This document shows positions 1 through 64,000 of a DNA stretch of 64,000 nucleotides, one piece after another. How positions within the stretch are numbered: the first letter of the stretch is position 1; each line of letters starts with the position of its first letter. This DNA is from an uncultured Desulfobulbaceae bacterium (GTDB lineage: Bacteria > Desulfobacterota > Desulfobulbia > Desulfobulbales > Desulfocapsaceae). A program made the position numbers and the translations under genes. The notes under the pieces were generated by a model that saw only the letters and a program-made list of their open reading frames with translations, searched no databases and had not been told where the DNA came from. The stretch spans positions 1 to 64,000 of the forward strand of contig CAISPV010000105.1 in assembly GCA_903887485.1 (NCBI GenBank). Direction: 5' to 3'.

Positions 1-165
1 CCTGAGAAAAGTGCATATCATTCGATAGCACTTCTGACAGAATCCTTTGAAAAAGATATTTCCTTGTTATTACCCCGGGCTTGTTCAACCATGGATAAGA
101 TTGTGGATCGCTGCGCGCTCACAATCTATCCTTATTCGTTAAGGTGTTTTTATCATTTCAATTAG
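1..165 (+). CDS. possible C-terminal end of a truncated gene
   Basis: Frame 1 is open from the first base to a TAG at 163-165, 54 codons that would be the tail of a gene starting outside the window. The predicted tail (ending IYPYSLRCFYHFN) matches nothing I recognise. It would converge with the minus-strand gene whose stop lies at 166-168. An open frame of this length can occur by chance, so this is only a possibility. Confidence 0.22.
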   Translation, partial: PEKSAYHSIALLTESFEKDISLLLPRACSTMDKIVDRCALTIYPYSLRCFYHFN

Positions 166-663
166 TCATTGATTTTTTGATTTTAGAAACTGTTCTATTT
201 TATTTTCAATATGACTTTCAATAAGTCTTTCTTGAAGCTGCCAAATTCTTGGTGCTTGGTATCCTATTAAAATGCAAAGTGCCAAAATCCGAGCTAGGGT
301 TGTTATATTCTCTGTAAAAGCCCCAACAAAATAAAGTGCTATTACTAAACCTAAAACTAAGCCTATATAAAGAAGACGAAAAAATTCACTTGTCCAATTA
401 TTCACAACTTTTTCGTATTCTTTTTTAAGCTTCTCGTTATAATTTTGTATTATTTCTTCTGTACTAATTGTGTATGCACCTTCAGGATCACCATTTTCAG
501 GAGGCACTTCAGAAGGAACGAATTTAGGTTTTGAATTTAAAAATTTTACCAGCGATGAAACCGTCGTGCCTAGTGCAACTGAAAACGGGCATAAAACTAA
601 TAACATTAGGTCGTAAGAGGTAAGGCCAAGATTGTTACCAAATGCTATTACGTATTCATTCAA
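166..663 (-). CDS. hypothetical membrane protein
   Basis: A 165-residue protein with no family I recognise. Three hydrophobic stretches are visible: about residues 17-40 (MLLVLCPFSVALGTTVSSLV), 97-116 (LLYIGLVLGLVIALYFVGAF) and 123-138. A charged, Lys/Glu-rich segment around 70-95 (NYNEKLKKEYEKVV) could be a short coiled coil, so two soluble faces separated by membrane segments are likely. An AGAGGTG sequence sits about 10 bases upstream of the ATG. The region is AT-rich compared with the metabolic genes to the right and lies beside a mobile intron, so it may be accessory DNA. The function is unknown. Confidence 0.6.
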   Translation of the reverse strand: MNEYVIAFGNNLGLTSYDLMLLVLCPFSVALGTTVSSLVKFLNSKPKFVPSEVPPENGDPEGAYTISTEEIIQNYNEKLKKEYEKVVNNWTSEFFRLLYIGLVLGLVIALYFVGAFTENITTLARILALCILIGYQAPRIWQLQERLIESHIENKIEQFLKSKNQ

Positions 664-730
664 CTTTACACCTCTGAATATTGTTTTTGATTACCTTAAC
701 AGTGTATTTAGGCAGAATGGGCCAACACGA

Positions 731-751
731 ATAAAAAGGGTCAGAGTAAAA
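731..751 (+). repeat. left arm of 21-bp inverted repeat split by the group II intron
   Basis: The arm contains GGGTCAGAGTAAAA and pairs with 2747-2767 (one mismatch in 21). The intron begins at the very next base. Joining the exons at 751/2732 restores a perfect hairpin whose outer part is A-rich on one side and T-rich on the other, as in a bidirectional terminator or REP-like palindrome. Confidence 0.8.
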
Positions 752-1194
752 GTGCGGCCGGGCAAGGTCGTGTAATCAAGCGGGTGGGAATCCCGCCCCG
801 GAAGGTTGGCCAGCCACTGAGTAGCGAGTCTTTGGAGGCTGTATGGTAACATGCAGTTTTAAGCGTAGGACAGCGAGCAAACAGGCCGTAAGCCGTAAGG
901 TTGAAGGGATTGAGCCCCGTAATTGACGCATTGGGAAGGACGACACTCTTTTTACAGTGGAAGTCAACACAGGTATCTCCGTTAAGGCAAGGGGTATCTG
1001 CTTCCTCGGGGTCAGAGACCATGGCATGTCTGACATTATGATTACACGGCAACCCGGGAGGCCCTGTGTCTCTCTCAAAAAGAGAGTATGCCGGACAACT
1101 GAAGAGGGAGGAAGGCAAATGAGGCGCAGGGAGTCGGATAGCCTCGTAGTACCTGTGAAGGCGGGTAATGCTGCTGGAGGAAAGGAGGCTACAC

Positions 1195-2559
1195 ATGGTA
1201 GCGCGGTGTGAGGCAACATCGGCCGTTCTCGGAAGCGGAGAACCGGTGGCAACGAAACTGCGCCGCATAGCAGAGAAAGCCCGTAAGAAGCCGGGATTCA
1301 AGTTCACCAGCCTGTATCACCTGATGAACGAGGAACTGTTACGGGGATGTTTTCAGCGGCTGAGGAAGGATGCAGCCGCTGGCATCGACAACATGACCAA
1401 GGATATGTACGCCGAGAATCTGGAGTCTAATCTGTCAAATTTGATAGATCGGTTGCACAGGATGGCGTACATACCGCAACCTGTCCGGCGCAAATACATA
1501 CCAAAGCCGGGCAGTACCAAACAACGTCCCTTGGGGATACCGTGCTTTGAAGACAAACTTGTCCAGGCGGGTCTCGTACGGATCATGGAATCAGTGTATG
1601 AGCAGGATTTCATAAAAGATTCGTATGGTTTTCGTCCAGCTCGAAGCTGCCATGATGCCCTCAGGGCATTGAGTGAGGCAGTCGAGAACAAGCCGACCAA
1701 CCACATCGTTGAGGCGGATATCAAAGGCTTCTTTGACAACGTGAACCAGGACTGGCTGATGAAGTTTCTGGTGCATCGGATTGAGGATAAGAGAATTCAG
1801 CGCATGGTGAAACGTTTCCTTAAGGCAGGGGTGGACGAGGATGGAAGTGTCATGGTCAGCGACGAAGGTACCCCGCAAGGTGGAGTTATCTCGCCGCTTC
1901 TGGCAAACATCTATCTGCACTACGCCCTTGATCTCTGGTTTGAGAAGGTCTATCGCAAGAGTTGCGCAGGCTATGCCCGTTTAATCCGTTATGCCGATGA
2001 TTTTGTCGTCTGCTTTCAGTACAAAACAGACGCGGAACGGTTTCGTAAAGAGCTGGGCGAACGGCTGGGCACGTTTGAGCTTGAGGTGGAACCGACGAAG
2101 ACCAAGGTGATGGAGTTTGGCAGGTTCGCCGTCCAGAATGCGACGAAAAGAGGGAAAAGAGCCGAGACCTTTGATTTTCTTGGACTGACCCACTACTGCG
2201 GGACAAGGAAGGACGGCACAGGGTTTCGGATGAAGCGGGTCACAGCCCGTAAGAAGTTTGTCGCCAAGCTGAAGCTCTTCAAAGAATGGCTGCAGAAGGC
2301 CAGGATATTGAAGACCAAAGAACTATGGCAAATAGCCAAAGCCAAAGTGAGAGGCCACTACAACTACTACGGTGTAACCGACAATCTTCGCGGGATCGTG
2401 CGGTTTGGCGAAATAGTGAAGAAGCTGCTGTTTAAGTGGCTGAACCGTAGGGGGAAGAAAAACTGTCTCAATTGGGAAAAGTTCATTGAAATGCTGAAGC
2501 GGTTTCCTTTACCGAAACCACGGATCAGGGTCAGTATGTTTAGCTTCTCCGTGAATTGA
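1195..2559 (+). CDS. ltrA: group II intron reverse transcriptase/maturase
   Basis: A 454-residue protein that helps its host intron splice and copies it into new DNA sites. Reverse transcriptase motifs run in order: the RT-0/1 region with LRKDAAAGIDNMT, then KQRPLGIPCFEDKLVQ, YGFRPARSCHDAL, the first catalytic aspartate in EADIKGFFDNV, GTPQGGVISPLLANIYLH, and RYADDFVVC with the YADD box near residue 266. The C-terminal maturase/thumb region carries the usual RGHYNYYGV motif. I see no HNH endonuclease domain after it, so target-primed insertion would depend on nicked or single-stranded DNA. The ATG at 1195 is preferred over one at 1168 because AAGGAGG lies 7 bases upstream and inside the longer reading. 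It is encoded within the intron and has no operon partners. Confidence 0.92.
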   Translation: MVARCEATSAVLGSGEPVATKLRRIAEKARKKPGFKFTSLYHLMNEELLRGCFQRLRKDAAAGIDNMTKDMYAENLESNLSNLIDRLHRMAYIPQPVRRKYIPKPGSTKQRPLGIPCFEDKLVQAGLVRIMESVYEQDFIKDSYGFRPARSCHDALRALSEAVENKPTNHIVEADIKGFFDNVNQDWLMKFLVHRIEDKRIQRMVKRFLKAGVDEDGSVMVSDEGTPQGGVISPLLANIYLHYALDLWFEKVYRKSCAGYARLIRYADDFVVCFQYKTDAERFRKELGERLGTFELEVEPTKTKVMEFGRFAVQNATKRGKRAETFDFLGLTHYCGTRKDGTGFRMKRVTARKKFVAKLKLFKEWLQKARILKTKELWQIAKAKVRGHYNYYGVTDNLRGIVRFGEIVKKLLFKWLNRRGKKNCLNWEKFIEMLKRFPLPKPRIRVSMFSFSVN

Positions 2560-2568
2560 CTATGTGAG

Positions 2569-2601
2569 GAGCCGTGTGCGTAAATAGCGCAAGCACGGTT
2601 C
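2569..2601 (+). other. group II intron domain V hairpin
   Basis: GAGCCGTG pairs with CACGGTTC, an inner TGCG pairs with CGCA, and a two-base AG bulge lies on the 3' side. This is the characteristic catalytic core hairpin of group II introns and starts 9 bases after the maturase stop codon. Confidence 0.75.
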
Positions 2602-2746
2602 TGAGAGGGGCCGGTGACAACAATGGGATCAGGGCAAGACAGCAGTCACGGAGTAGCCGCGTGCGGCGAGGCGTCAGTGAAAGATTGGCTTGTTATGGCT
2701 TGTTCTCATGGGAGAAGCCGGTCTACTCGACTTAAATCTAGTTTGA

Positions 2747-2767
2747 TTTTACTCTGACCCCTTTTAT
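2747..2767 (+). repeat. right arm of the inverted repeat around the intron
   Basis: TTTTACTCTGACCCC is the reverse complement of the arm at 731-751 with one mismatch, followed by TTTTAT. The segment 2732-2746 would form the loop once the intron is spliced out or absent. Confidence 0.8.
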
Positions 2768-3334
2768 CGTATGTGTGTTGTATGTATCTTGTATGTGTGT
2801 TGATTTTATACACTCTGTATTATTTTTTTCCAGTATGAAACTAAAGTTTTTTATAAAAATCAGCCTAATATCTCTTACATCTAGCAGGATCAAATTGATA
2901 TATCAAAGGATATTTTATTATGAAGATGCCGGGAACATTAATTGCAGCGTAAGATCGTTACGGCATAGGGCATGCATGTGTAAAAGCATTGATGAAGGGG
3001 AAGTGGCCTGATTATTTGCTGAGACCTGCATGTGGTTCCATTAAGTCGTACGTTTTGGCATCGCGTACATTGTTTCAATGCCGATGACAGCTGATACCTG
3101 GTTTCATTTGATCAAAGTGCCAATACTAAAATAGTATCTGTTCATATCGCAACAGGAAACCAATAAAAACCAAAAAGAGTTATGTCTCTTATTTTATTGT
3201 CGGCGCACTGACGTTGTCAGTGGAGATCAGAATGATTATATCAAATTCCACTGGATGTGCTTGACCGTAATCTTTATCTTGATAGCTGAAGGATTGGCTA
3301 TTATGTTTCCCTTTTTCCAGGACAAGGAGTCTTC
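2768..3334. other. AT-rich intergenic region, no supported gene
   Basis: The stretch between the intron palindrome and moxR is AT-rich with TATGTGTGT-type low-complexity sequence at its left end. One 78-codon frame (2775-3011) is open but has no ribosome site or recognisable protein features, so it is not called. The promoter of the Bat operon should lie in the right-hand part. I could not identify a convincing -35/-10 pair, only an AAGGAG ribosome site just before 3335. Confidence 0.5.
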
Positions 3335-4396
3335 ATGACCACTCAGACGAACTCTGCAATCGTTCCTCCTCCAGGATCTTCCCCCGGTCAACAACAGGGC
3401 GAGGATACCTTCATTTCCATCCAGGCCATCAATGAGCAGGTCAGGTACAGCTCCGGCTGGCTGGGGCTCCTGCGCCAGGAGATGGCCAAGGTGATCATCG
3501 GCCAGGAACACCTGGTTGAGCGGCTGCTGGTGGGGCTGCTCACCGGCGGCCATATCCTGCTGGAAGGACTGCCGGGCCTGGCCAAGACCCTGGCGGTCAA
3601 GACCCTGGCCATGGCCGTGCACAGTGACTTCCGGCGGATTCAGTTTACCCCGGACATGCTGCCGGCCGATATCCTCGGCACCCAGATCTACAACCCGAAA
3701 GACACCTCTTTTGAGATAAAAAAGGGGCCGATCTTCTCTTCTTTGATTCTGGCTGATGAGATCAACCGGGCCCCGGCCAAGGTCCAATCCGCACTCCTTG
3801 AGGCCATGCAGGAGAGACAGGTGACCATCGGCGATTCCACCTTCAAGCTGCCGGAACTCTTTCTGGTGCTGGCCACCCAGAACCCCATCGAACAGGAGGG
3901 TACCTATCCCCTGCCCGAGGCCCAGATCGACCGTTTCATGCTCAAGGTGGTGGTCGATTATCCCAGCAGGATCCAGGAGCGGCTGATCCTTGATGCGGTT
4001 AATCATACCGATTCGGCGATTCAGGTCAATCCGGTTGCCCATCCGGCGGATATCTTCGCCTCCCGTCAGGTGGTTGATACTATCTACATGGATGACAAGA
4101 TCAAGGACTATATCATCTCTCTGGTCTTTGCCACTCGCGACCCGAAGAGTTTCCAGCTTGACCTGCATGACTATATCGAGACCGGCGTCTCGCCTAGGGC
4201 CACCATCAATCTGAAGGCCGTTTCCCGGGCCCTGGCCTTTCTGGCAGGTCGCGGCTATGTGACGCCTGATGACGTGAAGTCAGCGGCTATGGACGTAATG
4301 CGTCATCGCTTGCGGATCAGTTACGAGGCGGAGGCCGAGGGGGTGACCAGTGAAGAGATCATTAGAAAGATACTGGATACCGTGCCGGTCCCTTAG
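3335..4396 (+). CDS. moxR: MoxR family AAA+ ATPase
   Basis: A 353-residue AAA+ chaperone-like ATPase of the MoxR group. Walker A is LEGLPGLAKT (about 76-85), Walker B is LILADEINRAP (about 138-147), and the sensor-1 region reads LVLATQNPIEQEG. The length and the C-terminal lid are normal. MoxR proteins are thought to remodel or activate von Willebrand factor A (VWA) proteins made by linked genes. Here the order MoxR, DUF58, DUF4381, BatA, BatB/C, BatD, BatE is the classic arrangement. AAGGAG lies about 8 bases before the ATG. It is the first gene of the operon. The downstream spacing to DUF58 is unusually large (456 bp) because a separate small gene is inserted between them. Confidence 0.93.
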   Translation: MTTQTNSAIVPPPGSSPGQQQGEDTFISIQAINEQVRYSSGWLGLLRQEMAKVIIGQEHLVERLLVGLLTGGHILLEGLPGLAKTLAVKTLAMAVHSDFRRIQFTPDMLPADILGTQIYNPKDTSFEIKKGPIFSSLILADEINRAPAKVQSALLEAMQERQVTIGDSTFKLPELFLVLATQNPIEQEGTYPLPEAQIDRFMLKVVVDYPSRIQERLILDAVNHTDSAIQVNPVAHPADIFASRQVVDTIYMDDKIKDYIISLVFATRDPKSFQLDLHDYIETGVSPRATINLKAVSRALAFLAGRGYVTPDDVKSAAMDVMRHRLRISYEAEAEGVTSEEIIRKILDTVPVP

Positions 4397-4425
4397 GAAT
4401 TACGAATTAGGAATTACGAATTACG
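4397..4425 (+). repeat. AATTACG repeat, left end of the four-helix-bundle cassette
   Basis: Two GAATTACGAATTA units begin directly after the moxR stop codon. They are the inverted form of the AATTCGTAATTC units at 4814-4845, so the small gene between them is bracketed by an imperfect inverted repeat of about 30 bp. Confidence 0.75.
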
Positions 4426-4453
4426 ATACATTTTGAGATGATGGCAGACGTTG

Positions 4454-4822
4454 ATGAAGACTGAAAATATCATTCAAACTAAGAGCTATGCCTTTGCTGT
4501 TCGGATCGTTTTGTTATATCGGCATTTATTGAAGGAAAAGAGAGAGTTCGTTCTCGCAAAACAGCTGCTGCGTTGTGGAACGAGTATCGGGGCCAATGTT
4601 GAGGAGGCGATAGGTGGACAGTCGCGCGCCGACTTTGTTTCAAAGCTCAGTATCGCTTACAAAGAGGCCCGTGAAACATGTTACTGGTTACGACTTCTGA
4701 AAGATACCGGATATTTAACGGAACAGGAATTCGACAGTATCTATGCCGATTCTGATGAGCTTTGTCGAATCATTGCCGCCATCCAAAAAAGCACCAAACA
4801 AGCAGTTGCCGGCAATTCGTAA
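4454..4822 (+). CDS. four helix bundle protein (23S rRNA intervening-sequence / S23 type)
   Basis: A 122-residue all-helical protein. LAKQLLRCGTSIGANVEEA, SKLSIAYKEARETCYWL and a closing EL.RIIAAI segment are typical of the four-helix-bundle family first seen in 23S rRNA intervening sequences and related to the DGR accessory protein Avd. Its biochemical role is not established. ATG 4454 is used (a TTG lies immediately before it). The stop codon and the last two residues (NS) are contributed by the right-hand AATTCG repeat. The gene has no functional link to the Bat operon that surrounds it. The flanking inverted repeats and the disrupted spacing suggest a mobile cassette that landed between moxR and its DUF58 partner. 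Confidence 0.85.
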   Translation: MKTENIIQTKSYAFAVRIVLLYRHLLKEKREFVLAKQLLRCGTSIGANVEEAIGGQSRADFVSKLSIAYKEARETCYWLRLLKDTGYLTEQEFDSIYADSDELCRIIAAIQKSTKQAVAGNS

Positions 4823-4845
4823 TTCGTAATTCATAATTCGTAATT
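4814..4845 (+). repeat. AATTCGTAATTC repeat, right end of the cassette
   Basis: Four AATTCGTA/AATTCATA units in tandem, reverse-complementary to 4397-4425. They overlap the TAA stop of the four-helix-bundle gene and end 7 bases before the DUF58 start codon, where a Shine-Dalgarno sequence would normally lie. Confidence 0.75.
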
Positions 4846-4852
4846 GTCTCTT

Positions 4853-5758
4853 ATGGAAATCACCAAAGAAATTTTGAAAAAAGTCAGACAGGTAGAGGTG
4901 CGAACCAGCCGCTTGGTCAATGACTCTCTCGCCGGAAACTACCATTCGGTATTCAAGGGCCGGGGCATGAATTTTGACGAGGTGCGGGAGTATGTGCCCG
5001 GTGATGATATCCGGGCCATCGACTGGAACGTGACCGCCCGGACCGGTATCCCCCATATCAAAAAATTCACGGAGGAACGGGAGCTGACCATCATGCTGAT
5101 CATTGATATCAGCAGCTCTGGTGAATTCGGTTCCGGCGCCACTTCCAAACGGGAGATGATGGCGGAGCTGGGCTCCATCCTCGCCTTTTCTGCCCGGCGT
5201 AACAATGACAAGGTGGGGCTGATCCTGTTCACTGACTTTGTTGAGTTGTATATCCCGCCGAAAAAAGGCCGTTCTCATATCCTGCGGGTTATCCGCGAGA
5301 TCCTGTTTTTCCAGCCGCAAGGGACCAAAACAGATCTGCTTCTTCCCCTCGATTTTGTCAACCGGGTGGCCAAACGCCGCTGTGTCACCTTCCTTCTCTC
5401 TGATTTCTGTCTGCCCGGGGCCTTTGAAGAGACCTTGAGCCGGTTGCAGCCAAAGCTGCAGATTACCAATCGGCGCCATGATCTGATCTCGATGATTGTC
5501 TCTGACCCGCGGGAGCATCAACTCCCGGATGTGGGCTGGCTGACCCTTGAAGACGCCGAGAGCGGCGCCCAGGTGGAGGTGAACACCTCTGATCCGGCGA
5601 TTCGTCGGGGCTATGCCGAGCTTGCGGCCAGCCAGCAGAAAAGGCTGCGTCGCGCCATCCGCTCTGCCGGTCTCGATCTGCTTGATTTGTCCACCGATCA
5701 GCCCTATCTCCCGCCCCTGCTTAATTTCTTCAAGGCCCGGCAAAGGAGGCAGAGATGA
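4853..5758 (+). CDS. DUF58 domain protein of the MoxR-Bat operon
   Basis: A 301-residue DUF58 protein with a VWA-like fold. Diagnostic family blocks are visible: SLAGNYHSVFKGRGMNF near the N-terminus, the EVREYVPGDDIRAIDWNVTA block (residues about 43-62), and LIIDISSSGEFG, a MIDAS-like DxSxS metal site. These proteins nearly always follow moxR and are presumed clients of it. The ATG at 4853 is chosen over a TTG at 4844 because the family N-terminus starts near MEITKEIL. No Shine-Dalgarno is visible because the AATTCG repeat ends just upstream, so translation may depend on re-initiation. The end overlaps the next gene by 4 bases. Confidence 0.9.
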   Translation: MEITKEILKKVRQVEVRTSRLVNDSLAGNYHSVFKGRGMNFDEVREYVPGDDIRAIDWNVTARTGIPHIKKFTEERELTIMLIIDISSSGEFGSGATSKREMMAELGSILAFSARRNNDKVGLILFTDFVELYIPPKKGRSHILRVIREILFFQPQGTKTDLLLPLDFVNRVAKRRCVTFLLSDFCLPGAFEETLSRLQPKLQITNRRHDLISMIVSDPREHQLPDVGWLTLEDAESGAQVEVNTSDPAIRRGYAELAASQQKRLRRAIRSAGLDLLDLSTDQPYLPPLLNFFKARQRRQR

Positions 5759-6426
5759 GAGGACGAATCTTCTGTCTGTTTCTGGCGCTGGTTTCTGTCT
5801 TGGGGCGCATAGTCGTCAGTCCCGGCATCTGCGCGGCAGCCAATCCGCCCCTGAAGCTCGTCCCTGACCCGCAGGGGCAAGCCAGCCCCATGGCCCAGAA
5901 TATGGCACCCGCAACTGATACGTTTCATGATATCCGCGGGCCGGTGGTGTTGCCTGATTCAGTGGGCGTGCTGGTCTGGCTCCTGATCGGCCTTGCGGTC
6001 GTGGCGCTTGCCGGGCTGCTGCTGTACCTCTGGAAACGACCGAAGAAAGGCCGGACCCCGCTTTCTCCCCAGGAGCTTGCCCTGATCGAGCTTGCCCGTT
6101 TGCGACCGATGATGAACCCGGAGCAGGCGTTGATCTATGCCGCACAACTCTCTGAGATCCTGCGCCGGTATATTGAGGCCAGGTTCCTGATTCCCTCTAC
6201 CCGACAGACCACCCGGGAATTTTTTCTTGATCTTGCCGGGAATCCTCAGGCCGTAGGCAGCATGGCAGAACACCACGACCATCTGCAAGAATGTCTGGAG
6301 CAGTGCGATATGGCCAAGTTTGCCCATTGCGTTCCTGACCAGCAGGGAATGGAGGCCATGGAACAGGCGGTGCAGGGTTTTATCGAGGCCACCGTTCAGC
6401 CCGTAGATAAACAAGGAAAAGGATGA
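5755..6426 (+). CDS. DUF4381 domain membrane protein
   Basis: A 223-residue protein with an N-terminal signal sequence (FCLFLALVSVLGRIVV), a short proline-rich periplasmic part containing DIRGPVVLP, one membrane helix at about 63-82 (GVLVWLLIGLAVVALAGLLL) and a cytosolic helical domain. The IRGPV motif and the single helix are typical of DUF4381 proteins encoded between DUF58 and batA. The start overlaps the DUF58 stop (ATGA) and the end overlaps batA, which shows translational coupling. Its role in the Bat complex is not known. Confidence 0.85.
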   Translation: MRGRIFCLFLALVSVLGRIVVSPGICAAANPPLKLVPDPQGQASPMAQNMAPATDTFHDIRGPVVLPDSVGVLVWLLIGLAVVALAGLLLYLWKRPKKGRTPLSPQELALIELARLRPMMNPEQALIYAAQLSEILRRYIEARFLIPSTRQTTREFFLDLAGNPQAVGSMAEHHDHLQECLEQCDMAKFAHCVPDQQGMEAMEQAVQGFIEATVQPVDKQGKG

Positions 6427-7412
6427 TGCGTTTTCTCTATCCGCAACTGTTGTGGCTGCTGGTCCTGCTGCCGCTTCTGGCGCTCGTCAGAGGTAAAAGA
6501 GGGGCGGCCCCGGCCCTGGTCTTTTCCACAATATCTCTGGTCACCTTTCTGGCCGAGGGCCGCAAGGCCCGGCCCGGCCGTCTGCTGGCAGCCCTCAGAC
6601 TCCTGGCCCTGGCCCTGCTGATCCTGGCCTTTGCCCGGCCGCAACTGGGCAATACCACCACCGAGATCGAGGCCAGCGGCATTGATATCCTGCTGGCCGT
6701 GGATGTCTCCGGCTCCATGGAGGCGCTCGATTTTACCCTGCAAGGTAAACCTGCCAACCGGCTGGATGTGGTTAAATCCGTGATCCGGCAATTTGTCGAC
6801 CAGCGGCCTAATGACCGGATCGGCCTTCTGGCCTTCAGTGGCAGGCCTTATATGGTCAGCCCCCTGACCCTTGATCATGACTGGCTGCTGCAGCGTCTGG
6901 GGTCACTCTCCATCGGCATGATGGAAGATGGGACGGCTATCGGATCGGCCATTGGTGTCGGGGTGAACCGGCTGCAGGATCCGAAGGCGAAATCGCACAT
7001 CCTTATCCTACTCACCGACGGCATGAATAACGCCGGCGCTGTGCCGCCGCTGGTGGCGGCCGAGGCCGCGGAAGCATTAAAAATAAAGGTATATACCATT
7101 GGCGCCGGCACCAAAGGCGAGGCCCCAATGCCGGTGATCGATTCCTTTGGCCGGAAACGGTTGATGCGGGCGAAGGTGGATATTGACGACGAGACCCTGG
7201 GGAAGGTGGCAGCAATGACGGGAGCGCGCTATTTCCGGGCAACCGATACCCCGTCCCTTGAAAAGGTCTATGCCGAGATCAACAGTATGGAGACCACCAC
7301 CAGGACTATTAAAAAATTTGAGCATTATCAGGAGCTTTTTCCCTGGTTGGTGGGTGCGGCCCTGATCTTTCTCGGGTTTGAGCTGCTGGGCAGCCGGAGG
7401 CGGCTGCCGTGA
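6423..7412 (+). CDS. batA: VWA domain protein BatA
   Basis: A 329-residue membrane-anchored von Willebrand factor A protein of the aerotolerance (Bat) system. An N-terminal helix (LLWLLVLLPLLALV) and a second one near 55-75 precede the VWA domain. The MIDAS site is DVSGSME (about 95-101), followed by a conserved threonine in DGTAIGSAIG and by LTDGMNN. A C-terminal helix (LVGAALIFLGFELLG) re-enters the membrane, so the VWA domain faces the periplasm. BatA and BatB are expected to interact with each other. The start overlaps the previous gene, and ATG 6426 is an equally good initiator. Confidence 0.92.
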   Translation: MMRFLYPQLLWLLVLLPLLALVRGKRGAAPALVFSTISLVTFLAEGRKARPGRLLAALRLLALALLILAFARPQLGNTTTEIEASGIDILLAVDVSGSMEALDFTLQGKPANRLDVVKSVIRQFVDQRPNDRIGLLAFSGRPYMVSPLTLDHDWLLQRLGSLSIGMMEDGTAIGSAIGVGVNRLQDPKAKSHILILLTDGMNNAGAVPPLVAAEAAEALKIKVYTIGAGTKGEAPMPVIDSFGRKRLMRAKVDIDDETLGKVAAMTGARYFRATDTPSLEKVYAEINSMETTTRTIKKFEHYQELFPWLVGAALIFLGFELLGSRRRLP

Positions 7413-7464
7413 GCAGAAGGTATTTCGTAACGGCTCCTCAGTTTTTTTCAACCTTCAACTTTGC

Positions 7465-9540
7465 ATGAACCAAGTGATACACTTTGCCCAACCCTACTGG
7501 ATTCTGGCCGGTCTGACGTTCTGTCTTGGAATCATCTTTCTCCTGCGCCGGTGGGAACAGCAGCGACAGGCCGAGATGGAGCGCTTTGCTGCCGCCCATC
7601 TGCTCGCTCGTCTGACCCGCAATGTCTCTCCCCGGCGGCGGCTCCTGAAAAAAGGGTTGTGGCTGCTGGCCCTGTTTTGCTGTTTTCTAGCCCTGGCCCG
7701 GCCGCAATATGGATTCAAACTGGTGGAGGTCAAACGCAAGGGCATTGACATCCTTTTTGCCCTGGATACCTCCAAAAGTATGCTGACCGAGGATATCCGT
7801 CCCAATCGGCTGGAGCGGGCCAAACTTGCCATCATCGATTTTGTCGGTCATCTGGACGGGGATCGGGTGGGGCTGCTGCCCTTTGCCGGATCGGCCTTTC
7901 TCATGTGTCCGTTGACCATCGATTACAGCGCCTTTGAAGAGTCACTGACCACTGTTAATACTGCCACCATCCCCAGAGGTGGGACGGATCTGGCCAAGGC
8001 CATTGTTGCGGCTGAATCTTCTCTTACGGGGAACGCCAATCACAAGATCCTGATCCTGCTCACTGATGGGGAAAATCTGGAAGGTGACGCCCTGGCGGCG
8101 GCAACCAAGGCGGCCCGCAATGGCATGACCATCTTCACGGTGGGCGTTGGCACCACCACAGGGGAACTGGTCCCTTTGTCAGCCAGCGGCCCGGGCCAGT
8201 TTGTCAAGGATGAGTCCGGGAAATTTATTACTTCACGGCTGGATGAAAAATCTCTTACTGCCATAGCCGAGGCCGCTGGCGGAATGTACGTGCCGTTGGG
8301 TAAAAATGGGGAGGGGTTGGAACATATTTACCAGCAGAAACTCTCTCTGATCCCTAAAAAAGAAGTGGCTGAAAAACAGCATAAAGAACCCCTGGAACGC
8401 TTTAGTTGGCCATTGGGCGCGGCTATCCTGTTGCTTATGGTGGAATTTATTATCAGCGGCCGTAAATCGGCACGCTCTTTGCAGTTGCCATTTATAAAGA
8501 CCGTGGGGCGCAGGGGGATGACCCGGAAGATTGTGGCCCTGATCGGGTTGATCACTTTGGCAGGGGTTAATCCGGCCTCTGCCTCAAAAGGAGAAAAGGC
8601 CTTTGCTGACGGGGACTTTCTTGCTGCCTCGAAATTTTATATCGAGGCTCTGAAAAAAAATCCCGATGATCCCAGGTTGCATTATAATGCCGGGACGGCG
8701 GCCTATAAAAATAATCTGTTTGATGATGCCATCACCTCGTTTCAACAGGCCCTCAAGAGTGAAGACCTTGGTCTGCAGGAACAGACTTATTATAACCTGG
8801 GCAATGCCCTGTTTAAAAAAGGGGAAGAGATTCTGTCGAAGGAGCCGCAGCAGGCGGCAAAGCTGTGGGAGCAGGCGCTTGATGCCTATGAGGGCAGCCT
8901 CAAGCTGCACCCGCAGGGCAGGGACTGCAAGGAAAATCACGAGCTGGTGACCAGAAGGCTGGAAGAGTTGAAGAAACAGCAGCAGGACAAGCAGAATCAG
9001 GACAAGCAACAGCAGGACAAGCAGCAGCAGGACAAGCAGCAGCAGGACAAAAAAGACCAGGAGCAGCAGGAAAAACAGTCGGAGCAACAAAAGGACAAGT
9101 CGCAGGCGGGTGATCAGCAAGGTCAGGAAGACAAGCAGGGACAGCCGGAAAAACAGGATGATCAGGGCCGGCAGCAGGGCAAGGATTCCGCCGCTCAGAA
9201 TGAATCCTCCCCTCCAGAAAAAAAATCAGGTGAGCAGGCTGGTGATTCCAAGGAGCAACCAGCAGACAAGTCTGCCGGGAAGGAGCAGCCGCCGGAGCCG
9301 ACAGAGGCTGCGCAAGCTGCTGAGGACAGCAGTGATAAGCCGCAGCAGAAGAATGGTGCCGCGGCGGATCAGGCAGCAGCGCAGGGCCAGGATAAAGAGC
9401 GGCATCAGTCCGGCAAGATGACCAGCGACGAGGCCCGGCAGCTCCTGAACCGTCTCAAGGATGAGGAAGGCCGGCTGAATTTTGTTCCCCAACCAGAAAA
9501 TGGAGAGGCAGGAAAAGAAGGAACATGGAAAGACTGGTAG
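7465..9540 (+). CDS. batB: fused BatB/BatC protein: VWA plus TPR
   Basis: A 691-residue protein combining two Bat functions. The N-terminal half repeats the BatA plan: two membrane helices, a VWA domain with MIDAS DTSKSM, LTDGENLEG, and a closing helix. A third segment resembling a signal peptide (IVALIGLITLAGVNPASA) leads into a periplasmic BatC-like part with tetratricopeptide repeats (GDFLAASKFYIEALKKNP, then LHYNAGTAAYKNNLFDDAI). The C-terminal 200 residues are extremely rich in Q, K, D and E, with QQDKQ units repeated about six times. ATG 7465 fits the helix MNQVIHFAQPYWILAG; an earlier in-frame TTG inside batA is not used. In many genomes batB and batC are separate genes. Confidence 0.9.
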   Translation: MNQVIHFAQPYWILAGLTFCLGIIFLLRRWEQQRQAEMERFAAAHLLARLTRNVSPRRRLLKKGLWLLALFCCFLALARPQYGFKLVEVKRKGIDILFALDTSKSMLTEDIRPNRLERAKLAIIDFVGHLDGDRVGLLPFAGSAFLMCPLTIDYSAFEESLTTVNTATIPRGGTDLAKAIVAAESSLTGNANHKILILLTDGENLEGDALAAATKAARNGMTIFTVGVGTTTGELVPLSASGPGQFVKDESGKFITSRLDEKSLTAIAEAAGGMYVPLGKNGEGLEHIYQQKLSLIPKKEVAEKQHKEPLERFSWPLGAAILLLMVEFIISGRKSARSLQLPFIKTVGRRGMTRKIVALIGLITLAGVNPASASKGEKAFADGDFLAASKFYIEALKKNPDDPRLHYNAGTAAYKNNLFDDAITSFQQALKSEDLGLQEQTYYNLGNALFKKGEEILSKEPQQAAKLWEQALDAYEGSLKLHPQGRDCKENHELVTRRLEELKKQQQDKQNQDKQQQDKQQQDKQQQDKKDQEQQEKQSEQQKDKSQAGDQQGQEDKQGQPEKQDDQGRQQGKDSAAQNESSPPEKKSGEQAGDSKEQPADKSAGKEQPPEPTEAAQAAEDSSDKPQQKNGAAADQAAAQGQDKERHQSGKMTSDEARQLLNRLKDEEGRLNFVPQPENGEAGKEGTWKDW

Positions 9541-11456
9541 GACACATACGACAAGGCAGAACCATTGGCCGAATCCGCTGCATGGCCCTTTTGCTGACCC
9601 TGGCCATTGTGGGCCTTGCCACTGTCTCCCATGGCGCCCCGATGGTTTCCGCATCCCTTGATGCCAGGCGCTTCTCCGTTGATCAATCAGCGACCCTGAC
9701 CATCACCATCAATGATGCCGACGGCACCATTGGCGAACTGCCGCGGGTGGATGGCCTCGACTTTCGGCAGCGAGGACGGAGCAGCCAGCATCAGATTATC
9801 AACGGCTCCCTTTCTTCTTCGGTGGCAACTTTTTTCCTGGTTCAGGCCTTGCGGCCGGGAACCTTTACCATCCCCCCTATTGCCGTAACGGTTGACGGTA
9901 AGCAGTTGCTGACCGAGGCCATCACCTTTGAAGTCACTTCTGCTGCTGCCGGTGTCCCTTCTCTGCCAAACCCGCAGGGAGGAGGAACTGCTCCGCCATC
10001 CCGGAGTGGAGCTCAGGCCGTAGGGGAGAAAGAGCAGATGGCTTTTCTGCAGATCAGTCCGGTCAAAGAGGAAAGTTATACGGGCGAGGTCTTGCCCGTC
10101 GAGATTAAGGCCTATTTCCGGAGGGGACTGAGGGCCACGCTCAATACCCAACCCCGTTTGAATGGTGACGGATTTGTCCTCTCTGAGTCCAAACAGGAAC
10201 CGGTGCAGACCGAAGAGATGGTCGACAATGTTCCTTATTCCGTTCTCACTTGGCCCGGCACCTTGTCCGGTATTAAAGAGGGCAGTCACAACGTCAGTGT
10301 TGCCATTGAGGCCACTCTGCTCCTCCCCGATAACCGCCGCCGGGGTGCGTCCAGGGGAGATGACCCGTTTTTTGGCAATGATCTCTTTGCCGATTTTTTT
10401 AATCAGCAGCGGGTGCAGGAAAAAAAGATCCAGATCGTCAGCAAGGAGATGACGCTTCAGGTGCTGCCCTTGCCGGCAGAGGGAAAACCGGCAGATTTTG
10501 GCGGGGCCATTGGCAAGTTTGAGCTGCAGGTAAAGGCCCAGCCGACTGATGTCGGGCCTGGCGACCCGATTACCTTGACCATGACCGTGGCCGGTGCCGG
10601 GAATTTTGATCGCGTTGAGGCTCCGGTTTTGAGTCAGCCCGAGGGGTGGAAGAGTTATCCGCCCTCTGCTAAATTTACGCCTGGGGTGAGTCTGGGGCAA
10701 GGCAGCAAGGTCTTTGAACAGGCCATCATTGCCAGGAGTGGTTACAAGACTTCGATCCCGCCCCTTGCTTTCAGCTTTTTTGACCCGGAGGCCAGGCAAT
10801 ATCAAACCTTGCACAGTGATCCCATTCTTCTGCGCATGAGCAAGACCGAGGGCTCGGGGAAAAGTGAAAACAAGAGCGGCGACGGCCAGGGTCGCCCTGA
10901 GGGCGCCGGGGTCGGAAAGGCAAAGCCGCAGAAGAGCAAAGGTGATCAGCCAGGGCCGCCTGCGAATGCGGCAAGCCCCTGGGGCCCTCTGCATCCACAA
11001 ATGGGTTCTTTTCAAAAGGGGTTGATCCCGCTTGTGAATCGGACCGGCTTTCAGGTGGTCATCCTGGTCTTGCTCCTGTTGCTTGTCGTGGTGATCCTGC
11101 TCAAGATCCGTGCCAGGCGACTGGCCGGCAATCCTGTTCTTTGCCGGCAGCGGGAGATGGCCCGTCTTCTTGAGCTCAGATTGCGGGAGATCAGGAAGAT
11201 CCAGGAACAGGGCAACAGCCGTGACTTTCTTGCCATCTGTCGCCGGACTCTTCAGGAACAGTTGGGGCTGCTCTGGCAGACAGGGTCAGCGGCTATCACC
11301 CTTGCTGATCTCCGTCAGCGTCTGGTGCCTGAATCGGAACTGATTGCCCTCTTTGCCACAGCCGAAAGCGGCGCCTATGTCGGCCATCTTCTCAGCAGTC
11401 AGGAGATGGCCGAGTATGTCGGAAAACTGGAACATGCGTTGAGGCAGCTGCGATGA
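9525..11456 (+). CDS. batD: BatD, periplasmic protein of the aerotolerance operon
   Basis: A 643-residue protein with an N-terminal signal (MALLLTLAIVGLATVSHG) followed by several immunoglobulin-like beta-rich domains. The opening SASLDARRFSVDQSATLTIT and the later block GPGDPITLTMTVAGAGNFDRV are characteristic of BatD. A single membrane helix near 510-530 (FQVVILVLLLLLVVVILL) leaves a small cytosolic C-terminal domain. A Lys/Gly/Ser-rich linker precedes this helix. The gene overlaps batB/C by 16 bases and batE by 4, so all are co-translated. BatD is believed to act as a large periplasmic partner of BatA and BatB. Confidence 0.9.
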   Translation: MERLVGHIRQGRTIGRIRCMALLLTLAIVGLATVSHGAPMVSASLDARRFSVDQSATLTITINDADGTIGELPRVDGLDFRQRGRSSQHQIINGSLSSSVATFFLVQALRPGTFTIPPIAVTVDGKQLLTEAITFEVTSAAAGVPSLPNPQGGGTAPPSRSGAQAVGEKEQMAFLQISPVKEESYTGEVLPVEIKAYFRRGLRATLNTQPRLNGDGFVLSESKQEPVQTEEMVDNVPYSVLTWPGTLSGIKEGSHNVSVAIEATLLLPDNRRRGASRGDDPFFGNDLFADFFNQQRVQEKKIQIVSKEMTLQVLPLPAEGKPADFGGAIGKFELQVKAQPTDVGPGDPITLTMTVAGAGNFDRVEAPVLSQPEGWKSYPPSAKFTPGVSLGQGSKVFEQAIIARSGYKTSIPPLAFSFFDPEARQYQTLHSDPILLRMSKTEGSGKSENKSGDGQGRPEGAGVGKAKPQKSKGDQPGPPANAASPWGPLHPQMGSFQKGLIPLVNRTGFQVVILVLLLLLVVVILLKIRARRLAGNPVLCRQREMARLLELRLREIRKIQEQGNSRDFLAICRRTLQEQLGLLWQTGSAAITLADLRQRLVPESELIALFATAESGAYVGHLLSSQEMAEYVGKLEHALRQLR

Positions 11457-12253
11457 AGGGCACCCTGCAACTGACAAGAGCAGCCATGGCGCTGGTGCTT
11501 TTGGTGATGTCCTGCTCCCTGTTCGTCCCTTGCTCGGCTGGAGAACGAAATATCAACGATGATTTTCTTGCGGCGGGCAAGGCCTATGAAGCCGGTGATT
11601 GGAGCAGGGCCATCCAGATCTATGAGGCGTTGATTTCCCATGCGGGTTTTTCGGCATCACTGTGCTATAATCTGGCAAACAGTTATGCCCGAAACGGCCA
11701 GACCGGCAAGGCGGTTCTGGGGTACGAGCGGGCCTTGCGTCTGGCCCCTGGTGATGCCGATATCCGCCATAATCTCGAACTCCTGCGCCAGGAGAAAGGG
11801 CTTTCTCAAGAGGAAATTTCACTTGTTCACCGGGCAGGCGCCTTGCTGGGACTCAATCAGTGGGCCGTGCTGACGGCGATTCTGCTGGCCGCGCTGGCCC
11901 TGAGCCAGTTTGTGACCTGGCGTTTTAGCTTTTCAACCGGGCTTTCGTCTTCCCTGACTGGTCTCTGCCTGCTGTTGCTTGGTATCAGTTCAGCCGGGAT
12001 TGCGCTCCAGTATCAGAGCTGGCAGCAGGCTGTTATTATTGCCCCGAAGGCCTCCCTGTTGATCTCTCCTTTTGCCGGGGCGGCAAGCACGGGTGTCATC
12101 GAGGAAGGCCGTCTGGTCCGAATCATCAAAAGCCACGACAATTACGCCCTGATTAAAGATGAAAACGGGCGTAGCGGCTGGATTCCAAACCTGTTTTTTG
12201 AACCCATTGCCATGACAATGGCAGATATAAGAAAAGGTAACAAGAATCTTTAA
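11453..12253 (+). CDS. batE: BatE: TPR and SH3-like domain membrane protein
   Basis: A 266-residue protein with a signal peptide (ALVLLVMSCSLFVPCSAG). Two to three TPR units follow (AAGKAYEAGDWSRAIQIYEAL, then LCYNLANSYARNGQTGKAV). Two membrane helices (AVLTAILLAALALSQFV, LTGLCLLLLGISSAGIAL) and a C-terminal bacterial SH3-like domain (VIEEGRLVRIIKSHDNYALIKDE...GWIP) complete it. This is the standard BatE layout. The start overlaps batD by 4 bases. The SH3-like part probably lies in the periplasm and could contact cell-wall peptides or the other Bat proteins. Confidence 0.88.
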   Translation: MKGTLQLTRAAMALVLLVMSCSLFVPCSAGERNINDDFLAAGKAYEAGDWSRAIQIYEALISHAGFSASLCYNLANSYARNGQTGKAVLGYERALRLAPGDADIRHNLELLRQEKGLSQEEISLVHRAGALLGLNQWAVLTAILLAALALSQFVTWRFSFSTGLSSSLTGLCLLLLGISSAGIALQYQSWQQAVIIAPKASLLISPFAGAASTGVIEEGRLVRIIKSHDNYALIKDENGRSGWIPNLFFEPIAMTMADIRKGNKNL

Positions 12254-12280
12254 CCATTCGTACAAGGAGAACACACCATC

Positions 12281-13750
12281 ATGAACAGAGGAATGCGACA
12301 ACGAATTTCACCCTTGATTTTTTCCCTCTTCCTGGTCTTTCTGCTTGGACTTTCCTGGTTTCCGGCGACCGGCAGGGCTGTCGAGGATGAAAATATCCAG
12401 CTTCTTGATAAATCGGCCAAGGCCTTTTCTTCCGTGGTCAAGAAAGCAGGGCCGGCGGTGGTGCATGTGCGGGTTGAGAAAAAAGGGGGGATGAGCCCTG
12501 ATAATCAGTTCGATCCTTCTGATGATCCTATCTTCAAACACTTTTTTGGCCCATCCTTTAAACACCCAGCCTTGCCTCAATCTCCGGAACAATTTAAATC
12601 GCAGGCGGCAGGGTCAGGGTTTCTCATCAGTGAGGACGGCTATATCCTGACCAACAATCATGTTGTTGAAAACGCCGACAAGATCACCGTGCGCCTGGAA
12701 GGTGAGCAGGAGCTGGAGGGAAAGGTGATCGGCACCGATCCGCAGTCCGATGTCGCCCTGATCAAGATCAGCGATGGCCACAAATTTCCTTATCTTCCTC
12801 TGGGTGATTCTGATCAACTGGAGGTTGGGGAATGGGTTATTGCCATTGGCAGTCCCTTTGGTCTGGATCGCACTGTAACGGTAGGAGTGGTGAGCGCCAA
12901 GGGCCGGAACCACATGGGCATCAATGAGTATGAAAATTTCATCCAGACTGACGCGGCCATCAATCCCGGTAATTCAGGGGGACCGCTGCTCAATATCCAT
13001 GGACAGGTTATCGGGATTAATACGGCAATTTTTTCCCGGAGCGGCGGCTATATGGGCATCGGTTTTGCCATTCCGGTCAATATGGCCAAGACGGTGAAAA
13101 GTCAGTTGCTGGCCAGTGGGAAAGTCACCCGAAGCTGGATCGGGGTTGGGATCCAGGATATGAACGGCGAGCTTGCCCGTTCTTTCAAGATGACCCAGAA
13201 AGCCGGGGCCCTGGTGACCGAGGTCAGCAAGGATTCGCCGGCAGCCAAGGCCGGGCTCAAACAGGGTGATGTGATTACCCTCTATGATGGAAAACCGGTG
13301 GCGGATGTAGCGGATCTGCGCAACCGGGTGGCCATGACCACTCCGGGAACCAAGGTTGATCTGACTCTGGTGCGTAATGAAAAGCAACAGAAGTTGACTG
13401 TTCAGGTCGAGGAGCAGCCGGGTGATATGATGACCCAGTCTGGAACTCCGCAGCAACCCCAGCTCTTGCAGAAAATAGGTCTGTCGCTTCAGGAACTGAA
13501 TGCTGAACTGGTCCGGCAGTTTGGCTACGCGCTGGGGCAAGGGGTGTTCATTGCCGGGGTTGCCCCCGGCAGTCCGGCGGAGCTGGCCCGTATTCAGGTG
13601 GGCAGCCTGATCGAAGAGGTCAACCGGCAGCCGGTCCATAATCTCAAGGAACTGCAACAGGCAGTACAACAAGGCGGCAACACGGAAAATATTCTCCTGC
13701 TGATCCGTAGCGGCAACCGCAGTCAGTATGTGGTGCTGGGGGTGAAATAG
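12281..13750 (+). CDS. degP: Do-family periplasmic serine protease (HtrA/DegP-like)
   Basis: A 489-residue envelope protease and chaperone. A signal peptide (LIFSLFLVFLLGLSWFPATG) precedes a trypsin-like domain with a complete triad: His127 in NNHVVENA, Asp157 in SDVALIKI, and Ser232 in NPGNSGGPLL. Two PDZ domains follow (about 280-370 and 400-480; SPAAKAGLKQGDVI and SPAELARIQVGSLI), as in DegP/MucD. It has its own AAGGAG ribosome site 27 bases after batE and is probably read with the Bat operon, ending at the terminator at 13762. The grouping suggests shared envelope stress duty. The exact orthologue (DegP, DegQ or MucD) cannot be told from the sequence alone. Confidence 0.93.
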   Translation: MNRGMRQRISPLIFSLFLVFLLGLSWFPATGRAVEDENIQLLDKSAKAFSSVVKKAGPAVVHVRVEKKGGMSPDNQFDPSDDPIFKHFFGPSFKHPALPQSPEQFKSQAAGSGFLISEDGYILTNNHVVENADKITVRLEGEQELEGKVIGTDPQSDVALIKISDGHKFPYLPLGDSDQLEVGEWVIAIGSPFGLDRTVTVGVVSAKGRNHMGINEYENFIQTDAAINPGNSGGPLLNIHGQVIGINTAIFSRSGGYMGIGFAIPVNMAKTVKSQLLASGKVTRSWIGVGIQDMNGELARSFKMTQKAGALVTEVSKDSPAAKAGLKQGDVITLYDGKPVADVADLRNRVAMTTPGTKVDLTLVRNEKQQKLTVQVEEQPGDMMTQSGTPQQPQLLQKIGLSLQELNAELVRQFGYALGQGVFIAGVAPGSPAELARIQVGSLIEEVNRQPVHNLKELQQAVQQGGNTENILLLIRSGNRSQYVVLGVK

Positions 13751-13761
13751 GATAACCGGGA

Positions 13762-13811
13762 GGACATCCCTGATCCCATGCTTGAGGTAGTGGTCAGGGA
13801 TGTCCTTTTTT
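13762..13811 (+). terminator. Rho-independent terminator of the Bat-HtrA operon
   Basis: GGACATCCCTGA pairs perfectly with TCAGGGATGTCC over 12 bp around a 20-base loop and is followed by TTTTTT. It lies 11 bases after the protease stop codon. Confidence 0.9.
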
Positions 13812-13862
13812 GTAATTTTTATATGGCAATCTCGCCTATGGAGAGGGTGCGGTGGCGCATGC

Positions 13863-14630
13863 TTATTCCGCTGCGGGTTTGATGCCCATAGTTTTGACCG
13901 GCAGACCCTGGTCCTTCCAATCTTGGAAAATCGCCTGAGCTATTTTTTCATAGCCGAGCTTCATGAGCTTGCGGTAGGCGTTGTAGCTACGGCCTCCAGA
14001 GTTGCAGGTGACGACAATGGTCTTTTCCTTGTCAAGCTGGTTTGACTGGGAGGCAAATTCTGCCGCCGGGATGTTGATAGCCCCGGGGATATGCCCTTCC
14101 TGGAACTCTGAAAGGTCGCGGACATCGACAACGGTTACCTTGCCAGCCTTGCTCTCCATGAGGGTCTGCAGATCCTTCGGTGCAATTTTCGTAGTTTCTA
14201 TCTTCTTTTCATAATCAGGGCCGGCGTAAATGGGCAACCCCATTTCCTCCCAGACCGGCATGCCATCGGCGTAGATCTGAATATTGGCGTAGCCCATATC
14301 TATGGCTTTCTGAGCGGCCTTTTTACTTTTTCCGCATTTGATGCCGTTGCAGTAGAAAACGATCTGTCGCGTCTTATCCGCTGGTAACAGCCCTGCGTTC
14401 TCGGCGAACTTCTTTTCCGGGATATTGATGGCGTTCTTGATGTGAACCTCCTGGTATTCCTCAGGATTACGGGCGTCAACCAGAGTAATATTGCTTCCCT
14501 TTTGGTCTAGAAGCTGCTTGAGATCCGTCGTGGTGAGAACCGGAATACTGTTTTCAGCATTGGCCACAGCAGTGGCCAGAAGCAGGGATATGAGAGAAAA
14601 AATAATCAGGATATTTCGTTTTACGGTCAT
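13863..14630 (-). CDS. exported protein with two rhodanese domains
   Basis: A 255-residue sulfurtransferase-type protein with a signal peptide (ILIIFSLISLLLATAVANA), so it works in the periplasm. Two rhodanese domains follow. The first has VDARNPEEYQEVHIKNAINI and a catalytic-position Cys94 in CNGIKCG; the second has VDVRDLSEFQEGHIPGAINI and Cys209 in CNSGGRS. Both loops keep a cysteine, so both halves could carry persulfide sulfur, unlike classic tandem rhodaneses in which one half is inactive. GGAGG lies 8 bases before the start. It ends a three-gene minus-strand group with an iron-sulfur protein and a second rhodanese, which points to sulfur trafficking. Confidence 0.88.
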   Translation of the reverse strand: MTVKRNILIIFSLISLLLATAVANAENSIPVLTTTDLKQLLDQKGSNITLVDARNPEEYQEVHIKNAINIPEKKFAENAGLLPADKTRQIVFYCNGIKCGKSKKAAQKAIDMGYANIQIYADGMPVWEEMGLPIYAGPDYEKKIETTKIAPKDLQTLMESKAGKVTVVDVRDLSEFQEGHIPGAINIPAAEFASQSNQLDKEKTIVVTCNSGGRSYNAYRKLMKLGYEKIAQAIFQDWKDQGLPVKTMGIKPAAE

Positions 14631-14655
14631 CGCGATGTCCTCCTTTTTGGTTTTT

Positions 14656-15834
14656 TTATAAATTGTATTCTATCTTTTTGGGCAGGATTGTTTCAGGGCA
14701 AGTCTTGATGGCCTTTTGCAGTCTTCTTTTCAACCTGATCCGGTTGAGGTAGGTCCTGGGCGCTCCGGCCACCGCTGCCTTCCCGGCCAGGGCCTTTGCG
14801 GGGTTGACCAGGAGATCGCCGAGATGGACTACTTTTATGCCAGCCCTGGTCAGAAAGCCGACACATCCAGCGCAGTAGGTCACAACCAGATCATCACCCG
14901 CCTCCATCTTGCGGATTTCGCTCCATTTTCCGGCCATGTCCGGGTTGACAAGGCCTACCGAGCCCCCTTCGCCGCAACAGATGGTGTACTTTTTGGCATG
15001 TCGCATCTCCCGTATCTTCAGCCCCAGGCGGGCCAAGATCGTCCGGACTGCCTGATGCACATCCTGATGGTTACGCAAGGGGCATGGGTCGTGGACGGTA
15101 ATCCGGCCACGGGCAATGGCAGAAGAGATGGGCTCGATGTCGTCCCCGGCCAGGAGTTCCCAGGCCGTCTGAACGGTGAGTCCCTGACCGTAGCCATGAA
15201 AAACCTTGTAACAGTTCGGGCAGGCGACAATAATATGACGGACGCCATGCCTGATCAGCCACTCTCGCATATCTTCGAACCAGGTCAGGAAAGAGTCCTG
15301 TCGTCCCAAGTCATGGGAGGGTTTATGACAGCAATCAAGGACCATGCCCAGCTGCGGGATCTGTTCCTTGAGTTGCTGATAGATTGACCAGGTGGTCTCG
15401 GGTCTGGTGCCGGGCAGGGTGCAGCCCGGAAAAAAGACGGTATCACAGCCGGTCGGCAGGTGGTACCAGGAAAAGAGCCGGGAGCTGCCGCGGCGTTCGT
15501 AGTTGAGGATGGGGGCGTAACGCCTGTTTGGGCGTTGGTTGCGGGCCATGACCTGACGGCGCATCTCCAGAAACAAGGACTCGGGGGCAATCCGGGCCGG
15601 ACAGACCGCTGTGCACAGATTGCACAGGCTGCAGGCAAAGGGATCGACGGCCGTATCACCCGCCAGCAGGGAGGCTCCAATGTCACCCGGTGTGCCATTT
15701 TTTTGCAGAAACGCACACTGGCTGACACAGGCCTGACAGCGGGTACATCCCTGGTGCAAGGCCTGTGCCTGATGATAAACGTCACCTTTTATCTTGGTAT
15801 CGGCACAAAACAAGCTGGTTTCAGGTGTTTTCAT
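14656..15834 (-). CDS. HdrD/GlpC-like iron-sulfur protein with CCG domains
   Basis: A 392-residue soluble protein. Two ferredoxin-type [4Fe-4S] motifs lie at the N-terminus (Cys30, 33, 36, 40 in CTRCQACVSQC; Cys68, 71, 74, 78 in CSLCNLCTAVC). Two cysteine-rich CCG domains follow (FFPGCTLPG...LDCCHKPSHD...ACPNCYKVF, then HDPCPLRNH...ICCGEGGSVG...YCAGC), each able to hold a noncubane cluster as in heterodisulfide reductase HdrB/HdrD. No flavin domain or membrane helix is present, so a partner must supply electrons. Because it lies between two rhodanese genes, disulfide or persulfide reduction is a reasonable inference. The reaction itself is not known. Confidence 0.85.
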   Translation of the reverse strand: MKTPETSLFCADTKIKGDVYHQAQALHQGCTRCQACVSQCAFLQKNGTPGDIGASLLAGDTAVDPFACSLCNLCTAVCPARIAPESLFLEMRRQVMARNQRPNRRYAPILNYERRGSSRLFSWYHLPTGCDTVFFPGCTLPGTRPETTWSIYQQLKEQIPQLGMVLDCCHKPSHDLGRQDSFLTWFEDMREWLIRHGVRHIIVACPNCYKVFHGYGQGLTVQTAWELLAGDDIEPISSAIARGRITVHDPCPLRNHQDVHQAVRTILARLGLKIREMRHAKKYTICCGEGGSVGLVNPDMAGKWSEIRKMEAGDDLVVTYCAGCVGFLTRAGIKVVHLGDLLVNPAKALAGKAAVAGAPRTYLNRIRLKRRLQKAIKTCPETILPKKIEYNL

Positions 15835-15852
15835 TGAAGAGAAGAACCGTTG

Positions 15853-16275
15853 TTAACGGCCCACCAGCATTTCCTTGTAGGGCCATTTGGCGATGCCGCC
15901 TTCAAGAATAAAAAGTTTTGTCTCCGGGATTCCCTGAGCCTTGAGATAATTGTAACATTTTTTGGCGCCGCCACCACCCCGTGGGCACACCACCACCACA
16001 TCGGTGCCGGCTGCTTTGCTTGCGGCAACTGCAGGGTCGATCATTTTCTGCTGTTCTTCAGTGTCCACCGGAAAGGAGTTGGTCTCAAGGGAATTGTTAA
16101 AATGATGGAGCGAGAATTCATCCTTGACCTGGATATCCACAAGAACCATGGCCTTGCCGGAATCAAGCCACTGCTTGAAATCTTCGGCTGTGACGTAGTT
16201 AAAATTTTCAAACAGGGCCGCCATATTGAACAGCCCGATCACCAGAACTGCCAGAACCGCCATTCCTTTTCTCAT
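15853..16275 (-). CDS. single-domain rhodanese with N-terminal anchor or signal
   Basis: A 140-residue protein. The first 22 residues (MAVLAVLVIGLFNMAALF) form a signal or anchor, followed by one rhodanese domain with VLVDIQVKDEFSLHHF and the active-site loop CPRGGGGAKKC (Cys97). The expected aspartate-arginine pair of the rhodanese body is partly altered, and the loop is glycine-rich, so activity is plausible but unproven. GGAGG lies 7 bases before the ATG. It is the first gene of the minus-strand rhodanese/iron-sulfur group, with 18 bases to the next gene. Confidence 0.83.
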   Translation of the reverse strand: MRKGMAVLAVLVIGLFNMAALFENFNYVTAEDFKQWLDSGKAMVLVDIQVKDEFSLHHFNNSLETNSFPVDTEEQQKMIDPAVAASKAAGTDVVVVCPRGGGGAKKCYNYLKAQGIPETKLFILEGGIAKWPYKEMLVGR

Positions 16276-16553
16276 GATTTTTCCTCCTTGCTCTTTTTTA
16301 TGGAAAACAAAACAGATTCAATGTGCAGAGACTCATTACTGGAATAATGACGATATGTAAAATAGGTAATTTCTATAAAAAATGGTCGTAGTATCGGTTG
16401 CGGTGACTCCCGTCAGTGAGCACAATGGTAGAACCGTGTCGAATACTATGATAGTGTCAACGATGAGATGTTGAGAGACAACTCGCATCATCTGGATGGC
16501 TGAGAATCTTTGTCTGCAAGGAAAGGGAAAACCATGGGAGCTTTGAGAATACG

Positions 16554-17387
16554 TTGAAGAACAGTGCGGATTATCGAATCATTGAAATGGTCATTCATGC
16601 CTTTGATGAGAGGGGGTGGGAATACGCAGGAGCGGAGGAAATTGCGGCCAGGGTGGGTGTGAGCAGAGATCTCCTGGATACAGTGTTTGCACGGTGGGCA
16701 GGTGTTGGACTGACCCGGTTCATGCAATCCCTGACCTTGAGCCAGACCCGAAAGCGGTTGACGGAGGCCGGAAACCTGCTTGCGGGGTCCCGGCCGCAAA
16801 AAGTATCCGGGGCTGGCAGTCATCTTGAGGGTTCTTGCCGATTGCGGTTACTGCCATCCGGACAGGGAAGGGGCGCGGGGTTGACTATCACCTATGGTTT
16901 GTATCCCAGCCCATTTGGCGATTGCCTTCTGGCCATGATCGGCAGGGAGATCTGTTATCTTTCTTTTGTTGATGCAGGGAAATGGTCGGTGCATCTGGAA
17001 GAGCTGCGCCATAACTGGCCACAGGCAACGATCATTGCCGACGATGGGGAGAGCGGCAGGAGTATGGTGGCGCAGATATTTACGGCTGCCGGGTTTGATC
17101 CCCTTTATCCCTTTTCCTTACTGCTCAAGGGCACAGCCTTTCAGCTCAGGGTCTGGCAGGCGCTGCTGATGCTCCCCAGAGGAGCCATGATCAGTTATCA
17201 GGGGCTGGCCGCTTATATGGGCCATCCCCGCGCCTGTCGGGCCGTGGCCGGCGCTGTTGCCGCCAATCCTGTGGGCTATCTGATCCCCTGTCACCGGGTG
17301 ATCTGCAAATCAGGGGAGATCCATCATTATCGCTGGGGCAGCAGTCGAAAAAAGGCGATGCTGGGTTGGGAGGCCTGCCGGTTATGA
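16554..17387 (+). CDS. ada: Ada-like methylated-DNA-protein cysteine methyltransferase with HTH
   Basis: About 277 residues in three parts. An AraC-type helix-turn-helix comes first (AEEIAARVGVSRDLLDTVFARWAGVGLTRFM), then a ribonuclease-like MGMT domain (GDCLLAMIGREICYLSFVD), then the DNA-binding MGMT domain (FQLRVWQALLMLPRGAMISY...PVGYLIPCHRVI). The acceptor is Cys246 in PCHRV. It repairs O6-alkylguanine by irreversible transfer to that cysteine. The zinc-binding N-terminal domain of E. coli Ada is missing, so methylphosphotriester sensing is not expected. The start is uncertain: TTG 16554 and ATG 16587 are both possible and neither has a good Shine-Dalgarno. Confidence 0.88.
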   Translation: MKNSADYRIIEMVIHAFDERGWEYAGAEEIAARVGVSRDLLDTVFARWAGVGLTRFMQSLTLSQTRKRLTEAGNLLAGSRPQKVSGAGSHLEGSCRLRLLPSGQGRGAGLTITYGLYPSPFGDCLLAMIGREICYLSFVDAGKWSVHLEELRHNWPQATIIADDGESGRSMVAQIFTAAGFDPLYPFSLLLKGTAFQLRVWQALLMLPRGAMISYQGLAAYMGHPRACRAVAGAVAANPVGYLIPCHRVICKSGEIHHYRWGSSRKKAMLGWEACRL

Positions 17388-17484
17388 TATTTTATTCGCC
17401 TATGGTTCCAATCTGGGGGCCGTCCCTGAACAGCCGATGCTCGGAAAACGCGAAGATCGGCAGGGATGTATTTTCAGGTTCTGG

Positions 17485-19593
17485 TCAGCGGGGGAAGGCG
17501 CCAGCCACGCCGCCGTCAACGGGCAGGGTGGCGCCGGTGGTGGGAGTGAGGCCTGAGGCGAAAAAGACCACGGCGTTGCCCACATGGTCGGCCAGGACCT
17601 CGGTCTTGAGGAGATTGCGGTCCCGGTAGTACGCTTTCAGCCCTTCAGGGTCGAGATTGCGGGAGCGCATCCGGTCAGGCCCTACCACATCCCAGAGCCC
17701 CGACGAGATGCCGTGATCATCGAAGATCCCGTCGGCATTGATCATGTTGACCCGGGCGCCGATCTCGGCCAGTTCCAAGGCGGCAATCTTGCCCAGCTGG
17801 TGGGCCCCGGCCTTGGAGGCTGAGTAGGCGCCAAAGGCGGCCCCGGGGGCAAAGACATTTTTGGAGCTGTTGATGATGATCTGGGCGGGAATGTGGCCGG
17901 TTCGTGCCTGGCGTTTGAAGATGGGAATGGCGGCCTTCATTACCTGGAAGACCCCCAGCAGGTTGACATCAAGCACCTTTCTGAATGCGGCTTCGTCAAG
18001 GTCGGCCAGGGTGGCGACATGGGCGAGCCCGGCATTGGGCACTAGGATATCGAGGCCGCCGCAGCCAAGGATGATCTCCTGCAAGCCCTGGCGCACTGAG
18101 GCGCTGTTGGTCACATCCATGGTGATGCCGCTGATGCGATCCGGATCAAACTCCTGAGCAAGCAGTCCACAGACCCGTTGCAGGCGCTGGCTGTCAATGT
18201 CGGAGAGAAAGACCCTGGCGCCTGCGGCCAGGAGCTTGCGGCCAATGCCGCAGGCAATGGCCCCGCCGCCGCCGGTCACCAGGGCGCTGCGTCCGGAAAG
18301 CGGCAAGGGGTTTCCCTTTTTCAGTTTGGCCTGTTCCAGGCTCCAGTATTCCATGTCAAAGATATGTTCTTCGGCCAGCTCCTGATAGGTGGCAATGGCC
18401 GCGCCTTGCGCCTTGGCCAGCAGGGTATGTTCGGCAATATCGGCGGCTATGGTGGCCGCTTTCTCCGTGACCCCGGCAGTGACAATACCCAGTCCCGGAA
18501 TCAGGATCACCCGTGGTTTCAGGTCAAGACAGGTTCGTGTTACCTGTTTGGTTGTGACCTGAGTGTGAAAGTAATGGTGATATTGCTGTTCATAATCAGC
18601 CATGGCAACAGAGATGGCCTGGGCCGTCTGCTCTTCATCAAGGCCTTGCAGGTCGAGCCAGAGCGGATAATTTTTGGTACGGATCACATGATCCGGGGTG
18701 AGAACGCCGGTGCTATAAATGGCCTGGGCATTGTCCCTGTTCAAGCACCGATGGATGACTGCATGATCGCGAACCTGCAGCAGAAATGGCGGTGTGTTGC
18801 CTGGCACTGCGGAATCAATGGTCAGGGCGCCCCGCAACAAGGGCAGGATCATGGCTGCATCGAGCCTGGAATCAGTGATCATTGCCGGCTGAGGTTGACT
18901 GGCCGGTTGACTGCTCTGCAGATACTCTTCTGCCAGGGTGACGTAGTGGATCATTCGATTGTAGGCTACCTCGGCGTCATCAGCGAAGGTGAAGATCCCA
19001 TGGTTGCGCAGGATAATGGCCTCAAGATCAGGGCGATTTTCATAGCATTCGGCAATTGCCTGGGCCAGAGGAAAACCCGGCATGATCCAGGGAAGGATGG
19101 CAATTTTGTCTCCCAGGATAGTCAGCAGACGTGGTTCCGGGTCAGCCATGTTGGTCAGGGTGACGATGGCATCGGCATGGGTATGATCGATATAGCGGTG
19201 GGGGAGAAAGGCGTGCACCAGGGTTTCAATCGATGGGCTGGGGGCGGTGCTGTCCAGCAAGTGGGTCTTGAACTGATTGACCATCTCTTCATCGCTGAGC
19301 GCCTTCAGTGCGCGCAGGCGGCGCAGGTAACCCAGATCGAGGGCCGGAAAGCCCTGGGGCTCAATGGTTGCCAGATCCCAGCCGCTGCCTTTAATGAAAA
19401 GTACGTCTATCTGGTCACCCAGAAGGGTGGTCACCTGGGCCTTGGCCGAGGTGTTGCCGCCACCATGCAGGACCAGAGACGCTTCCTGACCGATCAGTCG
19501 TGACGTGTACACTCGTAATGCCAGCTCCGGCTGACAATGGGGATGGGCGGTGATAAAGTTCTGGGCATCGCTGCCATGGTAACGGTTGTTCAT
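17485..19593 (-). CDS. bifunctional class II aldolase / short-chain dehydrogenase
   Basis: A 702-residue fusion. The N-terminal half is a class II (zinc) aldolase/epimerase domain with RYIDHTHADAIV and ILRNHGIFTF providing histidine ligands. The C-terminal 260 residues are a Rossmann SDR with VTGGGGAIACGIGRKL, the catalytic YSASKAGAHQLGK, and an NAGLAH segment. The layout matches proteins annotated as rhamnulose-1-phosphate aldolase/alcohol dehydrogenase (YuxG/RhaD type), which cleave a sugar phosphate and process lactaldehyde. No other sugar catabolic genes lie nearby, so the true substrate is unknown. It is flanked by unrelated genes and appears to be transcribed alone. Confidence 0.88.
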   Translation of the reverse strand: MNNRYHGSDAQNFITAHPHCQPELALRVYTSRLIGQEASLVLHGGGNTSAKAQVTTLLGDQIDVLFIKGSGWDLATIEPQGFPALDLGYLRRLRALKALSDEEMVNQFKTHLLDSTAPSPSIETLVHAFLPHRYIDHTHADAIVTLTNMADPEPRLLTILGDKIAILPWIMPGFPLAQAIAECYENRPDLEAIILRNHGIFTFADDAEVAYNRMIHYVTLAEEYLQSSQPASQPQPAMITDSRLDAAMILPLLRGALTIDSAVPGNTPPFLLQVRDHAVIHRCLNRDNAQAIYSTGVLTPDHVIRTKNYPLWLDLQGLDEEQTAQAISVAMADYEQQYHHYFHTQVTTKQVTRTCLDLKPRVILIPGLGIVTAGVTEKAATIAADIAEHTLLAKAQGAAIATYQELAEEHIFDMEYWSLEQAKLKKGNPLPLSGRSALVTGGGGAIACGIGRKLLAAGARVFLSDIDSQRLQRVCGLLAQEFDPDRISGITMDVTNSASVRQGLQEIILGCGGLDILVPNAGLAHVATLADLDEAAFRKVLDVNLLGVFQVMKAAIPIFKRQARTGHIPAQIIINSSKNVFAPGAAFGAYSASKAGAHQLGKIAALELAEIGARVNMINADGIFDDHGISSGLWDVVGPDRMRSRNLDPEGLKAYYRDRNLLKTEVLADHVGNAVVFFASGLTPTTGATLPVDGGVAGAFPR

Positions 19594-19620
19594 TTTCGCT
19601 TTTGTAATTATTGAGGTGTT

Positions 19621-19678
19621 TAGACTGAAGGCTGAAGTATTTGTTCCTAAAAACCTTCAGCCTTCAGCCTTCAGTCTA
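19621..19678. repeat. 17-bp inverted repeat built from CTGAAGG/CCTTCAG units
   Basis: TAGACTGAAGGCTGAAG (19621-19637) pairs perfectly with 19662-19678. The sequence belongs to the CCTTCAG heptamer family seen again at 20470-20485 and 42372-42427. It lies at the 3' end of the minus-strand gene 19710-20423 and could also stop transcription, though no T-run follows. Confidence 0.7.
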
Positions 19679-19709
19679 TCAACCTGATCCCGTCCCTTTG
19701 CTGTTGAGG

Positions 19710-20423
19710 CTATCGTCCTAACACAGTCATTTCTTTCATGATTGTCCCGAACATCGCTTCGTATTTAGGAATGGCCGTGCGGAGAATGATGGCAAGTTGC
19801 GAGAGATCCTGGTCATTGACCACAAGATTAGCGGAATGGGCAAGGGCCTCGAGGTCATACAGGGTGTGAAACTCAGGGCCTATGAGCATGTAAAAGATAT
19901 ACCGGCGCTTGCTCATGTTCATGGCGCGCATGAACTGATGAAAGACCCCGTTTTCCCAGGGAGAACCTTCATAATGAGAGTGAAGGATAACACTGGCGTA
20001 ATTGACAAACTGCATCTTTTCAATGGCGTCTTCCGCAGACTGGGCAAAAGAGGTTTGGTACCCCAAGGCTTCCATGGCCCCTGTTATCAGGCGGCAGTGG
20101 GGAGAGTCCGGCATCAGGATGAGGACCTTGGGGATGTCTTCGACTGTTTCTTTACCTACAGATGCATTATTGCTCAGGCCGGAGAGCTCAGGAGGAGGTG
20201 GTGGCATGACCTGTTGATTGGTGGGGCGTGGTGTTGGAGAATCTGTCGTTTTAGCTGACGTTTGAGGATTCACCAGCATGCTGCCGACATCAAGCAGGAT
20301 TGCGCTCTTGCATTGAGGGCAGTTGATACGGAGAGATTTGCCTGGACTGAGCATCTTGAGACCGCTTTCAACATTGGGGCTGAGCTTAAGTTTTTTTTGA
20401 CAATGGGGGCAGGTTGCTATCAT
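19710..20423 (-). CDS. zinc-ribbon protein with degenerate receiver-like domain
   Basis: A 237-residue protein. The N-terminus is a zinc ribbon of the MJ0042 kind (CPHCQKKL...RINCPQCKSAI). After a Pro/Thr-rich linker, the C-terminal 130 residues have the hydrophobic pattern of a response-regulator receiver (KVLILMPDSPHCRLITGAMEALGY...ASVILHSHYEGS). The phospho-acceptor aspartate position reads ILHSHYE, so phosphorylation looks impossible. It sits 180 bases downstream of the pilT-like gene on the same strand and may adjust pilus retraction or bind another partner. Its function is not established and the receiver relationship is by pattern only. Confidence 0.65.
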   Translation of the reverse strand: MIATCPHCQKKLKLSPNVESGLKMLSPGKSLRINCPQCKSAILLDVGSMLVNPQTSAKTTDSPTPRPTNQQVMPPPPPELSGLSNNASVGKETVEDIPKVLILMPDSPHCRLITGAMEALGYQTSFAQSAEDAIEKMQFVNYASVILHSHYEGSPWENGVFHQFMRAMNMSKRRYIFYMLIGPEFHTLYDLEALAHSANLVVNDQDLSQLAIILRTAIPKYEAMFGTIMKEMTVLGR

Positions 20424-20604
20424 GGTTGTTGTCTCATTTTTTAGGTTGTTGAGGCGTAACTGCTCAGATAGAGAGACTGAAGGCTGAAAGTTTTTAGGGA
20501 CAAAGATGCGTGATCATACAAAATGCCGGGTTTTTTGATATGCTGGCTTGATCCGAGCGTTGCATAACGATTGATATCCTTCCGTCTTCAGCCTCTTCAT
20601 ATTA

Positions 20605-21771
20605 TCAGCGTTGATCTTGTTCTTCCTCTTCCATGGCTAGCCCGGAGAGGGTGGAGGTTGCCTCCCCGCGCGCGGCCTTGAGGGTGTCGATCTTTCTTGC
20701 GAGTTCGGTGCGTTGGGAGCAGTAGGACATGGCAGTTTTCTCGGAGATGATCTTCTGGTCGTAGAGTTCAACGATATGCTGATCAAAGGTGCGCATGCCG
20801 ACGGTGGAGCCGGCGTCAATGACCTTGTAGTATGTTTTTTCCTCTCTTTCGCCATTAAGAATCAGATCCTTGACCCGTAGACTGGTGCAGAGGATCTCGA
20901 TGGCGGCCACCCGTCCTCCTTTGACCCTCGGTAACAGGCGTTGTCCGACAATCCAGCGCAAGGTGTCAACCAGGCGGTTCCGGACCTGGGGCTGTTCTTC
21001 CAGGTCATAAAAACCGAGGATACGGTTGATGGCCTGGCCGGCGTCAATGGTGTGCAGGGTCGAGAACACAAGATGTCCGGTCTCGGCGGCGGCAATGGCG
21101 GTTTCCAGGGTTTCCCGGTCGCGCATCTCGCCTATCAGGATGACCTTGGGGGCCTGACGCAGGGCCGCACGGACGCCTGAGGCAAAGGTGTCAAAGTCTT
21201 TGCCCAGCTCCCGCTGATTGAAGGTGGCCTTTTCATGCGGGTGGACATATTCAATGGGGTCTTCCAGGGTGACCACATGCACCTGACGTTCCTTGTTGAT
21301 CTCGTGCAGCAGGGCTGCAAGGGAGGTGGTCTTGCCGCTGCCCGTGGCCCCGGTGAAGATGACAAGACCGTTTCGTTCGCTGGCGATTTTATGAAAAACC
21401 TCCGGAAAGTTCATGCCCTCGATGGTCGGAATGTTGGTCTCCAGTTTCCGTAGGACAATGGAGTAGTAACCTCTCTGGGAGAAGATATTGACCCGGAAGC
21501 GGGCCTTATCGCTAAGGGAGTAAGAAAGATCGCAAGAGCCGGTGTGCAGCAGGTCTGCTATAAGTCGCTTGTTGTTGCCAATCAGATTCAGGGCGAAGAC
21601 CTCGGTCTGAAAAGGGGTGAGCTGGTGGACCGGCGGCTGCACCTGCACCGGCATGAGCACGCCTGCGGCTTCTACCTGCAATGGCTTGCCCACCGTCAGG
21701 TTCAGGTCCGAGACATTCTCGTACGACGTGAGCATGGCGGTGATCCAATAATCGATCTCTGACTGTTTCAT
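20605..21771 (-). CDS. pilT: PilT/PilU-type twitching motility ATPase
   Basis: A 388-residue GSPII_E-type secretion ATPase that drives type IV pilus retraction. An N-terminal PAS-like domain (SDLNLTVGKPLQVE, close to the usual SDLHLT) is followed by Walker A GATGSGKTTS (141-150), the Asp box VTLEDPIEYVH, Walker B-type VILIGEMRDRETLETA, and the His box GHLVFSTLHTIDA. The conserved AIRNLIRE motif of PilT is not seen in that form; the C-terminal region ends in an acidic EEEEQDQR tail, so PilU or another retraction homologue is possible. No other pilus genes are in the window apart from the zinc-ribbon protein downstream. Confidence 0.87.
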   Translation of the reverse strand: MKQSEIDYWITAMLTSYENVSDLNLTVGKPLQVEAAGVLMPVQVQPPVHQLTPFQTEVFALNLIGNNKRLIADLLHTGSCDLSYSLSDKARFRVNIFSQRGYYSIVLRKLETNIPTIEGMNFPEVFHKIASERNGLVIFTGATGSGKTTSLAALLHEINKERQVHVVTLEDPIEYVHPHEKATFNQRELGKDFDTFASGVRAALRQAPKVILIGEMRDRETLETAIAAAETGHLVFSTLHTIDAGQAINRILGFYDLEEQPQVRNRLVDTLRWIVGQRLLPRVKGGRVAAIEILCTSLRVKDLILNGEREEKTYYKVIDAGSTVGMRTFDQHIVELYDQKIISEKTAMSYCSQRTELARKIDTLKAARGEATSTLSGLAMEEEEQDQR

Positions 21772-21940
21772 GAGTTTTCTCCAGAAAAAAAGGTATATTC
21801 GTCTTTATTTTCATAGTATATTGGCACAAAAGTAACAAGAAATTCAAATGTTTTTTGGAGTCCTTGTAAAATAACTCCTGCTTTCCTGATTATTTGGCAA
21901 CGACCTTTTTTATTGATTCTTTTATCCCAGGTGAAACAAG

Positions 21941-23776
21941 ATGGCAATTCCCTTACGCAGTGCAACCACCACACAAGGTCGCCGGATGGCCGGGGCCCGC
22001 AGTCTCTGGCGCGCCAACGGCATGACGGAAGAGCAGTTTGGCCACCCCGTTATTGCTATCGTCAATTCTTTTACCCAGTTTGTTCCCGGCCATGTCCATC
22101 TCCATGAAATCGGCCAGCAAATTAAAAAACAGATCGCCGAACTCGGCTGCTTTGCGGCTGAGTTCAATACCATTGCCATTGATGACGGGATCGCCATGGG
22201 CCATGCCGGCATGCTTTATTCCCTGCCTTCCCGGGAGCTGATTGCCGATAGCGTGGAGTATATGTGCAACGCCCACACGGTGGACGCCATGATCTGCATC
22301 AGCAACTGCGACAAGATCACCCCAGGGATGCTCATGGCGGCGATGCGCCTCAATATCCCCACCATTTTTGTCTCAGGCGGGCCGATGGAGGCGGGTGTTG
22401 ATGGTGACAAACGCTACGATCTGGTTGATGCCATGGTCATGGCGGCAGACCAGGCGGTCTCGGATGCGGAGATTGCTGTGGTTGAGCGCTGCGCCTGTCC
22501 TACCTGCGGATCGTGCTCCGGGATGTTTACGGCCAACTCCATGAATTGCCTTAATGAGGCACTGGGTCTGGCCTTGCCCGGCAACGGCACCGTGGTGGCC
22601 ACCCATGGCAGCCGTACCGGGCTCTTTGTTCGCGCCGCCGGGCGCATTGTCGAGATGGCCCACGCCTGGTATGACCGGGAAGACGCCACGGTCCTGCCCA
22701 GGACCATTGCCAGCCGCGCCGCTTTCTTGAATGCCATGACCCTTGATATTGCCATGGGCGGATCAAGTAACACCGTGCTTCATCTGCTGGCCATTGCCCA
22801 TGCCGCTGAGGTGGATTTCAGCATGGCGGATATTGACGCCCTGTCGAGAAAGGTGCCTAATCTGTGTAAGGTGGCTCCTTCATCCTCTTATCATATGGAG
22901 GATGTGAACCGGGCGGGCGGGATCATGGGGATTCTTGGTGAGCTGGCCCGGGCCGGACTGGTTGATACCTCGGTTTCCCGCGTTGATGCGTCAACCCTGG
23001 CGGAAACACTGCAGGACTGGGATATTGGAGGCGTTACCGCCAGCGAGGCGGCAAGGCAACTCTATCTGAGCGCCCCGGCCTCGGCCGGTCGTAATCTGGT
23101 GATGGGTTCCCAGACCACCATGTATGCGGAGCCGGATATTGACCGGGCGGGCGGCTGTATCCGTGACGTGGCCCATTGTTACAGCAAGGATGGGGGCTTA
23201 GCCGTCCTCTATGGCAACATTGCCGCCAAGGGATGTATCGTCAAGACCGCCGGGGTTGATCCCTCCATCTTTCATTTTACCGGAACCGCCAGGGTCTTCT
23301 CCTCGCAGGAGGCGGCCTGTGAGGCCATTCTTGGTGGGGCGATCAAGGCCGGTGATGTGGTGATCATCCGCTATGAGGGGCCAAAAGGGGGGCCGGGGAT
23401 GCAGGAGATGCTCTATCCCACCTCCTACCTTAAATCAGTCCATCTGGGCAAGGAGTGTGCCCTGGTCACCGATGGCCGTTTCTCCGGCGGCACCTCAGGG
23501 TTGTCGATCGGCCATGTGTCGCCCGAGGCGGCCGCCGGTGGGGCGATTGGTCTGGTTTGTGATGGGGACGGCATCGACATCAATATTCCGGAACGGAGCA
23601 TCAATGTCCTGGTGTCTGAGCAGGAACTGGCCGCAAGGCGTCAGCAGGAAGAGCAGAAGGGCAGGCAGGCTTTTCTGCCAACCGACCGCGACCGGAAGGT
23701 GTCGACGGCGCTGAGGGCCTATGCCCTGTTTGCGGCCTCGGCAGATAAAGGGGCGGTGCGGGTCTTGCCTGAGTAA
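21941..23776 (+). CDS. ilvD: dihydroxy-acid dehydratase
   Basis: A 611-residue enzyme that dehydrates 2,3-dihydroxy-isovalerate and 2,3-dihydroxy-3-methylvalerate to the 2-keto acids of valine and isoleucine biosynthesis. Family motifs are complete: [11 protein letters not shown] and [19 protein letters not shown] carry the iron-sulfur ligands, [17 protein letters not shown] follows, and the C-terminal half has [14 protein letters not shown] and [21 protein letters not shown]. The length matches E. coli IlvD (616). The start ATG has AGGTGA about 8 bases upstream. It is flanked on the left by a divergent pilT and appears monocistronic. Its cluster is oxygen-sensitive in many organisms. Confidence 0.97.
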
Positions 23777-23849
23777 AGAGGTTCCTCTCTCTTTCTTTAT
23801 TCAATATCGACTCCTGCCTGTAGGTAGATTTTTTGTAGCTTTATATGGT

Positions 23850-23885
23850 TTGACATTGAGGCACGACTGGTTATCATATTGATAA
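23850..23885 (+). promoter_or_regulatory. sigma-70-like promoter overlapping a palindromic operator (metal efflux operon)
   Basis: TTGACA (23850-23855), a 16-base spacer, then TATCAT (23872-23877). The -10 element lies inside the perfect palindrome TTATCA-TAT-TGATAA (23871-23885), where a repressor would block RNA polymerase. The first gene of the czc-like operon starts 150 bases downstream. Confidence 0.6.
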
Positions 23886-24035
23886 TATTGGAACAGTGAT
23901 AAGGCGATTCTCCTCAGATAGAATTTTCAGATCAATGCTCATCACTGATGTTAAAATTGGGATTGTTTGGTCTGGAAATCTTGGAATCTACCAAGCTGAT
24001 GATGAGTTTTTGAGGAAATTCTAATTATTTCATCT

Positions 24036-24401
24036 ATGCAAAAATCAATTCACTTAAAGATTTTTTTATTGGTTCTTCTCGTGGCGATACAGACTGTCGC
24101 GGTCAACGGCTTGTACGGAAGTGCTTGTTCCATGCAGAGTCATGTGACGGATGTCAGCGATCAAGAAGTACCTTTGGAGATTTCCACACCTCTCCAGCAG
24201 CCTTGTTCCCCTTTCGGACAATGCAAAGATTATGATGGCTGTGACACATGTATCAACTGCGCCTGTCACGCGCCTCTGTCCTGCCAACAGTTTCAGCTGA
24301 GTTATAACCCCATTGTTTCCGACTTGGCTATATCCGACCCATTCATGCGTTTTCCCGAAGTCTATCTCTCTAAGTTTATTCCCCCGCAAAACCTCGCCTG
24401 A
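24036..24401 (+). CDS. small exported Cys-rich protein, first gene of the efflux operon
   Basis: A 121-residue protein with a signal peptide (IFLLVLLVAIQTVAVNGLYG). The mature part has a cysteine cluster CKDYDGCDTCINCACHAPLSC, which could bind a soft metal, and then a beta-rich tail ending FPEVYLSKFIPPQNLA. No named family is recognised. It is the first gene after the palindromic promoter at 23850 and lies 135 bases before the CzcC-like gene. A periplasmic metal-binding or sensing role in the efflux system is a reasonable inference, not a demonstrated one. Confidence 0.68.
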   Translation: MQKSIHLKIFLLVLLVAIQTVAVNGLYGSACSMQSHVTDVSDQEVPLEISTPLQQPCSPFGQCKDYDGCDTCINCACHAPLSCQQFQLSYNPIVSDLAISDPFMRFPEVYLSKFIPPQNLA

Positions 24402-24536
24402 TCTGCCACGATAAGCGAATAGCCTTTCTCTCGCTGAGGGAGAGGTCTCTCTTCATTTTCGTCGTGGCTCACATCCGAACATTAATTGTTATTTCAATAA
24501 GTTGCGACAATTTTTTTAAAAATGGAGGTTATTCCT

Positions 24537-25829
24537 TTGGGAACAACTATTTTTACAAAGGGAGTATGGCTCCTTGTGCCGGGGATCCTGTGTGTTCTTC
24601 TGTCCGCTCCAGTCCGTGCAGAGGTACAGACACTGTCACTGCCTCAGATAATCGAGTATTCGTTGCAGAATAACGGTGACCTCAAATCGTTTCGAGAAGA
24701 AAAAGGTATCCGTGATGCAGGTAAGATGAAGGCCGGTCTCCTGCCTAACCCTACCCTTGAATTTGATGGGGGCACAGGGGCGATGACAGGCAACAGCTCC
24801 GATAGCAGCTTGTCTCTCGGAGTGTCTCAGGAATTTCTTCTGGCCGGAAAGCGGGGAAAACGGCTCGCCATCGCCGAAGGTGAGATGGAAATGTACTTCT
24901 GGCAATTAGCGGATAAGGAAAGATTGCTGGCTGGTGAGACTAAATCGGCCTTCTACGAACTCATTGTGGCCGAAAAGCGGTTGGCCCTCTCAGAAGACTT
25001 CATCTCACTCAACCGTACCCTCCTGCAAGTGACGAGGGAGCGATTGGAGGCGGGAGAAATCCCGGAACTGGAAATGAATCTGGCCAAAGTGGAACTGGCA
25101 AGAAGTGCCGGCAAGAAATTGGCCATCGAAAAGGATCTGCGGCAGAACCGAACGAAGATCTTGCACTTAATGGGGCTGCCTCTCGATGAAGACCCAGTAC
25201 TAACGGGCAGTCTTGAATCCGCAAGGTCCTTGACCAAGGAACTTGCCCAGCTGCAACGGCTGGCACAGGAAAATCGTCCGGATATCAAGGCCCTTGAGGC
25301 CGAAAAAAGCAAAGGGGGGGCGGAGATCATCCTGGCCCGGACCGAGGGGATTCCTAACCTCACGGCCGGCTTATCAGTAAAACATGACACAACATCCAGT
25401 GTCGTGGATGGAACGAACGATTCGTCCAATATTATAGGGTTAAAACTTTCAATGCCTATCCCCTTGTTTGACCATAATCAAGCGGGAGTACAGGATGCGC
25501 AGAGCAAAAGGAACAGTGCAGAAACTCGTTTGTCAGCTGCTATAAAAGCGATTGAACGGGAAGTCGAGACAGCTTATGCCGGTTTCGTGAACGCTGAGAG
25601 TATTCTGGCAATGTACCGGACTGATATCCTTCCTCAACTCGAAGAAAATTTGAAATTGACTCAAGAGGCCTATCGGCTTGGTGAGGTCGGAATATTAACC
25701 GTCATCGAAGAACAGAAGAAATACTTTGAGGTGAATGACGGATATCTGACCGCTCTTTATGACCGACAGACGGCCTTATCGAAACTTGAAACATCTGTAG
25801 CAACAGATATTACCGGAGGTGTGCAGTGA
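24537..25829 (+). CDS. czcC: outer membrane efflux protein, CzcC/CusC (TolC) family
   Basis: A 430-residue outer membrane channel of a tripartite metal efflux pump. A signal peptide (WLLVPGILCVLLSAPVRA) precedes two repeats of the OEP domain, each with long helices (SFREEKGIRDAGKMKAGLLPNPTLEF and the parallel AEKSKGGAEIILARTEGIPNLTAG). TTG 24537 is preferred to ATG 24522 because GGAGG at 24524-24528 would lie inside the longer version and is 8 bases before the TTG. It overlaps the adaptor gene by 4 bases. The order outer membrane protein, adaptor, pump is the usual czcCBA order. Confidence 0.9.
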   Translation: MGTTIFTKGVWLLVPGILCVLLSAPVRAEVQTLSLPQIIEYSLQNNGDLKSFREEKGIRDAGKMKAGLLPNPTLEFDGGTGAMTGNSSDSSLSLGVSQEFLLAGKRGKRLAIAEGEMEMYFWQLADKERLLAGETKSAFYELIVAEKRLALSEDFISLNRTLLQVTRERLEAGEIPELEMNLAKVELARSAGKKLAIEKDLRQNRTKILHLMGLPLDEDPVLTGSLESARSLTKELAQLQRLAQENRPDIKALEAEKSKGGAEIILARTEGIPNLTAGLSVKHDTTSSVVDGTNDSSNIIGLKLSMPIPLFDHNQAGVQDAQSKRNSAETRLSAAIKAIEREVETAYAGFVNAESILAMYRTDILPQLEENLKLTQEAYRLGEVGILTVIEEQKKYFEVNDGYLTALYDRQTALSKLETSVATDITGGVQ

Positions 25830-27013
25830 ACATAAAAGGAATCATTATCGGACTTATTCTGGCTGTTGCCCTGGGGTGCGGCTTCCTCTATCGCTTCACT
25901 CACCTCAAAAGCGGCGGTGGAAAACAAACTGAAAAGACGCAGGGACAAAAGGGTGATAAGGGCCAAGGCGGTGTCAAGATGACGGTTGAGGTCCAGAGGC
26001 AGAACGGCGTGATCGTTGCCCGTGCGAAAAAGGAACGGCTGGGAGGTGTAATCCGCGCCACCGGTAAGGTAGAGGCCAACGCTGACAGGATTGCCCATGT
26101 ATCACCCCGAATACCCGGGAAAATTGTCGCTGTCTCGGTTTCCCTCGGTGACCAGGTGTCCGCCGGACAAGTTCTGGCAACCTTGGACAGTGTCGAGCTG
26201 GGAGAAGCCCTCAATCGTTATCACCAGTCCAATACCAAGCTTGCGCTGGCAAGATCCAACATGGAGCGGATTAAAAACCTGGTGGAGAAGAAGATTGCCG
26301 CCCGTAAGGACATCATGCAGGCAGAGACCGACTTCAGGACCGCTGAAACCGAGTTGCACACGGACGAAGAACGCTTGTCTCTCTTGGGAATATCAATCGC
26401 CGACCTGAAAGGAGCAAACCACATTAAACCGCTTTTGCCGGTCCGTTCCCCCATAGACGGTATCATTACCGAGAAGCACGCCATCGTCGGGGAACTCTCC
26501 GATCCCACAAAAAGCATCTACACTGTCGCAGATCTTTCGTCGGTCTGGGTGTTGACGGATATTAACGAAAAGGACCTGGCAAAGGTCATGAAGGGACAGG
26601 ACTCCACCGTGAAGGTGGGCGCATTCCCGGACCGATCCTTCGAGGGGAAGATTACCTACATTGCCGACCTGGTGGATGAGGCAACCCGCACCGTCAGGGC
26701 CAGGGTGGATGTGAAAAACCTGGACCGGGCCCTTAAACCGGAGATGTTTGCCACTGTTGAGCTGACACTCCCCGCCACGGCATCACCGGTACTGGCTATC
26801 CCCGAAGAGGCTGTCCAGGAACTGGAAGGGAAAAAGGTCATTTTCGTTACCGAGAATGAAGAAGAATTCATACCCCGTGAGGTGCGGCTTGGCGAGATAT
26901 CCGGTGGAATGATAGAGGTGGTCGATGGTCTTGTCGAGGATCAGAGCTATGCGGTTAAAGGAAGTTTCCTTCTCAAATCAGAGATGAAGAAAGCCGAACT
27001 GGGGGAGGAATAA
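25826..27013 (+). CDS. czcB: RND efflux periplasmic adaptor, CzcB/CusB family
   Basis: A 395-residue membrane fusion protein. An N-terminal anchor (IIIGLILAVALGCGFLY) is followed by a Lys/Gly-rich linker, a lipoyl/barrel-sandwich part split by an alpha-hairpin (VSPRIPGKIVAVSVSLGDQVSAGQVLATLDS ... VRSPIDGIITEKHAIVGELSDPTKSIYTVADLS), and a beta-barrel with DGLVEDQSYAVKGSFLLKSE at the end. The KGSFLL and TVADLSSVWVLTDINEKDL blocks are typical of heavy-metal adaptors. It links the inner-membrane pump to the TolC-like channel. No His-rich N-terminal metal site is visible. Confidence 0.9.
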   Translation: MNIKGIIIGLILAVALGCGFLYRFTHLKSGGGKQTEKTQGQKGDKGQGGVKMTVEVQRQNGVIVARAKKERLGGVIRATGKVEANADRIAHVSPRIPGKIVAVSVSLGDQVSAGQVLATLDSVELGEALNRYHQSNTKLALARSNMERIKNLVEKKIAARKDIMQAETDFRTAETELHTDEERLSLLGISIADLKGANHIKPLLPVRSPIDGIITEKHAIVGELSDPTKSIYTVADLSSVWVLTDINEKDLAKVMKGQDSTVKVGAFPDRSFEGKITYIADLVDEATRTVRARVDVKNLDRALKPEMFATVELTLPATASPVLAIPEEAVQELEGKKVIFVTENEEEFIPREVRLGEISGGMIEVVDGLVEDQSYAVKGSFLLKSEMKKAELGEE

Positions 27014-27016
27014 TTT

Positions 27017-30000
27017 ATGCTCGATAAAATTCTGCAGTTTTCATTGAAGCAGCGTCTCCTGGTTCTGATAGCCATCGTTATCCTCATTGGAGCAGGAATC
27101 TGGGCGATGAAGAAACTTCCGGTGGACGCGTTTCCGGATGTGACCAATATTCAGGTGCAGATCCTTACCCAGGCAGGGGGAATGGCGCCTACTGAAATGG
27201 AAAAGCTGGTAACCTTTCCCATAGAAACCTCGTTGGGAGGGATCCCGAAACTCAAGGAGGTCCGCTCCATATCCAAAATCGGCCTGTCGGTCATCACCGT
27301 GGTTTTTGAGGACGGAGTGGACATTTACTTCGCCCGTCAACAGGTTTTCGAGCGTCTTCAGCAGACGAAAGAACGGTTGCCCAAAGGGGTCGAACCGCAG
27401 ATGGGTCCGGTCACGACGGGCCTTGGCGAAATCTACCAGTATCTTTTGGAAAGCGACAACTACGATGTTCGTGAACTCCGTTCTCTCCAGGACTGGGCAG
27501 TAAGGCCGCTTCTTCGAACCGTGCCGGGTGTGACGGATGTCAATTCATTCGGCGGTCAGGTCAAGCAGTATCAGGTCCTGATCGATCCGGGTAAATTGAA
27601 GAGTCTGGATCTGACCATTCACAGCGTGATGGCGTCCGTTGAAAAGAATAATTCCAATGTTGGGGCCGGATTTATCGAACACCGGGAAGAGCAGTACATC
27701 GTGCGCGGACTGGGCCAGGCCAAGGGGATTGACGACCTGAAGGAGATCGTGGTGGCCAGCCGTGGCGGCACTCCCATCCATCTCCATGATGTGGCCGAAG
27801 TTGTCATCGGCAACGAGCCCCGCCAAGGGGTGACCACCTATGACGGTAAAGGGGAGGCTGTGGCCGGGATCGTCATGATGCTTAAAGGCGCCTCCAGTAA
27901 AGATGTTATCGAAGGGGTCAAAGAGAAGGTGAAAACGATCCAGAAGTCTCTTCCGGAAGGGGTGAAGCTTGTTCCCTACTACGACCGGACCGAACTGGTG
28001 AACAAGACGATCACAACGGTACGCAGCAATCTGCTGGAAGGCGGAATGCTGGTTGTCGCCGTTCTGCTTTATTTCCTCGGGAATATCAGGGGGGCTGTCA
28101 TTGTCGCCCTTGTCATTCCGCTCTCAATGCTCTTTTCCTTCCTCGGCATGTATTGGCTGGGACTTTCCGCCAACTTGATGACCCTGGGAGCTATCGATTT
28201 CGGCATGATCGTGGATGGGAGTGTGGTTATGGTGGAAAACACCGTGCGCCACCTGGCTGAACGGAAAAGGGAAGAAGGGGTGCTTCACACTATCTTTCTT
28301 TCCGCGAAAGAGGTCGCCCGCCCGATTTTTTTCGGGGTCTTGATCATCATCATCGTGCACCTCCCTATCGTCACTTTGGCCGATATTGAAGGAAAGATGT
28401 TTTCACCCATGGCCTTTACAGTAGGCTTTGCGCTTCTTGGGTCTCTTATCCTGACCATGACCATGGTGCCGGCCCTCTGCTCGTTCCTGCTCAGAGGGAA
28501 AATAGTGGAAAAAGACCCCCGGCTGCTGGTGATGATTCGTAACACCTATCTGCCGATCCTGCGATGGAGTCTTGGCAACCCGAAGAAAACCTTGCTTGTC
28601 ACCGGTTGCGCCCTTGCCGGCTCCATTCTGCTTGCGCCTTTTCTGGGGAGTGAATTCATTCCCTCCCTTGATGAGGGGAGTTTGGCGGTTCAGTCGTTCC
28701 GTCTGCCGTCGGTGTCGGTGACCGACACGGCACGCAGCTCGGGGGCAGTTGAGAAAACACTTCTTTCCTTCCCCGAAGTGGAAAAGGTTGTGGCCCGCGC
28801 GGGCCGCGCTGAAATCGCCTCCGATCCCATGGGTATCGACGTTTCCGATATCTTCGTCAGCCTCAAGCCTCGCTCCGAATGGAAGACTGCTTCCAGCAAG
28901 GAAGGACTGGTTGACAAGATGCGGGAACGGCTGGAAAACGTTCCCGGCATGTCTTTCTCTTTCAGCCAGCCCATTGCCCTGCGGGTGGATGAATTGGTAT
29001 CGGGAGTGAAGTCGCAGGTGGCCGTCAAACTCTTCGGGGAGGATATGGAGATCCTCAAAGACAAGGCCAATGATATTACCGAAGCGATCAAGAAAATACG
29101 CGGGGCAGCGGACGTCCAGGTAGAGAAGGTCTCGGGCCTTGCCTACCTGCAGGTGCAGATCAACCGGAAAGCCATTGCCCGCTATGGCATCAACGTCGAT
29201 GATATCCAGGTTGTACTTGAACTCGCTGCCGGCGGGAAGGCCGTTTCCGAACTCTTCGAAGGGCAGCGCCGGTTTATGGTATCCGTACGCTTCCCGGAAG
29301 GACTGACAAACAGCCCGGATAAATTCGGTGAGCTACTGATCTCGGCGCCCAGTGGCGCCCGGATTCCCCTCAAACAATTGGCCCGTATTCTGACGGAAGA
29401 AGGACCGGCCCAAATCTCCCGAGATAACGGTTCGCGCCGTATCGTCGTCGAATGTAATGTCTCGGACCGTGATATGGGAAGCTTTGTTGCCGACGCCCAG
29501 AAGGCAGTGGACGCAAAGGTCAAACTTCCTCCCGGCTATTACCTCACCTGGGGGGGGCAGTTCGAGAACCAGCAGCGGGCCATGGCCAGGTTTGCCGTCA
29601 TCGTACCGATCTGCCTGGCGCTTATCTTTATTCTGCTCTTTTTTACCTTCGGCTCAGTCGGGCAGTCATTTCTCATCATGCTCAATGTTCCCTTTGCCCT
29701 GATCGGCGGGATTGTCGCCCTTTTCCTGCGCGGCATGCCTTTATCGGTTACTGCGGCAATCGGATTTATCGCCCTGTTCGGGGTGGCCGTATTAAACGGG
29801 ATCGTGATGGTCTCCTACTTTAACAAACTGCGGGACGAAGGTCTTAATCTGGACGAAGCGATTCTCAAAGGAGCTGTGGTGCGTCTTCGTCCTGTTCTCA
29901 TGACTGCCATGGTGGCCATGCTGGGTTTTATTCCCATGGCCCTGTCGCAAGGCATCGGCGCTGAAATGCAGCGCTCTCGCGCAACAGTAATTATCGGAGG

Positions 30001-30106
30001 ATTGGTTACCTCTACTTTGTTAACCTTGGTTGTCCTGCCGACCCTTTACCGTTGGTGGGAACGAAGAGCGGAAATTAAATTAAATCAAAAGGAGGTTGCC
30101 CGATGA
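27017..30106 (+). CDS. czcA: heavy-metal RND efflux pump, CzcA/CusA family
   Basis: A 1029-residue proton-driven inner-membrane pump with the 12-helix RND plan and two large periplasmic loops. The helix 4 motif AIDFGMIVDGSVVMVENT (about 392-409) is of the HME-RND Czc type (DFG..VDG....EN). Copper pumps of the CusA subgroup have a different motif there, so Co, Zn, Cd or Ni is more likely than Cu(I). The N-terminus KKLPVDAFPDVTNIQVQI is the family signature. It lies 4 bases after the adaptor gene and overlaps the PII-like gene by 4 bases. The length is normal and no frameshift is seen. Confidence 0.93.
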   Translation: MLDKILQFSLKQRLLVLIAIVILIGAGIWAMKKLPVDAFPDVTNIQVQILTQAGGMAPTEMEKLVTFPIETSLGGIPKLKEVRSISKIGLSVITVVFEDGVDIYFARQQVFERLQQTKERLPKGVEPQMGPVTTGLGEIYQYLLESDNYDVRELRSLQDWAVRPLLRTVPGVTDVNSFGGQVKQYQVLIDPGKLKSLDLTIHSVMASVEKNNSNVGAGFIEHREEQYIVRGLGQAKGIDDLKEIVVASRGGTPIHLHDVAEVVIGNEPRQGVTTYDGKGEAVAGIVMMLKGASSKDVIEGVKEKVKTIQKSLPEGVKLVPYYDRTELVNKTITTVRSNLLEGGMLVVAVLLYFLGNIRGAVIVALVIPLSMLFSFLGMYWLGLSANLMTLGAIDFGMIVDGSVVMVENTVRHLAERKREEGVLHTIFLSAKEVARPIFFGVLIIIIVHLPIVTLADIEGKMFSPMAFTVGFALLGSLILTMTMVPALCSFLLRGKIVEKDPRLLVMIRNTYLPILRWSLGNPKKTLLVTGCALAGSILLAPFLGSEFIPSLDEGSLAVQSFRLPSVSVTDTARSSGAVEKTLLSFPEVEKVVARAGRAEIASDPMGIDVSDIFVSLKPRSEWKTASSKEGLVDKMRERLENVPGMSFSFSQPIALRVDELVSGVKSQVAVKLFGEDMEILKDKANDITEAIKKIRGAADVQVEKVSGLAYLQVQINRKAIARYGINVDDIQVVLELAAGGKAVSELFEGQRRFMVSVRFPEGLTNSPDKFGELLISAPSGARIPLKQLARILTEEGPAQISRDNGSRRIVVECNVSDRDMGSFVADAQKAVDAKVKLPPGYYLTWGGQFENQQRAMARFAVIVPICLALIFILLFFTFGSVGQSFLIMLNVPFALIGGIVALFLRGMPLSVTAAIGFIALFGVAVLNGIVMVSYFNKLRDEGLNLDEAILKGAVVRLRPVLMTAMVAMLGFIPMALSQGIGAEMQRSRATVIIGGLVTSTLLTLVVLPTLYRWWERRAEIKLNQKEVAR

Positions 30107-30444
30107 AACAGATAATCGCCTACATAAGGCCGGCTGTTCTGGAAAGAGTCACGGAAGTTTTAAGGGAAATTAAAGGATTGTCCGGCATGAGTGTCTTGGA
30201 TATTAAAGGATTCGGACAGGGGAAAGGGGCTTTTTGCCGGGATGAGCGGGACGGAGAGATAACCTGGTTCTGCCAGTTTGTCCGCATTGAACTGATGGTC
30301 TCCGACACTATCCTCGGGGAAGTGGTAGAGGCAATTCGTGAGCAGGCCTGGACTGGTGAACGGGGCGAAGGAAAAATATACATCCTGGAGGTCGTGGAGG
30401 CGGTGCGGATACGGACCAACGAGCGGGGTGAAGCAGCGGTCTAG
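30103..30444 (+). CDS. PII-like signal protein linked to metal efflux
   Basis: A 113-residue protein with the PII fold: MKQIIAYIRPAVLERVTEVL, a T-loop region (SVLDIKGFGQGKGAF), and the C-terminal GEGKIYILEVVEAVRIRTNERGEAAV, close to GlnB GDGKIFVLPVEEAVRIRTGE. The T-loop is short or altered and lacks the Tyr51 uridylylation site of GlnB. A PII branch encoded next to CusA/CzcA pumps is known (PII-NG in the literature). Its ligand is not firmly established, but nucleotide binding is likely from the conserved B- and C-loops. It overlaps czcA by 4 bases and closes the operon. Confidence 0.87.
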   Translation: MKQIIAYIRPAVLERVTEVLREIKGLSGMSVLDIKGFGQGKGAFCRDERDGEITWFCQFVRIELMVSDTILGEVVEAIREQAWTGERGEGKIYILEVVEAVRIRTNERGEAAV

Positions 30445-30471
30445 GTACCAGTTCAAAAGAAATCCATCGGC

Positions 30472-30522
30472 AATTGATCATATCGACGCTTAGCTCAGGC
30501 TAAAATGTCGATATGATCAATT
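30472..30522. repeat. 51-bp hairpin with a perfect 16-bp stem
   Basis: AATTGATCATATCGAC (30472-30487) pairs perfectly with 30507-30522. The loop can form a second short stem (TTAGC with GCTAA). It lies 27 bases after the PII-like gene. No T-run follows on the plus strand, so it is either an unusual terminator, an mRNA end-protecting hairpin, or an operator for the lipoprotein gene at 30562. Confidence 0.75.
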
Positions 30523-30561
30523 AAAAAATGAATAAGTACAAATAGTTAGTTGGGGATCTCA

Positions 30562-31128
30562 ATGAAAAAGAAATCAATGATCGTCGGGGCTGCCTTGCTG
30601 GCAGGTCTTCTCATCAGTGGGTGCGCAAACAACAGGGAATTGATTGCAAAGTCTTCTCTTTCAATCAGAAATGATGTCTATTCTGAGACGTCAAGTGCGG
30701 AAGTCGAGTCTGGAAAGGCAGTTGCGGATATTAATTTTTCCGTAAAAAGGAACGCGTCACGCTTTGCCGAGATTTATTTTAAGCATAGTAATCCGCCTTA
30801 TCGTGTTCAATTAAATATTGATGGACAGACAATATTTCTTGAGGCCGAGCCGGTCCTGGAAGACAAATCACCAATAGATTCCAATATACCTGAAAGCGGC
30901 ACTGGTTGGAAATATCAGTTCAATAAGCGAATTGTCCTCGCTCCGGGAAAACATCAACTGACCATTACGCTCCCTGTTGATGATGTGATTTATGAACGTG
31001 AGCTTGATGTTCGATCCGGCTTCAACACGATCACCGTAATTCCTGTTTATAATTACCGGTCGCTTCGGCCATACCAAGGACAGAATTTTACCGCAGGGGT
31101 ACAGGGTTTGGAGGTAATAGTGAAGTAA
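30562..31128 (+). CDS. hypothetical lipoprotein
   Basis: A 188-residue protein with a signal peptide and lipobox (GLLISGCANNREL), so it should be acylated and anchored in the envelope. The mature part is beta-rich: YRVQLNIDGQTIFLE...PGKHQLTITLPVDDVIYERELDVRSGFNTITVIPVYN resembles a PEGA-like or surface beta-sandwich domain. TGGGGA lies upstream of ATG 30562, which is preferred to an in-frame TTG at 30550. No partner genes are evident. It sits between the efflux operon and a repeat element. Confidence 0.68.
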   Translation: MKKKSMIVGAALLAGLLISGCANNRELIAKSSLSIRNDVYSETSSAEVESGKAVADINFSVKRNASRFAEIYFKHSNPPYRVQLNIDGQTIFLEAEPVLEDKSPIDSNIPESGTGWKYQFNKRIVLAPGKHQLTITLPVDDVIYERELDVRSGFNTITVIPVYNYRSLRPYQGQNFTAGVQGLEVIVK

Positions 31129-31253
31129 TTCCAATTTGCATTCAAGCCGGCACCTTCGTCGGCGGCACTGCGCGGCTCCTCACCGTACTACCCGGTACTG
31201 CTTCGTCGCCGCTCGCTTGTCTTCTCGGTGTCAACTTGAATGCTTTTTGGAAT
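31128..31253. repeat. 126-bp element with 19-bp imperfect terminal inverted repeats
   Basis: ATTCCAATTTGCATTCAAG (31128-31146) is matched by the reverse complement of 31235-31253 with three mismatches in the middle. The GC-rich interior contains further complementary segments (CGGCGGC / GTCGCCGC and GTAC / GTAC). The left end overlaps the lipoprotein stop codon. It looks like a small non-coding palindromic element (MITE- or REP-like). Confidence 0.65.
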
Positions 31254-31339
31254 AAGGTTCTTCGCTGTTTGGGGTGGGTAAATACGATTGTATTTTCAGT
31301 GAACGCGCTTATCTGACTAACAATCGCTATTACATTTGT

Positions 31340-32257
31340 CTATGATCTACCCGAAACAGCGGGAACCTCATTTCCCTTGCCTATGGTCTCGATAAAGGCC
31401 GTGCACAGAGGAGACAGGGCCTGGTTCTTGCGGGTGACCATATAAAAAGGACGGATCATCGTTACTCCTTGAATGGCGACTGCCACCAGGCTGCCATGGG
31501 CGATATCCTCTCTGACCGCCTGAGATGAGAGGATGGAGATCCCGATGGCGGCCTTTATTGATTGCCGTATCGCCTCGGTCGTTCCCATTTCCGCCACCAC
31601 ATTCAGGTGGGCCGGATTCAGGCCATGCTGTTCCAGGATCTGAGAGAGGGCACGCCTTGTCCCTGACGAGTGATCCCGCATGATAAACGGTTCCGCCTTC
31701 AGTTGTTCCAGAGAAATTTCCCGCAGTTTGGCCCAGGGATGACCGGCATGCACGGCCAGGATCAGTTCATCGCTGAAGATCTCCTGCCAGATCAGACCGT
31801 TTTCCCGCCATTGGGCCCCAAGAATTCCCATCTCAAGCTCACCGGAAAGGATTTCATTGGCAATAGTCCTGGAGCCCGCGATGCGGAGGGTGATGGTAAT
31901 ATCAGGATAGCTTTTCTTGAAGGCGCCAATCTTTTCCGGCAGGATGTAGGCCCCGGGGATGGTGCCGGCGCCTATGGCCATCCGTCCGGCCAGGGTTCCC
32001 GAATAGTGTCCCAGCGCCTCCAATGCCTCCTGTTGTAGACGGAGCATTTTTATGGCATACGAATAGAGAATATTGCCGGCCTCAGAGGTCCTGATTTCGC
32101 GGCCAAACCGGTTTATCAGCTGCTGTCCGATTTCCTGTTCCAGGGCGCGGATATGCTCGCTGATAGTTGGCTGGGAAAGAAACATGGCCTCAGCGGCCCT
32201 GGTGAAACTTTTTAATTCGAAGACCTTGCAAAAGATGGCAAGTTTGTGGAGATCCAT
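31340..32257 (-). CDS. LysR family transcriptional regulator (selenium-associated type)
   Basis: A 305-residue LysR-type regulator. The winged HTH is at the N-terminus (FTRAAEAMFLSQPTISEHIRALEQEIG, residues about 18-44) and a periplasmic-binding-like effector domain covers 90-300 (GAGTIPGAYILPEKI...ELEMGILGA). It is divergent from yedF, and a regulator of this type beside yedF is a recurring selenium-metabolism arrangement. A T-N11-A dyad between the genes (32369-32383) is a good candidate binding site. The effector is unknown; CysB-like binding of a sulfur or selenium compound is a guess. Confidence 0.88.
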   Translation of the reverse strand: MDLHKLAIFCKVFELKSFTRAAEAMFLSQPTISEHIRALEQEIGQQLINRFGREIRTSEAGNILYSYAIKMLRLQQEALEALGHYSGTLAGRMAIGAGTIPGAYILPEKIGAFKKSYPDITITLRIAGSRTIANEILSGELEMGILGAQWRENGLIWQEIFSDELILAVHAGHPWAKLREISLEQLKAEPFIMRDHSSGTRRALSQILEQHGLNPAHLNVVAEMGTTEAIRQSIKAAIGISILSSQAVREDIAHGSLVAVAIQGVTMIRPFYMVTRKNQALSPLCTAFIETIGKGNEVPAVSGRS

Positions 32258-32368
32258 GGTTTTTCCTTGGGGTATCGGGTTTGGTGGTGGCTGTGATCTT
32301 CAATCTGATTTTTTCTTTCCAGAAAACTCTTTTCAGTATAGCAATTTATCATAAAAAAGCCTTGCCGG

Positions 32369-32412
32369 ATAGAAATTATCTATTTGACCACTAGAATGAC
32401 AGCGGCTATTTT
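32369..32412 (+). promoter_or_regulatory. LysR-box-like dyad and yedF promoter
   Basis: ATAG-AAATTAT-CTAT (32369-32383) is a perfect dyad of the LysR T-N11-A form. Directly after it come TTGACC (32384-32389), a 17-base spacer and TATTTT (32407-32412), a plausible -35/-10 pair for yedF, whose ATG is 48 bases further on. The box touches the -35, the position expected for an activator. Confidence 0.6.
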
Positions 32413-32460
32413 GAAAAAAAGTTCCTGCCATTCAGTGTCTTATAAAGGAGTGAGGTCAGT

Positions 32461-33090
32461 ATGAAACAGATAGACTGTAGAGGGTTGGGTTGTCCGGAAC
32501 CGGTGTTGCGGGCCAAGGCCGCGCTGGAGCAGGGGGAAAAGTCTTTTGAGATCCTTGTTGATAACGAGGCCTCAAGGGATAACGTATTGCGTTTTGGTCA
32601 CAGCCGAAATTGCAGGGTGGAATTGACAACGCTTGCGGACGGCTCTTTTTGCCTGAGTTTTTCGGCGGAGAACGAGGAAAATGCCGGGCCGTCCGTCCCT
32701 TTTGATGAGGCTGATTACAGCTGTGAGATCCCAGGTGGGCTGCCGGCGGGTTGCAATCTGGTCTATGTGATTGGCTCGGACTGCATGGGACGGGGCAGTG
32801 ATGAGCTGGGTTGGGCCCTGTTGCAGACTTATATTGCCACGATAAAAGAGGTCTCCCCCCAACCCAGCCGGATCCTTTTTTATAACGGCGGGGTCAAGCT
32901 GGTGGCGACTGCGGGCAAGGCCCTGGAGGCCTTGCAGGCCCTGGAAAAGAAAGGGGTGAAGATTTTATCCTGTGGCACCTGTCTTGAGTTTTTCAAACTG
33001 GAAAAGAAGCTGCAGGTGGGGACGATCACCAATATGTATGAGATCCTGGACAGCATGGCCGGCGCCGACAGGGTCGTCAGTCCTTTCTGA
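32461..33090 (+). CDS. yedF: YedF-like selenium metabolism protein
   Basis: A 209-residue protein of the selenium-associated YedF family. A TusA/SirA-like domain at the N-terminus carries the conserved CRGLGCPEPVL with Cys11 in CPxP, the residue that holds sulfur or selenium. The C-terminal half is a DsrE-like fold with FYNGGVKLVATAGKALEALQALEKKGVKILSCGTCLEFF. This two-domain form is known from bacteria that make selenocysteine or selenouridine. AAGGAG precedes the ATG. Its last 14 bases overlap the convergent ppiC-like gene. I found no selenoprotein gene or selenocysteine machinery in the window. Confidence 0.92.
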   Translation: MKQIDCRGLGCPEPVLRAKAALEQGEKSFEILVDNEASRDNVLRFGHSRNCRVELTTLADGSFCLSFSAENEENAGPSVPFDEADYSCEIPGGLPAGCNLVYVIGSDCMGRGSDELGWALLQTYIATIKEVSPQPSRILFYNGGVKLVATAGKALEALQALEKKGVKILSCGTCLEFFKLEKKLQVGTITNMYEILDSMAGADRVVSPF

Positions 33091-33988
33091 CCCCTTCGCT
33101 CTCAACCGTTCCTTCTTCATCATCCAGACTGACGATATGGAATAAGGACCTGAGCCAGGTCCGGCATGCATCCATCCTTGCTTCTCTGGTCAGGATCTGG
33201 CGAATCTGGGGCGCGGCCTCCTCAAAGTTTAAGCGTTGTCCGGGGTGGATCGCCTCACAGAAGAGGAGATGAAAACCTTGTTTTGTCTGGATAATTGGAC
33301 TGATCTCTCCTGCCGCAAGTTGAAAAAGGGCATGATCGAGTGGGCGACAGAGCTCACCGGGGCTGATTCGGCCTAAATCGCCGCCATCGCCGGCGGTTGT
33401 ACAGTCAGAATGAAGCTGGGCCTCCCGGATAAAGCCCTGCTGCTTGCTTTGCAGGCGGGAGTGAATGTGCATTGTTTGGCGCAGCAGCGCATCTTTCGGC
33501 AGATGCGAGTACCTGTTCTCGGTACTGATGAGGATGTGACGGGCACTGCGTTGTTCTGGAAAACAAAATGATCCTTGATGGCTATTGTAGTAGTCTTGTA
33601 TCTCTTGCTGGCTTACGGGTTTGGCATGATAGGCAACTCTGGCCAGGATAGTCTCTACTTTCAGGTCATTACCCAGGATGGTGAAGAATTCATCTGGTCG
33701 CAGGTTGTTTTTTTGCAGGTGGAGGAAAAATTTCTCTTCGCCGCCATGCTCTGTCTGGATCCAATAAAAAGTAGATTGAATCAGTTTGTCAGGAATTACC
33801 ACCCCACACGCCTCCTCAGACAGGAGGATCTGTTCATGCAGGGTTATCTCATGGTAGGCCTGTTGATAGGCCTCTGCATATTCTTCCGCAGTAAGTTCAA
33901 CAACCTCTTTCTCAAAAACCTGAAAAGCAAATTTCATGAGATGAAAGGCCAGAGCCGGTTCAATCTGTCTGGAAAGTATGAATTGCAT
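33077..33988 (-). CDS. PpiC-type peptidyl-prolyl isomerase, NifM-like
   Basis: A 303-residue protein. The N-terminal 130 residues are helical (SurA/NifM-like), and the parvulin domain follows (SARHILISTENRYSH...DGGDLGRISPGELCRPLDHALFQLAAGEISPIIQTKQGFHLL). No signal peptide is visible, which fits cytosolic NifM-like isomerases rather than envelope SurA/PrsA. The start is set at 33988 because GGAAGGAGG lies 7 bases upstream; a longer open frame to 34108 has no ribosome site. No nif genes are in the window. It overlaps yedF tail-to-tail by 14 bases. Confidence 0.83.
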   Translation of the reverse strand: MQFILSRQIEPALAFHLMKFAFQVFEKEVVELTAEEYAEAYQQAYHEITLHEQILLSEEACGVVIPDKLIQSTFYWIQTEHGGEEKFFLHLQKNNLRPDEFFTILGNDLKVETILARVAYHAKPVSQQEIQDYYNSHQGSFCFPEQRSARHILISTENRYSHLPKDALLRQTMHIHSRLQSKQQGFIREAQLHSDCTTAGDGGDLGRISPGELCRPLDHALFQLAAGEISPIIQTKQGFHLLFCEAIHPGQRLNFEEAAPQIRQILTREARMDACRTWLRSLFHIVSLDDEEGTVESEGVRKD

Positions 33989-34572
33989 GGTGACCTCCTT
34001 CCTGCTGGCAGATAACACATACAAGCTGTTACGAAATAACGTGTTTCTTGAGCCTCTTCCGACTGTTACAGTTATTTTTGAATGACGTCTCATGGATACG
34101 AGGATCATTCTCAGGGTACACTTTTATTGTAGCGCATCATCGGCGGGAAATAAAATTTTAAATGCAGAGAGGGAATAAATTACGGAAACGGAGGTGGGGA
34201 ATAGGGGGGAAAGCAGCTCTCCTGGCGGCGGTTAGCGGCGGGGTCCCTTTAACCGAAGGCGTTTCCAGCTCATTTACGAACAAGCCTCTTTTTATTTAAT
34301 GATCTGCTGATTTTATGATACCATCATTTATGGTTTGGTCCTTTCTCTTCAATACCTGCCAGCCGGACTCCATCCGCAGATGGCTGGCGCTGCGGTGTGA
34401 TTGGAGGAGGCCGTGGCCGAGGTGAAGAAGGCCCAACCGGACCGCTACTTCGGCCTGGAGCATGGCCGGTACCGCTTGCTGGTTTGCAAGATCCAGCGCT
34501 GGATCATGACCACCCTTTCCGGTCTTGCGGAGATGCTTCCCTGCTCCAAAATATTCATCAAGGAGAACTGAG
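33989..34572. other. intergenic region with a possible gene remnant
   Basis: No supported full gene. A frame from TTG 34401 to TGA 34571 would give 56 residues (with QPDRYFGLEHGRYRLLVCK) and runs straight into the kinase gene, with its stop 1 base before the kinase ATG. It has normal GC-rich codons and could be a truncated upstream partner of the kinase, or chance. AAGGAGA within its last codons is the kinase ribosome site. The part 34140-34400 holds nothing I recognise. Confidence 0.35.
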
Positions 34573-36864
34573 ATGCGGCAATGGCTCACAGCGAAGCGGT
34601 GGCGGATTATCCTGGCGGGCGTCCTGCTTGCCGTAACGCCCATCGTCCTCTTTGCCGTCGTTGTTGCTTCCGAGATTCAGCGCCATGTGGCCGAGCAGGT
34701 CATGGCCGACAATCTGCAGACTACCAGATTTGTCGCCAACCGGATCGAGGAGCGTCTGGCCGGCGATACCGCATTTGCCAGGGCTTACGCGGCAAGGCCC
34801 AAGGTGATTGAGGGATTGCAGCGAGGAGACAAGCAGGAGCTGGACCGCCATCTGCAGAATCTGATCGAGAACGACTCAAACATTGAACGGGCCTTCATCA
34901 CCTCGCCAACCGGCATCCAGTTAGCCGCCTATCCCGAAGACCTCGCCACCCTGGGCAAGGACTTTTCCCAGCGGGACTGGTATCAAGGCGTGGCCAAAGG
35001 CTGGCGGCCCTATGTCTCGGAATTCTATCTCCGTGCCGCCAAGCCCCCGCGCTATCTTTTTGCCATCGCCGTGCCGGTCAAGGCGGAGGGCGGCACGGTC
35101 TGCGGCATCCTGGTCGTGCAGCCCAAGGCGGATTATTTCAAAGGGGTAACCCCCCATGGTTTTGGTGATGGGCAGATTTCCCACAACCATGCCTATGTGG
35201 TGGACGGCAAAGGCATGGTTATTTATCACCCTGACATCAAAACGGTTGACGGTTTGGTTGATTTTTCGAATCGCCCCGGCGTGCAAAGGTTGCTGCGGGG
35301 AGAGGAAGGGATGGAAGTCGTCTTCTGTCCCCTCCATAAGGAAAACGAGATCATTGCTTATACATCGATTCCAAAGGTCGGCTGGGGCGTGGTTACTTAT
35401 ACCTCCCAACGTGCGGCCCTTGCCCCGCTCCGCCACATTCTCTATGGCATCTTCGTTTTTGCAATCGTCATGATGGCGGTAGGCGGTTTTGTGGCCTACC
35501 GGGTTGCGGATCTTTTTGCCGGGGCCGACAGGCTCAACCGGGAGCTGGCGAAAAAAGAGGCGGCGGAAATGGCCTACAGCGAGTTCCTGACCCTGCTCAA
35601 CCAGCCCTGGTCGGTGATGGAAGAGCTGGGTGAGGCCTCAATACGACTGATCTGCGAAGAGACCTGCGCCGAGGCCGGGGTTTTCTATCTTGGCCAGGGA
35701 GGTATCCCTGTGCCGTATGCAGCCTTTGGTGTGCCCAAGCCCCTGCAGCCTGACGGGCTGACCCAGGAGTGTCTCGCCCAAGGCAAGACGATCAGCCTGA
35801 CCGAGATCCCCCCGGAGTTGTATCTTGCCCTGCACGCCGGGGTAGGGGACGTTATTCCCAGGGAGATCCTGGCGGTTCCCTTGCAGTATCAGGACCAGAG
35901 CATTGGGGTCATCGAGCTGGCCTGTTTCCATGGCCTGGATGAGCTGGATCGGGAGATTGTTGAGCGGCTTGCCCCCCGGCTTGCCATTGCCATCCGGATC
36001 CTGATCGATAATCTGGAAAAAGAGTCGATGGCCAAGATGCTTGTCAGTGCCAATGAGGACTTTCATACGGTGAACGTGAAGCTTTCCGTCCAGCAGCAGG
36101 AGCTGATCCTGGTGAACCGGCGACTTGTGGAGGCTTCCCGGGCCAAGTCCGATTTTCTCGCCAACATGAGCCATGAGCTGCGGACCCCGCTCAATTCCAT
36201 CCTCGGCTTCTCGGAGGTCTTGCAGGATCAACTGTTCGGCGACCTCAACGAGAAACAGCAGGAGTATGTCAGCTATATCCTCGGCAGCGGCAGGCACCTG
36301 CTGGCCCTGATCAATGACATCCTTGATCTGGCCAAGGTCGAGGCCGGTAAGATGACCCTGGAGGTAAACAGCTTTCCCCTGCAATCCCTGCTTGGGTCGG
36401 CCATGAACATGCTCAAGGAGAAAGCCCTTAAGCATGGCATTGCCCTGGAGCTTGATCTTGACCCCTCCTTGACTGCGGACACCGTCGAAGCGGATGAAAG
36501 AAAGCTCAAACAGATCCTGTTCAACCTCCTGAGCAACGCCGTGAAGTTTACCCCCGATGGCGGAGCGGTGCGGGTCAGGGCGGAAAGAGATGGGGAATTT
36601 CTCAAGATTATGGTGGCGGATACGGGGATCGGCATCAAGCCGGAGGATATCGGCAAGCTCTTCCACTCCTTTTCCCAGCTTGAATCCCCCTATGCCAAAC
36701 AATATGAGGGCACCGGTCTCGGCCTGGCCCTGACCAAAAAGCTGGTCGATCTGCACGGCGGCAGGATCTGGGTGGAAAGCGAAGAGGGCAAGGGCAGCAG
36801 CTTCTTCTTCACCATCCCGACCCGGCAACCCGGTCGGCCGCAACCGGCCCATGGGCCAAATTAA
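34573..36864 (+). CDS. membrane sensor histidine kinase (Cache, GAF, HisKA, HATPase)
   Basis: A 763-residue kinase. One membrane helix at about 11-33 (IILAGVLLAVTPIVLFAVVVAS) and another near 290-310 enclose a periplasmic double-Cache sensor (DFSQRDWYQGVAKGWRPYVSEFY). A GAF-like domain follows (about 350-470). The HisKA box is SHELRTPLNSILGFSEVLQ (His near 533). HATPase motifs are NLLSNAVKFTPDGG (N box), ADTGIGIKPEDI and GTGLGLALTKKLVDLHGG (G boxes). No receiver is attached. Response-regulator genes follow: a broken one at 36882, a single receiver at 37076 and an HD-GYP regulator at 37458. ATG 34573 has AAGGAGA upstream. Confidence 0.9.
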   Translation: MRQWLTAKRWRIILAGVLLAVTPIVLFAVVVASEIQRHVAEQVMADNLQTTRFVANRIEERLAGDTAFARAYAARPKVIEGLQRGDKQELDRHLQNLIENDSNIERAFITSPTGIQLAAYPEDLATLGKDFSQRDWYQGVAKGWRPYVSEFYLRAAKPPRYLFAIAVPVKAEGGTVCGILVVQPKADYFKGVTPHGFGDGQISHNHAYVVDGKGMVIYHPDIKTVDGLVDFSNRPGVQRLLRGEEGMEVVFCPLHKENEIIAYTSIPKVGWGVVTYTSQRAALAPLRHILYGIFVFAIVMMAVGGFVAYRVADLFAGADRLNRELAKKEAAEMAYSEFLTLLNQPWSVMEELGEASIRLICEETCAEAGVFYLGQGGIPVPYAAFGVPKPLQPDGLTQECLAQGKTISLTEIPPELYLALHAGVGDVIPREILAVPLQYQDQSIGVIELACFHGLDELDREIVERLAPRLAIAIRILIDNLEKESMAKMLVSANEDFHTVNVKLSVQQQELILVNRRLVEASRAKSDFLANMSHELRTPLNSILGFSEVLQDQLFGDLNEKQQEYVSYILGSGRHLLALINDILDLAKVEAGKMTLEVNSFPLQSLLGSAMNMLKEKALKHGIALELDLDPSLTADTVEADERKLKQILFNLLSNAVKFTPDGGAVRVRAERDGEFLKIMVADTGIGIKPEDIGKLFHSFSQLESPYAKQYEGTGLGLALTKKLVDLHGGRIWVESEEGKGSSFFFTIPTRQPGRPQPAHGPN

Positions 36865-36881
36865 ACTGGGCAGAGCGGGGA

Positions 36882-37079
36882 GTGGGAGAAAAAACCGCCC
36901 TGGTCATTGATGACGATCCCCTTGCCGCCGGCATTGTGGCGCTTTCCCGGGAGGATAAAGAGCGGCTGCCGGCGCAAGGGGTCCAGGCGGTAGTGGAACA
37001 AGGCAATCTTGACAGGGAGGAGTATCGCCACGGTCAGGAGGGTGATCGGCTGATTGAAAGCAGGGAGAACACAAAATGA
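36882..37079 (+). pseudogene. remnant of a response regulator with its middle deleted
   Basis: The 65-codon frame opens with ALVIDDDPLAAGIVAL, the acidic-pocket start of a receiver domain, then passes directly into SREDKERLPAQGVQAVVEQGNLDREE. That second block resembles the tail found after receiver modules of hybrid kinases (a DRERLNG..VLQKG..SREEL pattern). The phospho-acceptor Asp, the Thr/Ser and the Lys region are missing, so about 100 or more codons have been lost in frame. It starts at GTG 36882 and its TGA overlaps the next ATG (37076). It could still be translated as a short peptide but cannot be a working receiver. Confidence 0.6.
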
Positions 37080-37447
37080 CCAAGAAAATTCTAGTTGTGG
37101 AAGACAACGAGAAGAACCTGACCCTTATGCGGGTTCTCCTTGAATACCAGGGCTATGTGGTGGTATTGGCTCAAAATGGCGAGGAGGGCATCCGCCTGGC
37201 GCGGGAGCAGCGGCCGGACCTGATTCTCATGGACATTCAGATGCCGGTGATGGATGGGTATGCCGCCATCAAGATATTGCGCGGCGATCCTCAGTTGCAG
37301 GGCATAAAGATTATCGCTGTCACCGGCCTTGCCATGAGAGGTGATAAGGAGTTGATTTTGCAGTCGGGATTTGACGACTATCTTGCCAAACCGGTGGAGA
37401 AACAGCAGTTGTCGGCAGTGATCACAAAGTGTTTGGGCGAGGAGTAG
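37076..37447 (+). CDS. single-domain response regulator (DivK-like)
   Basis: A 123-residue stand-alone receiver: acidic pair ED in ILVVEDNEKN, phospho-acceptor Asp53 in LILMDIQMPVMDG, Thr in IIAVTGLAMRG, and the lysine in DDYLAKPVE. No output domain is present. It likely receives phosphate from the preceding Cache kinase and passes it on or controls a protein by contact. GGGAG lies before the ATG, and the ATG overlaps the stop of the broken regulator upstream. The HD-GYP gene follows after 10 bases, so the three are co-transcribed. Confidence 0.92.
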   Translation: MTKKILVVEDNEKNLTLMRVLLEYQGYVVVLAQNGEEGIRLAREQRPDLILMDIQMPVMDGYAAIKILRGDPQLQGIKIIAVTGLAMRGDKELILQSGFDDYLAKPVEKQQLSAVITKCLGEE

Positions 37448-37457
37448 GAGGAAGATA

Positions 37458-38978
37458 ATGGAGACCAACAAGGCCAGGATTCTCTGTGTGGATGACGAGC
37501 CCATCAATATCAAGCTGCTGGAGGCGATTCTTTTTCCCCAGGGCTATGAGGTGCTGGGGGCGGCCAGCGGCAAGGAGGCCCTGGAGCGGTTGCAGGCGCT
37601 GCCCATCGATCTGGTTCTCCTTGATGTCATGATGCCCTACATGAACGGCTTTGAGGTCTGCCGGCAGATCAAGGAGGATGAGGGGTTGCGGGATATTCCC
37701 GTGGTCATGATCTCTGCCCTTTCCGCCAAGACGGATCGTATCCGCGGCATCGAAGCCGGGGCCGATGAGTATCTGACAAAGCCCTTTGACCAGGCAGAGG
37801 TCCTGGCCCGGGTCAGGATGCTGCTCAAAGTCAAGGAGCTCAAGGACCGGCTCAACGACGGCTACCAGACGATCCTCGGTATGACCTCCTTTGCCAGGCA
37901 GCTCGTCCAGGGCTTTGAACCGCTTGAATTCGACCTGCTGGACAAGATAGACAGCATGGTCGGTCAGATTATCAGATGGCAGGACGAGATGCTGGACAAG
38001 CCCCAGGCAATACTGGTTCACACCTCCAACAGCTCCGGGAAAAGCGGCTGGCATCGGTATGAAGTTGTTGCCGGCAAGCTCATCCGGACCCCGCTGGCCC
38101 TGGAGCTCCCCCCTGATTTTCCCGAAGGGCAGGAAGAGATCTTTTTTTCCAACCAGCCGGAGAGCGCGGACATAGAGGACAAGCACCGGGGCTGCCATGA
38201 AAAGCTGCGAGCCTTCGATCTTCCCATCACCAACCTGGTCTGTTATCTGGGCAGGTCCATCTGTGTGCTGGCCGTCAATTACGGCCGGGAGGTAAGCCGA
38301 TATGACGCCGCAGTCATTGAAAGCCTGGTGACCCAGACCCTGTTTCTCAAATCCATCGCCGGCCAGATCAGCGAGACGGAAGATGCCTTCATCTACACGG
38401 TCCATGCCCTGGCCAGGGCCTCCGAGGCCAACGACGAGGATACCGGCAATCACATCCTGCGGGTGGGTGAATACTGCGCCCTCATTGCCGACAAACTCGG
38501 CATGGACGATAAATTTGTCTCCTGTATCAGGCGACAGGCCCTGATGCACGATGTGGGCAAGATTCATATTCATCCGGATATCCTGAAGAAGCCCGGCAAG
38601 TTCACCGATGAGGAATTCGCGCAGATGAGACAGCATCCGCTCTACGGCGCCAAGATACTTGGCTCCCATCTGCGCCTTACCATGGCGGCGGAAATCGCTC
38701 TGTCGCATCACGAACGGTGGGACGGCGGCGGCTATCCGAACCGCCTGGCCGGCGAACAGATCCCGATCTCCGGCCGTATTGTGAACCTTGCCGACCAGTA
38801 CGACGCCTTGCGAAACGCCAGGGTTTACAAGCCTGCCTTCGACCACGTAAAGGCATACAGTATCATCACCGAAGGCGACGGTCGGACCATGCCCAGCCAT
38901 TTCGACCCGCAGGTGCTGGCGGTCTTTCGGGAAAATGGTGCGGAGTTTGAAGCCATCTACGAGCGGCTTAAGGGCTGA
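37458..38978 (+). CDS. response regulator with HD-GYP output (RpfG-like c-di-GMP phosphodiesterase)
   Basis: A 506-residue protein. The receiver (ILCVDDEPINIKLLEA, Asp56 in LVLLDVMMPYMNG, KPFD) occupies residues 1-125, a middle region of about 180 residues has no named domain (perhaps GAF-like), and the C-terminal HD-GYP domain is complete: HILRVGEYC, MHDVGKIHIHPDIL, HHERWDGGGYPNRLAGEQIPI and NLADQYDAL. The HD and GYP motifs are intact, so c-di-GMP hydrolysis is expected. AGGAGG precedes the ATG. The likely pathway runs from the Cache kinase through the receivers to lower c-di-GMP. Confidence 0.92.
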   Translation: METNKARILCVDDEPINIKLLEAILFPQGYEVLGAASGKEALERLQALPIDLVLLDVMMPYMNGFEVCRQIKEDEGLRDIPVVMISALSAKTDRIRGIEAGADEYLTKPFDQAEVLARVRMLLKVKELKDRLNDGYQTILGMTSFARQLVQGFEPLEFDLLDKIDSMVGQIIRWQDEMLDKPQAILVHTSNSSGKSGWHRYEVVAGKLIRTPLALELPPDFPEGQEEIFFSNQPESADIEDKHRGCHEKLRAFDLPITNLVCYLGRSICVLAVNYGREVSRYDAAVIESLVTQTLFLKSIAGQISETEDAFIYTVHALARASEANDEDTGNHILRVGEYCALIADKLGMDDKFVSCIRRQALMHDVGKIHIHPDILKKPGKFTDEEFAQMRQHPLYGAKILGSHLRLTMAAEIALSHHERWDGGGYPNRLAGEQIPISGRIVNLADQYDALRNARVYKPAFDHVKAYSIITEGDGRTMPSHFDPQVLAVFRENGAEFEAIYERLKG

Positions 38979-38986
38979 AGACTGAT

Positions 38987-39041
38987 GGATTCCCGACAAA
39001 AGCACTCGGGAATGACATATTGGTCATTTTGCAACAGCCTC
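38987..39041. repeat. partial copy of the GAGGCTCTTGCAAAA element (inverted)
   Basis: Reverse complement of the left half of the element at 57317-57456: GGATTCCCGA...TCGGGAATGACATATTGGTCATTTTGCA with the end CAGCCTC. The right half is missing. It lies just after the HD-GYP gene and can form an ATTCCCGA/TCGGGAAT hairpin. Confidence 0.7.
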
Positions 39042-39125
39042 AATTACTTCCATTGGTGCACTAAATTTCACCCACAGATTCTGCGGACGAGGCAACTTTC
39101 TTTTTGAAATGGAGGATAGAATGCC

Positions 39126-39530
39126 ATGAAACTTCTCGCTTGTGTATGTATCCTGATGGGTCAGTTCCTTTTTTGGGTCATTTCACTGTATGCCCAGGAG
39201 GTTCCGCATCATGGTTATTTGGCCTATATGGACAGGCCCAAATTGTGCTTAAGTTGTCATGACGGAACGATAGCTGAAAATATTAGTCCCTGTACCCAGT
39301 TGAGTTGTCTCCTTGATAAAAAATCATCTCATCCGGTATTCAAAAAATATCCACCAATAGGAAAAGAATCAGAGTATGCGCCGGTTTTTGAGGTTAAGGC
39401 TGCCGGCATCCCCCTCATTGATGGTGAAGTAACCTGTGTCTCTTGTCATAACCTGATGAATCAGCAAAGTCCTCACCTCATCATGGAGGATTGGCGTAGC
39501 CGGCTGTGCACAACCTGTCATATTCGTTGA
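39126..39530 (+). CDS. small exported c-type cytochrome with three CXXCH motifs
   Basis: A 134-residue protein. A signal peptide (LLACVCILMGQFLFWVISLYA) is followed by three haem-binding motifs: CLSCH, CVSCH and CTTCH at the very C-terminus. An extra Cys pair (CTQLSC) lies between the first two. The spacing SCHDGTIAENI...SCHNLMN...CTTCHIR is that of doubled-CXXCH multihaem modules. It would be a periplasmic electron carrier or a subunit of a larger complex. It has its own GGAGG and no redox neighbours, so its partner is unknown. Confidence 0.8.
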   Translation: MKLLACVCILMGQFLFWVISLYAQEVPHHGYLAYMDRPKLCLSCHDGTIAENISPCTQLSCLLDKKSSHPVFKKYPPIGKESEYAPVFEVKAAGIPLIDGEVTCVSCHNLMNQQSPHLIMEDWRSRLCTTCHIR

Positions 39531-39565
39531 TCCGGTGCGTTCTTTTGATAAAAATTTTGTAAAGA

Positions 39566-39679
39566 GAGGCTCTGGCACAATAGCCAACATGTCATTCCCG
39601 AGTGCTTTTATCGGGAGTCCATGGTTGTCAATTCAGCCTGTTATGGATTCCCGCCTGCGCGGGAATGACGGTTTTGGAC
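39566..39679. repeat. copy of the GAGGCTCTTGCAAAA element, degenerate right end
   Basis: Shares GTCATTCCCGAGTGCTTTTA and the GATTCCCGCCTGCGCGGG hairpin with the copy at 57317-57456. The right terminal repeat has decayed. It lies between the cytochrome gene and the convergent nickel transporter operon. Confidence 0.75.
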
Positions 39680-39719
39680 TTCGTTCGCCATGTTATAACA
39701 GCTTTATATCTATACAGAT

Positions 39720-40466
39720 TCACCTGCAGACCGGGCATCCCTGCATCGATAGCGGTTTTTCCAGCCGGCATTCTGCCAGCAGTTGTGCATTATTGAATAT
39801 TTCAATCGTTGGTCCATCCGCCTTGACCTCTCCCTGATGCAGAACAATCGTCCGTTCGCACAGCTCGATGACCATATCCAGATCATGGCTGGTGAAGATC
39901 CGGGTATGGTGAAAGTCTTTGAGTAAACCGATCAACTGGCGCCGCGAAAACGGATCAAGACCGTTGGTTGGTTCATCCATGACCAGGATATCCGGTGACA
40001 TCGACAGCACCGTGGCAATGGCCACCCGTTTTTTCTCACCGCCGGAAAGATGATAGGGCGGTTTTTGGGCGAGGTGTCCGGCCCCTACTTTTTCCAGGGC
40101 CTCACCTGCCCGTTGCCGCACCTCCTCTTCCGGGAGTCCGAGGTTGCAGGGGCCGAAGGCAACGTCTTCATAAACAGTGGGCATGAAGAGCTGGTCATCG
40201 GGATCCTGGAACACCATCCCCACGGTCCGTCTGATCTCCGGCAGGGTCTCCTGGGTCAGCGGGAAGCCACCGATCCGTACCTCCCCGACTGTCGGGGCCA
40301 GATAGCCATTGAGGTGGAGCAGGAGCGTTGATTTTCCTGCGCCGTTGGCGCCGATAATTGCCACTGATTCCCCATGATGAATGGTAAAAGACAGATCTTT
40401 CAGGGCAATGGTGCCATCGGCATAGACATGCTGGAGGTTTTTCACCTCAACGATATGGTGACTCAT
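39720..40466 (-). CDS. nikO: ECF-type nickel/cobalt transporter ATPase
   Basis: A 248-residue ABC ATPase. Walker A GANGAGKSTLLLHLNG, Q-loop VFQDPDDQLFMPTVYEDVAFGP, signature LSGGEKKRVAIA, and Walker B ILVMDEPTNGLD are all intact. The DPDDQLF and YEDVAFGP blocks are typical of CbiO/NikO energy-coupling proteins. It pairs with the membrane protein encoded immediately upstream (4-base overlap) and is the last gene of a minus-strand operon that begins with NikMN at 43477. Confidence 0.93.
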   Translation of the reverse strand: MSHHIVEVKNLQHVYADGTIALKDLSFTIHHGESVAIIGANGAGKSTLLLHLNGYLAPTVGEVRIGGFPLTQETLPEIRRTVGMVFQDPDDQLFMPTVYEDVAFGPCNLGLPEEEVRQRAGEALEKVGAGHLAQKPPYHLSGGEKKRVAIATVLSMSPDILVMDEPTNGLDPFSRRQLIGLLKDFHHTRIFTSHDLDMVIELCERTIVLHQGEVKADGPTIEIFNNAQLLAECRLEKPLSMQGCPVCR

Positions 40467-41275
40467 GAAAATAATCCTGTACAGGCAGCGCCGAGTATCG
40501 CGGTTATATCTTTGCTACGCAGAATGATGAAAACCAGGGACCAGCCGATGACATAGAGATAGTCATTGCGGCCGAATCTGTTTATTTGCCGGGAGTGAAA
40601 TTCTCCGGAAAACCCCCGCACCACCATGGCCATATGGATACGCTCGGCCCGGGCCCAGGTTCTGATCAGGAGATGGCCGATCAGGGGGCCGAAGCTGCTG
40701 AAGCCCAGACCTTTTTTGCCGCAGGCCCTGAGTTCCCTGGCGCGGGTGGTGCGGGCGGCTTCTTCGGTGAGCACAAAGATATAGCGGTAGAGGAAAAGGA
40801 GCTGGACGGTAAAGACTCTCGGGATACCCAGGCGGTTGAGGGCGTGACAGATTGAGATGAATCCGGTCGTGGCGATCAGGATAATGGCGCTGCCGACGGT
40901 CAGGGCGCTTCTGCCCATGATGGAGACAAGGGAAATCCAACCGCCCGAGATGGAGATCGGGCCGAGTACGGCATGGATTTCTCGGTCAAACAGGGGATTG
41001 AACAGGCCCACGAAAATGGCAATGGGCAGGATTGCCGCTATTTTTTTGAGGATATAACTGATCGGCAGGTTGCTCAGAGCCAGGGTGATGACCGGGAAAA
41101 ACAGAAAAGGAGTCAACTCGGCCAAGGCATAGCGTTTATAAGAAACCACCATAACAATAAAGAACAAGGTGGTGACAACCTTGGCCCTCGCATCAAGGCG
41201 ATGGATGATTGAATCACCTGTTGCCAGGAGATCCAGGCGTTTTAAATCAAGTACAGCACCATCAATGGAGCGCAT
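40463..41275 (-). CDS. nikQ: ECF transporter transmembrane component, CbiQ/NikQ
   Basis: A 270-residue polytopic membrane protein with about five helices. The cytosolic coupling motif ARTTRARELRACGKKG is the conserved EAARTTRARG-like helix that contacts the ATPases, and IHRLDARAKVVTTLFFIVMV at the N-terminus is a CbiQ signature. The start is set at 41275 (MRSIDGAVLD): AAAGGAAAGGA lies just upstream. The longer open frame to 41374 only translates a CCCTCTCC-type repeat. Overlaps nikO by 4 bases. Substrate choice is made by the NikMN component. Confidence 0.9.
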   Translation of the reverse strand: MRSIDGAVLDLKRLDLLATGDSIIHRLDARAKVVTTLFFIVMVVSYKRYALAELTPFLFFPVITLALSNLPISYILKKIAAILPIAIFVGLFNPLFDREIHAVLGPISISGGWISLVSIMGRSALTVGSAIILIATTGFISICHALNRLGIPRVFTVQLLFLYRYIFVLTEEAARTTRARELRACGKKGLGFSSFGPLIGHLLIRTWARAERIHMAMVVRGFSGEFHSRQINRFGRNDYLYVIGWSLVFIILRSKDITAILGAACTGLFS

Positions 41276-41378
41276 TCCTTTCCTTTGTTCAGAAGAGAGA
41301 AGAAAACTCCCTCTCCTGTTGGGAGAGGGTTGGGGTGAGGGGAAAACCGCTCCCTGCAAGGCGTAAGGTGCCATAATA

Positions 41379-41545
41379 AAATAAGCAAAAAAGCACTGCT
41401 TATTTCACGATGACCTCTTGTCTGTTATCTGCCAGACGCCACTCCAAGGAACAGCCGGTAAAGATTGGCTGTTCCTTGGAAGCGGCATAAGGTGCCGTTA
41501 CAGAAAGAACAAGAAAAAGCCCTTGCTCTTTCTGTAACGGCACCT
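41379..41545. repeat. cluster of three hairpins between nikQ and the OMP gene
   Basis: Three perfect inverted repeats in a row: AAATAAGC/GCTTATTT (41379-41386, 41398-41405), CCAAGGAACAGCC/GGCTGTTCCTTGG (41444-41456, 41467-41479), and a 19-bp pair AGGTGCCGTTACAGAAAGA (41490-41508) with 41527-41545. The last arm overlaps the stop codon of the outer membrane protein gene. They could limit transcription from nikMN/OMP into nikQ-nikO or protect mRNA ends. Confidence 0.75.
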
Positions 41546-42338
41546 AAAATCTCCAAGTCATCCCCGCAAGCACGGTGTAGTCAGTCTCGGAGGCATTCAG
41601 CCCGTATTTGATCCCGCAATCGAGATCAAGATCCTTCGACAGGGTATAGATCAGGCCCGCCAGAAAGAAGGCGGGATCACTATTGGCGAGCTCATCTCTG
41701 TTGCTTTCAACTCCGAGGTTGGCTACTGCCTTGAGATTATCAGTCACGGCAAAAGTGGAAGCGATGGATGCATGCCAGATGTCCTTCTCTGCATTCAGGG
41801 TGTTTTCATTTCTGATATAGCCGAGGTTGAGATGGAAGGCCCATGGATTCATTTCCTTGGAGATAATGGAAAAGAGGCGGTAAGACGCCTTGCCTGCACC
41901 AAATCCTGCTTCGTCGTACCCGGTGGGCAAGGTGAGTCCCGGCTTGATGGCAAGGCTCCAGTCATCATGCTCATACAACCGCCACTTCACTTCAAGGGAG
42001 GTGTCGGAGAAGCCATTGTCGGTCATGACGGTTGTGTCATCGGTGGCCCTGACATGCAGATAGGGGAGGCTAACAATAAGATCAATGGATTCGTTCAGCC
42101 CATAGGAGAGAATCATGGCTCCTTGTGTTTTTTCTGTGGTAACCCCATCTTCCTTTTCATGTCCATACTCGCCGTTCACCTCCAGCTGATACTTGCCCGC
42201 GCCTATGGTGCCCGCGTCGTCCGTAATCAGCGGGTGCATGGCAAAAGCGGCAGCCGGGCAGGAAAGGACGCTGCAGAGTGCGAGAGAAACCGACAAAGTG
42301 TAAATGCGTGATACCATAGAGCTATGTGAAAATTTCAT
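41544..42338 (-). CDS. outer membrane beta-barrel protein (phenol-MetA-deg transporter-like)
   Basis: A 264-residue outer membrane protein. A signal peptide (LSVSLALCSVLSCPAAAFA) is followed by HPLITDDAGTIGAGKYQLEVNGEY and alternating beta strands, ending with aromatic TVLAGMTWRF. The LITDDAGT...G opening and overall pattern match the Phenol_MetA_deg barrel family, whose members include putative channels. ATG 42338 is used; a TTG at 42350 is the only longer alternative. It sits inside the nickel operon between the S-component gene and the T-component gene, so a role as an outer membrane nickel or cobalt channel is a good hypothesis. No TonB box is seen. Confidence 0.78.
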   Translation of the reverse strand: MKFSHSSMVSRIYTLSVSLALCSVLSCPAAAFAMHPLITDDAGTIGAGKYQLEVNGEYGHEKEDGVTTEKTQGAMILSYGLNESIDLIVSLPYLHVRATDDTTVMTDNGFSDTSLEVKWRLYEHDDWSLAIKPGLTLPTGYDEAGFGAGKASYRLFSIISKEMNPWAFHLNLGYIRNENTLNAEKDIWHASIASTFAVTDNLKAVANLGVESNRDELANSDPAFFLAGLIYTLSKDLDLDCGIKYGLNASETDYTVLAGMTWRF

Positions 42339-42371
42339 TTGTTTTTCCAACTGGTTGATATGATTATTTTT

Positions 42372-42427
42372 CCTTCAGCCTTCAGCCTTCAGCCTTCAGC
42401 CTTCAGCCTTCAGCCTTCAGCCTTCAG
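42372..42427 (+). repeat. eight tandem copies of the heptamer CCTTCAG
   Basis: Exact 7-bp units from 42372 to 42427. The stop codon and last residues (KAEG) of NikMN come from this array, so changes in copy number would move the stop codon and alter its C-terminus. The same unit appears in inverted repeats near 19621 and 20470. Confidence 0.9.
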
Positions 42428-43477
42428 CCTCGTCCCGGCCGTTTCTCTTCTCAGGAAGAAGCCGATGAGGACGGCCAAGGTGAGGGTAAGCAGGGATCCG
42501 ACGCCTCCAGACACACTGGTGCCAAGTTGGCCACTGTTGTCCTGCCCTTCCTTGCCGGTTGTGGCGATTTCGGTTGTCGCCTCCCCACCCTGTTTTGCTG
42601 GAAAGGCATAATGGGCAAGAAAGGCGGTTTTTTCCTGAATGGCAGCCAGGACATGATGCAGGGATTGTTCCGTCCCGGTCACCTCGTCTGCGCCTGTGAC
42701 TTTGGCAATCGACCATTCCAGGCCATCCGGATTTTTTGAGGCATACCAGGAGAGGATGCCTCCGGTCAAGAGGGCCAGCGCCAGAAAGGCCAGGACGATA
42801 TTGCGCACGGAGATATTGCCCAGAGGCCGGCTCTCTACGGCGCTTTGCAATATCTCAGGCCGTGCCGTATAGACGAAGGATACCACCGTTGCGGTGACAA
42901 GTCCCTCGACAAGGCCAATGGCAAGGTGGATCGGCTGCATGAGGGCAACAAAGGTGGTGAACGGCAGAGCCGATATGCCGGAGGCGACTGTTTCGAGAAC
43001 CACGGAGAAGGCCCCGAGCTGGAGCGCGACGACGACCCCGATGATCGAGGCGATTGACAGCCTGGTCGGTGACGGCTGGCGGCCGATTATTTTCTTGTAG
43101 ATCAGGGGATAGGCGATAAAAGCTGGAAATATCCCCAGGTTGAAGATGTTGCAGCCCAGGGCCAGGATCCCGCCATCGGCAAAGAACAGGGCCTGGATTA
43201 CCAGAACCGACGCTATCGTCAGAAAGGCCGCGTACGGTCCGAGCAGGATAGCCAGCAGGAGCCCCCCGCCGATATGGCCGCTGGAACCGGTGGCGGGAAT
43301 GGTGAAATTGATCATCTGGGCGGCAAAGATAAAGGCGCCCAGCACCCCCATCAGCGGAATCTTGCGATCATCCAGATCCTTTTTGACCTTGGTCGAGCAA
43401 TAGGCGATCGTCCCTGCGGTCACCCCCCACATTGTTATTCCCACCGCCGGCGATAAAAGAGCGTCAGCCATATGCAT
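42410..43477 (-). CDS. nikMN: ECF nickel/cobalt transporter substrate-binding fusion NikMN
   Basis: A 355-residue fusion of CbiM/NikM (about 230 residues, six or seven helices) with a CbiN/NikN-like segment. The start is MHMADALLSPAVG. In CbiM/NikM, a His at position 2 is a metal ligand, so the start at 43477 is chosen over the longer frame (43507). AIFAAQMINFTIPATGSSGHIGGGLLLAILLGP and the His-containing MQPIHLAIGLVEGL carry other conserved metal-site residues. The second part has YASKNPDGLEWSIAKVTG, the characteristic periplasmic motif of NikN/CbiN. Nickel is favoured because of the NikR-like boxes upstream. The stop codon lies in a heptamer repeat. Confidence 0.9.
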   Translation of the reverse strand: MHMADALLSPAVGITMWGVTAGTIAYCSTKVKKDLDDRKIPLMGVLGAFIFAAQMINFTIPATGSSGHIGGGLLLAILLGPYAAFLTIASVLVIQALFFADGGILALGCNIFNLGIFPAFIAYPLIYKKIIGRQPSPTRLSIASIIGVVVALQLGAFSVVLETVASGISALPFTTFVALMQPIHLAIGLVEGLVTATVVSFVYTARPEILQSAVESRPLGNISVRNIVLAFLALALLTGGILSWYASKNPDGLEWSIAKVTGADEVTGTEQSLHHVLAAIQEKTAFLAHYAFPAKQGGEATTEIATTGKEGQDNSGQLGTSVSGGVGSLLTLTLAVLIGFFLRRETAGTRLKAEG

Positions 43478-43507
43478 AGTACGTGCCCCCAGAATTGTTT
43501 GTCGCAA

Positions 43508-43534
43508 GTATTACAAATTGAAATAACGTCATAC
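43508..43534 (-). promoter_or_regulatory. NikR-like operator, proximal copy
   Basis: GTATTAC-N13-GTCATAC, 31 bases before the NikMN start. Only one of seven paired positions is asymmetric. NikR sites in other bacteria follow the GTATGAC-N13/14-GTCATAC pattern. Confidence 0.6.
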
Positions 43535-43572
43535 TGCCTGAATACGGTATTTCAATTCGGGTGTCAATGAAA

Positions 43573-43599
43573 ATATTACAAATAAAAATATCGTCATAC
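43573..43599 (-). promoter_or_regulatory. NikR-like operator, distal copy
   Basis: ATATTAC-N13-GTCATAC, 65 bases from the first. The surrounding 60-odd bases are a diverged tandem copy of the proximal site (TATTACAAAT...GTCATAC...CAATT.GGGT.TCAA.GAAAA), so the site was duplicated together with its context. Confidence 0.55.
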
Positions 43600-43730
43600 G
43601 GCGTGAAGGCGTTGTTCCAATTTGGGTATCAAGAAAAAAAGAAGGAGTGGGTAATCGGGATATGGTGTTAACCTAACAACGGCAGGTGGATACAGTGATT
43701 TTGCAATAACTTCTTGTATTGCTAAACCTT

Positions 43731-43806
43731 CCCCTCACCCCGACCCTCTCCCAAAAGGAGAGGGAGTTTTTGCCCTTCTCCCTGAGGGAGGGTTGGGGAT
43801 GAGGGG
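43731..43806. repeat. CCCTCTCC/GGAGAGGG hairpin repeat
   Basis: Inner hairpin CCCTCTCC-CAAAA-GGAGAGGG and an outer pair CCCCTCACCCCGACCC / GGGTTGGGGATGAGGGG. A second copy of part of this sequence lies at 41306-41343. Palindromic non-coding repeats of this type are common in proteobacterial genomes. Confidence 0.7.
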
Positions 43807-43846
43807 GAGCGACATTGGCATTATGAAGTAACTGCTGTTTTTAGGG

Positions 43847-44593
43847 TTAACGAGGTGGATCGGTAAGTCTGAGGATAACGGCATTGGCGATGATGAGACC
43901 GAAGATGCCGGTCAGGGTGGGCAGACTGCCGAGGCTACGTCTTTGCCGTCCCCGGTCACCAAAGGGTGCGTCTGTGTCAGGCTGTTCTTCCGGCTCATCA
44001 TAATGCCAGGTGACGGCTTCCGTGGAGAAAACGCAGGAGATGCCCCGTTCGATGCCGGCGCGCCGAATCCGCTGGCGCAGGCGTTTGGCCAGGGGGCAGT
44101 TTCTGGTATCCATGAGATCGGCAATACGGATTTGGGTGGGATCGCTGCGCAGGGCCGCCCCCATCGACGAGATGATGGGGATGCGGCGGGTGTGGGCCGC
44201 AGTCAGCAGTTGCACCTTGGGGTTCATGGAGTCGATGGCATCGATCAGGATATCCGGGGCCGGGGTCAGGATCTGCTCCAGGGTGTCATCGCCTGCAAAG
44301 AGCTGCAGGGCCTCCACCCGGCACCGGGGGTTGATGGCCGCAATCCGCTCCCTTGCCACCTCAACCTTGGGGAGGCCGAGGGTGGTTTCGAGTGCCATGA
44401 TCTGGCGGTTGATGTTGGAGGGCTGGATAGTATCAAAATCAACCAGGCGCAGCCGACCGATCCCGGCCCTGGCCAACCCTTCGGCGACATGACCGCCGAC
44501 TGCGCCGATGCCGACGATGGTGATGAAGCTGTGCTGCAATATCTGAAATCGTTCCTCACCGAGGAACGATTGTATCCGTGAAAATCTCTCCAT
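43847..44593 (-). CDS. tcdA: tRNA threonylcarbamoyladenosine dehydratase (TcdA/CsdL)
   Basis: A 248-residue E1-like (ThiF/MoeB) enzyme. It ATP-dependently dehydrates the t6A base of tRNA to the cyclic form ct6A. Nucleotide-binding GIGAVGGHVAEGLARAGIGRL, the DFD.IQPSNINRQ segment, and DAIDSMNPKVQLL are typical of TcdA. The ending NAVILRLTD is also typical. The start is set at 44593 (MERFSRIQSFLG); the longer reading to 44731 runs into tatD in another frame. It overlaps tatD by 38 bases, so the two are likely translated together. A membrane anchor helix at the C-terminus, present in E. coli TcdA, is weak here. Confidence 0.9.
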   Translation of the reverse strand: MERFSRIQSFLGEERFQILQHSFITIVGIGAVGGHVAEGLARAGIGRLRLVDFDTIQPSNINRQIMALETTLGLPKVEVARERIAAINPRCRVEALQLFAGDDTLEQILTPAPDILIDAIDSMNPKVQLLTAAHTRRIPIISSMGAALRSDPTQIRIADLMDTRNCPLAKRLRQRIRRAGIERGISCVFSTEAVTWHYDEPEEQPDTDAPFGDRGRQRRSLGSLPTLTGIFGLIIANAVILRLTDPPR

Positions 44594-45347
44594 TTTTCCA
44601 TATCTGATGGCGGAATTCATTGAGGTCCATTTCCCGCATCGTCGCGGCCAGTTCGTACAGCATAGTGATCGCAGCAGGTTCGTCTGTTGTTCTTGCGCCG
44701 TCCATGGCGCCGCCGACAAGAGGCTGTCCATGGCTGTCGGTCTCCAGGAGCAGGTTGGTCATCGGGGTTTCCGAAAAGCAGGGGTGAACCTTGCCGGCGG
44801 CGGTCAGACGGCCTGAAAAGGAGATGAAGCAACCAAGCCTGATCAGCCGTTGCAGGGTCTCACGCGAACCGGCAAAGGAATGGATCATGATCGGCGGCAA
44901 CGGGTCTGCAAATTGTTCCAGGATTTCCAGCAGGCGGCCCCAGGCCTTGACGCAGTGGATAACGAGAGGCCGTTGCAGCTCCGAGGCCATCTTGAGCTGG
45001 GTCAGAAAGATCTGTTGCTGCCTGCCAAAATCAGCCCGGCAGCATTTGTCCAGTCCGGTCTCACCAATACCTGCCGGCACCTTCTGCAACAGGGACATGA
45101 GCCTGTCTTCCCATCCAGCCACCGCCGTTTCCGCAAACCAGGGATGGATGCCGAGGAAAGGGATGACCTCGTGTCCTCTTGCTGCCAGATCGACCACCGC
45201 CTGCCAATCCTCTTCGCGGGTGGTGTTGCAGAATATCCTGGCCACTCCGGCGCTTCTGGCCCGCACCATAATATCATCAATTATTGAGGACAGATGTCGC
45301 TTCTGCAGGTGGCAGTGGCTGTCAAGGTATCCGGCACCTGTTATCAT
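44556..45347 (-). CDS. tatD: TatD family metal-dependent DNase
   Basis: A 263-residue TIM-barrel hydrolase. Metal and catalytic motifs are present: YLDSHCHLQ (start), GIHPWFAETAV, IGETGLDKCC, HCVKAWGRLLEIL, MIHSFAGSRETL, and LLLETDSHGQ. TatD enzymes degrade DNA or act in tRNA/RNA turnover using two metals. It overlaps the ABC permease gene by 4 bases and tcdA by 38, suggesting one transcript. The combination with an exporter is probably incidental. Confidence 0.9.
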   Translation of the reverse strand: MITGAGYLDSHCHLQKRHLSSIIDDIMVRARSAGVARIFCNTTREEDWQAVVDLAARGHEVIPFLGIHPWFAETAVAGWEDRLMSLLQKVPAGIGETGLDKCCRADFGRQQQIFLTQLKMASELQRPLVIHCVKAWGRLLEILEQFADPLPPIMIHSFAGSRETLQRLIRLGCFISFSGRLTAAGKVHPCFSETPMTNLLLETDSHGQPLVGGAMDGARTTDEPAAITMLYELAATMREMDLNEFRHQIWKNGEIFTDTIVPR

Positions 45348-46387
45348 TCATTCCAGGAGAAGATTCGTGCGGCAATGGTCAGGCAGATGAGGGTGATGGC
45401 GACCAGTATCAGGCATTCGCCCTGAACATCGGCAAGGGTTGCCCCGTCATTCATGATCTTGCGGGCCCCGGTCAACATGTGGGTCAGGGGGAAGATCTTG
45501 GCGATGGCCTGAATCCAGGCGGGAGAGCCTTCGAGGGAAAACCAGACCTCAGAGAGAAACATCATCGGCCAGGAGATGAAGTTGAGGATGCCGCTGGTGA
45601 ATTCCTCGCTGGTGCCGCGGGCGGCCAGAACAAGGCCCATGGAGCAGAGGCTGAGCCCGCCCAGGAAAAAGATCAGGGCCAGGGCGCCATAGCTGCCATG
45701 CACCTGAAAGTGGAAGATCAGGTTGGAGCCGATCCAGACCACGATAATGGTGAACATGATGAGAAAGATGCGGGAGAGCATCTGGGCGCTCAGGTATTCC
45801 ATGGGGGTGAGGGGCGTGGCCTTGAGTCGTTTCAGCGTCCCGTTTTTGCGATATTGCACCACCACGTACCCGACCCCCCAGAGGGCGGAAAACATCATGT
45901 TCATACCGAGGATGCCGGGGAAAAGCCAGTCGATGTAGCGGATCTGCACCCCTTTGATCACCTGCTTGTCGGCCAGGCGGGCATTCTTGTCCTGAAGAGA
46001 GGCGAGGAAGATCTGTTCGGCGACATACCCCTGGGGAGAAGAATCATTGATCCAGTAACGGTGCTGCGGGGAGTGGATGTCAAGCAGCAGGTCAATCTTG
46101 AGGTGCTGCAGCTTCTCTTCACCTTCTGCCTGACTGGCGAAGGTGATAAATTGGAGGTATTTCCCCTGTTGAAAAGAAAGGGGCACCGTGCTGCCGGCGA
46201 AATCAATCTGGACCGTGGCCGACCAGACACCGATCTTGAACTGTTGATGTTCCTTGCCCCCAAAGATGAGACCAAAGCCGACAATAATCAGGAAGGGAAA
46301 GATAAAGTTCCAGCCAAAGGCGGCCCGGTCGCGGAAGAATTCGTGATTTCTGGCCGTAAACATGGCCCACATGCGTTTGAAGTTCAT
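45344..46387 (-). CDS. ABC-2 type exporter permease
   Basis: A 347-residue membrane protein with an N-terminal helix (FGWNFIFPFLIIVGFGLIFG), a periplasmic loop of roughly 130 residues, and five helices in the C-terminal half (MMFSALWGVGYVVV, IFLIMFTIIVVWIG, LALIFFLGGLSLCSMGLVLAA, FISWPMMFLSEVWF, LILVAITLICLTIAARIF). The pattern NGTLKRLKATPLTPMEYLSAQM is a YhhJ/DrrB-type signature. It pairs with the ATPase encoded 216 bases upstream on the same strand. The substrate is unknown (drug, lipid or polysaccharide). Confidence 0.85.
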   Translation of the reverse strand: MNFKRMWAMFTARNHEFFRDRAAFGWNFIFPFLIIVGFGLIFGGKEHQQFKIGVWSATVQIDFAGSTVPLSFQQGKYLQFITFASQAEGEEKLQHLKIDLLLDIHSPQHRYWINDSSPQGYVAEQIFLASLQDKNARLADKQVIKGVQIRYIDWLFPGILGMNMMFSALWGVGYVVVQYRKNGTLKRLKATPLTPMEYLSAQMLSRIFLIMFTIIVVWIGSNLIFHFQVHGSYGALALIFFLGGLSLCSMGLVLAARGTSEEFTSGILNFISWPMMFLSEVWFSLEGSPAWIQAIAKIFPLTHMLTGARKIMNDGATLADVQGECLILVAITLICLTIAARIFSWNE

Positions 46388-46448
46388 GATAAGATTTTTG
46401 TAACTATTTGATAATTATTTTTTTGCAGTTTATTCCTCAATGGCAAGA

Positions 46449-46503
46449 ATCGCCAGCAGGGGCTGGCTCCCACACGCCGTAGGAGACAGCCCTTGCTGGC
46501 GAT
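46449..46503. repeat. 17-bp inverted repeat between the ABC genes
   Basis: ATCGCCAGCAGGGGCTG (46449-46465) pairs with 46487-46503 with one mismatch. A small GGGTT/AACCC hairpin follows at about 46532. The sequence (CAGGGGCTGGCTCCCAC) resembles known dispersed palindromic repeats. Because it lies between the ATPase and its permease, it may set unequal expression. Confidence 0.65.
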
Positions 46504-46603
46504 ACCGGACTGGCCATAAAGCCCATATCTTCGGGTTAAAACCCGACCTACTATATTAGGGGTTCAAAAATCTTTTCTCAGCGCCTCAGCGGGAGATCAG
46601 CTT

Positions 46604-47488
46604 TCAATCCCGCAGTTTTTTGCCGGTCAGATATAAAAAAACATCTTCCAGGTTGGGTGAATGGACAGTCATCTCGGTCAGGTCAATATCAAGACTGAGC
46701 AGTTTGGTCAGGCCTTCCTGGACTTGGGCGGTTTTCAGGACAATGGTCTTGTCGCGGCGCTTCCAGCTAAAGGGCAGGGCGTCAAGGCTCATCTTGAAGG
46801 CTGACTCCGGCAGGAGGATGGAACTTCCCTGGCAATGGGTCTGGATCAGGCGGGCCGGGGTGTCCCAGGCAATGATGCTGCCCATATCCATAATCGCCAC
46901 CTCGTCGCAGAGGTATTCCGCCTCTTCCATGGAGTGGGTGGTCATGATGATGGTCTTCCCTTCCGCCTTGATGGTGCGGACAATATCCCACAGATTTCGG
47001 CGGGACTGCGGATCAAGACCGGTGGAAGGCTCATCAAGAAAGACCAGGCGCGGCCTGTTGATCAGAGCAAGGGCCAGCATCAGCCGTTGGAGCTGGCCGC
47101 CGGAGAGCTGGTTGTTTCGCTGTTTTAAGATGGGATGCAGGTCGCAGAGCTGGATCAGGTATTCAAGATCCTCGGGCTGTTGATACAGTTTGTGGAACGA
47201 GATCAGGGTTTCTTCGACGCTGAGAAAATTGAGCAGTGAGGTGTGCTGGAACTGGATGCCAATCTCCTCGCGGAATGACGCGCCTCGTGGTTGCCCCTGG
47301 TACAGGATCTCACCACTGGTGGCGGCAATAATATCCTCGACGATCTCCATGGTGGTGGTCTTACCGGCCCCATTTGGCCCCAGCAGACCAAAGCAGATTC
47401 CCTCGGTGACGGTAAACGAGGCATCCCTTACCGCGGTATTTTCTCCGAATACTTTTCTGAGATTGATGACTTCAACTATTTGATTCAT
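46604..47488 (-). CDS. ABC-2 type exporter ATPase
   Basis: A 294-residue ABC ATPase. Walker A GPNGAGKTTTMEIV, Q-loop GIQFQHTSLLNFL, signature LSGGQLQRLMLAL, Walker B LVFLDEPSTGLD, and H-loop TTHSMEEAEYL are intact. A C-terminal 70-residue extension (LTKLLSLDIDLTEMTVHSPNLEDVFLYLTGKKLRD) is as in drug/lipid exporters of the DrrA/CcmA type. The start is set at 47488 (MNQIVEVINLRKVF). The matching permease follows at 46387. The substrate is unknown. Confidence 0.88.
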   Translation of the reverse strand: MNQIVEVINLRKVFGENTAVRDASFTVTEGICFGLLGPNGAGKTTTMEIVEDIIAATSGEILYQGQPRGASFREEIGIQFQHTSLLNFLSVEETLISFHKLYQQPEDLEYLIQLCDLHPILKQRNNQLSGGQLQRLMLALALINRPRLVFLDEPSTGLDPQSRRNLWDIVRTIKAEGKTIIMTTHSMEEAEYLCDEVAIMDMGSIIAWDTPARLIQTHCQGSSILLPESAFKMSLDALPFSWKRRDKTIVLKTAQVQEGLTKLLSLDIDLTEMTVHSPNLEDVFLYLTGKKLRD

Positions 47489-47534
47489 ATAAGCGTAAGG
47501 TTCCCGGTTGATCGACGTTTTCGATATCCCATCA

Positions 47535-47665
47535 TGAGCCTCTTGCAAAAGTATAATTAGTGGTTCGACAGGCTCACCACGAGCGGGAAAAGGCTAATAA
47601 ATCCAATAAAGATACCGTTCACCCTGAGCCTGTCGAAGAGTATTACCGGAGTTTTGCAATAGGCC
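47535..47665. repeat. MITE-like element with GAGCCTCTTGCAAAA and TTTTGCAATAGGCCC ends
   Basis: The left end GAGCCTCTTGCAAAA and right end TTTTGCAATAGGCC are near-inverted. The inner part contains TTCGACAGGCTCA and TGAGCCTGTCGAA, another perfect 13-bp pair. The ends match the terminal repeats of the element at 57317-57456, so both families may use the same transposase. Confidence 0.65.
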
Positions 47666-47705
47666 CATTAGGAAAAGAATTTTATTTTCCGGTTCCTTAC
47701 CATTA

Positions 47706-48437
47706 TCACTTCGTTTTGCCAAGGAACTGATCCACCTCGGCCGGCATATCCTTCATCACCTGCGTATAGCAAGTGGGGCAGATACCATGGGTGAGCATGA
47801 CGTCCGCATGGCGGTGCAGGTAATCCTCGATTGGCAACCATGCCTCATCAATGTCCCGCACTTTTTTACAGTAGCTGCAGATGGAAAGAAGCCTTCGCAG
47901 GGTCTTCAGTTCGTATCTGGCCCGCTCCAGTTCCTCCACCTTGGCAGTCAAGGTCTGGTTGGTCGTGGCGAGTTCAGCGGTGCGCTCCTTGACCCGATCC
48001 TCCAGCTCCCGATTTTTCTGGTTCAGCTCCTCGATCAGCTCCTGATTCCGTTGCTTGAGATGGTATCGTTCCACCGCCTGGGTGATCGTGACCTGCAGAT
48101 CCATTTCGGTCCAGGGTTTGAGAATGTAGCGGTAGACATGCCCCTCATTGATGGCAGCGATGATATCCTGGGGATCAGTGTAGCCGGTGATGATGATCCG
48201 CTCGGCATCGGGCACCAGTTCCCGAGCCCTGGTCAGCAGGTCGACGCCCTTCATCCCCGGCATCCGCTGGTCGCTGACCACCAGGGCGATCTCCTTTTCC
48301 TCCTCCATTACCACCAGCGCCTCTTCGCCGGAGAGGGCGGTAAAGATCTCGAACCTGTCACAGAGCGCCTCCCGGAAGTTGATCAGGTTGATCTCCTCGT
48401 CGTCCACATACAGTATCTTACTCAAATTTGTCTTCAT
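47706..48437 (-). CDS. response regulator with coiled coil and C-terminal Cys cluster
   Basis: A 243-residue protein. The receiver fills residues 1-125 (ILYVDDEEINLINF, Asp56 in LVVSDQRMPGM, TGYTD, LKPW). A coiled coil follows (YHLKQRNQELIEELNQKNRELEDRVKERT). The last 60 residues carry CSYCKKVRD and CPTCY, two CxxC pairs that could bind zinc or iron. No DNA-binding or enzymatic output domain is seen, so the output could be by protein contact or through the metal site. ATG 48437 is used; the longer frame to 48563 lies inside the kinase gene. It follows the kinase gene by 28 bases. Confidence 0.85.
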   Translation of the reverse strand: MKTNLSKILYVDDEEINLINFREALCDRFEIFTALSGEEALVVMEEEKEIALVVSDQRMPGMKGVDLLTRARELVPDAERIIITGYTDPQDIIAAINEGHVYRYILKPWTEMDLQVTITQAVERYHLKQRNQELIEELNQKNRELEDRVKERTAELATTNQTLTAKVEELERARYELKTLRRLLSICSYCKKVRDIDEAWLPIEDYLHRHADVMLTHGICPTCYTQVMKDMPAEVDQFLGKTK

Positions 48438-48465
48438 GGTGTACCCCTGTGATGATTGATAGTTT

Positions 48466-50109
48466 TTACTGCCACTTGAGCGGCAGGGTAATTTCAAATT
48501 CGGCGCCCTGGCCAGGTTTGCTTCGGGCCAGGATTGTCCCCTGGTGTTTCTTGATGATGCCATAGGAGATGGAAAGTCCCAGTCCTGTGCCCATTTCTTT
48601 GGTGGTGAAGAAGGGCTCGAAGATCTGGTTGATCACCTCGGCGGGAATGCCGGGGCCGTTGTCATGGAACAGGATGTGCACCTGCTCCCCAGCCGGCCAG
48701 GTGCGGATCAGGATGGTTCCCTGCTCGGGTATCGCCTGTATTGCGTTGAGCAGGAGGTTCATGAACACCTGGTTGAGCTGCCCCTGGACACCCTCCACCG
48801 GCGGCAGATTTTCGGCCAGATCCAGGCTTAATTCAAGGCGATACTTGTACTCCGGATAGGCCAGCGAGCAGGTGGTGCGCAGGCAGTCGTTGATGTCCAC
48901 CGGCCTGGGCAGCTCATCGGCCGGTCGCGAAAAGTTTTTGAGGTCGCCGACGATTTTGTTGGTCCGCCGTGCCCCCTCGCTGATATTGTCGAGGAGCATG
49001 GTCAGCTTCCTGAAGATGGCCTCGCACCGCTCAATATCCGGTCGTTCTCCTGCCGGCCCATGGAGGAGTCCCTCCAACTCGCTGAGCTGTTTGCGTAGCG
49101 GCGGCAGCGCGCCGCTGATGAAATTGGTGGTATTGTTGATCTCGTGGGCAATGCCTGCCACCAGCCGGCCGATGGCCACCATCTTTTCCGACTGGGCCAG
49201 AAGTATGTGGCTCTCCTGGAGTTCGGTCATGGTCTGGCTCAGCTCCCGGGTGCGTTCCGTTACCGTCTTTTCCAGGCCGTCTTTAAGATCCTGGATGGTC
49301 GAGAAGGCCTTTTCGAGGTCGTTTACCAGCCGGGAAAAGGTATCTCCCAAAAGTCCCACCTCATCCGGCTCGACCGCTGTCTGGCTGCCTCGTGACCGGA
49401 TGGTGTCGATCAGTCGTTTGAGCGGCGTCAACGTCTCGCGGGTCAGAGCATATGTGGCGGCCAGGGAGATGAGCAGGAAGAGGATGGTCAGCGCCGTCGT
49501 CTGGAGCACGGTTTTGTTTACTGCCTGGCCGAATAGACATTTGCCTATAGCCAACTGGGCATAGCCGATCACGGTGCGGGCCTGTCCCTTTTTTTCGGTG
49601 TCAAAGAAAAGGGATTCGTTGCTCTGCAGGTTGGCAACCACCGAGACCGGCGTTGTGAAGATGATCAGCTCGTCGTTCTCCCAAACCTTTCCCTGATCCG
49701 GATTTTGGCGGAAGGTGGTGAGGGCCTTGGTCATGGGGTCGATCAGATGTTGAGAGCCTGGGTGTTTATCTGTTTTGGGGGGAAACTGGCGCAGCATGAC
49801 TCCGTCTTTGGTGTTGTAAACCGTAACCGCCTCGAGATCTTGATGGACATTGAGGGATACTAAGGTCTTCACTGCTTGGTCAATGCTGGTACGATCCTCG
49901 AAATAGAGCCCTGACTGGAGGGAGCCGGAGAGCATGGTGACCATCAGCTCCCCCTGCTGGTGCAGATGGTTCTTGAGCTCTTTGCGCTGGATTATATAGA
50001 AGGTTATCCCGGAGGTCACGGCAAAGCCAATCAGAATCAGGGACAAGGTCAGCAGGATCTTGAAGTTGAGGCCCATCCTGGGCAAACTGGGCCGAAGGGA
50101 AAGGCTCAT
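48466..50109 (-). CDS. membrane sensor histidine kinase
   Basis: A 547-residue kinase. Two membrane helices (about 18-40 and 203-222) enclose a roughly 150-residue periplasmic sensor with no named fold. A HAMP linker is followed by a coiled coil (EKTVTERTRELSQTMTELQES), the HisKA box with His322 in AHEINNTTNFISGALPPL (the NtrB/ZraS-like form), and an ATPase domain (NQVFMNLLLNAIQAIPEQGTI, NGPGIPAEVINQIFEPFFTTKEMGTGLGLSI). It overlaps the substrate-binding protein gene by 4 bases, so the two are likely co-translated and the binding protein could be its sensory subunit. The response regulator follows at 48437. Confidence 0.9.
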   Translation of the reverse strand: MSLSLRPSLPRMGLNFKILLTLSLILIGFAVTSGITFYIIQRKELKNHLHQQGELMVTMLSGSLQSGLYFEDRTSIDQAVKTLVSLNVHQDLEAVTVYNTKDGVMLRQFPPKTDKHPGSQHLIDPMTKALTTFRQNPDQGKVWENDELIIFTTPVSVVANLQSNESLFFDTEKKGQARTVIGYAQLAIGKCLFGQAVNKTVLQTTALTILFLLISLAATYALTRETLTPLKRLIDTIRSRGSQTAVEPDEVGLLGDTFSRLVNDLEKAFSTIQDLKDGLEKTVTERTRELSQTMTELQESHILLAQSEKMVAIGRLVAGIAHEINNTTNFISGALPPLRKQLSELEGLLHGPAGERPDIERCEAIFRKLTMLLDNISEGARRTNKIVGDLKNFSRPADELPRPVDINDCLRTTCSLAYPEYKYRLELSLDLAENLPPVEGVQGQLNQVFMNLLLNAIQAIPEQGTILIRTWPAGEQVHILFHDNGPGIPAEVINQIFEPFFTTKEMGTGLGLSISYGIIKKHQGTILARSKPGQGAEFEITLPLKWQ

Positions 50110-51062
50110 GGTGCGATTCCTCCCGAGTATATCTCGTCCACCGCTGCCTCGTTGATCGTTATCCCCATCCTGTGAAACACTTGGGTGTTGACGATCACCC
50201 GTTGCCGGCGCGGCGTTTCCATCGGGATCTCGCCAGGCTTCGTGCCGGCGAGGATACGGGCCGCCATGTCAGCCGCCTGGCTCCCCATGTCAGCCATGTC
50301 GAAGGTGATGGCCACGGCGGCCCCGGCCTTGAGGTACTTGTCTGAAAAACTGATAATCGGGATGCGGTTGGCCATGGAGAAGTCCCGCAGGGTCTGCAGG
50401 GCCTGCGGGTTGGTAACCAGCTCATCGGGCAGTAACCAGTAGGCGTCGATGGTGGTGGCCAGGCTGTTCAGGGCCTCGGGCACCAGGGCAGGAGAGGCAA
50501 CCTTTTTGAACAGCAGGGGCTTTATCGCACTCACCTGATTCATGAGCGCCTCCTGGACCCACTGGCCGCTCTGGGCCGGGTTGTACAGGGCACCGATACG
50601 GCGAACCTTGGGCATGAGCCGGCTCATCGCCTCCAGTTGCCGGGAAGGGAGGATGCGCAGGTCGATGCCGGTGAAGTTGGCGGGCAGCTTTCCGGCCGAG
50701 GGGGCCAGGAGGTAGAGGATGGGCGTCTGCTCCAGATCGCGGACGAAATCGAGGGCCGGATCGCCGATCACCACCACCAGTTGTGCATTTTGCAGTTGTT
50801 TTTTTAGCGCCCTCTTGTTCTCCTCGGGTTGCTTTGAGAGCAGGAGCTGTGATAAGGTACCATTAGTGATGCTCTTTGGTCCCGCAAGCGGCCGTTCTTC
50901 CATCCATGCCTTTTCAAAGCCCTGGCGGGCCTCCTCGTAGGGCTTCAACGGCGAAGACTGGAGCAGGACGCACTCCTGTCCCCAGGCCGTTGTCGCCAGC
51001 AGCAGGGCCAGCAGCGGCAGGATGAGGGTTATAAGCGTGGGCGGATGATGTCCGTGTTTCAT
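50106..51062 (-). CDS. ABC-transporter-type substrate-binding protein linked to a kinase
   Basis: A 318-residue exported protein with a signal peptide (LITLILPLLALLLATTAWG). The sequence follows the type I periplasmic-binding family used for Trp/Tyr-like ligands (ABC_sub_bind, PF04392): LVVVIGDPALDFVRDL, RRIGALYNPAQSGQWVQ, VPEALNSLATTIDAYWLLPDELV and PRRQRVIVNTQVFHRMGI. No ABC permease or ATPase lies nearby, so it is more likely a sensory receptor than part of a transporter. It is the first gene of the minus-strand trio and is divergent from the TonB receptor across a 152-base gap. Confidence 0.83.
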   Translation of the reverse strand: MKHGHHPPTLITLILPLLALLLATTAWGQECVLLQSSPLKPYEEARQGFEKAWMEERPLAGPKSITNGTLSQLLLSKQPEENKRALKKQLQNAQLVVVIGDPALDFVRDLEQTPILYLLAPSAGKLPANFTGIDLRILPSRQLEAMSRLMPKVRRIGALYNPAQSGQWVQEALMNQVSAIKPLLFKKVASPALVPEALNSLATTIDAYWLLPDELVTNPQALQTLRDFSMANRIPIISFSDKYLKAGAAVAITFDMADMGSQAADMAARILAGTKPGEIPMETPRRQRVIVNTQVFHRMGITINEAAVDEIYSGGIAP

Positions 51063-51214
51063 CAGGGATCACAGAGTCGAGGACGTGATTGATTATCTGT
51101 CATTCTTCTTTCATCTAATAGGAAACTGCGTCTTATTGCAAGTGAATCCGTCAACCATCCTCAGCGTGAGGTGTTGGCTTTTTATCCACCGTCAAGAGAA
51201 GGAACTTAAAAACG

Positions 51215-53154
51215 ATGCCCCCTGCCAAGTATCCCTGTTTCTCCCGTGGTCTGGCCCCCTTCGCCGCCACTCTGCTCTGTTGCGTCCCGGTTGTCCAGAT
51301 TGCCCAGGCCGCCGATCCCGTGGCCATGTACTTCGATGATTCCCAGATGGTGGAGGTGGCCACCCGTGCCGCCAAGCCCATCACCCAGGTGGCCGAGAAC
51401 GTCACCGTCATCAGCGGTGAAGAGATCGAGGCCATCCACGCCCAGAGCCTCAATGAGGTGCTGGACCGGGTGGCCGGGGTCTCGGTGAGCGGCCATCCGG
51501 CCGATTTCAACGGCAGTTCCTGGGTATTCATTCAGGGAAGCAGCGAGGAGCATGTACTGGTGCTCATTGACGGCGTCCGCCTCAACTCGGCCATGTCCGG
51601 GGCGGCAGATCTCTCCCATATCCCCCTGCGCATCATCAAGCGGATCGAGATCATCAAGGGGCCTGGCTCTGCGGTCTGGGGCTCCTCTCAGGGCGGGGTG
51701 ATCAATATCATCACCAAGACTCCCACTCCCGGCGCCAGGCCGACCGGCTCGGTGGCAGGCGAGATCGGTGAGCGCGGGGTAGGGGCCTATGAGGTGGATG
51801 TCGGCGGTAAGGTGGACCGGGTCGGTTACTACCTCTACGCCGGTCAACAGGAGTCCGCTGGTCTTCTGAATAACCGCTACTACAATTCGGGCCGGGCCTA
51901 CGGCAAGCTCACCGTCGACCTGCCGCACCAGGGTCTGCTCACCTTCTCCGGTATGGGGCCGTCGATCCCCACTACAAAACCGGCGATTTCGACTACGCTG
52001 CCCCCTATTTCAGCGAGGATATCGGCGACCGCACCCACTTTGTCACCGCCAACTACGACACCGTGCTCACCGAATCGCTCCACCTCAATATCGGCGCCCG
52101 TGACTATGAACGCAACTTTCTCAGCAACCACGATATCCTCTCTTCCAGCCCGGAGGGCGATCCCGGCTCCCTGTTCTGGAAGGCCAACTGGCATGAGCGC
52201 AGCCAGGGCGCCAATGGTCTGCTCACCTGGCACGATTCCTGGCAGCAGGTGGTCCTCGGTGCTGAGATCAACCGCAGCAAGATGGACAGTGTCACCGACT
52301 ACGGTCCCTGGACCCAGGCCAACTGGGGCGCCCCACCCCAGGATGAGTCCCGGCCAGGCGTTGAGGAGGTCTGGGGTCTCTTTGTCAACGACACCCTGCG
52401 CCTGGGCCTGTTCACCCTCACGCCGGGAATCCGCTACGACCAGCACAGCATCAGCGGATCCATGGTCAGTCCCTCCCTGGGCGCCACCTATCTGCTGCGG
52501 CCCGACACCCTGCTGCGGGCCACCGCCGCGCGCGGCTTCCAGAACCCTGTTCTCTCTTACATTGCCGGCGGCGGCATCTGGGACAACCCCAACCCGGAGC
52601 TCAAGGCGGAAGAGGTCTCCTCGCTCCAGGTGGGGGTGGAGAACCGTAGCCTTTCCTTCATGTCCGTCAAGCTCGACGCCTTTCTCCACCACGTCACCGA
52701 TACCTGGATTGTTGATTGGAACACCGGAATCTGGGCCAACGGCGGGAGCAGTGAGCGCAAGGGATTCGAGGCGGGGTTGGAGACCACTCCCTGGCATGAC
52801 CTGAGCCTGGCCACTAATGCCACCTACACCCTGGTGACCCCGGAGGACGAGCAGGCGGACTCCTCTCCTTCCACCGCCGCCAACCTGATCCTGCGCTACC
52901 GCGACACGAGCGGCTGGAAAGGGGAGCTGGCCGGTCACTACATCTGGTGGGACCAGTACAAGATTGGCACGGCTGGGCAAGCGGCGGATATGATCTGGAG
53001 CCTGAGCCTGGGCCGCACCGTCTACAGCACCGACTGGCTCTCTTGTGAGCTCTACGCCAAGGCGTACAACCTCTTGAATGGCCAAGCCACTTCTGAGTCA
53101 TACTATCCCCTGCCGGGCCGTTGGCTGCTGGCAGGCATGCGGGTGAGCTTCTGA
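51215..53154 (+). pseudogene. TonB-dependent receptor with one frameshift
   Basis: About 646 codons of a TonB-dependent outer membrane receptor. A signal peptide (APFAATLLCCVPVVQIAQAA) is followed by a plug domain (VISGEEIEAIHAQSLNEVLDRVAGV, VLIDGVRLNSAMSGAADLSHIPLRIIKRIEIIKGPGSAVWGSSQGGVINIITKTP). The reading frame changes at the GGGG at 51955-51958: before it the frame is that of 51215, after it that of 53154, and one extra G would join SGMG to AVDPHYKTGDFDY. The second half ends in the aromatic C-terminus LAGMRVSF. All other parts are normal, so this is either a very recent lesion or a base missing from the assembly. It lies upstream of a peptide and radical SAM gene. Confidence 0.85.
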
Positions 53155-53235
53155 GTCAGGAACCAAAAATGCGCAGCCTTTTTTCAAGGGCCATGGTGGC
53201 CTTTGGATCAACCCCAACCCAAGGAGGTATATATT

Positions 53236-53367
53236 ATGGATTTGGAAAAAAATGATCTGGTGATTGTATTGGATTGTGGTAAGGACGTTGAGGAGGTGGT
53301 AGTCATGGCGGTCTGCTGTAAAGGTAAGCCGAGTGCGGCTGCAACCGCCGCCTCCACGGACCACTAA
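53236..53367 (+). CDS. putative RiPP precursor peptide (43 residues)
   Basis: A small gene with a strong AAGGAGG 8 bases upstream of its ATG. It encodes 43 residues: an acidic, hydrophobic N-terminal part (MDLEKNDLVIVLD) that looks like a leader, Cys14, then MAVCCKGKPSAAATAASTDH, with Cys27-Cys28 and a small-residue tail as a candidate core. It ends 59 bases before a radical SAM/SPASM gene and follows a TonB receptor gene by 81 bases. A small Cys-containing peptide beside a SPASM maturase is the standard arrangement for a ribosomally made, post-translationally modified peptide. The modification (thioether, C-C or other) cannot be read from the sequence. It could belong to the geopeptide family, but I did not test this. 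Confidence 0.78.
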   Translation: MDLEKNDLVIVLDCGKDVEEVVVMAVCCKGKPSAAATAASTDH

Positions 53368-53376
53368 CCTAAACCC

Positions 53377-53407
53377 GGCCCTGGGAGACTATTATTCCCC
53401 CAGGGCC
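53377..53407 (+). promoter_or_regulatory. GC-rich hairpin between peptide and maturase genes
   Basis: GGCCCTGGG (53377-53385) pairs perfectly with CCCAGGGCC (53399-53407) around a 13-base loop. It begins 9 bases after the peptide stop. No U-run follows, so a partial terminator or a processing/stabilising hairpin is more likely than a full stop. Such hairpins let precursor peptide be made in excess over the enzyme. Confidence 0.6.
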
Positions 53408-53425
53408 CCTTCCCTGAACCCTGCC

Positions 53426-54727
53426 ATGCCCCTTTCCCATTATCTGAAGATCCTGCCCCTGCCCGGCCAACCGGAGAAGCGGCTGCTCTTCTCCACCCGG
53501 ACCTGCGGATTGGCCATTGTCGCCGCCGAGGCCCTGGCCGCCCTGCAGGACAACAGCGCCAGCCCTGAGCTGACCGCATCCCTGGCCCGGCTTTCCATGG
53601 TGGTGGCCGACCCGGCCCGCGAGCAGCAGGAGATGGGCGGCTACCTTCAGGAGCTCAATCGTCTGAACCCCAATCTGCGGGTCTCGGTGATCCTGGGTAT
53701 GGCCTGCAACTTTGCCTGTGTCTACTGCTACGAGGGCAGCCTCAAGGGGGCGGCCGCCATGAATGATGCCACCGCCGACCAATTGGTGGCCTTTTTGCTG
53801 GCCCGGTTCCGAGCCGGTAAGAAGAAACGCCTCATCCTCGATTTCTATGGCGGCGAGCCGCTGCTCTATACCCCGCGCATCCGCTATCTGGCCGAACGTC
53901 TTCAACCGGCCATCGAGGCCTTGGGCGGAAAATTTGAATTTACCCTGGTCACCAACGGTTCGCTGTTGACCAGGGTGGTGGTAGAGGAGTTGGTGCCACT
54001 CGGCCTGGTCAGCGTCAAGGTCACCCTTGACGGCACAGCAGACAATCACAACCGTTTCCGGCCCTTTAAGGACGGTCGCGGCAGCTGGTCGGTCATCGTT
54101 GACAACCTCCTCGCCTGCCGGGGCCTCTGCGCAATCACCCTCAGCGGCAACCACACCGCCGAGAATTACACGGTTTTTCCAGACCTGCTTGATGCCCTGG
54201 CCGACAGGGGTTTTGCGACCAGCGACTTTGCCAGCGTCCAGTTCTATCCGGTGATGCAGGTCAACGATCAGTTTGCCAACCCCGAATTCACCGGCGGCTG
54301 CTGCTCCAACGACGAGCCCTGGGTCCACGCCACCTCGCTTATCCTGCGCGAGGAGATCCTGCAACGGGGCTACAACTTCCCCAAACTCTCCCCCAGCCCC
54401 TGCATGGTGGACCTTGACGATGCCTTCACCGTCGATCACGACGGAACCATCTACAAATGTGTCACCCTGATTGGTCACCCGGACCTTGCCTGCGGCGACA
54501 TCCGGCAGGGTATGGCCCTGGGTTGGCAGGAGAGCTGGTGTCTGGACCACTGGCAGAATGAGGCGCAATGCCGCGACTGTGTCTACCTGCCCCTCTGCTT
54601 CGGTGGCTGCCGCGCCATGGCCTTTCAGCGTGACGGCCACATGAGGCAGGTGGATTGCCAGCGCGCATTGTTTGACGCCACCCTGGAGCCCATGCTGCAA
54701 CAGGATCTCAGGTATCGATATGCATGA
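53426..54727 (+). CDS. radical SAM/SPASM peptide maturase
   Basis: A 433-residue radical SAM enzyme. The [4Fe-4S] motif CNFACVYCYEG has Cys94, 98 and 101 (the CX3CX2C form), followed by DFYGGEPLL, TNGSLLT and SVKVTLDGTADNHNRFRPF of the TIM barrel. The C-terminal SPASM domain has CMVDLDD...YKCVTLIG...ACGDI, then CRDCVYLPLCFGGCRAMAF and a last Cys in VDCQRALF, giving ligands for two auxiliary clusters. The N-terminal MPLSHYLKILPLPG...LLFSTRT block resembles, from memory, the family called geopeptide maturase. ATG 53426 fits that family start; an in-frame GTG at 53333 would run across the peptide gene and the hairpin. The substrate is probably the 43-residue peptide. Confidence 0.9.
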   Translation: MPLSHYLKILPLPGQPEKRLLFSTRTCGLAIVAAEALAALQDNSASPELTASLARLSMVVADPAREQQEMGGYLQELNRLNPNLRVSVILGMACNFACVYCYEGSLKGAAAMNDATADQLVAFLLARFRAGKKKRLILDFYGGEPLLYTPRIRYLAERLQPAIEALGGKFEFTLVTNGSLLTRVVVEELVPLGLVSVKVTLDGTADNHNRFRPFKDGRGSWSVIVDNLLACRGLCAITLSGNHTAENYTVFPDLLDALADRGFATSDFASVQFYPVMQVNDQFANPEFTGGCCSNDEPWVHATSLILREEILQRGYNFPKLSPSPCMVDLDDAFTVDHDGTIYKCVTLIGHPDLACGDIRQGMALGWQESWCLDHWQNEAQCRDCVYLPLCFGGCRAMAFQRDGHMRQVDCQRALFDATLEPMLQQDLRYRYA

Positions 54728-54895
54728 CCATCCCCTCGCTTTCTTCCAGCCGCATCTTTAAATCCTCCGGTAACACCTCTGCTCTTTTCTCCACAGGCAC
54801 CACATCCGGCGGGTGCCATCCCTTTTCAATTCGGCCAGATCATGCGCTCTCGTTCATGGCAGTTTCTTTATTTTTTCCAGATGAAAAATTAACCC

Positions 54896-54924
54896 TTGAT
54901 TTAATAATAGTTATCAATTAGATT
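54896..54924 (+). promoter_or_regulatory. promoter with Fur/PerR-like box for the oxygen-defence island
   Basis: TTGATT (54896-54901), a 17-base spacer and TAGATT (54919-54924) form a -35/-10 pair. The spacer holds TTAATAATAGTTATCAA (54901-54917), which matches its own reverse complement at 6 of 8 paired positions, a Fur/PerR-type box. It lies 36 bases before the regulator ATG, so autoregulation is likely. Confidence 0.6.
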
Positions 54925-54952
54925 TGAGATTAATTACTATTAAGGGGGAATT

Positions 54953-55600
54953 ATGCCAGTACGGATGACCAGCCAGCGCGAAATAATTCTTCAGGAATTG
55001 CAGAAAAGCAGACAGCATCTGACCGCTGATGAACTGTTCCGGGTTGTCAGGAAAAAAATGCCCCGAATCAGTCTGGCCACGGTTTACCGGAATCTCGAAC
55101 TTCTGTCAGAGGCCGGCGTGATCGCCAAGCTGGAGGTGAGTGGTCGCCAGAGGCATTTTGATAGTGAAGTGGTTGGTCATGATCACGTCACTTGTGTGCT
55201 ATGTCACAGAGTAGAGAATGTGCGTTTAGAGGGGATAAAAGAAGATTGTCCTTCACATGGTGTGGTGGATGGGTATATTATAAAAGGACGCAGGTTAGAG
55301 TTTTTTGGGCTGTGTCCCCGGTGTCAGAAAAAAAACAGAGCTATAAAAGGAGACGATACGATGGGATGTGGATGCGGATGTGCGAAAAAAATGCTGACAG
55401 ATGAGCAGAAAAAGGTGTTGCAGGCTATGGCTGATTGTGATGGCCCTTGTGCCGCCAAGGATATTGCGGCCGCCACGGGTCTTGATGCCAAGATGGTCAG
55501 TGGCAAGATAGCTGATCTCAAGAAGCAAGGCTTTGTTGACAGTCCGGTGCGCTGCAAGTACGGCATCACCGCTGAAGGCCGGACGGCCATGAAGGGTTAG
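54953..55600 (+). CDS. perR: Fur/PerR family regulator fused to a second HTH domain
   Basis: A 215-residue protein. Residues 1-128 are a full Fur-family regulator: winged HTH (SQREIILQELQKS...LTADELFRVVRKKMPRISLATVYRNLELL), then RQRHFDSEVVGHDHVTCVLC with the H-x-H metal site, and a second CPRC pair for structural zinc. Residues 137-215 are a different module, MGCGCGCAKKMLTDEQKKVLQAMADCDGPCAAKDIAAATGLDAKMVSGKI, another HTH with a Cys-rich start. The join has no stop codon, yet AAAAGGAGA lies 8 bases before the internal ATG at 55361, so the second module may also be made alone. Because the genes downstream detoxify peroxide and superoxide, PerR-like regulation is inferred. Confidence 0.85.
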   Translation: MPVRMTSQREIILQELQKSRQHLTADELFRVVRKKMPRISLATVYRNLELLSEAGVIAKLEVSGRQRHFDSEVVGHDHVTCVLCHRVENVRLEGIKEDCPSHGVVDGYIIKGRRLEFFGLCPRCQKKNRAIKGDDTMGCGCGCAKKMLTDEQKKVLQAMADCDGPCAAKDIAAATGLDAKMVSGKIADLKKQGFVDSPVRCKYGITAEGRTAMKG

Positions 55601-55685
55601 TACCCTGTCGAAATGTCGGTGCCACTTTTTTTAAGGGGTACCTGTATCCTCTCACAACTTAATGAACTGAATAAGGAAAAAGATA

Positions 55686-56282
55686 ATGAACCCACTTGTA
55701 ACCAATGAAGCCCCTGATTTTAAAGCTATTGCCGTAATGCCCGACAACTCTTTCAATGATGCCTTTACCCTCTCCAGTCTGCGCGGCCAATATGTGCTGC
55801 TGTTTTTTTATCCACTGGATTTCACCTTTGTTTGTCCTTCCGAGATCCTGGCCTTTAACAGGGCCCTTGGCCAGCTTAAGGAGCGGAACTGTCAGGTGGT
55901 GGGGGTTTCGGTTGACTCTCATTTTACCCATCTTGCCTGGAAGAATACGGCGATTAATGACGGCGGTATCGGCAATATCCAGTTTCCGCTGGTGGCTGAT
56001 CTCGATAAAAGTATTGCTCAGAACTATGGGGTGTTGCTGCCCATGGGCATTGCCCTCCGTGGTCTGTTTGTTATTGACAAGGAAGGGGTGATCCGCAGTC
56101 AGGTGGTCAATGACCTGCCGCTGGGCAGAAGTGTGGATGAGGCCCTGCGGGTTCTTGATGCCCTGCAGTTCACCGAGCAGTATGGCGATGTCTGTCCGGC
56201 CAACTGGAAAAAAGGTGACGATGCCATGACCCCGACGGCTGCCGGTGTGGCCAAATATCTAACGGAACATGCGAATGGTTAA
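55686..56282 (+). CDS. 2-Cys peroxiredoxin (AhpC/Prx1 type)
   Basis: A 198-residue thiol peroxidase. Peroxidatic Cys50 lies in DFTFVCPSEI and resolving Cys170 in YGDVCPANW, the typical 2-Cys (AhpC/Prx1) arrangement with a C-terminal resolving residue. Other marks are YPLDFTFVCP and SVDSHFTHLAWKNT. It reduces hydrogen peroxide and organic peroxides using electrons from a thioredoxin-like or rubredoxin partner. AAGGAAAAAG lies before the ATG. It is the first structural gene after the Fur-type regulator. Confidence 0.93.
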   Translation: MNPLVTNEAPDFKAIAVMPDNSFNDAFTLSSLRGQYVLLFFYPLDFTFVCPSEILAFNRALGQLKERNCQVVGVSVDSHFTHLAWKNTAINDGGIGNIQFPLVADLDKSIAQNYGVLLPMGIALRGLFVIDKEGVIRSQVVNDLPLGRSVDEALRVLDALQFTEQYGDVCPANWKKGDDAMTPTAAGVAKYLTEHANG

Positions 56283-56379
56283 TGAGTATTGATGCATATG
56301 GCTGGTGTCCGGCGGGCAGGGTGTTCTGCCCGGCCTGCCGGATGGCGGTAAATGAAAAAATCTACAGGGAGACATGACG

Positions 56380-56754
56380 ATGGCTGAGAAACTTGGTGTT
56401 TACAAATGTAATATCTGTGGCAATATCGTTGAAGTCCTTCATGCCGGCGGCGGCGATTTGAGTTGTTGCGATGCGCCGATGGTGTTGATGGCTGAAAATA
56501 CCGTGGATGCGGCCAAGGAAAAACATGTGCCGGTCATCACCAAGGTGGATGGTGGCTACAAGGTCAATGTCGGCAGTGTTGCCCATCCCATGGAAGAGAA
56601 ACATTATATCGAATGGATCGAGTTGATTGCCGGCGACTCCTGTTACCGCCAGTTTTTGAATCCCGGCGATGCCCCGGAGGCCTTTTTTGCCGTCAAGGCT
56701 GACAAGGTTACGGCAAGAGAGTACTGCAATTTGCACGGCCACTGGAAGGCCTGA
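56380..56754 (+). CDS. dfx: desulfoferrodoxin (superoxide reductase)
   Basis: A 124-residue protein with both iron centres. Centre I (desulforedoxin type): Cys10, 13, 29 and 30 in [10 protein letters not shown]...LSCCDAP. Centre II (catalytic): His49, 69, 75 and 119 with Cys116 ([20 protein letters not shown]). These positions equal those of classical Desulfovibrio desulfoferrodoxin shifted by one. It reduces superoxide to peroxide without making oxygen, and the peroxiredoxin upstream can remove that peroxide. ATG 56380 is chosen because AGGGAG is 8 bases upstream; an in-frame ATG at 56374 is only 2 bases from it. Confidence 0.97.
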
Positions 56755-56827
56755 TCTTGCGGCCGTTTCGTGGTTGAATTTGCAATCGGGTTCAATCTGA
56801 CAAAAAGACTGAGAAGGAGAAAACAGT

Positions 56828-57238
56828 ATGGTCGCACCGGAGGAAATGTATCAGTGCCAGATGGTAAATTGTGGGTATATCTACAATCCGGACAAAGGGG
56901 ATCGCAAAGGTAAGATTGCCAAAGGCACCCAATTCAAGGATCTCCCCGATGATTGGCACTGTCCGGTCTGTGGGGCCAGTAAAAAGGCGTTCAGACCCCT
57001 GGCAGGACCGGGCTCTGTTCACGCGGAAAATGCACAGGCCCAGGCGGCCTCTGCGCAATCTTCAGGGAGTACGGGCACCATGCAAAAATATCGATGCAAT
57101 ATCTGTGGGTATGTTTATGATCCGGCAGTAGGAGAGCCCGCCGCCGGGATTGCTCCCGGGACAGCCTTTGAGGATGTCCCTGATGACTATGAGTGTCCGG
57201 TCTGTGGGGCAACAAAGGATGATTTCGCCGCGATTTGA
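56828..57238 (+). CDS. rub: tandem-domain rubredoxin
   Basis: A 136-residue protein with two rubredoxin domains joined by an Ala/Gln-rich linker. The second is canonical: [10 protein letters not shown]...[11 protein letters not shown]. The first has [12 protein letters not shown]...CPVCGASK with four residues between its first two Cys (CX4C) instead of two, a form known from some Desulfovibrio rubredoxin-2 proteins. Rubredoxin supplies electrons to superoxide reductase and to the flavodiiron protein, both encoded nearby. GGAG precedes the ATG. A 12-bp hairpin follows the gene. Confidence 0.95.
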
Positions 57239-57247
57239 TCTTGCCTT

Positions 57248-57283
57248 GAGACGCAGAGGGTTTTCTGTCTTCCTCTGCGTCTC
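57248..57283 (+). terminator. hairpin after the rubredoxin gene
   Basis: GAGACGCAGAGG pairs perfectly with CCTCTGCGTCTC around a 12-base loop, 9 bases after the stop codon. The following bases are not a T-run, so it may be Rho-dependent or a partial terminator. Confidence 0.55.
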
Positions 57284-57316
57284 GGCATGCCGGAAAAATT
57301 TTATAAAATAACTGGT

Positions 57317-57456
57317 GAGGCTCTTGCAAAATGACCAATATGTCATTCCCGAGTGCTTTTATCGGGAATCCATTGTTGTAAATTCAGCCTGTTATGGATT
57401 CCCGCCTGCGCGGGAATGACGGTTTTGGATTTAATTCGTCATTTTGCAAGAGGCTC
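57317..57456 (+). repeat. 140-bp MITE-like element with 19-bp terminal inverted repeats
   Basis: GAGGCTCTTGCAAAATGAC (57317-57335) is the reverse complement of 57438-57456 with one mismatch. Inside are two hairpins: ATTCCCGA/TCGGGAAT and GATTCCCGCC..GCGCGGGAATG. It has no coding capacity. Related or partial copies lie at 38987, 39566 and, with the same ends, 47535. Confidence 0.8.
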
Positions 57457-57507
57457 TGGTTGTGCTGAATTAATTTCTTGGTAATACGGGCTTAAAGAGG
57501 TTACAGA

Positions 57508-57858
57508 GTGCAAAAGAAGATCTTGCTGGTCGCTTTTCAGGGGCAGCCTATGTGCTTTATCCATGTCCTGCTGAATGCGTTAGATCTGCAGGCGAATGGT
57601 CATCAGTGTAAAATTATCATTGAAGGCGAGGCTACACGCCTGATTCCCGAGATCAGTCAGGAGGGACATTTCCTTAATGCCCTGTATCGGCAGATGCTTG
57701 CGCAGGGACTTCTCGAAGGCGTCTGCCGCGCCTGCTCATCCAAGATGCAGGTACTCGAACTTATAAAAAAAGAAGGCCTTCCCCTCCTTGATGACATGTC
57801 AGGGCATCCGGGGATGGCGAAATATATTGAACAAGGGTTTGCAATTATAAATTTCTGA
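57508..57858 (+). CDS. small DsrE-like hypothetical protein
   Basis: A 116-residue cytosolic protein. The pattern KKILLVAFQGQPMCFIHVLLNALDL...KIIIEGEATRLIPE...LYRQMLAQGLLEGVCRACSSKMQVLELIKKEGLPLL resembles DsrE/YchN-like folds: an alternating beta-alpha protein with a conserved Cys (CRACSSK). The CRAC motif in a loop could be a redox or sulfur-carrying site. It starts with GTG at 57508, lies between a MITE and the flavodiiron gene, and is probably transcribed with the latter (15-base gap). Its function is unknown. Confidence 0.7.
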   Translation: MQKKILLVAFQGQPMCFIHVLLNALDLQANGHQCKIIIEGEATRLIPEISQEGHFLNALYRQMLAQGLLEGVCRACSSKMQVLELIKKEGLPLLDDMSGHPGMAKYIEQGFAIINF

Positions 57859-57873
57859 CAGGAGGGCAGCGCA

Positions 57874-59070
57874 TTGAAACCGATTAAGATTGCCGAAAAT
57901 ATTTACTGGGTTGGGGCCATTGACTGGGATATACGTGATTTTCACGGGTATTCCACCAACAGAGGGACCACGTACAATGCCTATCTGATCATGGATGAGA
58001 AGATCACCCTCATCGATACGGTCAAGAGTTCCCATAAAGCCGATCTTATTGCCAGGATCAGTGAAATTGTTGATCCAAAGAAGATTGATTACATCGTGGT
58101 CAACCATGTGGAGATGGATCATTCCGGCGCCCTGCCCGATATGATTGAGTTGATCCAGCCGGAGAAGATCATCTGTTCCACCATGGGACAGAAGGCCCTG
58201 GTCCAGCATTTTCACCGGGAAGACTGGCCCTATGAGATTGCCACGCCGGGCAAGGATATCAGCCTGGGCGCTAAAACCCTGTCATTTCTCGAAACCCGGA
58301 TGCTGCACTGGCCGGATTCCATGTTCACCTATGTGAAAGAGGATAAAATCCTCTTCTCCAGTGATGCCTTTGGCATGCATCTTGGCACCAGTGAGCGGTT
58401 CGATGATCAGGTCGATCCGGCCATCCTGCTGGATGAACTGACCAAGTATTACGCCAATATCCTCACCCTTTACTCACCCCTGGTGAAAAAACTGATCGCC
58501 AAGATCCAGGAGATTGGCCTCGAGATCAAGATGATCGCCCCTGATCATGGTGTGGTCTGGCGATCCAACCCGATGATGGCCATTGAGGCTTATGACCGGT
58601 GGAGCCGGAATGAGGGCAAGGGCAACGCCTTGATTATTTATGATACCATGTGGCATTCCACCGAGAAGATGGCAAAAGAGGTGGCAAATGGTCTGCAGGA
58701 CGAAGGGATTTCCGTGAAGCTGTTCAATCTGCGCTATAATCATCGCAGTGATGTCATGAAGGAGGTGCTTGATGCCAGCGCCATTATCCTGGGTTGTTCC
58801 ACCCTCAATAATGGGCTGTTGCCGAGGATGGCCGGTTTTCTCATGTATATGCGCGGCCTGCGGCCCACGAACAAGATCGGCGCTGCCTTTGGTTCCTATG
58901 GCTGGTCGGGTGAAGCGGTGAAACTGCTCAATGAGGCCATGACCGAGATGAAGTTTGATCTTGTTGATGAGCAGGGCATTAAGGTGAAATATGTCCCTGA
59001 GACCACTGATCTGGCCAACTGTGTTGAACTTGGACGTAAGGTTGGTCAGGCCCTGAAGGAGAAAAAATGA
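57874..59070 (+). CDS. roo: flavodiiron protein (rubredoxin:oxygen oxidoreductase type)
   Basis: A 398-residue FprA-family protein. The metallo-beta-lactamase-like domain carries the diiron ligands: His78, Glu80, Asp82 and His83 in VNHVEMDHSG, with further His/Asp in the later loops (HW, HLGTSERFDD, PDHG). The C-terminal 150 residues are a flavodoxin domain for FMN (LIIYDTMWHSTEKMAKEVANGL, GCSTLNNGLLPRM, GSYGWSGEA). It reduces oxygen to water (or nitric oxide) with electrons from rubredoxin, whose gene is near. The start is TTG at 57874 with GGAGGGC upstream. The end overlaps the next gene by 4 bases. Confidence 0.96.
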   Translation: MKPIKIAENIYWVGAIDWDIRDFHGYSTNRGTTYNAYLIMDEKITLIDTVKSSHKADLIARISEIVDPKKIDYIVVNHVEMDHSGALPDMIELIQPEKIICSTMGQKALVQHFHREDWPYEIATPGKDISLGAKTLSFLETRMLHWPDSMFTYVKEDKILFSSDAFGMHLGTSERFDDQVDPAILLDELTKYYANILTLYSPLVKKLIAKIQEIGLEIKMIAPDHGVVWRSNPMMAIEAYDRWSRNEGKGNALIIYDTMWHSTEKMAKEVANGLQDEGISVKLFNLRYNHRSDVMKEVLDASAIILGCSTLNNGLLPRMAGFLMYMRGLRPTNKIGAAFGSYGWSGEAVKLLNEAMTEMKFDLVDEQGIKVKYVPETTDLANCVELGRKVGQALKEKK

Positions 59071-59390
59071 AGATCCATATAGACAAGAATGTTGTTGAAT
59101 TCCTGCCGGAAAATGAGCAGGAGACTGCGTCTCTCGAGACCTTGTGGCGGGTGGTGGTCGATTGCGCCCATGAAAATAAACGGTTGACCGCCATTGGCGA
59201 ATATATTCCGATGAAGCAGAATCTGGCCCGGTTTGTGATTGAGGGGACTCCCGGCACCACGACCTATACCGAGGACACGGCCGCTGAGGAGTGTACGGTG
59301 ATCTGCACCACTTGCAATAAATACATGCGCCTCAAAGGTGGAGACGCGGTGCCGGTATGCTGCGGACGTCCTATGGAAACGGCTGATTAA
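59067..59390 (+). CDS. small protein with C-terminal CxxC..CC motif, coupled to the flavodiiron gene
   Basis: A 107-residue protein that starts by a 4-base overlap with the flavodiiron gene. Its C-terminus has VICTTCNKYMRLKGGDAVPVCCGRPM, a CxxC-x16-CC arrangement that can hold iron (desulforedoxin-like) or zinc. The N-terminal part (LETLWRVVVDCAHENKRLTAIGEYIPM) is not recognised. The C-terminal pattern resembles centre I of desulfoferrodoxin. Strict coupling suggests it is an electron donor or regulator for oxygen reduction. This is inferred from position. Confidence 0.7.
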   Translation: MKIHIDKNVVEFLPENEQETASLETLWRVVVDCAHENKRLTAIGEYIPMKQNLARFVIEGTPGTTTYTEDTAAEECTVICTTCNKYMRLKGGDAVPVCCGRPMETAD

Positions 59391-59407
59391 AGGGGTTTCC
59401 AGTCAGC

Positions 59408-59932
59408 ATGTATGCGCCTGCTGAAGAGATTGTGCAGATTGTTGATCGCGACAATCTGGTGACGGGCGCCCTGCCCCGTCACCAGATGCGCAGTCGTGGT
59501 CTGATCCATCGGGCGAGCTATATTCTGGTTTTCAATCAGCGGCAGGAACTCTTTGTCCAGAAAAGAACGACCATCAAGGATATCTATCCCGGATACTGGG
59601 ATGTGGCCGCTGGCGGCGTGGTGCTTGCTGCGGAGTCCTATGAGCAGTCCGCGTCCCGGGAGCTGACGGAAGAACTTGGCATCTCCGGGACTCCCCTCAC
59701 CCCGCTTTTTGATCACTACTTTGAAGACGCCACCAACCGGGTCTGGGGGCGGGTCTTCCGCTGTACCCATGAAGGCCCTTTCACCTTGCAGCCGGAAGAA
59801 GTCGAATCCGGGCGTTTCATGTCGGTCCCGCAGATCCTGGAAAGTTGTCTCCGAGAACCTTTCACCCCTGATGGCATTCTGATCCTGCAAAAAATGGAAC
59901 AGGATCATTCTGGACGTTTTATTATGTCATGA
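59408..59932 (+). CDS. NUDIX hydrolase (YfcD-like)
   Basis: A 174-residue NUDIX enzyme. The NUDIX box is GGVVLAAESYEQSASRELTEELGI (the G-x5-E-x7-RELxEELGI form). The N-terminus EIVQIVDRDNLVTGALPRHQMRSRGLIHRASYILVFN resembles isopentenyl-diphosphate isomerase-type and YfcD proteins. It hydrolyses a nucleoside diphosphate linked to another group; the substrate is unknown. It starts 17 bases after the CxxC protein gene and may be co-transcribed with the oxygen-defence genes. Confidence 0.88.
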   Translation: MYAPAEEIVQIVDRDNLVTGALPRHQMRSRGLIHRASYILVFNQRQELFVQKRTTIKDIYPGYWDVAAGGVVLAAESYEQSASRELTEELGISGTPLTPLFDHYFEDATNRVWGRVFRCTHEGPFTLQPEEVESGRFMSVPQILESCLREPFTPDGILILQKMEQDHSGRFIMS

Positions 59933-59977
59933 AGAATAAGTCCGATGTCTGTTCCCTTTAACTAAGAGTGGCAGCTT

Positions 59978-60508
59978 ATGTTTGTTGCAAAACAACAGTC
60001 GGCTTTTTCAGGATTTGCTTACGATTTCTTTGATGCTGATGATAGCAAGATTGGCACCCTGCATTGGCCTGATTTTGCGGAAGCTACGAATGCAAGATTG
60101 AAGAATTTGCTTCCAGGGTTCCTCAGTACCAAGATTGAAATCAACTATGACGGTCATGATTATCAGATCGTATTTGAATATTTAACCAGGGATTGGAACA
60201 ACGATGTGAGATTTGTGCTGAAGGATGGTGATGCCGTTCTTGCCTCAGCGGATGTTGTCAGAGTAAAGAAGTTCTTTGGTCGCCACACTATCATGATTTT
60301 ACAGCCATTCACGGGAAAGGTAAGTAAGAGAAGCACTTTCTTCGCTACACGCTATGAAGTGATAATTGACGGAGCAGTTATTGGCACTCTGGCCGAGAAG
60401 GCAATGCTGACGTTGAAGCGTAAGCTGTCGATCAATCTTCCTGGTTCGATAAGTCTCCCCGTTCAGTTCTTTATCTTCTTTCTGGTTTGCAATCATGCCT
60501 ATAGATAA
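59978..60508 (+). CDS. hypothetical protein, possible LURP1/Tubby C2-like fold
   Basis: A 176-residue protein. The sequence is beta-rich with repeats of the type KIEINYDGHDYQIVFEYLTRDWNNDVRFVLKDGDAVLASADVV, then TFFATRYEVIIDGAVIGTLAEK, similar in pattern to LURP-one/Tubby C-terminal or phospholipid scramblase-like proteins. A hydrophobic C-terminal segment (PVQFFIFFLVCNH) may attach to the membrane. No Shine-Dalgarno is obvious. Fold assignment is by eye only; the function is unknown. Confidence 0.5.
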   Translation: MFVAKQQSAFSGFAYDFFDADDSKIGTLHWPDFAEATNARLKNLLPGFLSTKIEINYDGHDYQIVFEYLTRDWNNDVRFVLKDGDAVLASADVVRVKKFFGRHTIMILQPFTGKVSKRSTFFATRYEVIIDGAVIGTLAEKAMLTLKRKLSINLPGSISLPVQFFIFFLVCNHAYR

Positions 60509-60526
60509 AGTGGCGGCAAGCGCAGG

Positions 60527-61438
60527 TCATTGGCGGTTGTGGTCTATCTGTTCAGGAGTTTTGCTGTGCCATTTAGCTATCGTTTCGGGCTTGGGACAGC
60601 CGATGACAGAGATGATCGGGAACGGCGAACGCGGTGAGTTGCGTCTTTGTATCTCCCATTCGTAGGGGGATCCGGTGAGCGATGCGGTCATCGCCGTCAA
60701 TTCTTCGGGGGTATAGGAGCGCAGGCAGGAGATGATGCCGTCGACCATGACGAGGAGCGGCACCACCGGCAACAGATAGGTCAACAGGAGCCGCGACCAG
60801 CGAAAGGGGCGGATATTTGGTGTATGCAGCAGGACGAAAAGGGGAGCTGTGAGCATGGTGAGAACGGTGGCCAGCCGCCGGTCGGTCATCTCGAAGATGC
60901 CGATGCCGTGTCCGGAGTCCACCGCGTCCTGCAGCACCTGTTGCGCCAGGGCTGGTGCGAAATGGTGGAATGAACCGAACAAGGTCCTGAAACCATCGAT
61001 CTCCTTCGGGAGGGCGCAGGCATCAAGAGGTTCTTCCCTGAAGTCGATTACTCCGCCGGAAAGGTCGCGGGCCAGCTGAAAGGCCGCCAGGTTTGGGTAG
61101 CGGTCGGTCAGAATGATCCGAAATGATTTTCCGAAGGCACGGCTGATCGTTCCATAAAGTCCTTGCCAGGGCCCGCAGCCACCGGAGCAAAGGTCTATGA
61201 TCTGCCGGGCGTCAACCCTTTGCAGGAAATAGCAGAGGGTCGGCAAAAGAGGGGTGTACTGCCCCCAATGGTTGGTGGAGTACTGGAGGAAATCGGTCAC
61301 GGCGTTGCGGAGCACCCTGGGGCACCAGGGCTGGTCGTGAATCTCTCCAAGCTCTATTCGTTTAAGGATAAACATTCGCTTTTTGTAATTTTGGCCGGAA
61401 CCAGGGAAAAGTCTTATGGCCTTGGACATATTGCACAT
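60527..61438 (-). CDS. putative class I SAM-dependent methyltransferase
   Basis: A 303-residue protein. The SAM-binding glycine motif is seen as IIDLCSGGCGPWQG, with further motifs ILTDRYPNLAAFQLA and FGSFHHFAPALAQQVLQDA. Two hydrophobic helices (VLTMLTAPLFVLL, LLLTYLLPVVPLLVMVDG) separate the methyltransferase core from the tail, so it may touch the membrane. Substrate unknown. The start could be 61438, 61429 or 61375 (MFILKRIELGEI); none has a clear ribosome site. It stands between unrelated plus-strand genes. Confidence 0.72.
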   Translation of the reverse strand: MCNMSKAIRLFPGSGQNYKKRMFILKRIELGEIHDQPWCPRVLRNAVTDFLQYSTNHWGQYTPLLPTLCYFLQRVDARQIIDLCSGGCGPWQGLYGTISRAFGKSFRIILTDRYPNLAAFQLARDLSGGVIDFREEPLDACALPKEIDGFRTLFGSFHHFAPALAQQVLQDAVDSGHGIGIFEMTDRRLATVLTMLTAPLFVLLHTPNIRPFRWSRLLLTYLLPVVPLLVMVDGIISCLRSYTPEELTAMTASLTGSPYEWEIQRRNSPRSPFPIISVIGCPKPETIAKWHSKTPEQIDHNRQ

Positions 61439-61876
61439 TTATTGACCCGGAAGGTCTGCAGGTAATGTGGAAAACCAGGGTTGATTTTCTCCCCGCTTCA
61501 TTTCTTCTGAACTTGCAAAAGTGACTGCTGTTGCTTCCGCTGAGTGTCCTTCTTTAGCCGACCCCCCCATGGAAATCAATCTCTTTTCGACGATCTTGGC
61601 AGGAATTGAAACAGGTCAAGCGCTGGGCCAGGTAAGCGATGGCTCTGGTCGTGGCCTGTGAATGGATGGGTTCTTTGTAACGGCTTCTAATAATCTGGAG
61701 TTTGCAACCTTAAAATGGTATAGTTTCTGCCTTGTGGGTGGAAATATTGTTCAGGATCCGGATATTTGTTACCTGCTATAATGGTTGCTCTCTTTAAGCA
61801 CTTGGGTGTCCCGATTGGTTTTCCTGTCGGGGCGCTGGAATGATTTAATAAAATTAACATTACCGTAAGGCATTGA
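61439..61876. other. intergenic region upstream of the helicase gene
   Basis: No gene or known RNA was seen. A TATAAT at 61777-61782 is a possible -10 for the helicase, but no -35 at the right distance was found. The CCGATTGGTTTTCCTGTCGG near 61812 can form a short hairpin in the 5' leader; this may relate to cold-shock control, which is usual for DEAD-box genes, but it is not shown here. Confidence 0.4.
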
Positions 61877-63439
61877 ATGATAAAAGTATTTCTCAAAAAG
61901 GTCGGAAGCAAACTCAGGAATATTGCCAAATCCGGCAAAAAAGAGCATGGCAATCCGGCCAATGAGCTGCCTGTGCCCCAGTCTGCTGTCCATCAGGATG
62001 TGTCGCCAGACCAGGATTTGGCTGAGCTGCAGAGAGAATCTGCGGAGGGAGAGATCGTATCCCGGCCGCGTCGTCCTCCCCGGCCCAAGCGAGAACGGCA
62101 GGAACCCGAGTGGGATCTTGCCCAGTTTGCTGTTGAGCCGGTTGCGGGCAAGACCAGATTCCATGATCTTGATTTGCCTCTTGTCCTGATGCACGCCATT
62201 GCCGATCTGGAGTTTCAATTCTGTACCCCCATTCAGGCCCAGGCCCTCCCTGATGCCCTGCTGGGCCGTGATCTTATTGGTCGGGCCAGCACCGGCACCG
62301 GCAAGAGCGCGGTTTTTATCATCGCCATTTTCACCAGATTATTGCGGGAGCAGGAGCGGGGCAAGTCGGCGCCGGTGGGCACGCCGCGGGCCCTGATCAT
62401 TGCCCCGACCCGTGAGCTGGTGATCCAGATCGCCAAAGACGCCAAGGCCTTGGCCAAATATACGAACCTGAAGATCGTTTCGGCCTATGGCGGCACCGAT
62501 TATCAAAAACAGGAAAAAAGTATGACCCAGCAGGTGGTGGATGTGGTGGTAGCCACTCCCGGTCGACTCCTTGATTTTGAAAGCAAGAAGATCATCAACC
62601 TCAATCGGGCGGCCATCATGGTCATTGATGAGGCCGACCGGATGCTCGATATGGGTTTTATCCCCGATGTACGTCGGATTATCTACAAAACTCCCCCTAA
62701 AGAGAAGCGTCAGACCATGCTCTTTTCGGCCACCTTTACCCCGGAGGTCAAGCAGCTCTCGGCCCAGTGGTGTAAGGATCCCCTCACCGTTGAGACCGAG
62801 GCTGATCAGGTGGCAGTCGACACCGTGCAGCAGATTGTCTATCTGACCACCACCGCCGAGAAATTTACAGTGCTTTACAATCTGATCGCCAACACCGAGC
62901 ATGAGCGGATCATGGTCTTCACCAATATGAAGAATGAGGCCAGAAGGCTCAGTGAGCGGCTGGAGCGGCACGGGGTCAAATGCACCCTGCTTTCCGGTGA
63001 TGTCCCGCAGGAAAAAAGGACGTCGCGCCTTGAGGCCTTCCGCGAAGGGCGGGTCAAGGTGATGATTGCCACCGATGTGGCCGGGCGCGGCATTCATATT
63101 ACCGGCATCAGCCATGTCATCAACTACACCCTGCCCTATGAGCCGGAGGACTATGTGCATCGGATCGGCCGTACCGGTCGGGCCGGGGTTTCCGGGATCT
63201 CGATCAGTTTTGCCTGCGAGGAGGACGCCTTTGTCCTGCCCGAGATTGAAGAGTATCTCGGTGAGCCGCTGCATTGCATTCAGCCCGAGGAATCCCTGCT
63301 GGCAGCCGTACCGGCAGGCCAGCCCAAGCCCAGTGGTTCGGGCGACAGGGAGGGCGCAAGTCGTGGACGCTCCGGTGGTGCGGGAAGCAGGAGTGGATCA
63401 GGAGCAAGGAGTGGCTCCTACAAAGGAAGAAGGAAATAA
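61877..63439 (+). CDS. DEAD-box RNA helicase (RhlB/RhlE-like)
   Basis: A 520-residue ATP-dependent RNA helicase. All motifs are present: Q motif (FCTPIQAQALPDALLGRDL), I ASTGTGKSAVF, Ia PTRELVIQIA, Ib VVATPGRLLDF, II DEADRMLDMGF, III SATF, IV-VI (RIMVFTNMKNEARRL, IATDVAGRGIHI, HRIGRTGRAG). A basic, proline/Arg-rich N-terminal extension (RPRRPPRPKRERQ) and a Gly/Ser/Arg C-terminal tail flank the core, both probably RNA-binding. The N-terminal extension and overall form resemble RhlB. An ABC-F gene follows after 6 bases, so they may be expressed together. Confidence 0.94.
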   Translation: MIKVFLKKVGSKLRNIAKSGKKEHGNPANELPVPQSAVHQDVSPDQDLAELQRESAEGEIVSRPRRPPRPKRERQEPEWDLAQFAVEPVAGKTRFHDLDLPLVLMHAIADLEFQFCTPIQAQALPDALLGRDLIGRASTGTGKSAVFIIAIFTRLLREQERGKSAPVGTPRALIIAPTRELVIQIAKDAKALAKYTNLKIVSAYGGTDYQKQEKSMTQQVVDVVVATPGRLLDFESKKIINLNRAAIMVIDEADRMLDMGFIPDVRRIIYKTPPKEKRQTMLFSATFTPEVKQLSAQWCKDPLTVETEADQVAVDTVQQIVYLTTTAEKFTVLYNLIANTEHERIMVFTNMKNEARRLSERLERHGVKCTLLSGDVPQEKRTSRLEAFREGRVKVMIATDVAGRGIHITGISHVINYTLPYEPEDYVHRIGRTGRAGVSGISISFACEEDAFVLPEIEEYLGEPLHCIQPEESLLAAVPAGQPKPSGSGDREGASRGRSGGAGSRSGSGARSGSYKGRRK

Positions 63440-63445
63440 CGTTTC

Positions 63446-64000
63446 ATGATTCATCTGACCAATATTACCAAACAACATGGCTCCCAGATTCTTTTTCAGG
63501 ACGCCAGTCTGCAGATTCTTGCCTCCAGCCGTGCCGGGCTGGTGGGCCCCAATGGCGCCGGCAAGTCAACGATATTCCGCCTGATTACCCGAGAGGAAGA
63601 GGCGGATAAGGGCGAGATCTCCTGCGCCAAAAAGACCGTGATCGGCTATTTTTCCCAGGACGTGGGCGAGATGGCAGGGCGTACGGCCCTGGCCGAGGTG
63701 ATGGCGGCGGCAAGCGAGGTCACAGAGCTTGGCGAGCAGATGCGGGAAATGGAGATGGCCATGGGGCAGCCCATGGAAGATGATGAGATGACCGCTCTGC
63801 TCGAGCGCTATGGCAATGCGGTTGAGGAGTTCGAGCATCGGGGCGGCTATGACCTGGAGGCCCGCGCCCAGGCGGTGCTGACTGGCCTTGGGATCGGGCC
63901 GGATGCGTATCAGAATCCGGTGGAGTCCTTCAGCGGCGGTTGGAAGATGCGGATTGGTCTGGCCCGGATTCTGACCGTCAACCCGGATGTGCTGCTTCTG
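63446..64000 (+). CDS. ABC-F family ATPase (Uup/EttA-like), truncated by the window edge
   Basis: The first 185 residues of an ABC-F protein, running off the right end. Walker A of the first ATPase domain is GLVGPNGAGKSTIFRLI, the Q-loop region IGYFSQDVGEM, and the signature FSGGWKMRIGLARIL (the W is typical of ABC-F). ABC-F proteins have no membrane domain and act on ribosomes or in translation and antibiotic resistance. ATG 63446 has AAGGAAA upstream. The subfamily (Uup, EttA, YheS, YbiT) cannot be told from this part. Confidence 0.9.
   Translation, partial: MIHLTNITKQHGSQILFQDASLQILASSRAGLVGPNGAGKSTIFRLITREEEADKGEISCAKKTVIGYFSQDVGEMAGRTALAEVMAAASEVTELGEQMREMEMAMGQPMEDDEMTALLERYGNAVEEFEHRGGYDLEARAQAVLTGLGIGPDAYQNPVESFSGGWKMRIGLARILTVNPDVLLL

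Follow-up and report, generated by a model that had tools for sequence, protein, structure and literature searches.

A geopeptide-type RiPP locus of an uncultured Desulfobulbaceae bacterium and its linkage to a TonB-dependent receptor, a binding protein and a sensor kinase

The window analysed here is a stretch of 64,000 nucleotides from an uncultured Desulfobulbaceae bacterium (contig CAISPV010000105.1, positions 1 to 64,000). In it, a gene for a 43-residue peptide is followed by a hairpin and by the gene for a radical SAM/SPASM enzyme, and the question is what this enzyme makes and what the product is for. So far, "geopeptide" has served only as an annotation label for a family of enzymes to which neither a product nor a role has been assigned, and the name itself is absent from the literature that we searched. 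Searches on geopeptide, on TIGR04280 and on RiPP combined with TonB returned nothing on the geopeptide system or on a linkage to a receptor, a solute-binding protein and a kinase. Peptide communication and metal acquisition are both poorly known in sulfate- and metal-reducing bacteria. A preliminary description of the locus read the peptide, the hairpin and the enzyme as a RiPP system; it is the cassette of receptor, binding-protein and kinase genes, absent from that description, that has a bearing on function.

The enzyme (433 residues; 53426..54727, forward strand) belongs to the NCBIfam family TIGR04280, "geopeptide radical SAM maturase", which it matches with 496.5 bits against a cut-off of 400, residues 1-431 aligning with profile positions 1-428. 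The placement in the geopeptide group, offered tentatively at first, is thereby borne out. The next-best families score far under their own cut-offs, and the SCIFF model (TIGR03974) gives 102 bits where its cut-off is 425. The radical SAM motif C94-x3-C98-x2-C101 and the SPASM cysteines C326, C345, C382, C385, C391, C395 and C411, both noticed at the outset, are invariant in 23 homologues. The enzyme starts at 53426, where the homologues share a beginning like MPLSxYLK, and not at the GTG at 53333 that would open a longer frame. The peptide ORF ends 58 nt upstream of the maturase, which thus has the adjacent CC-core precursor of a TIGR04280 system.

The AlphaFold model of the maturase (pLDDT 93.3) comprises an N-terminal domain, a radical SAM barrel and a SPASM domain, in this order. 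Residues 7-71 are modelled as beta-beta-beta-alpha-alpha-alpha, the order of PqqD-like RREs, and we describe the N-terminal part (residues about 1-75) as an RRE-like domain of the PqqD-like winged-helix type. The model matches CteB (5why), a thioether synthase, with a Z score of 29.1 and an rmsd of 4.4 over 383 residues, spanning residues 4-429, and TigE (8vpo) with a Z score of 25.1 over residues 1-433, N-terminal domain included. The enzyme thus shares its overall fold, including the N-terminal and SPASM domains, with the CteB/SCIFF ranthipeptide maturases (5wgg, 5why), but identity is about 20%, and the SCIFF precursor has six conserved cysteines where the peptide here has two. The RiPP radical SAM/SPASM fold is likewise common to TigE, ChlB and SkfB, although the chemistries of radical SAM maturases vary (sactionine thioethers, cyclopropylglycine). 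The chemistry cannot be read from the fold, given that related enzymes introduce thioethers, form cyclopropylglycine or catalyse still other modifications (PMC9062424, PMC6231123).

The comparison drew on related loci from named contigs, from near relatives and from 395 Desulfobacterota genomes, 31 of which carry a maturase above the TIGR04280 cut-off; the systematic sampling covers this one phylum. Upstream flanks of up to about 8-11 kb were taken. Five distant loci (below the cut-off or about 30% identical) were set aside from a total of 61 enzyme loci, leaving 56. Some distant maturase subfamilies (L124, L134, L137 and L149) have small ORFs, such as MKLQVIKKGTRKDDKKTLYCAWFVST and MKVIKVGKKYGRVHPMGCCWYIYGGYMLGF, on the downstream side of the enzyme, and mostly no receptor alongside; they are possibly a sister RiPP group.

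The peptide gene (53236..53367, forward strand; ATG at 53236, stop at 53365-53367) encodes MDLEKNDLVIVLDCGKDVEEVVVMAVCCKGKPSAAATAASTDH and lies behind the strong ribosome-binding site AAGGAGGT (53221..53228, forward strand), just as the preliminary description had it; GGAGG-type sites also precede the homologous peptides in relatives. The 43-residue peptide is under purifying selection: the pooled pN/pS of its frame is 0.27 in six close relatives, compared with 0.91 and 1.27 in the shifted frames, and with 0.225 for the enzyme. A homologous peptide was found at 53 of the 56 loci, and the other three (L128, L131 and L132) are contig ends that break off before the position of the receptor, so that every locus of sufficient length has the ORF. 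Five of these peptides, including that of the window locus (L138; the others are L085, L115, L117 and L121), were recovered by further scans, having been missed initially as artefacts of start choice or position. A strict peptide pattern preceded 47 of the 61 maturase-related genes, and none of 633 other genes at the same loci had it upstream; CC belongs to this pattern, so its occurrence in every match is partly by construction. Peptide loci without CC that were spotted by eye are rare (L146 has CIC). Neither of the two outcomes named beforehand as fatal to a RiPP reading, namely the lack of a homologous small ORF beside related enzymes and the lack of purifying selection on the peptide frame, was found. 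One locus (L133, the same as L016) has two tandem geopeptide genes upstream of a single maturase.

Across the family, the peptide consists of a hydrophobic strand ending in V-L-x-x-G, 6-24 residues, CC, and then 7-15 residues, with a residue that is often basic nine positions beyond the first core cysteine. The CC, which corresponds to Cys27-Cys28 of the window peptide, and the upstream VxVLxxG strand are the sole conserved features. In the window peptide, the strand is VIVLDxG (VIVLDCG), the core is of the CC-x-G-K-P type, and two of the three cysteines are conserved. Of the residues initially proposed as key, Cys14, Cys27 and Cys28, the pair therefore stands; Cys14 was rejected as a modification site, being conserved in the closest relatives alone and replaced elsewhere by Q, P, E, N, H and others. 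The acidic leader-like half is similarly a trait of the window's genus and not of the family as a whole. The suggested search of the NCBI models gave a divided answer, as the enzyme passes TIGR04280 but the window peptide has no match at E 10 with TIGR04229, the geopeptide precursor model (22 positions, cut-off 30 bits). Among ten relatives' peptides, four scored between 9.8 and 29.6 bits with this model, the top score belonging to a Geobacter-type relative, and the others were unmatched. Intermediate peptides with the VLxxG strand and the vicinal CC connect the window peptide to these matches. The window peptide thus shares the VLxxG...CC layout of the Geobacter-type peptides but differs in its CC-x-G-K-P core, and since it is of the same kind and unmatched by TIGR04229, it extends the described precursor family.

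The perfect 9-bp hairpin reported between the two genes is present (53377..53407, forward strand). Its GC-rich arms, GGCCCTGGG (53377-53385) and CCCAGGGCC (53399-53407), enclose a loop of 13 nt, and the RNA has a minimum free energy of -21.5 kcal/mol (z = -4.0 relative to shuffled sequences); the window sequence lacks a T-run behind the stem. Inverted repeats in the gap between peptide and enzyme genes were better than in dinucleotide shuffles (p<=0.05) in 42 of the 48 loci tested, their sequences being mostly unrelated and the stem often followed by a T-run. The hairpin is therefore conserved in form, and the predicted co-occurrence of peptide, hairpin and enzyme holds in homologous loci. It is probably an attenuator or a transcript-end stabiliser, which, together with the stronger ribosome site of the peptide gene, would set an excess of precursor over enzyme.

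When the neighbours of 55 loci were clustered, three families recurred: a TonB-dependent receptor at 47 loci, a cluster of sensor histidine kinases at 41 and a PF04392 binding protein at 37. The clustering gave no further widely recurring family, the next being an ABC ATPase at 8 loci. Gene order varies among orders (in Desulfobulbales the receptor and peptide genes run in the same direction, in others they diverge), and the set stays together. No conserved exporter or leader peptidase in the cassette, and no permease recurring with the binding protein, was found across the loci compared. The window does contain an ABC-2 exporter (ATPase and permease, 45344-47548) beside the response regulator. 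We rejected it as a part of the system, because its ATPase occurs in the close relatives L081, L082 and L083 and is absent from L079, L080 and L084 (about 8 kb of flank); present in some close relatives only, it is at best a candidate exporter.

The receptor gene of the window (51215..53154, forward strand) is interrupted by a 2-nt insertion near 51952, where GGGG at 51952-51955 stands against GG in the close relative L004. The gene is thus split into two frames, with collinear profile matches at 51242-51955 and 51946-53151 (441 and 333 bits on the receptor profile). In these MAG data, the frameshift is either a real pseudogene or an assembly error. In a targeted search, the receptor was within the flank at all 53 peptide-bearing loci. 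In 12 genomes the linked copies scored at least 588 bits on the receptor profile and the other receptors of the same genomes at most 202; this profile and that of the binding protein were built from linked loci, so that high scores there, but not absence elsewhere, are partly by construction. The subfamily occurs in 34 of the 395 genomes, that is, in all 31 maturase genomes and in 3 of the 364 others (G189, G245 and G254), two of which, G189 and G254, have a sub-threshold maturase. Genomes with two cassettes keep one receptor per cassette. This is a dedicated receptor subfamily, and the receptors that its profile most resembles are CirA, BtuB and those for ferric enterobactin.

The remaining genes of the cassette lie on the reverse strand of the window. 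They encode a PF04392 (ABC_sub_bind) periplasmic solute-binding protein with a type-I PBP fold (50106..51062), a sensor histidine kinase with an sCache_4 periplasmic domain (48466..50109), and a response regulator composed of a REC domain, a coiled coil and a Cys-rich C-terminus (47706..48434). The response regulator, in which no DNA-binding domain was recognised, is conserved mainly within the same order. The binding protein was seen at 43 of 56 loci in a targeted search, and its subfamily scores above 280 bits in 30 of the 31 maturase genomes, being in pieces in G341. Used as a single query, the window protein was present in all eight genomes of the genus that have a maturase and absent from all nine that do not. 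Four genomes (G251, G435, G216 and G064), three of them with high scores, have the binding protein without a maturase; in every case it lies at a contig end, and we rejected these cases as evidence for its independence. The model of the binding protein (pLDDT 88.9) matches PF04392-type structures, namely 3lft (with Trp), 3lkv and 6hni, and, more weakly in Foldseek, LuxP with LuxQ (1zhh) and TorT with TorS (3o1i), in which the binding protein acts as a co-sensor of the kinase. The binding protein adjoins the kinase without a permease, as in a LuxP/LuxQ-like co-sensor. The layout of a type-I binding protein beside a sensor kinase, with no permease, is that of LuxP-LuxQ and TorT-TorS, whereas the protein family (PF04392) and the kinase (sCache_4) are different here and an outer-membrane receptor is added.

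In several loci, the peptide goes with the receptor where the maturase does not adjoin it. A third receptor-binding protein-kinase set of G244 (L146:8529-10560) has the peptide MREEHDDLLVLEEGSDTEMPMTCICTTSVTKIK (MREEHDDLLVLEEG...CIC) and no maturase nearby; this leader is almost the same as in the MREAHDDLLVLEEG...CC peptide that accompanies a maturase at L100 in the same genome, so maturation in trans is likely. At L117 the peptide directly follows the receptor and is parted from the maturase by about 1.7 kb with a reverse-strand gene, and at L115 it lies on the strand of the receptor, divergent from the maturase. Even a 29%-identical enzyme (L143, in G030) is accompanied by a VILKKG...CC peptide, a receptor, a binding protein and a kinase. 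Conversely, two receptor-binding protein-kinase sets (L147, 4999-14354, and L148, 6481-11855) were found with neither peptide nor maturase, and these cassettes are possible eavesdroppers. Partial Mantel tests on 46 loci, a type of test that is lenient when sequences are related, gave a correlation of leader distances with those of the enzyme (partial r 0.41, p 0.0005) but not with those of the receptor (0.09, p 0.07). Core distances correlated with those of the receptor (0.19, p 0.001) and, to a smaller degree, of the enzyme (0.14, p 0.0035). A weak co-divergence of core and receptor is what these sequence distances point to.

Taken across the phylum, the linkage of the cassette points to a peptide that is retrieved and sensed by the cell that makes it. 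We tentatively explain the locus as a geopeptide-type RiPP locus whose product is a self-made, retrieved and sensed peptide ligand, a reading that we hold with a little less than even confidence. Following the precedent of CteB and the co-divergence of leader and enzyme, the VIVLDxG leader would dock on the RRE-like domain of the maturase. The neighbouring maturase, which has a single radical SAM cluster and two auxiliary clusters expected in its SPASM domain, would then modify the peptide by radical chemistry at Cys27-Cys28, most likely forming a Cys thioether; no acceptor residue is conserved after the CC, so the type of modification is a guess. The leader would be cut off and the core exported by machinery outside the conserved cassette. 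The product may then be taken up by the TonB-dependent receptor with which it is associated and be bound by the PF04392 protein, which, by analogy with LuxP-LuxQ, might report to the sCache kinase and the response regulator. That the geopeptide is a ligand of its own receptor we regard as somewhat more likely than not; that it is an autoinducer is somewhat doubtful. More doubtful still is the widest form of the idea, in which geopeptides are radical-SAM-modified autoinducers of Gram-negative anaerobes, with a CC core that is exported, retrieved through TonB and presented by PF04392 proteins to the kinase, while peptide-less cassettes would eavesdrop and additional peptides, matured in trans, would broaden the code. 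For ranthipeptides, a connection with quorum sensing has been described in clostridia (Chen et al. 2020, as cited in PMC8102284).

How do other explanations fare? That the small ORF is a leader, an attenuator or a chance ORF, with the enzyme acting elsewhere, would fit the hairpin that separates the two genes; given the conservation at the amino-acid level (pN/pS 0.27), the absence of such an ORF from all 633 background genes and the TIGR04280 membership of the enzyme, this is barely credible, and peptide and enzyme very probably form a RiPP system. Alternatively, the modified CC peptide could be a secreted metallophore that binds a soft or scarce metal and is imported through TonB, the solute-binding protein holding the complex and the kinase reporting metal status. 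The vicinal, invariant cysteine pair and the nearness of the receptor to CirA, BtuB and ferric-enterobactin receptors favour this idea, and so does the methanobactin operon (MbnA/B/C, MbnT, MbnE), in which a RiPP precursor likewise stands beside its own TonB receptor, MbnT, for uptake and a binding protein, MbnE (PMC7558416). However, a radical SAM enzyme here replaces MbnB/MbnC, the oxazolone-forming enzymes, which were found neither among the scanned window genes nor among the recurrent locus families; a kinase pair is present; and the binding protein, rather than being of the MbnE/OppA type, belongs to PF04392, of which 3lft, bound to Trp, is a solved member. Moreover, thiols consumed in thioethers would bind no metal, and no metal gene is conserved. 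The pairing of the binding protein with a kinase, in a set that lacks a permease, leads us to favour signalling over metal scavenging or a purely nutritional role. We consider a metallophore unlikely.

Receptor, binding protein and kinase might instead handle another outside molecule, with the geopeptide a co-regulated effector (a cofactor, an antimicrobial or an envelope-acting compound) that is not their ligand. The peptide-less sets at L147 and L148 are what this predicts, and the receptor does resemble small-molecule receptors; on the other hand, receptor and maturase occur together in 31 of 31 genomes, multi-cassette genomes have one receptor per peptide, and the receptor-peptide linkage persists where no maturase adjoins (L146, L115 and L117), which makes such an arrangement quite improbable. 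Very improbable is a carrier role, in which a small cofactor-like product, comparable to PQQ or mycofactocin, is cut from the CC core and salvaged by the receptor: CC alone is invariant in a very short core, and for PQQ, a cofactor of radical SAM RiPP origin, a TonB receptor of its own exists (9c4o, among the receptor matches), but downstream enzymes that could excise or tailor such a product are not conserved in the cassette, and the residues after CC co-vary, albeit weakly, with the receptor. The preferred reading of a sensed peptide ligand has its own difficulties. Peptide-less sets are expected for eavesdroppers but equally for a receptor with another ligand, and so count against a ligand; the siderophore- and cobalamin-like receptor profile, the response regulator without a recognised DNA-binding output, the lack of a conserved exporter or peptidase, the frameshifted receptor of the window and the weak core-receptor signal do so as well. 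Because the linkage to one receptor and one binding-protein subfamily is near-perfect, the product has become a testable ligand-receptor question. Should the peptide prove to be the ligand, sulfate- and metal-reducing bacteria would possess a radical SAM RiPP together with the whole chain for its retrieval and sensing.

Downstream of the maturase, the PerR, peroxiredoxin and rubredoxin neighbours were rejected as parts of the system, PerR being confined to close relatives. The PerR/Fur-type regulator of the window (54953-55600) continues in frame into a Cys-rich GCGCGC and winged-helix-like domain; this fusion contains an internal ribosome site and an ATG at about 55362, and ORFs of similar length (215-217 residues) lie downstream at L081-L083.
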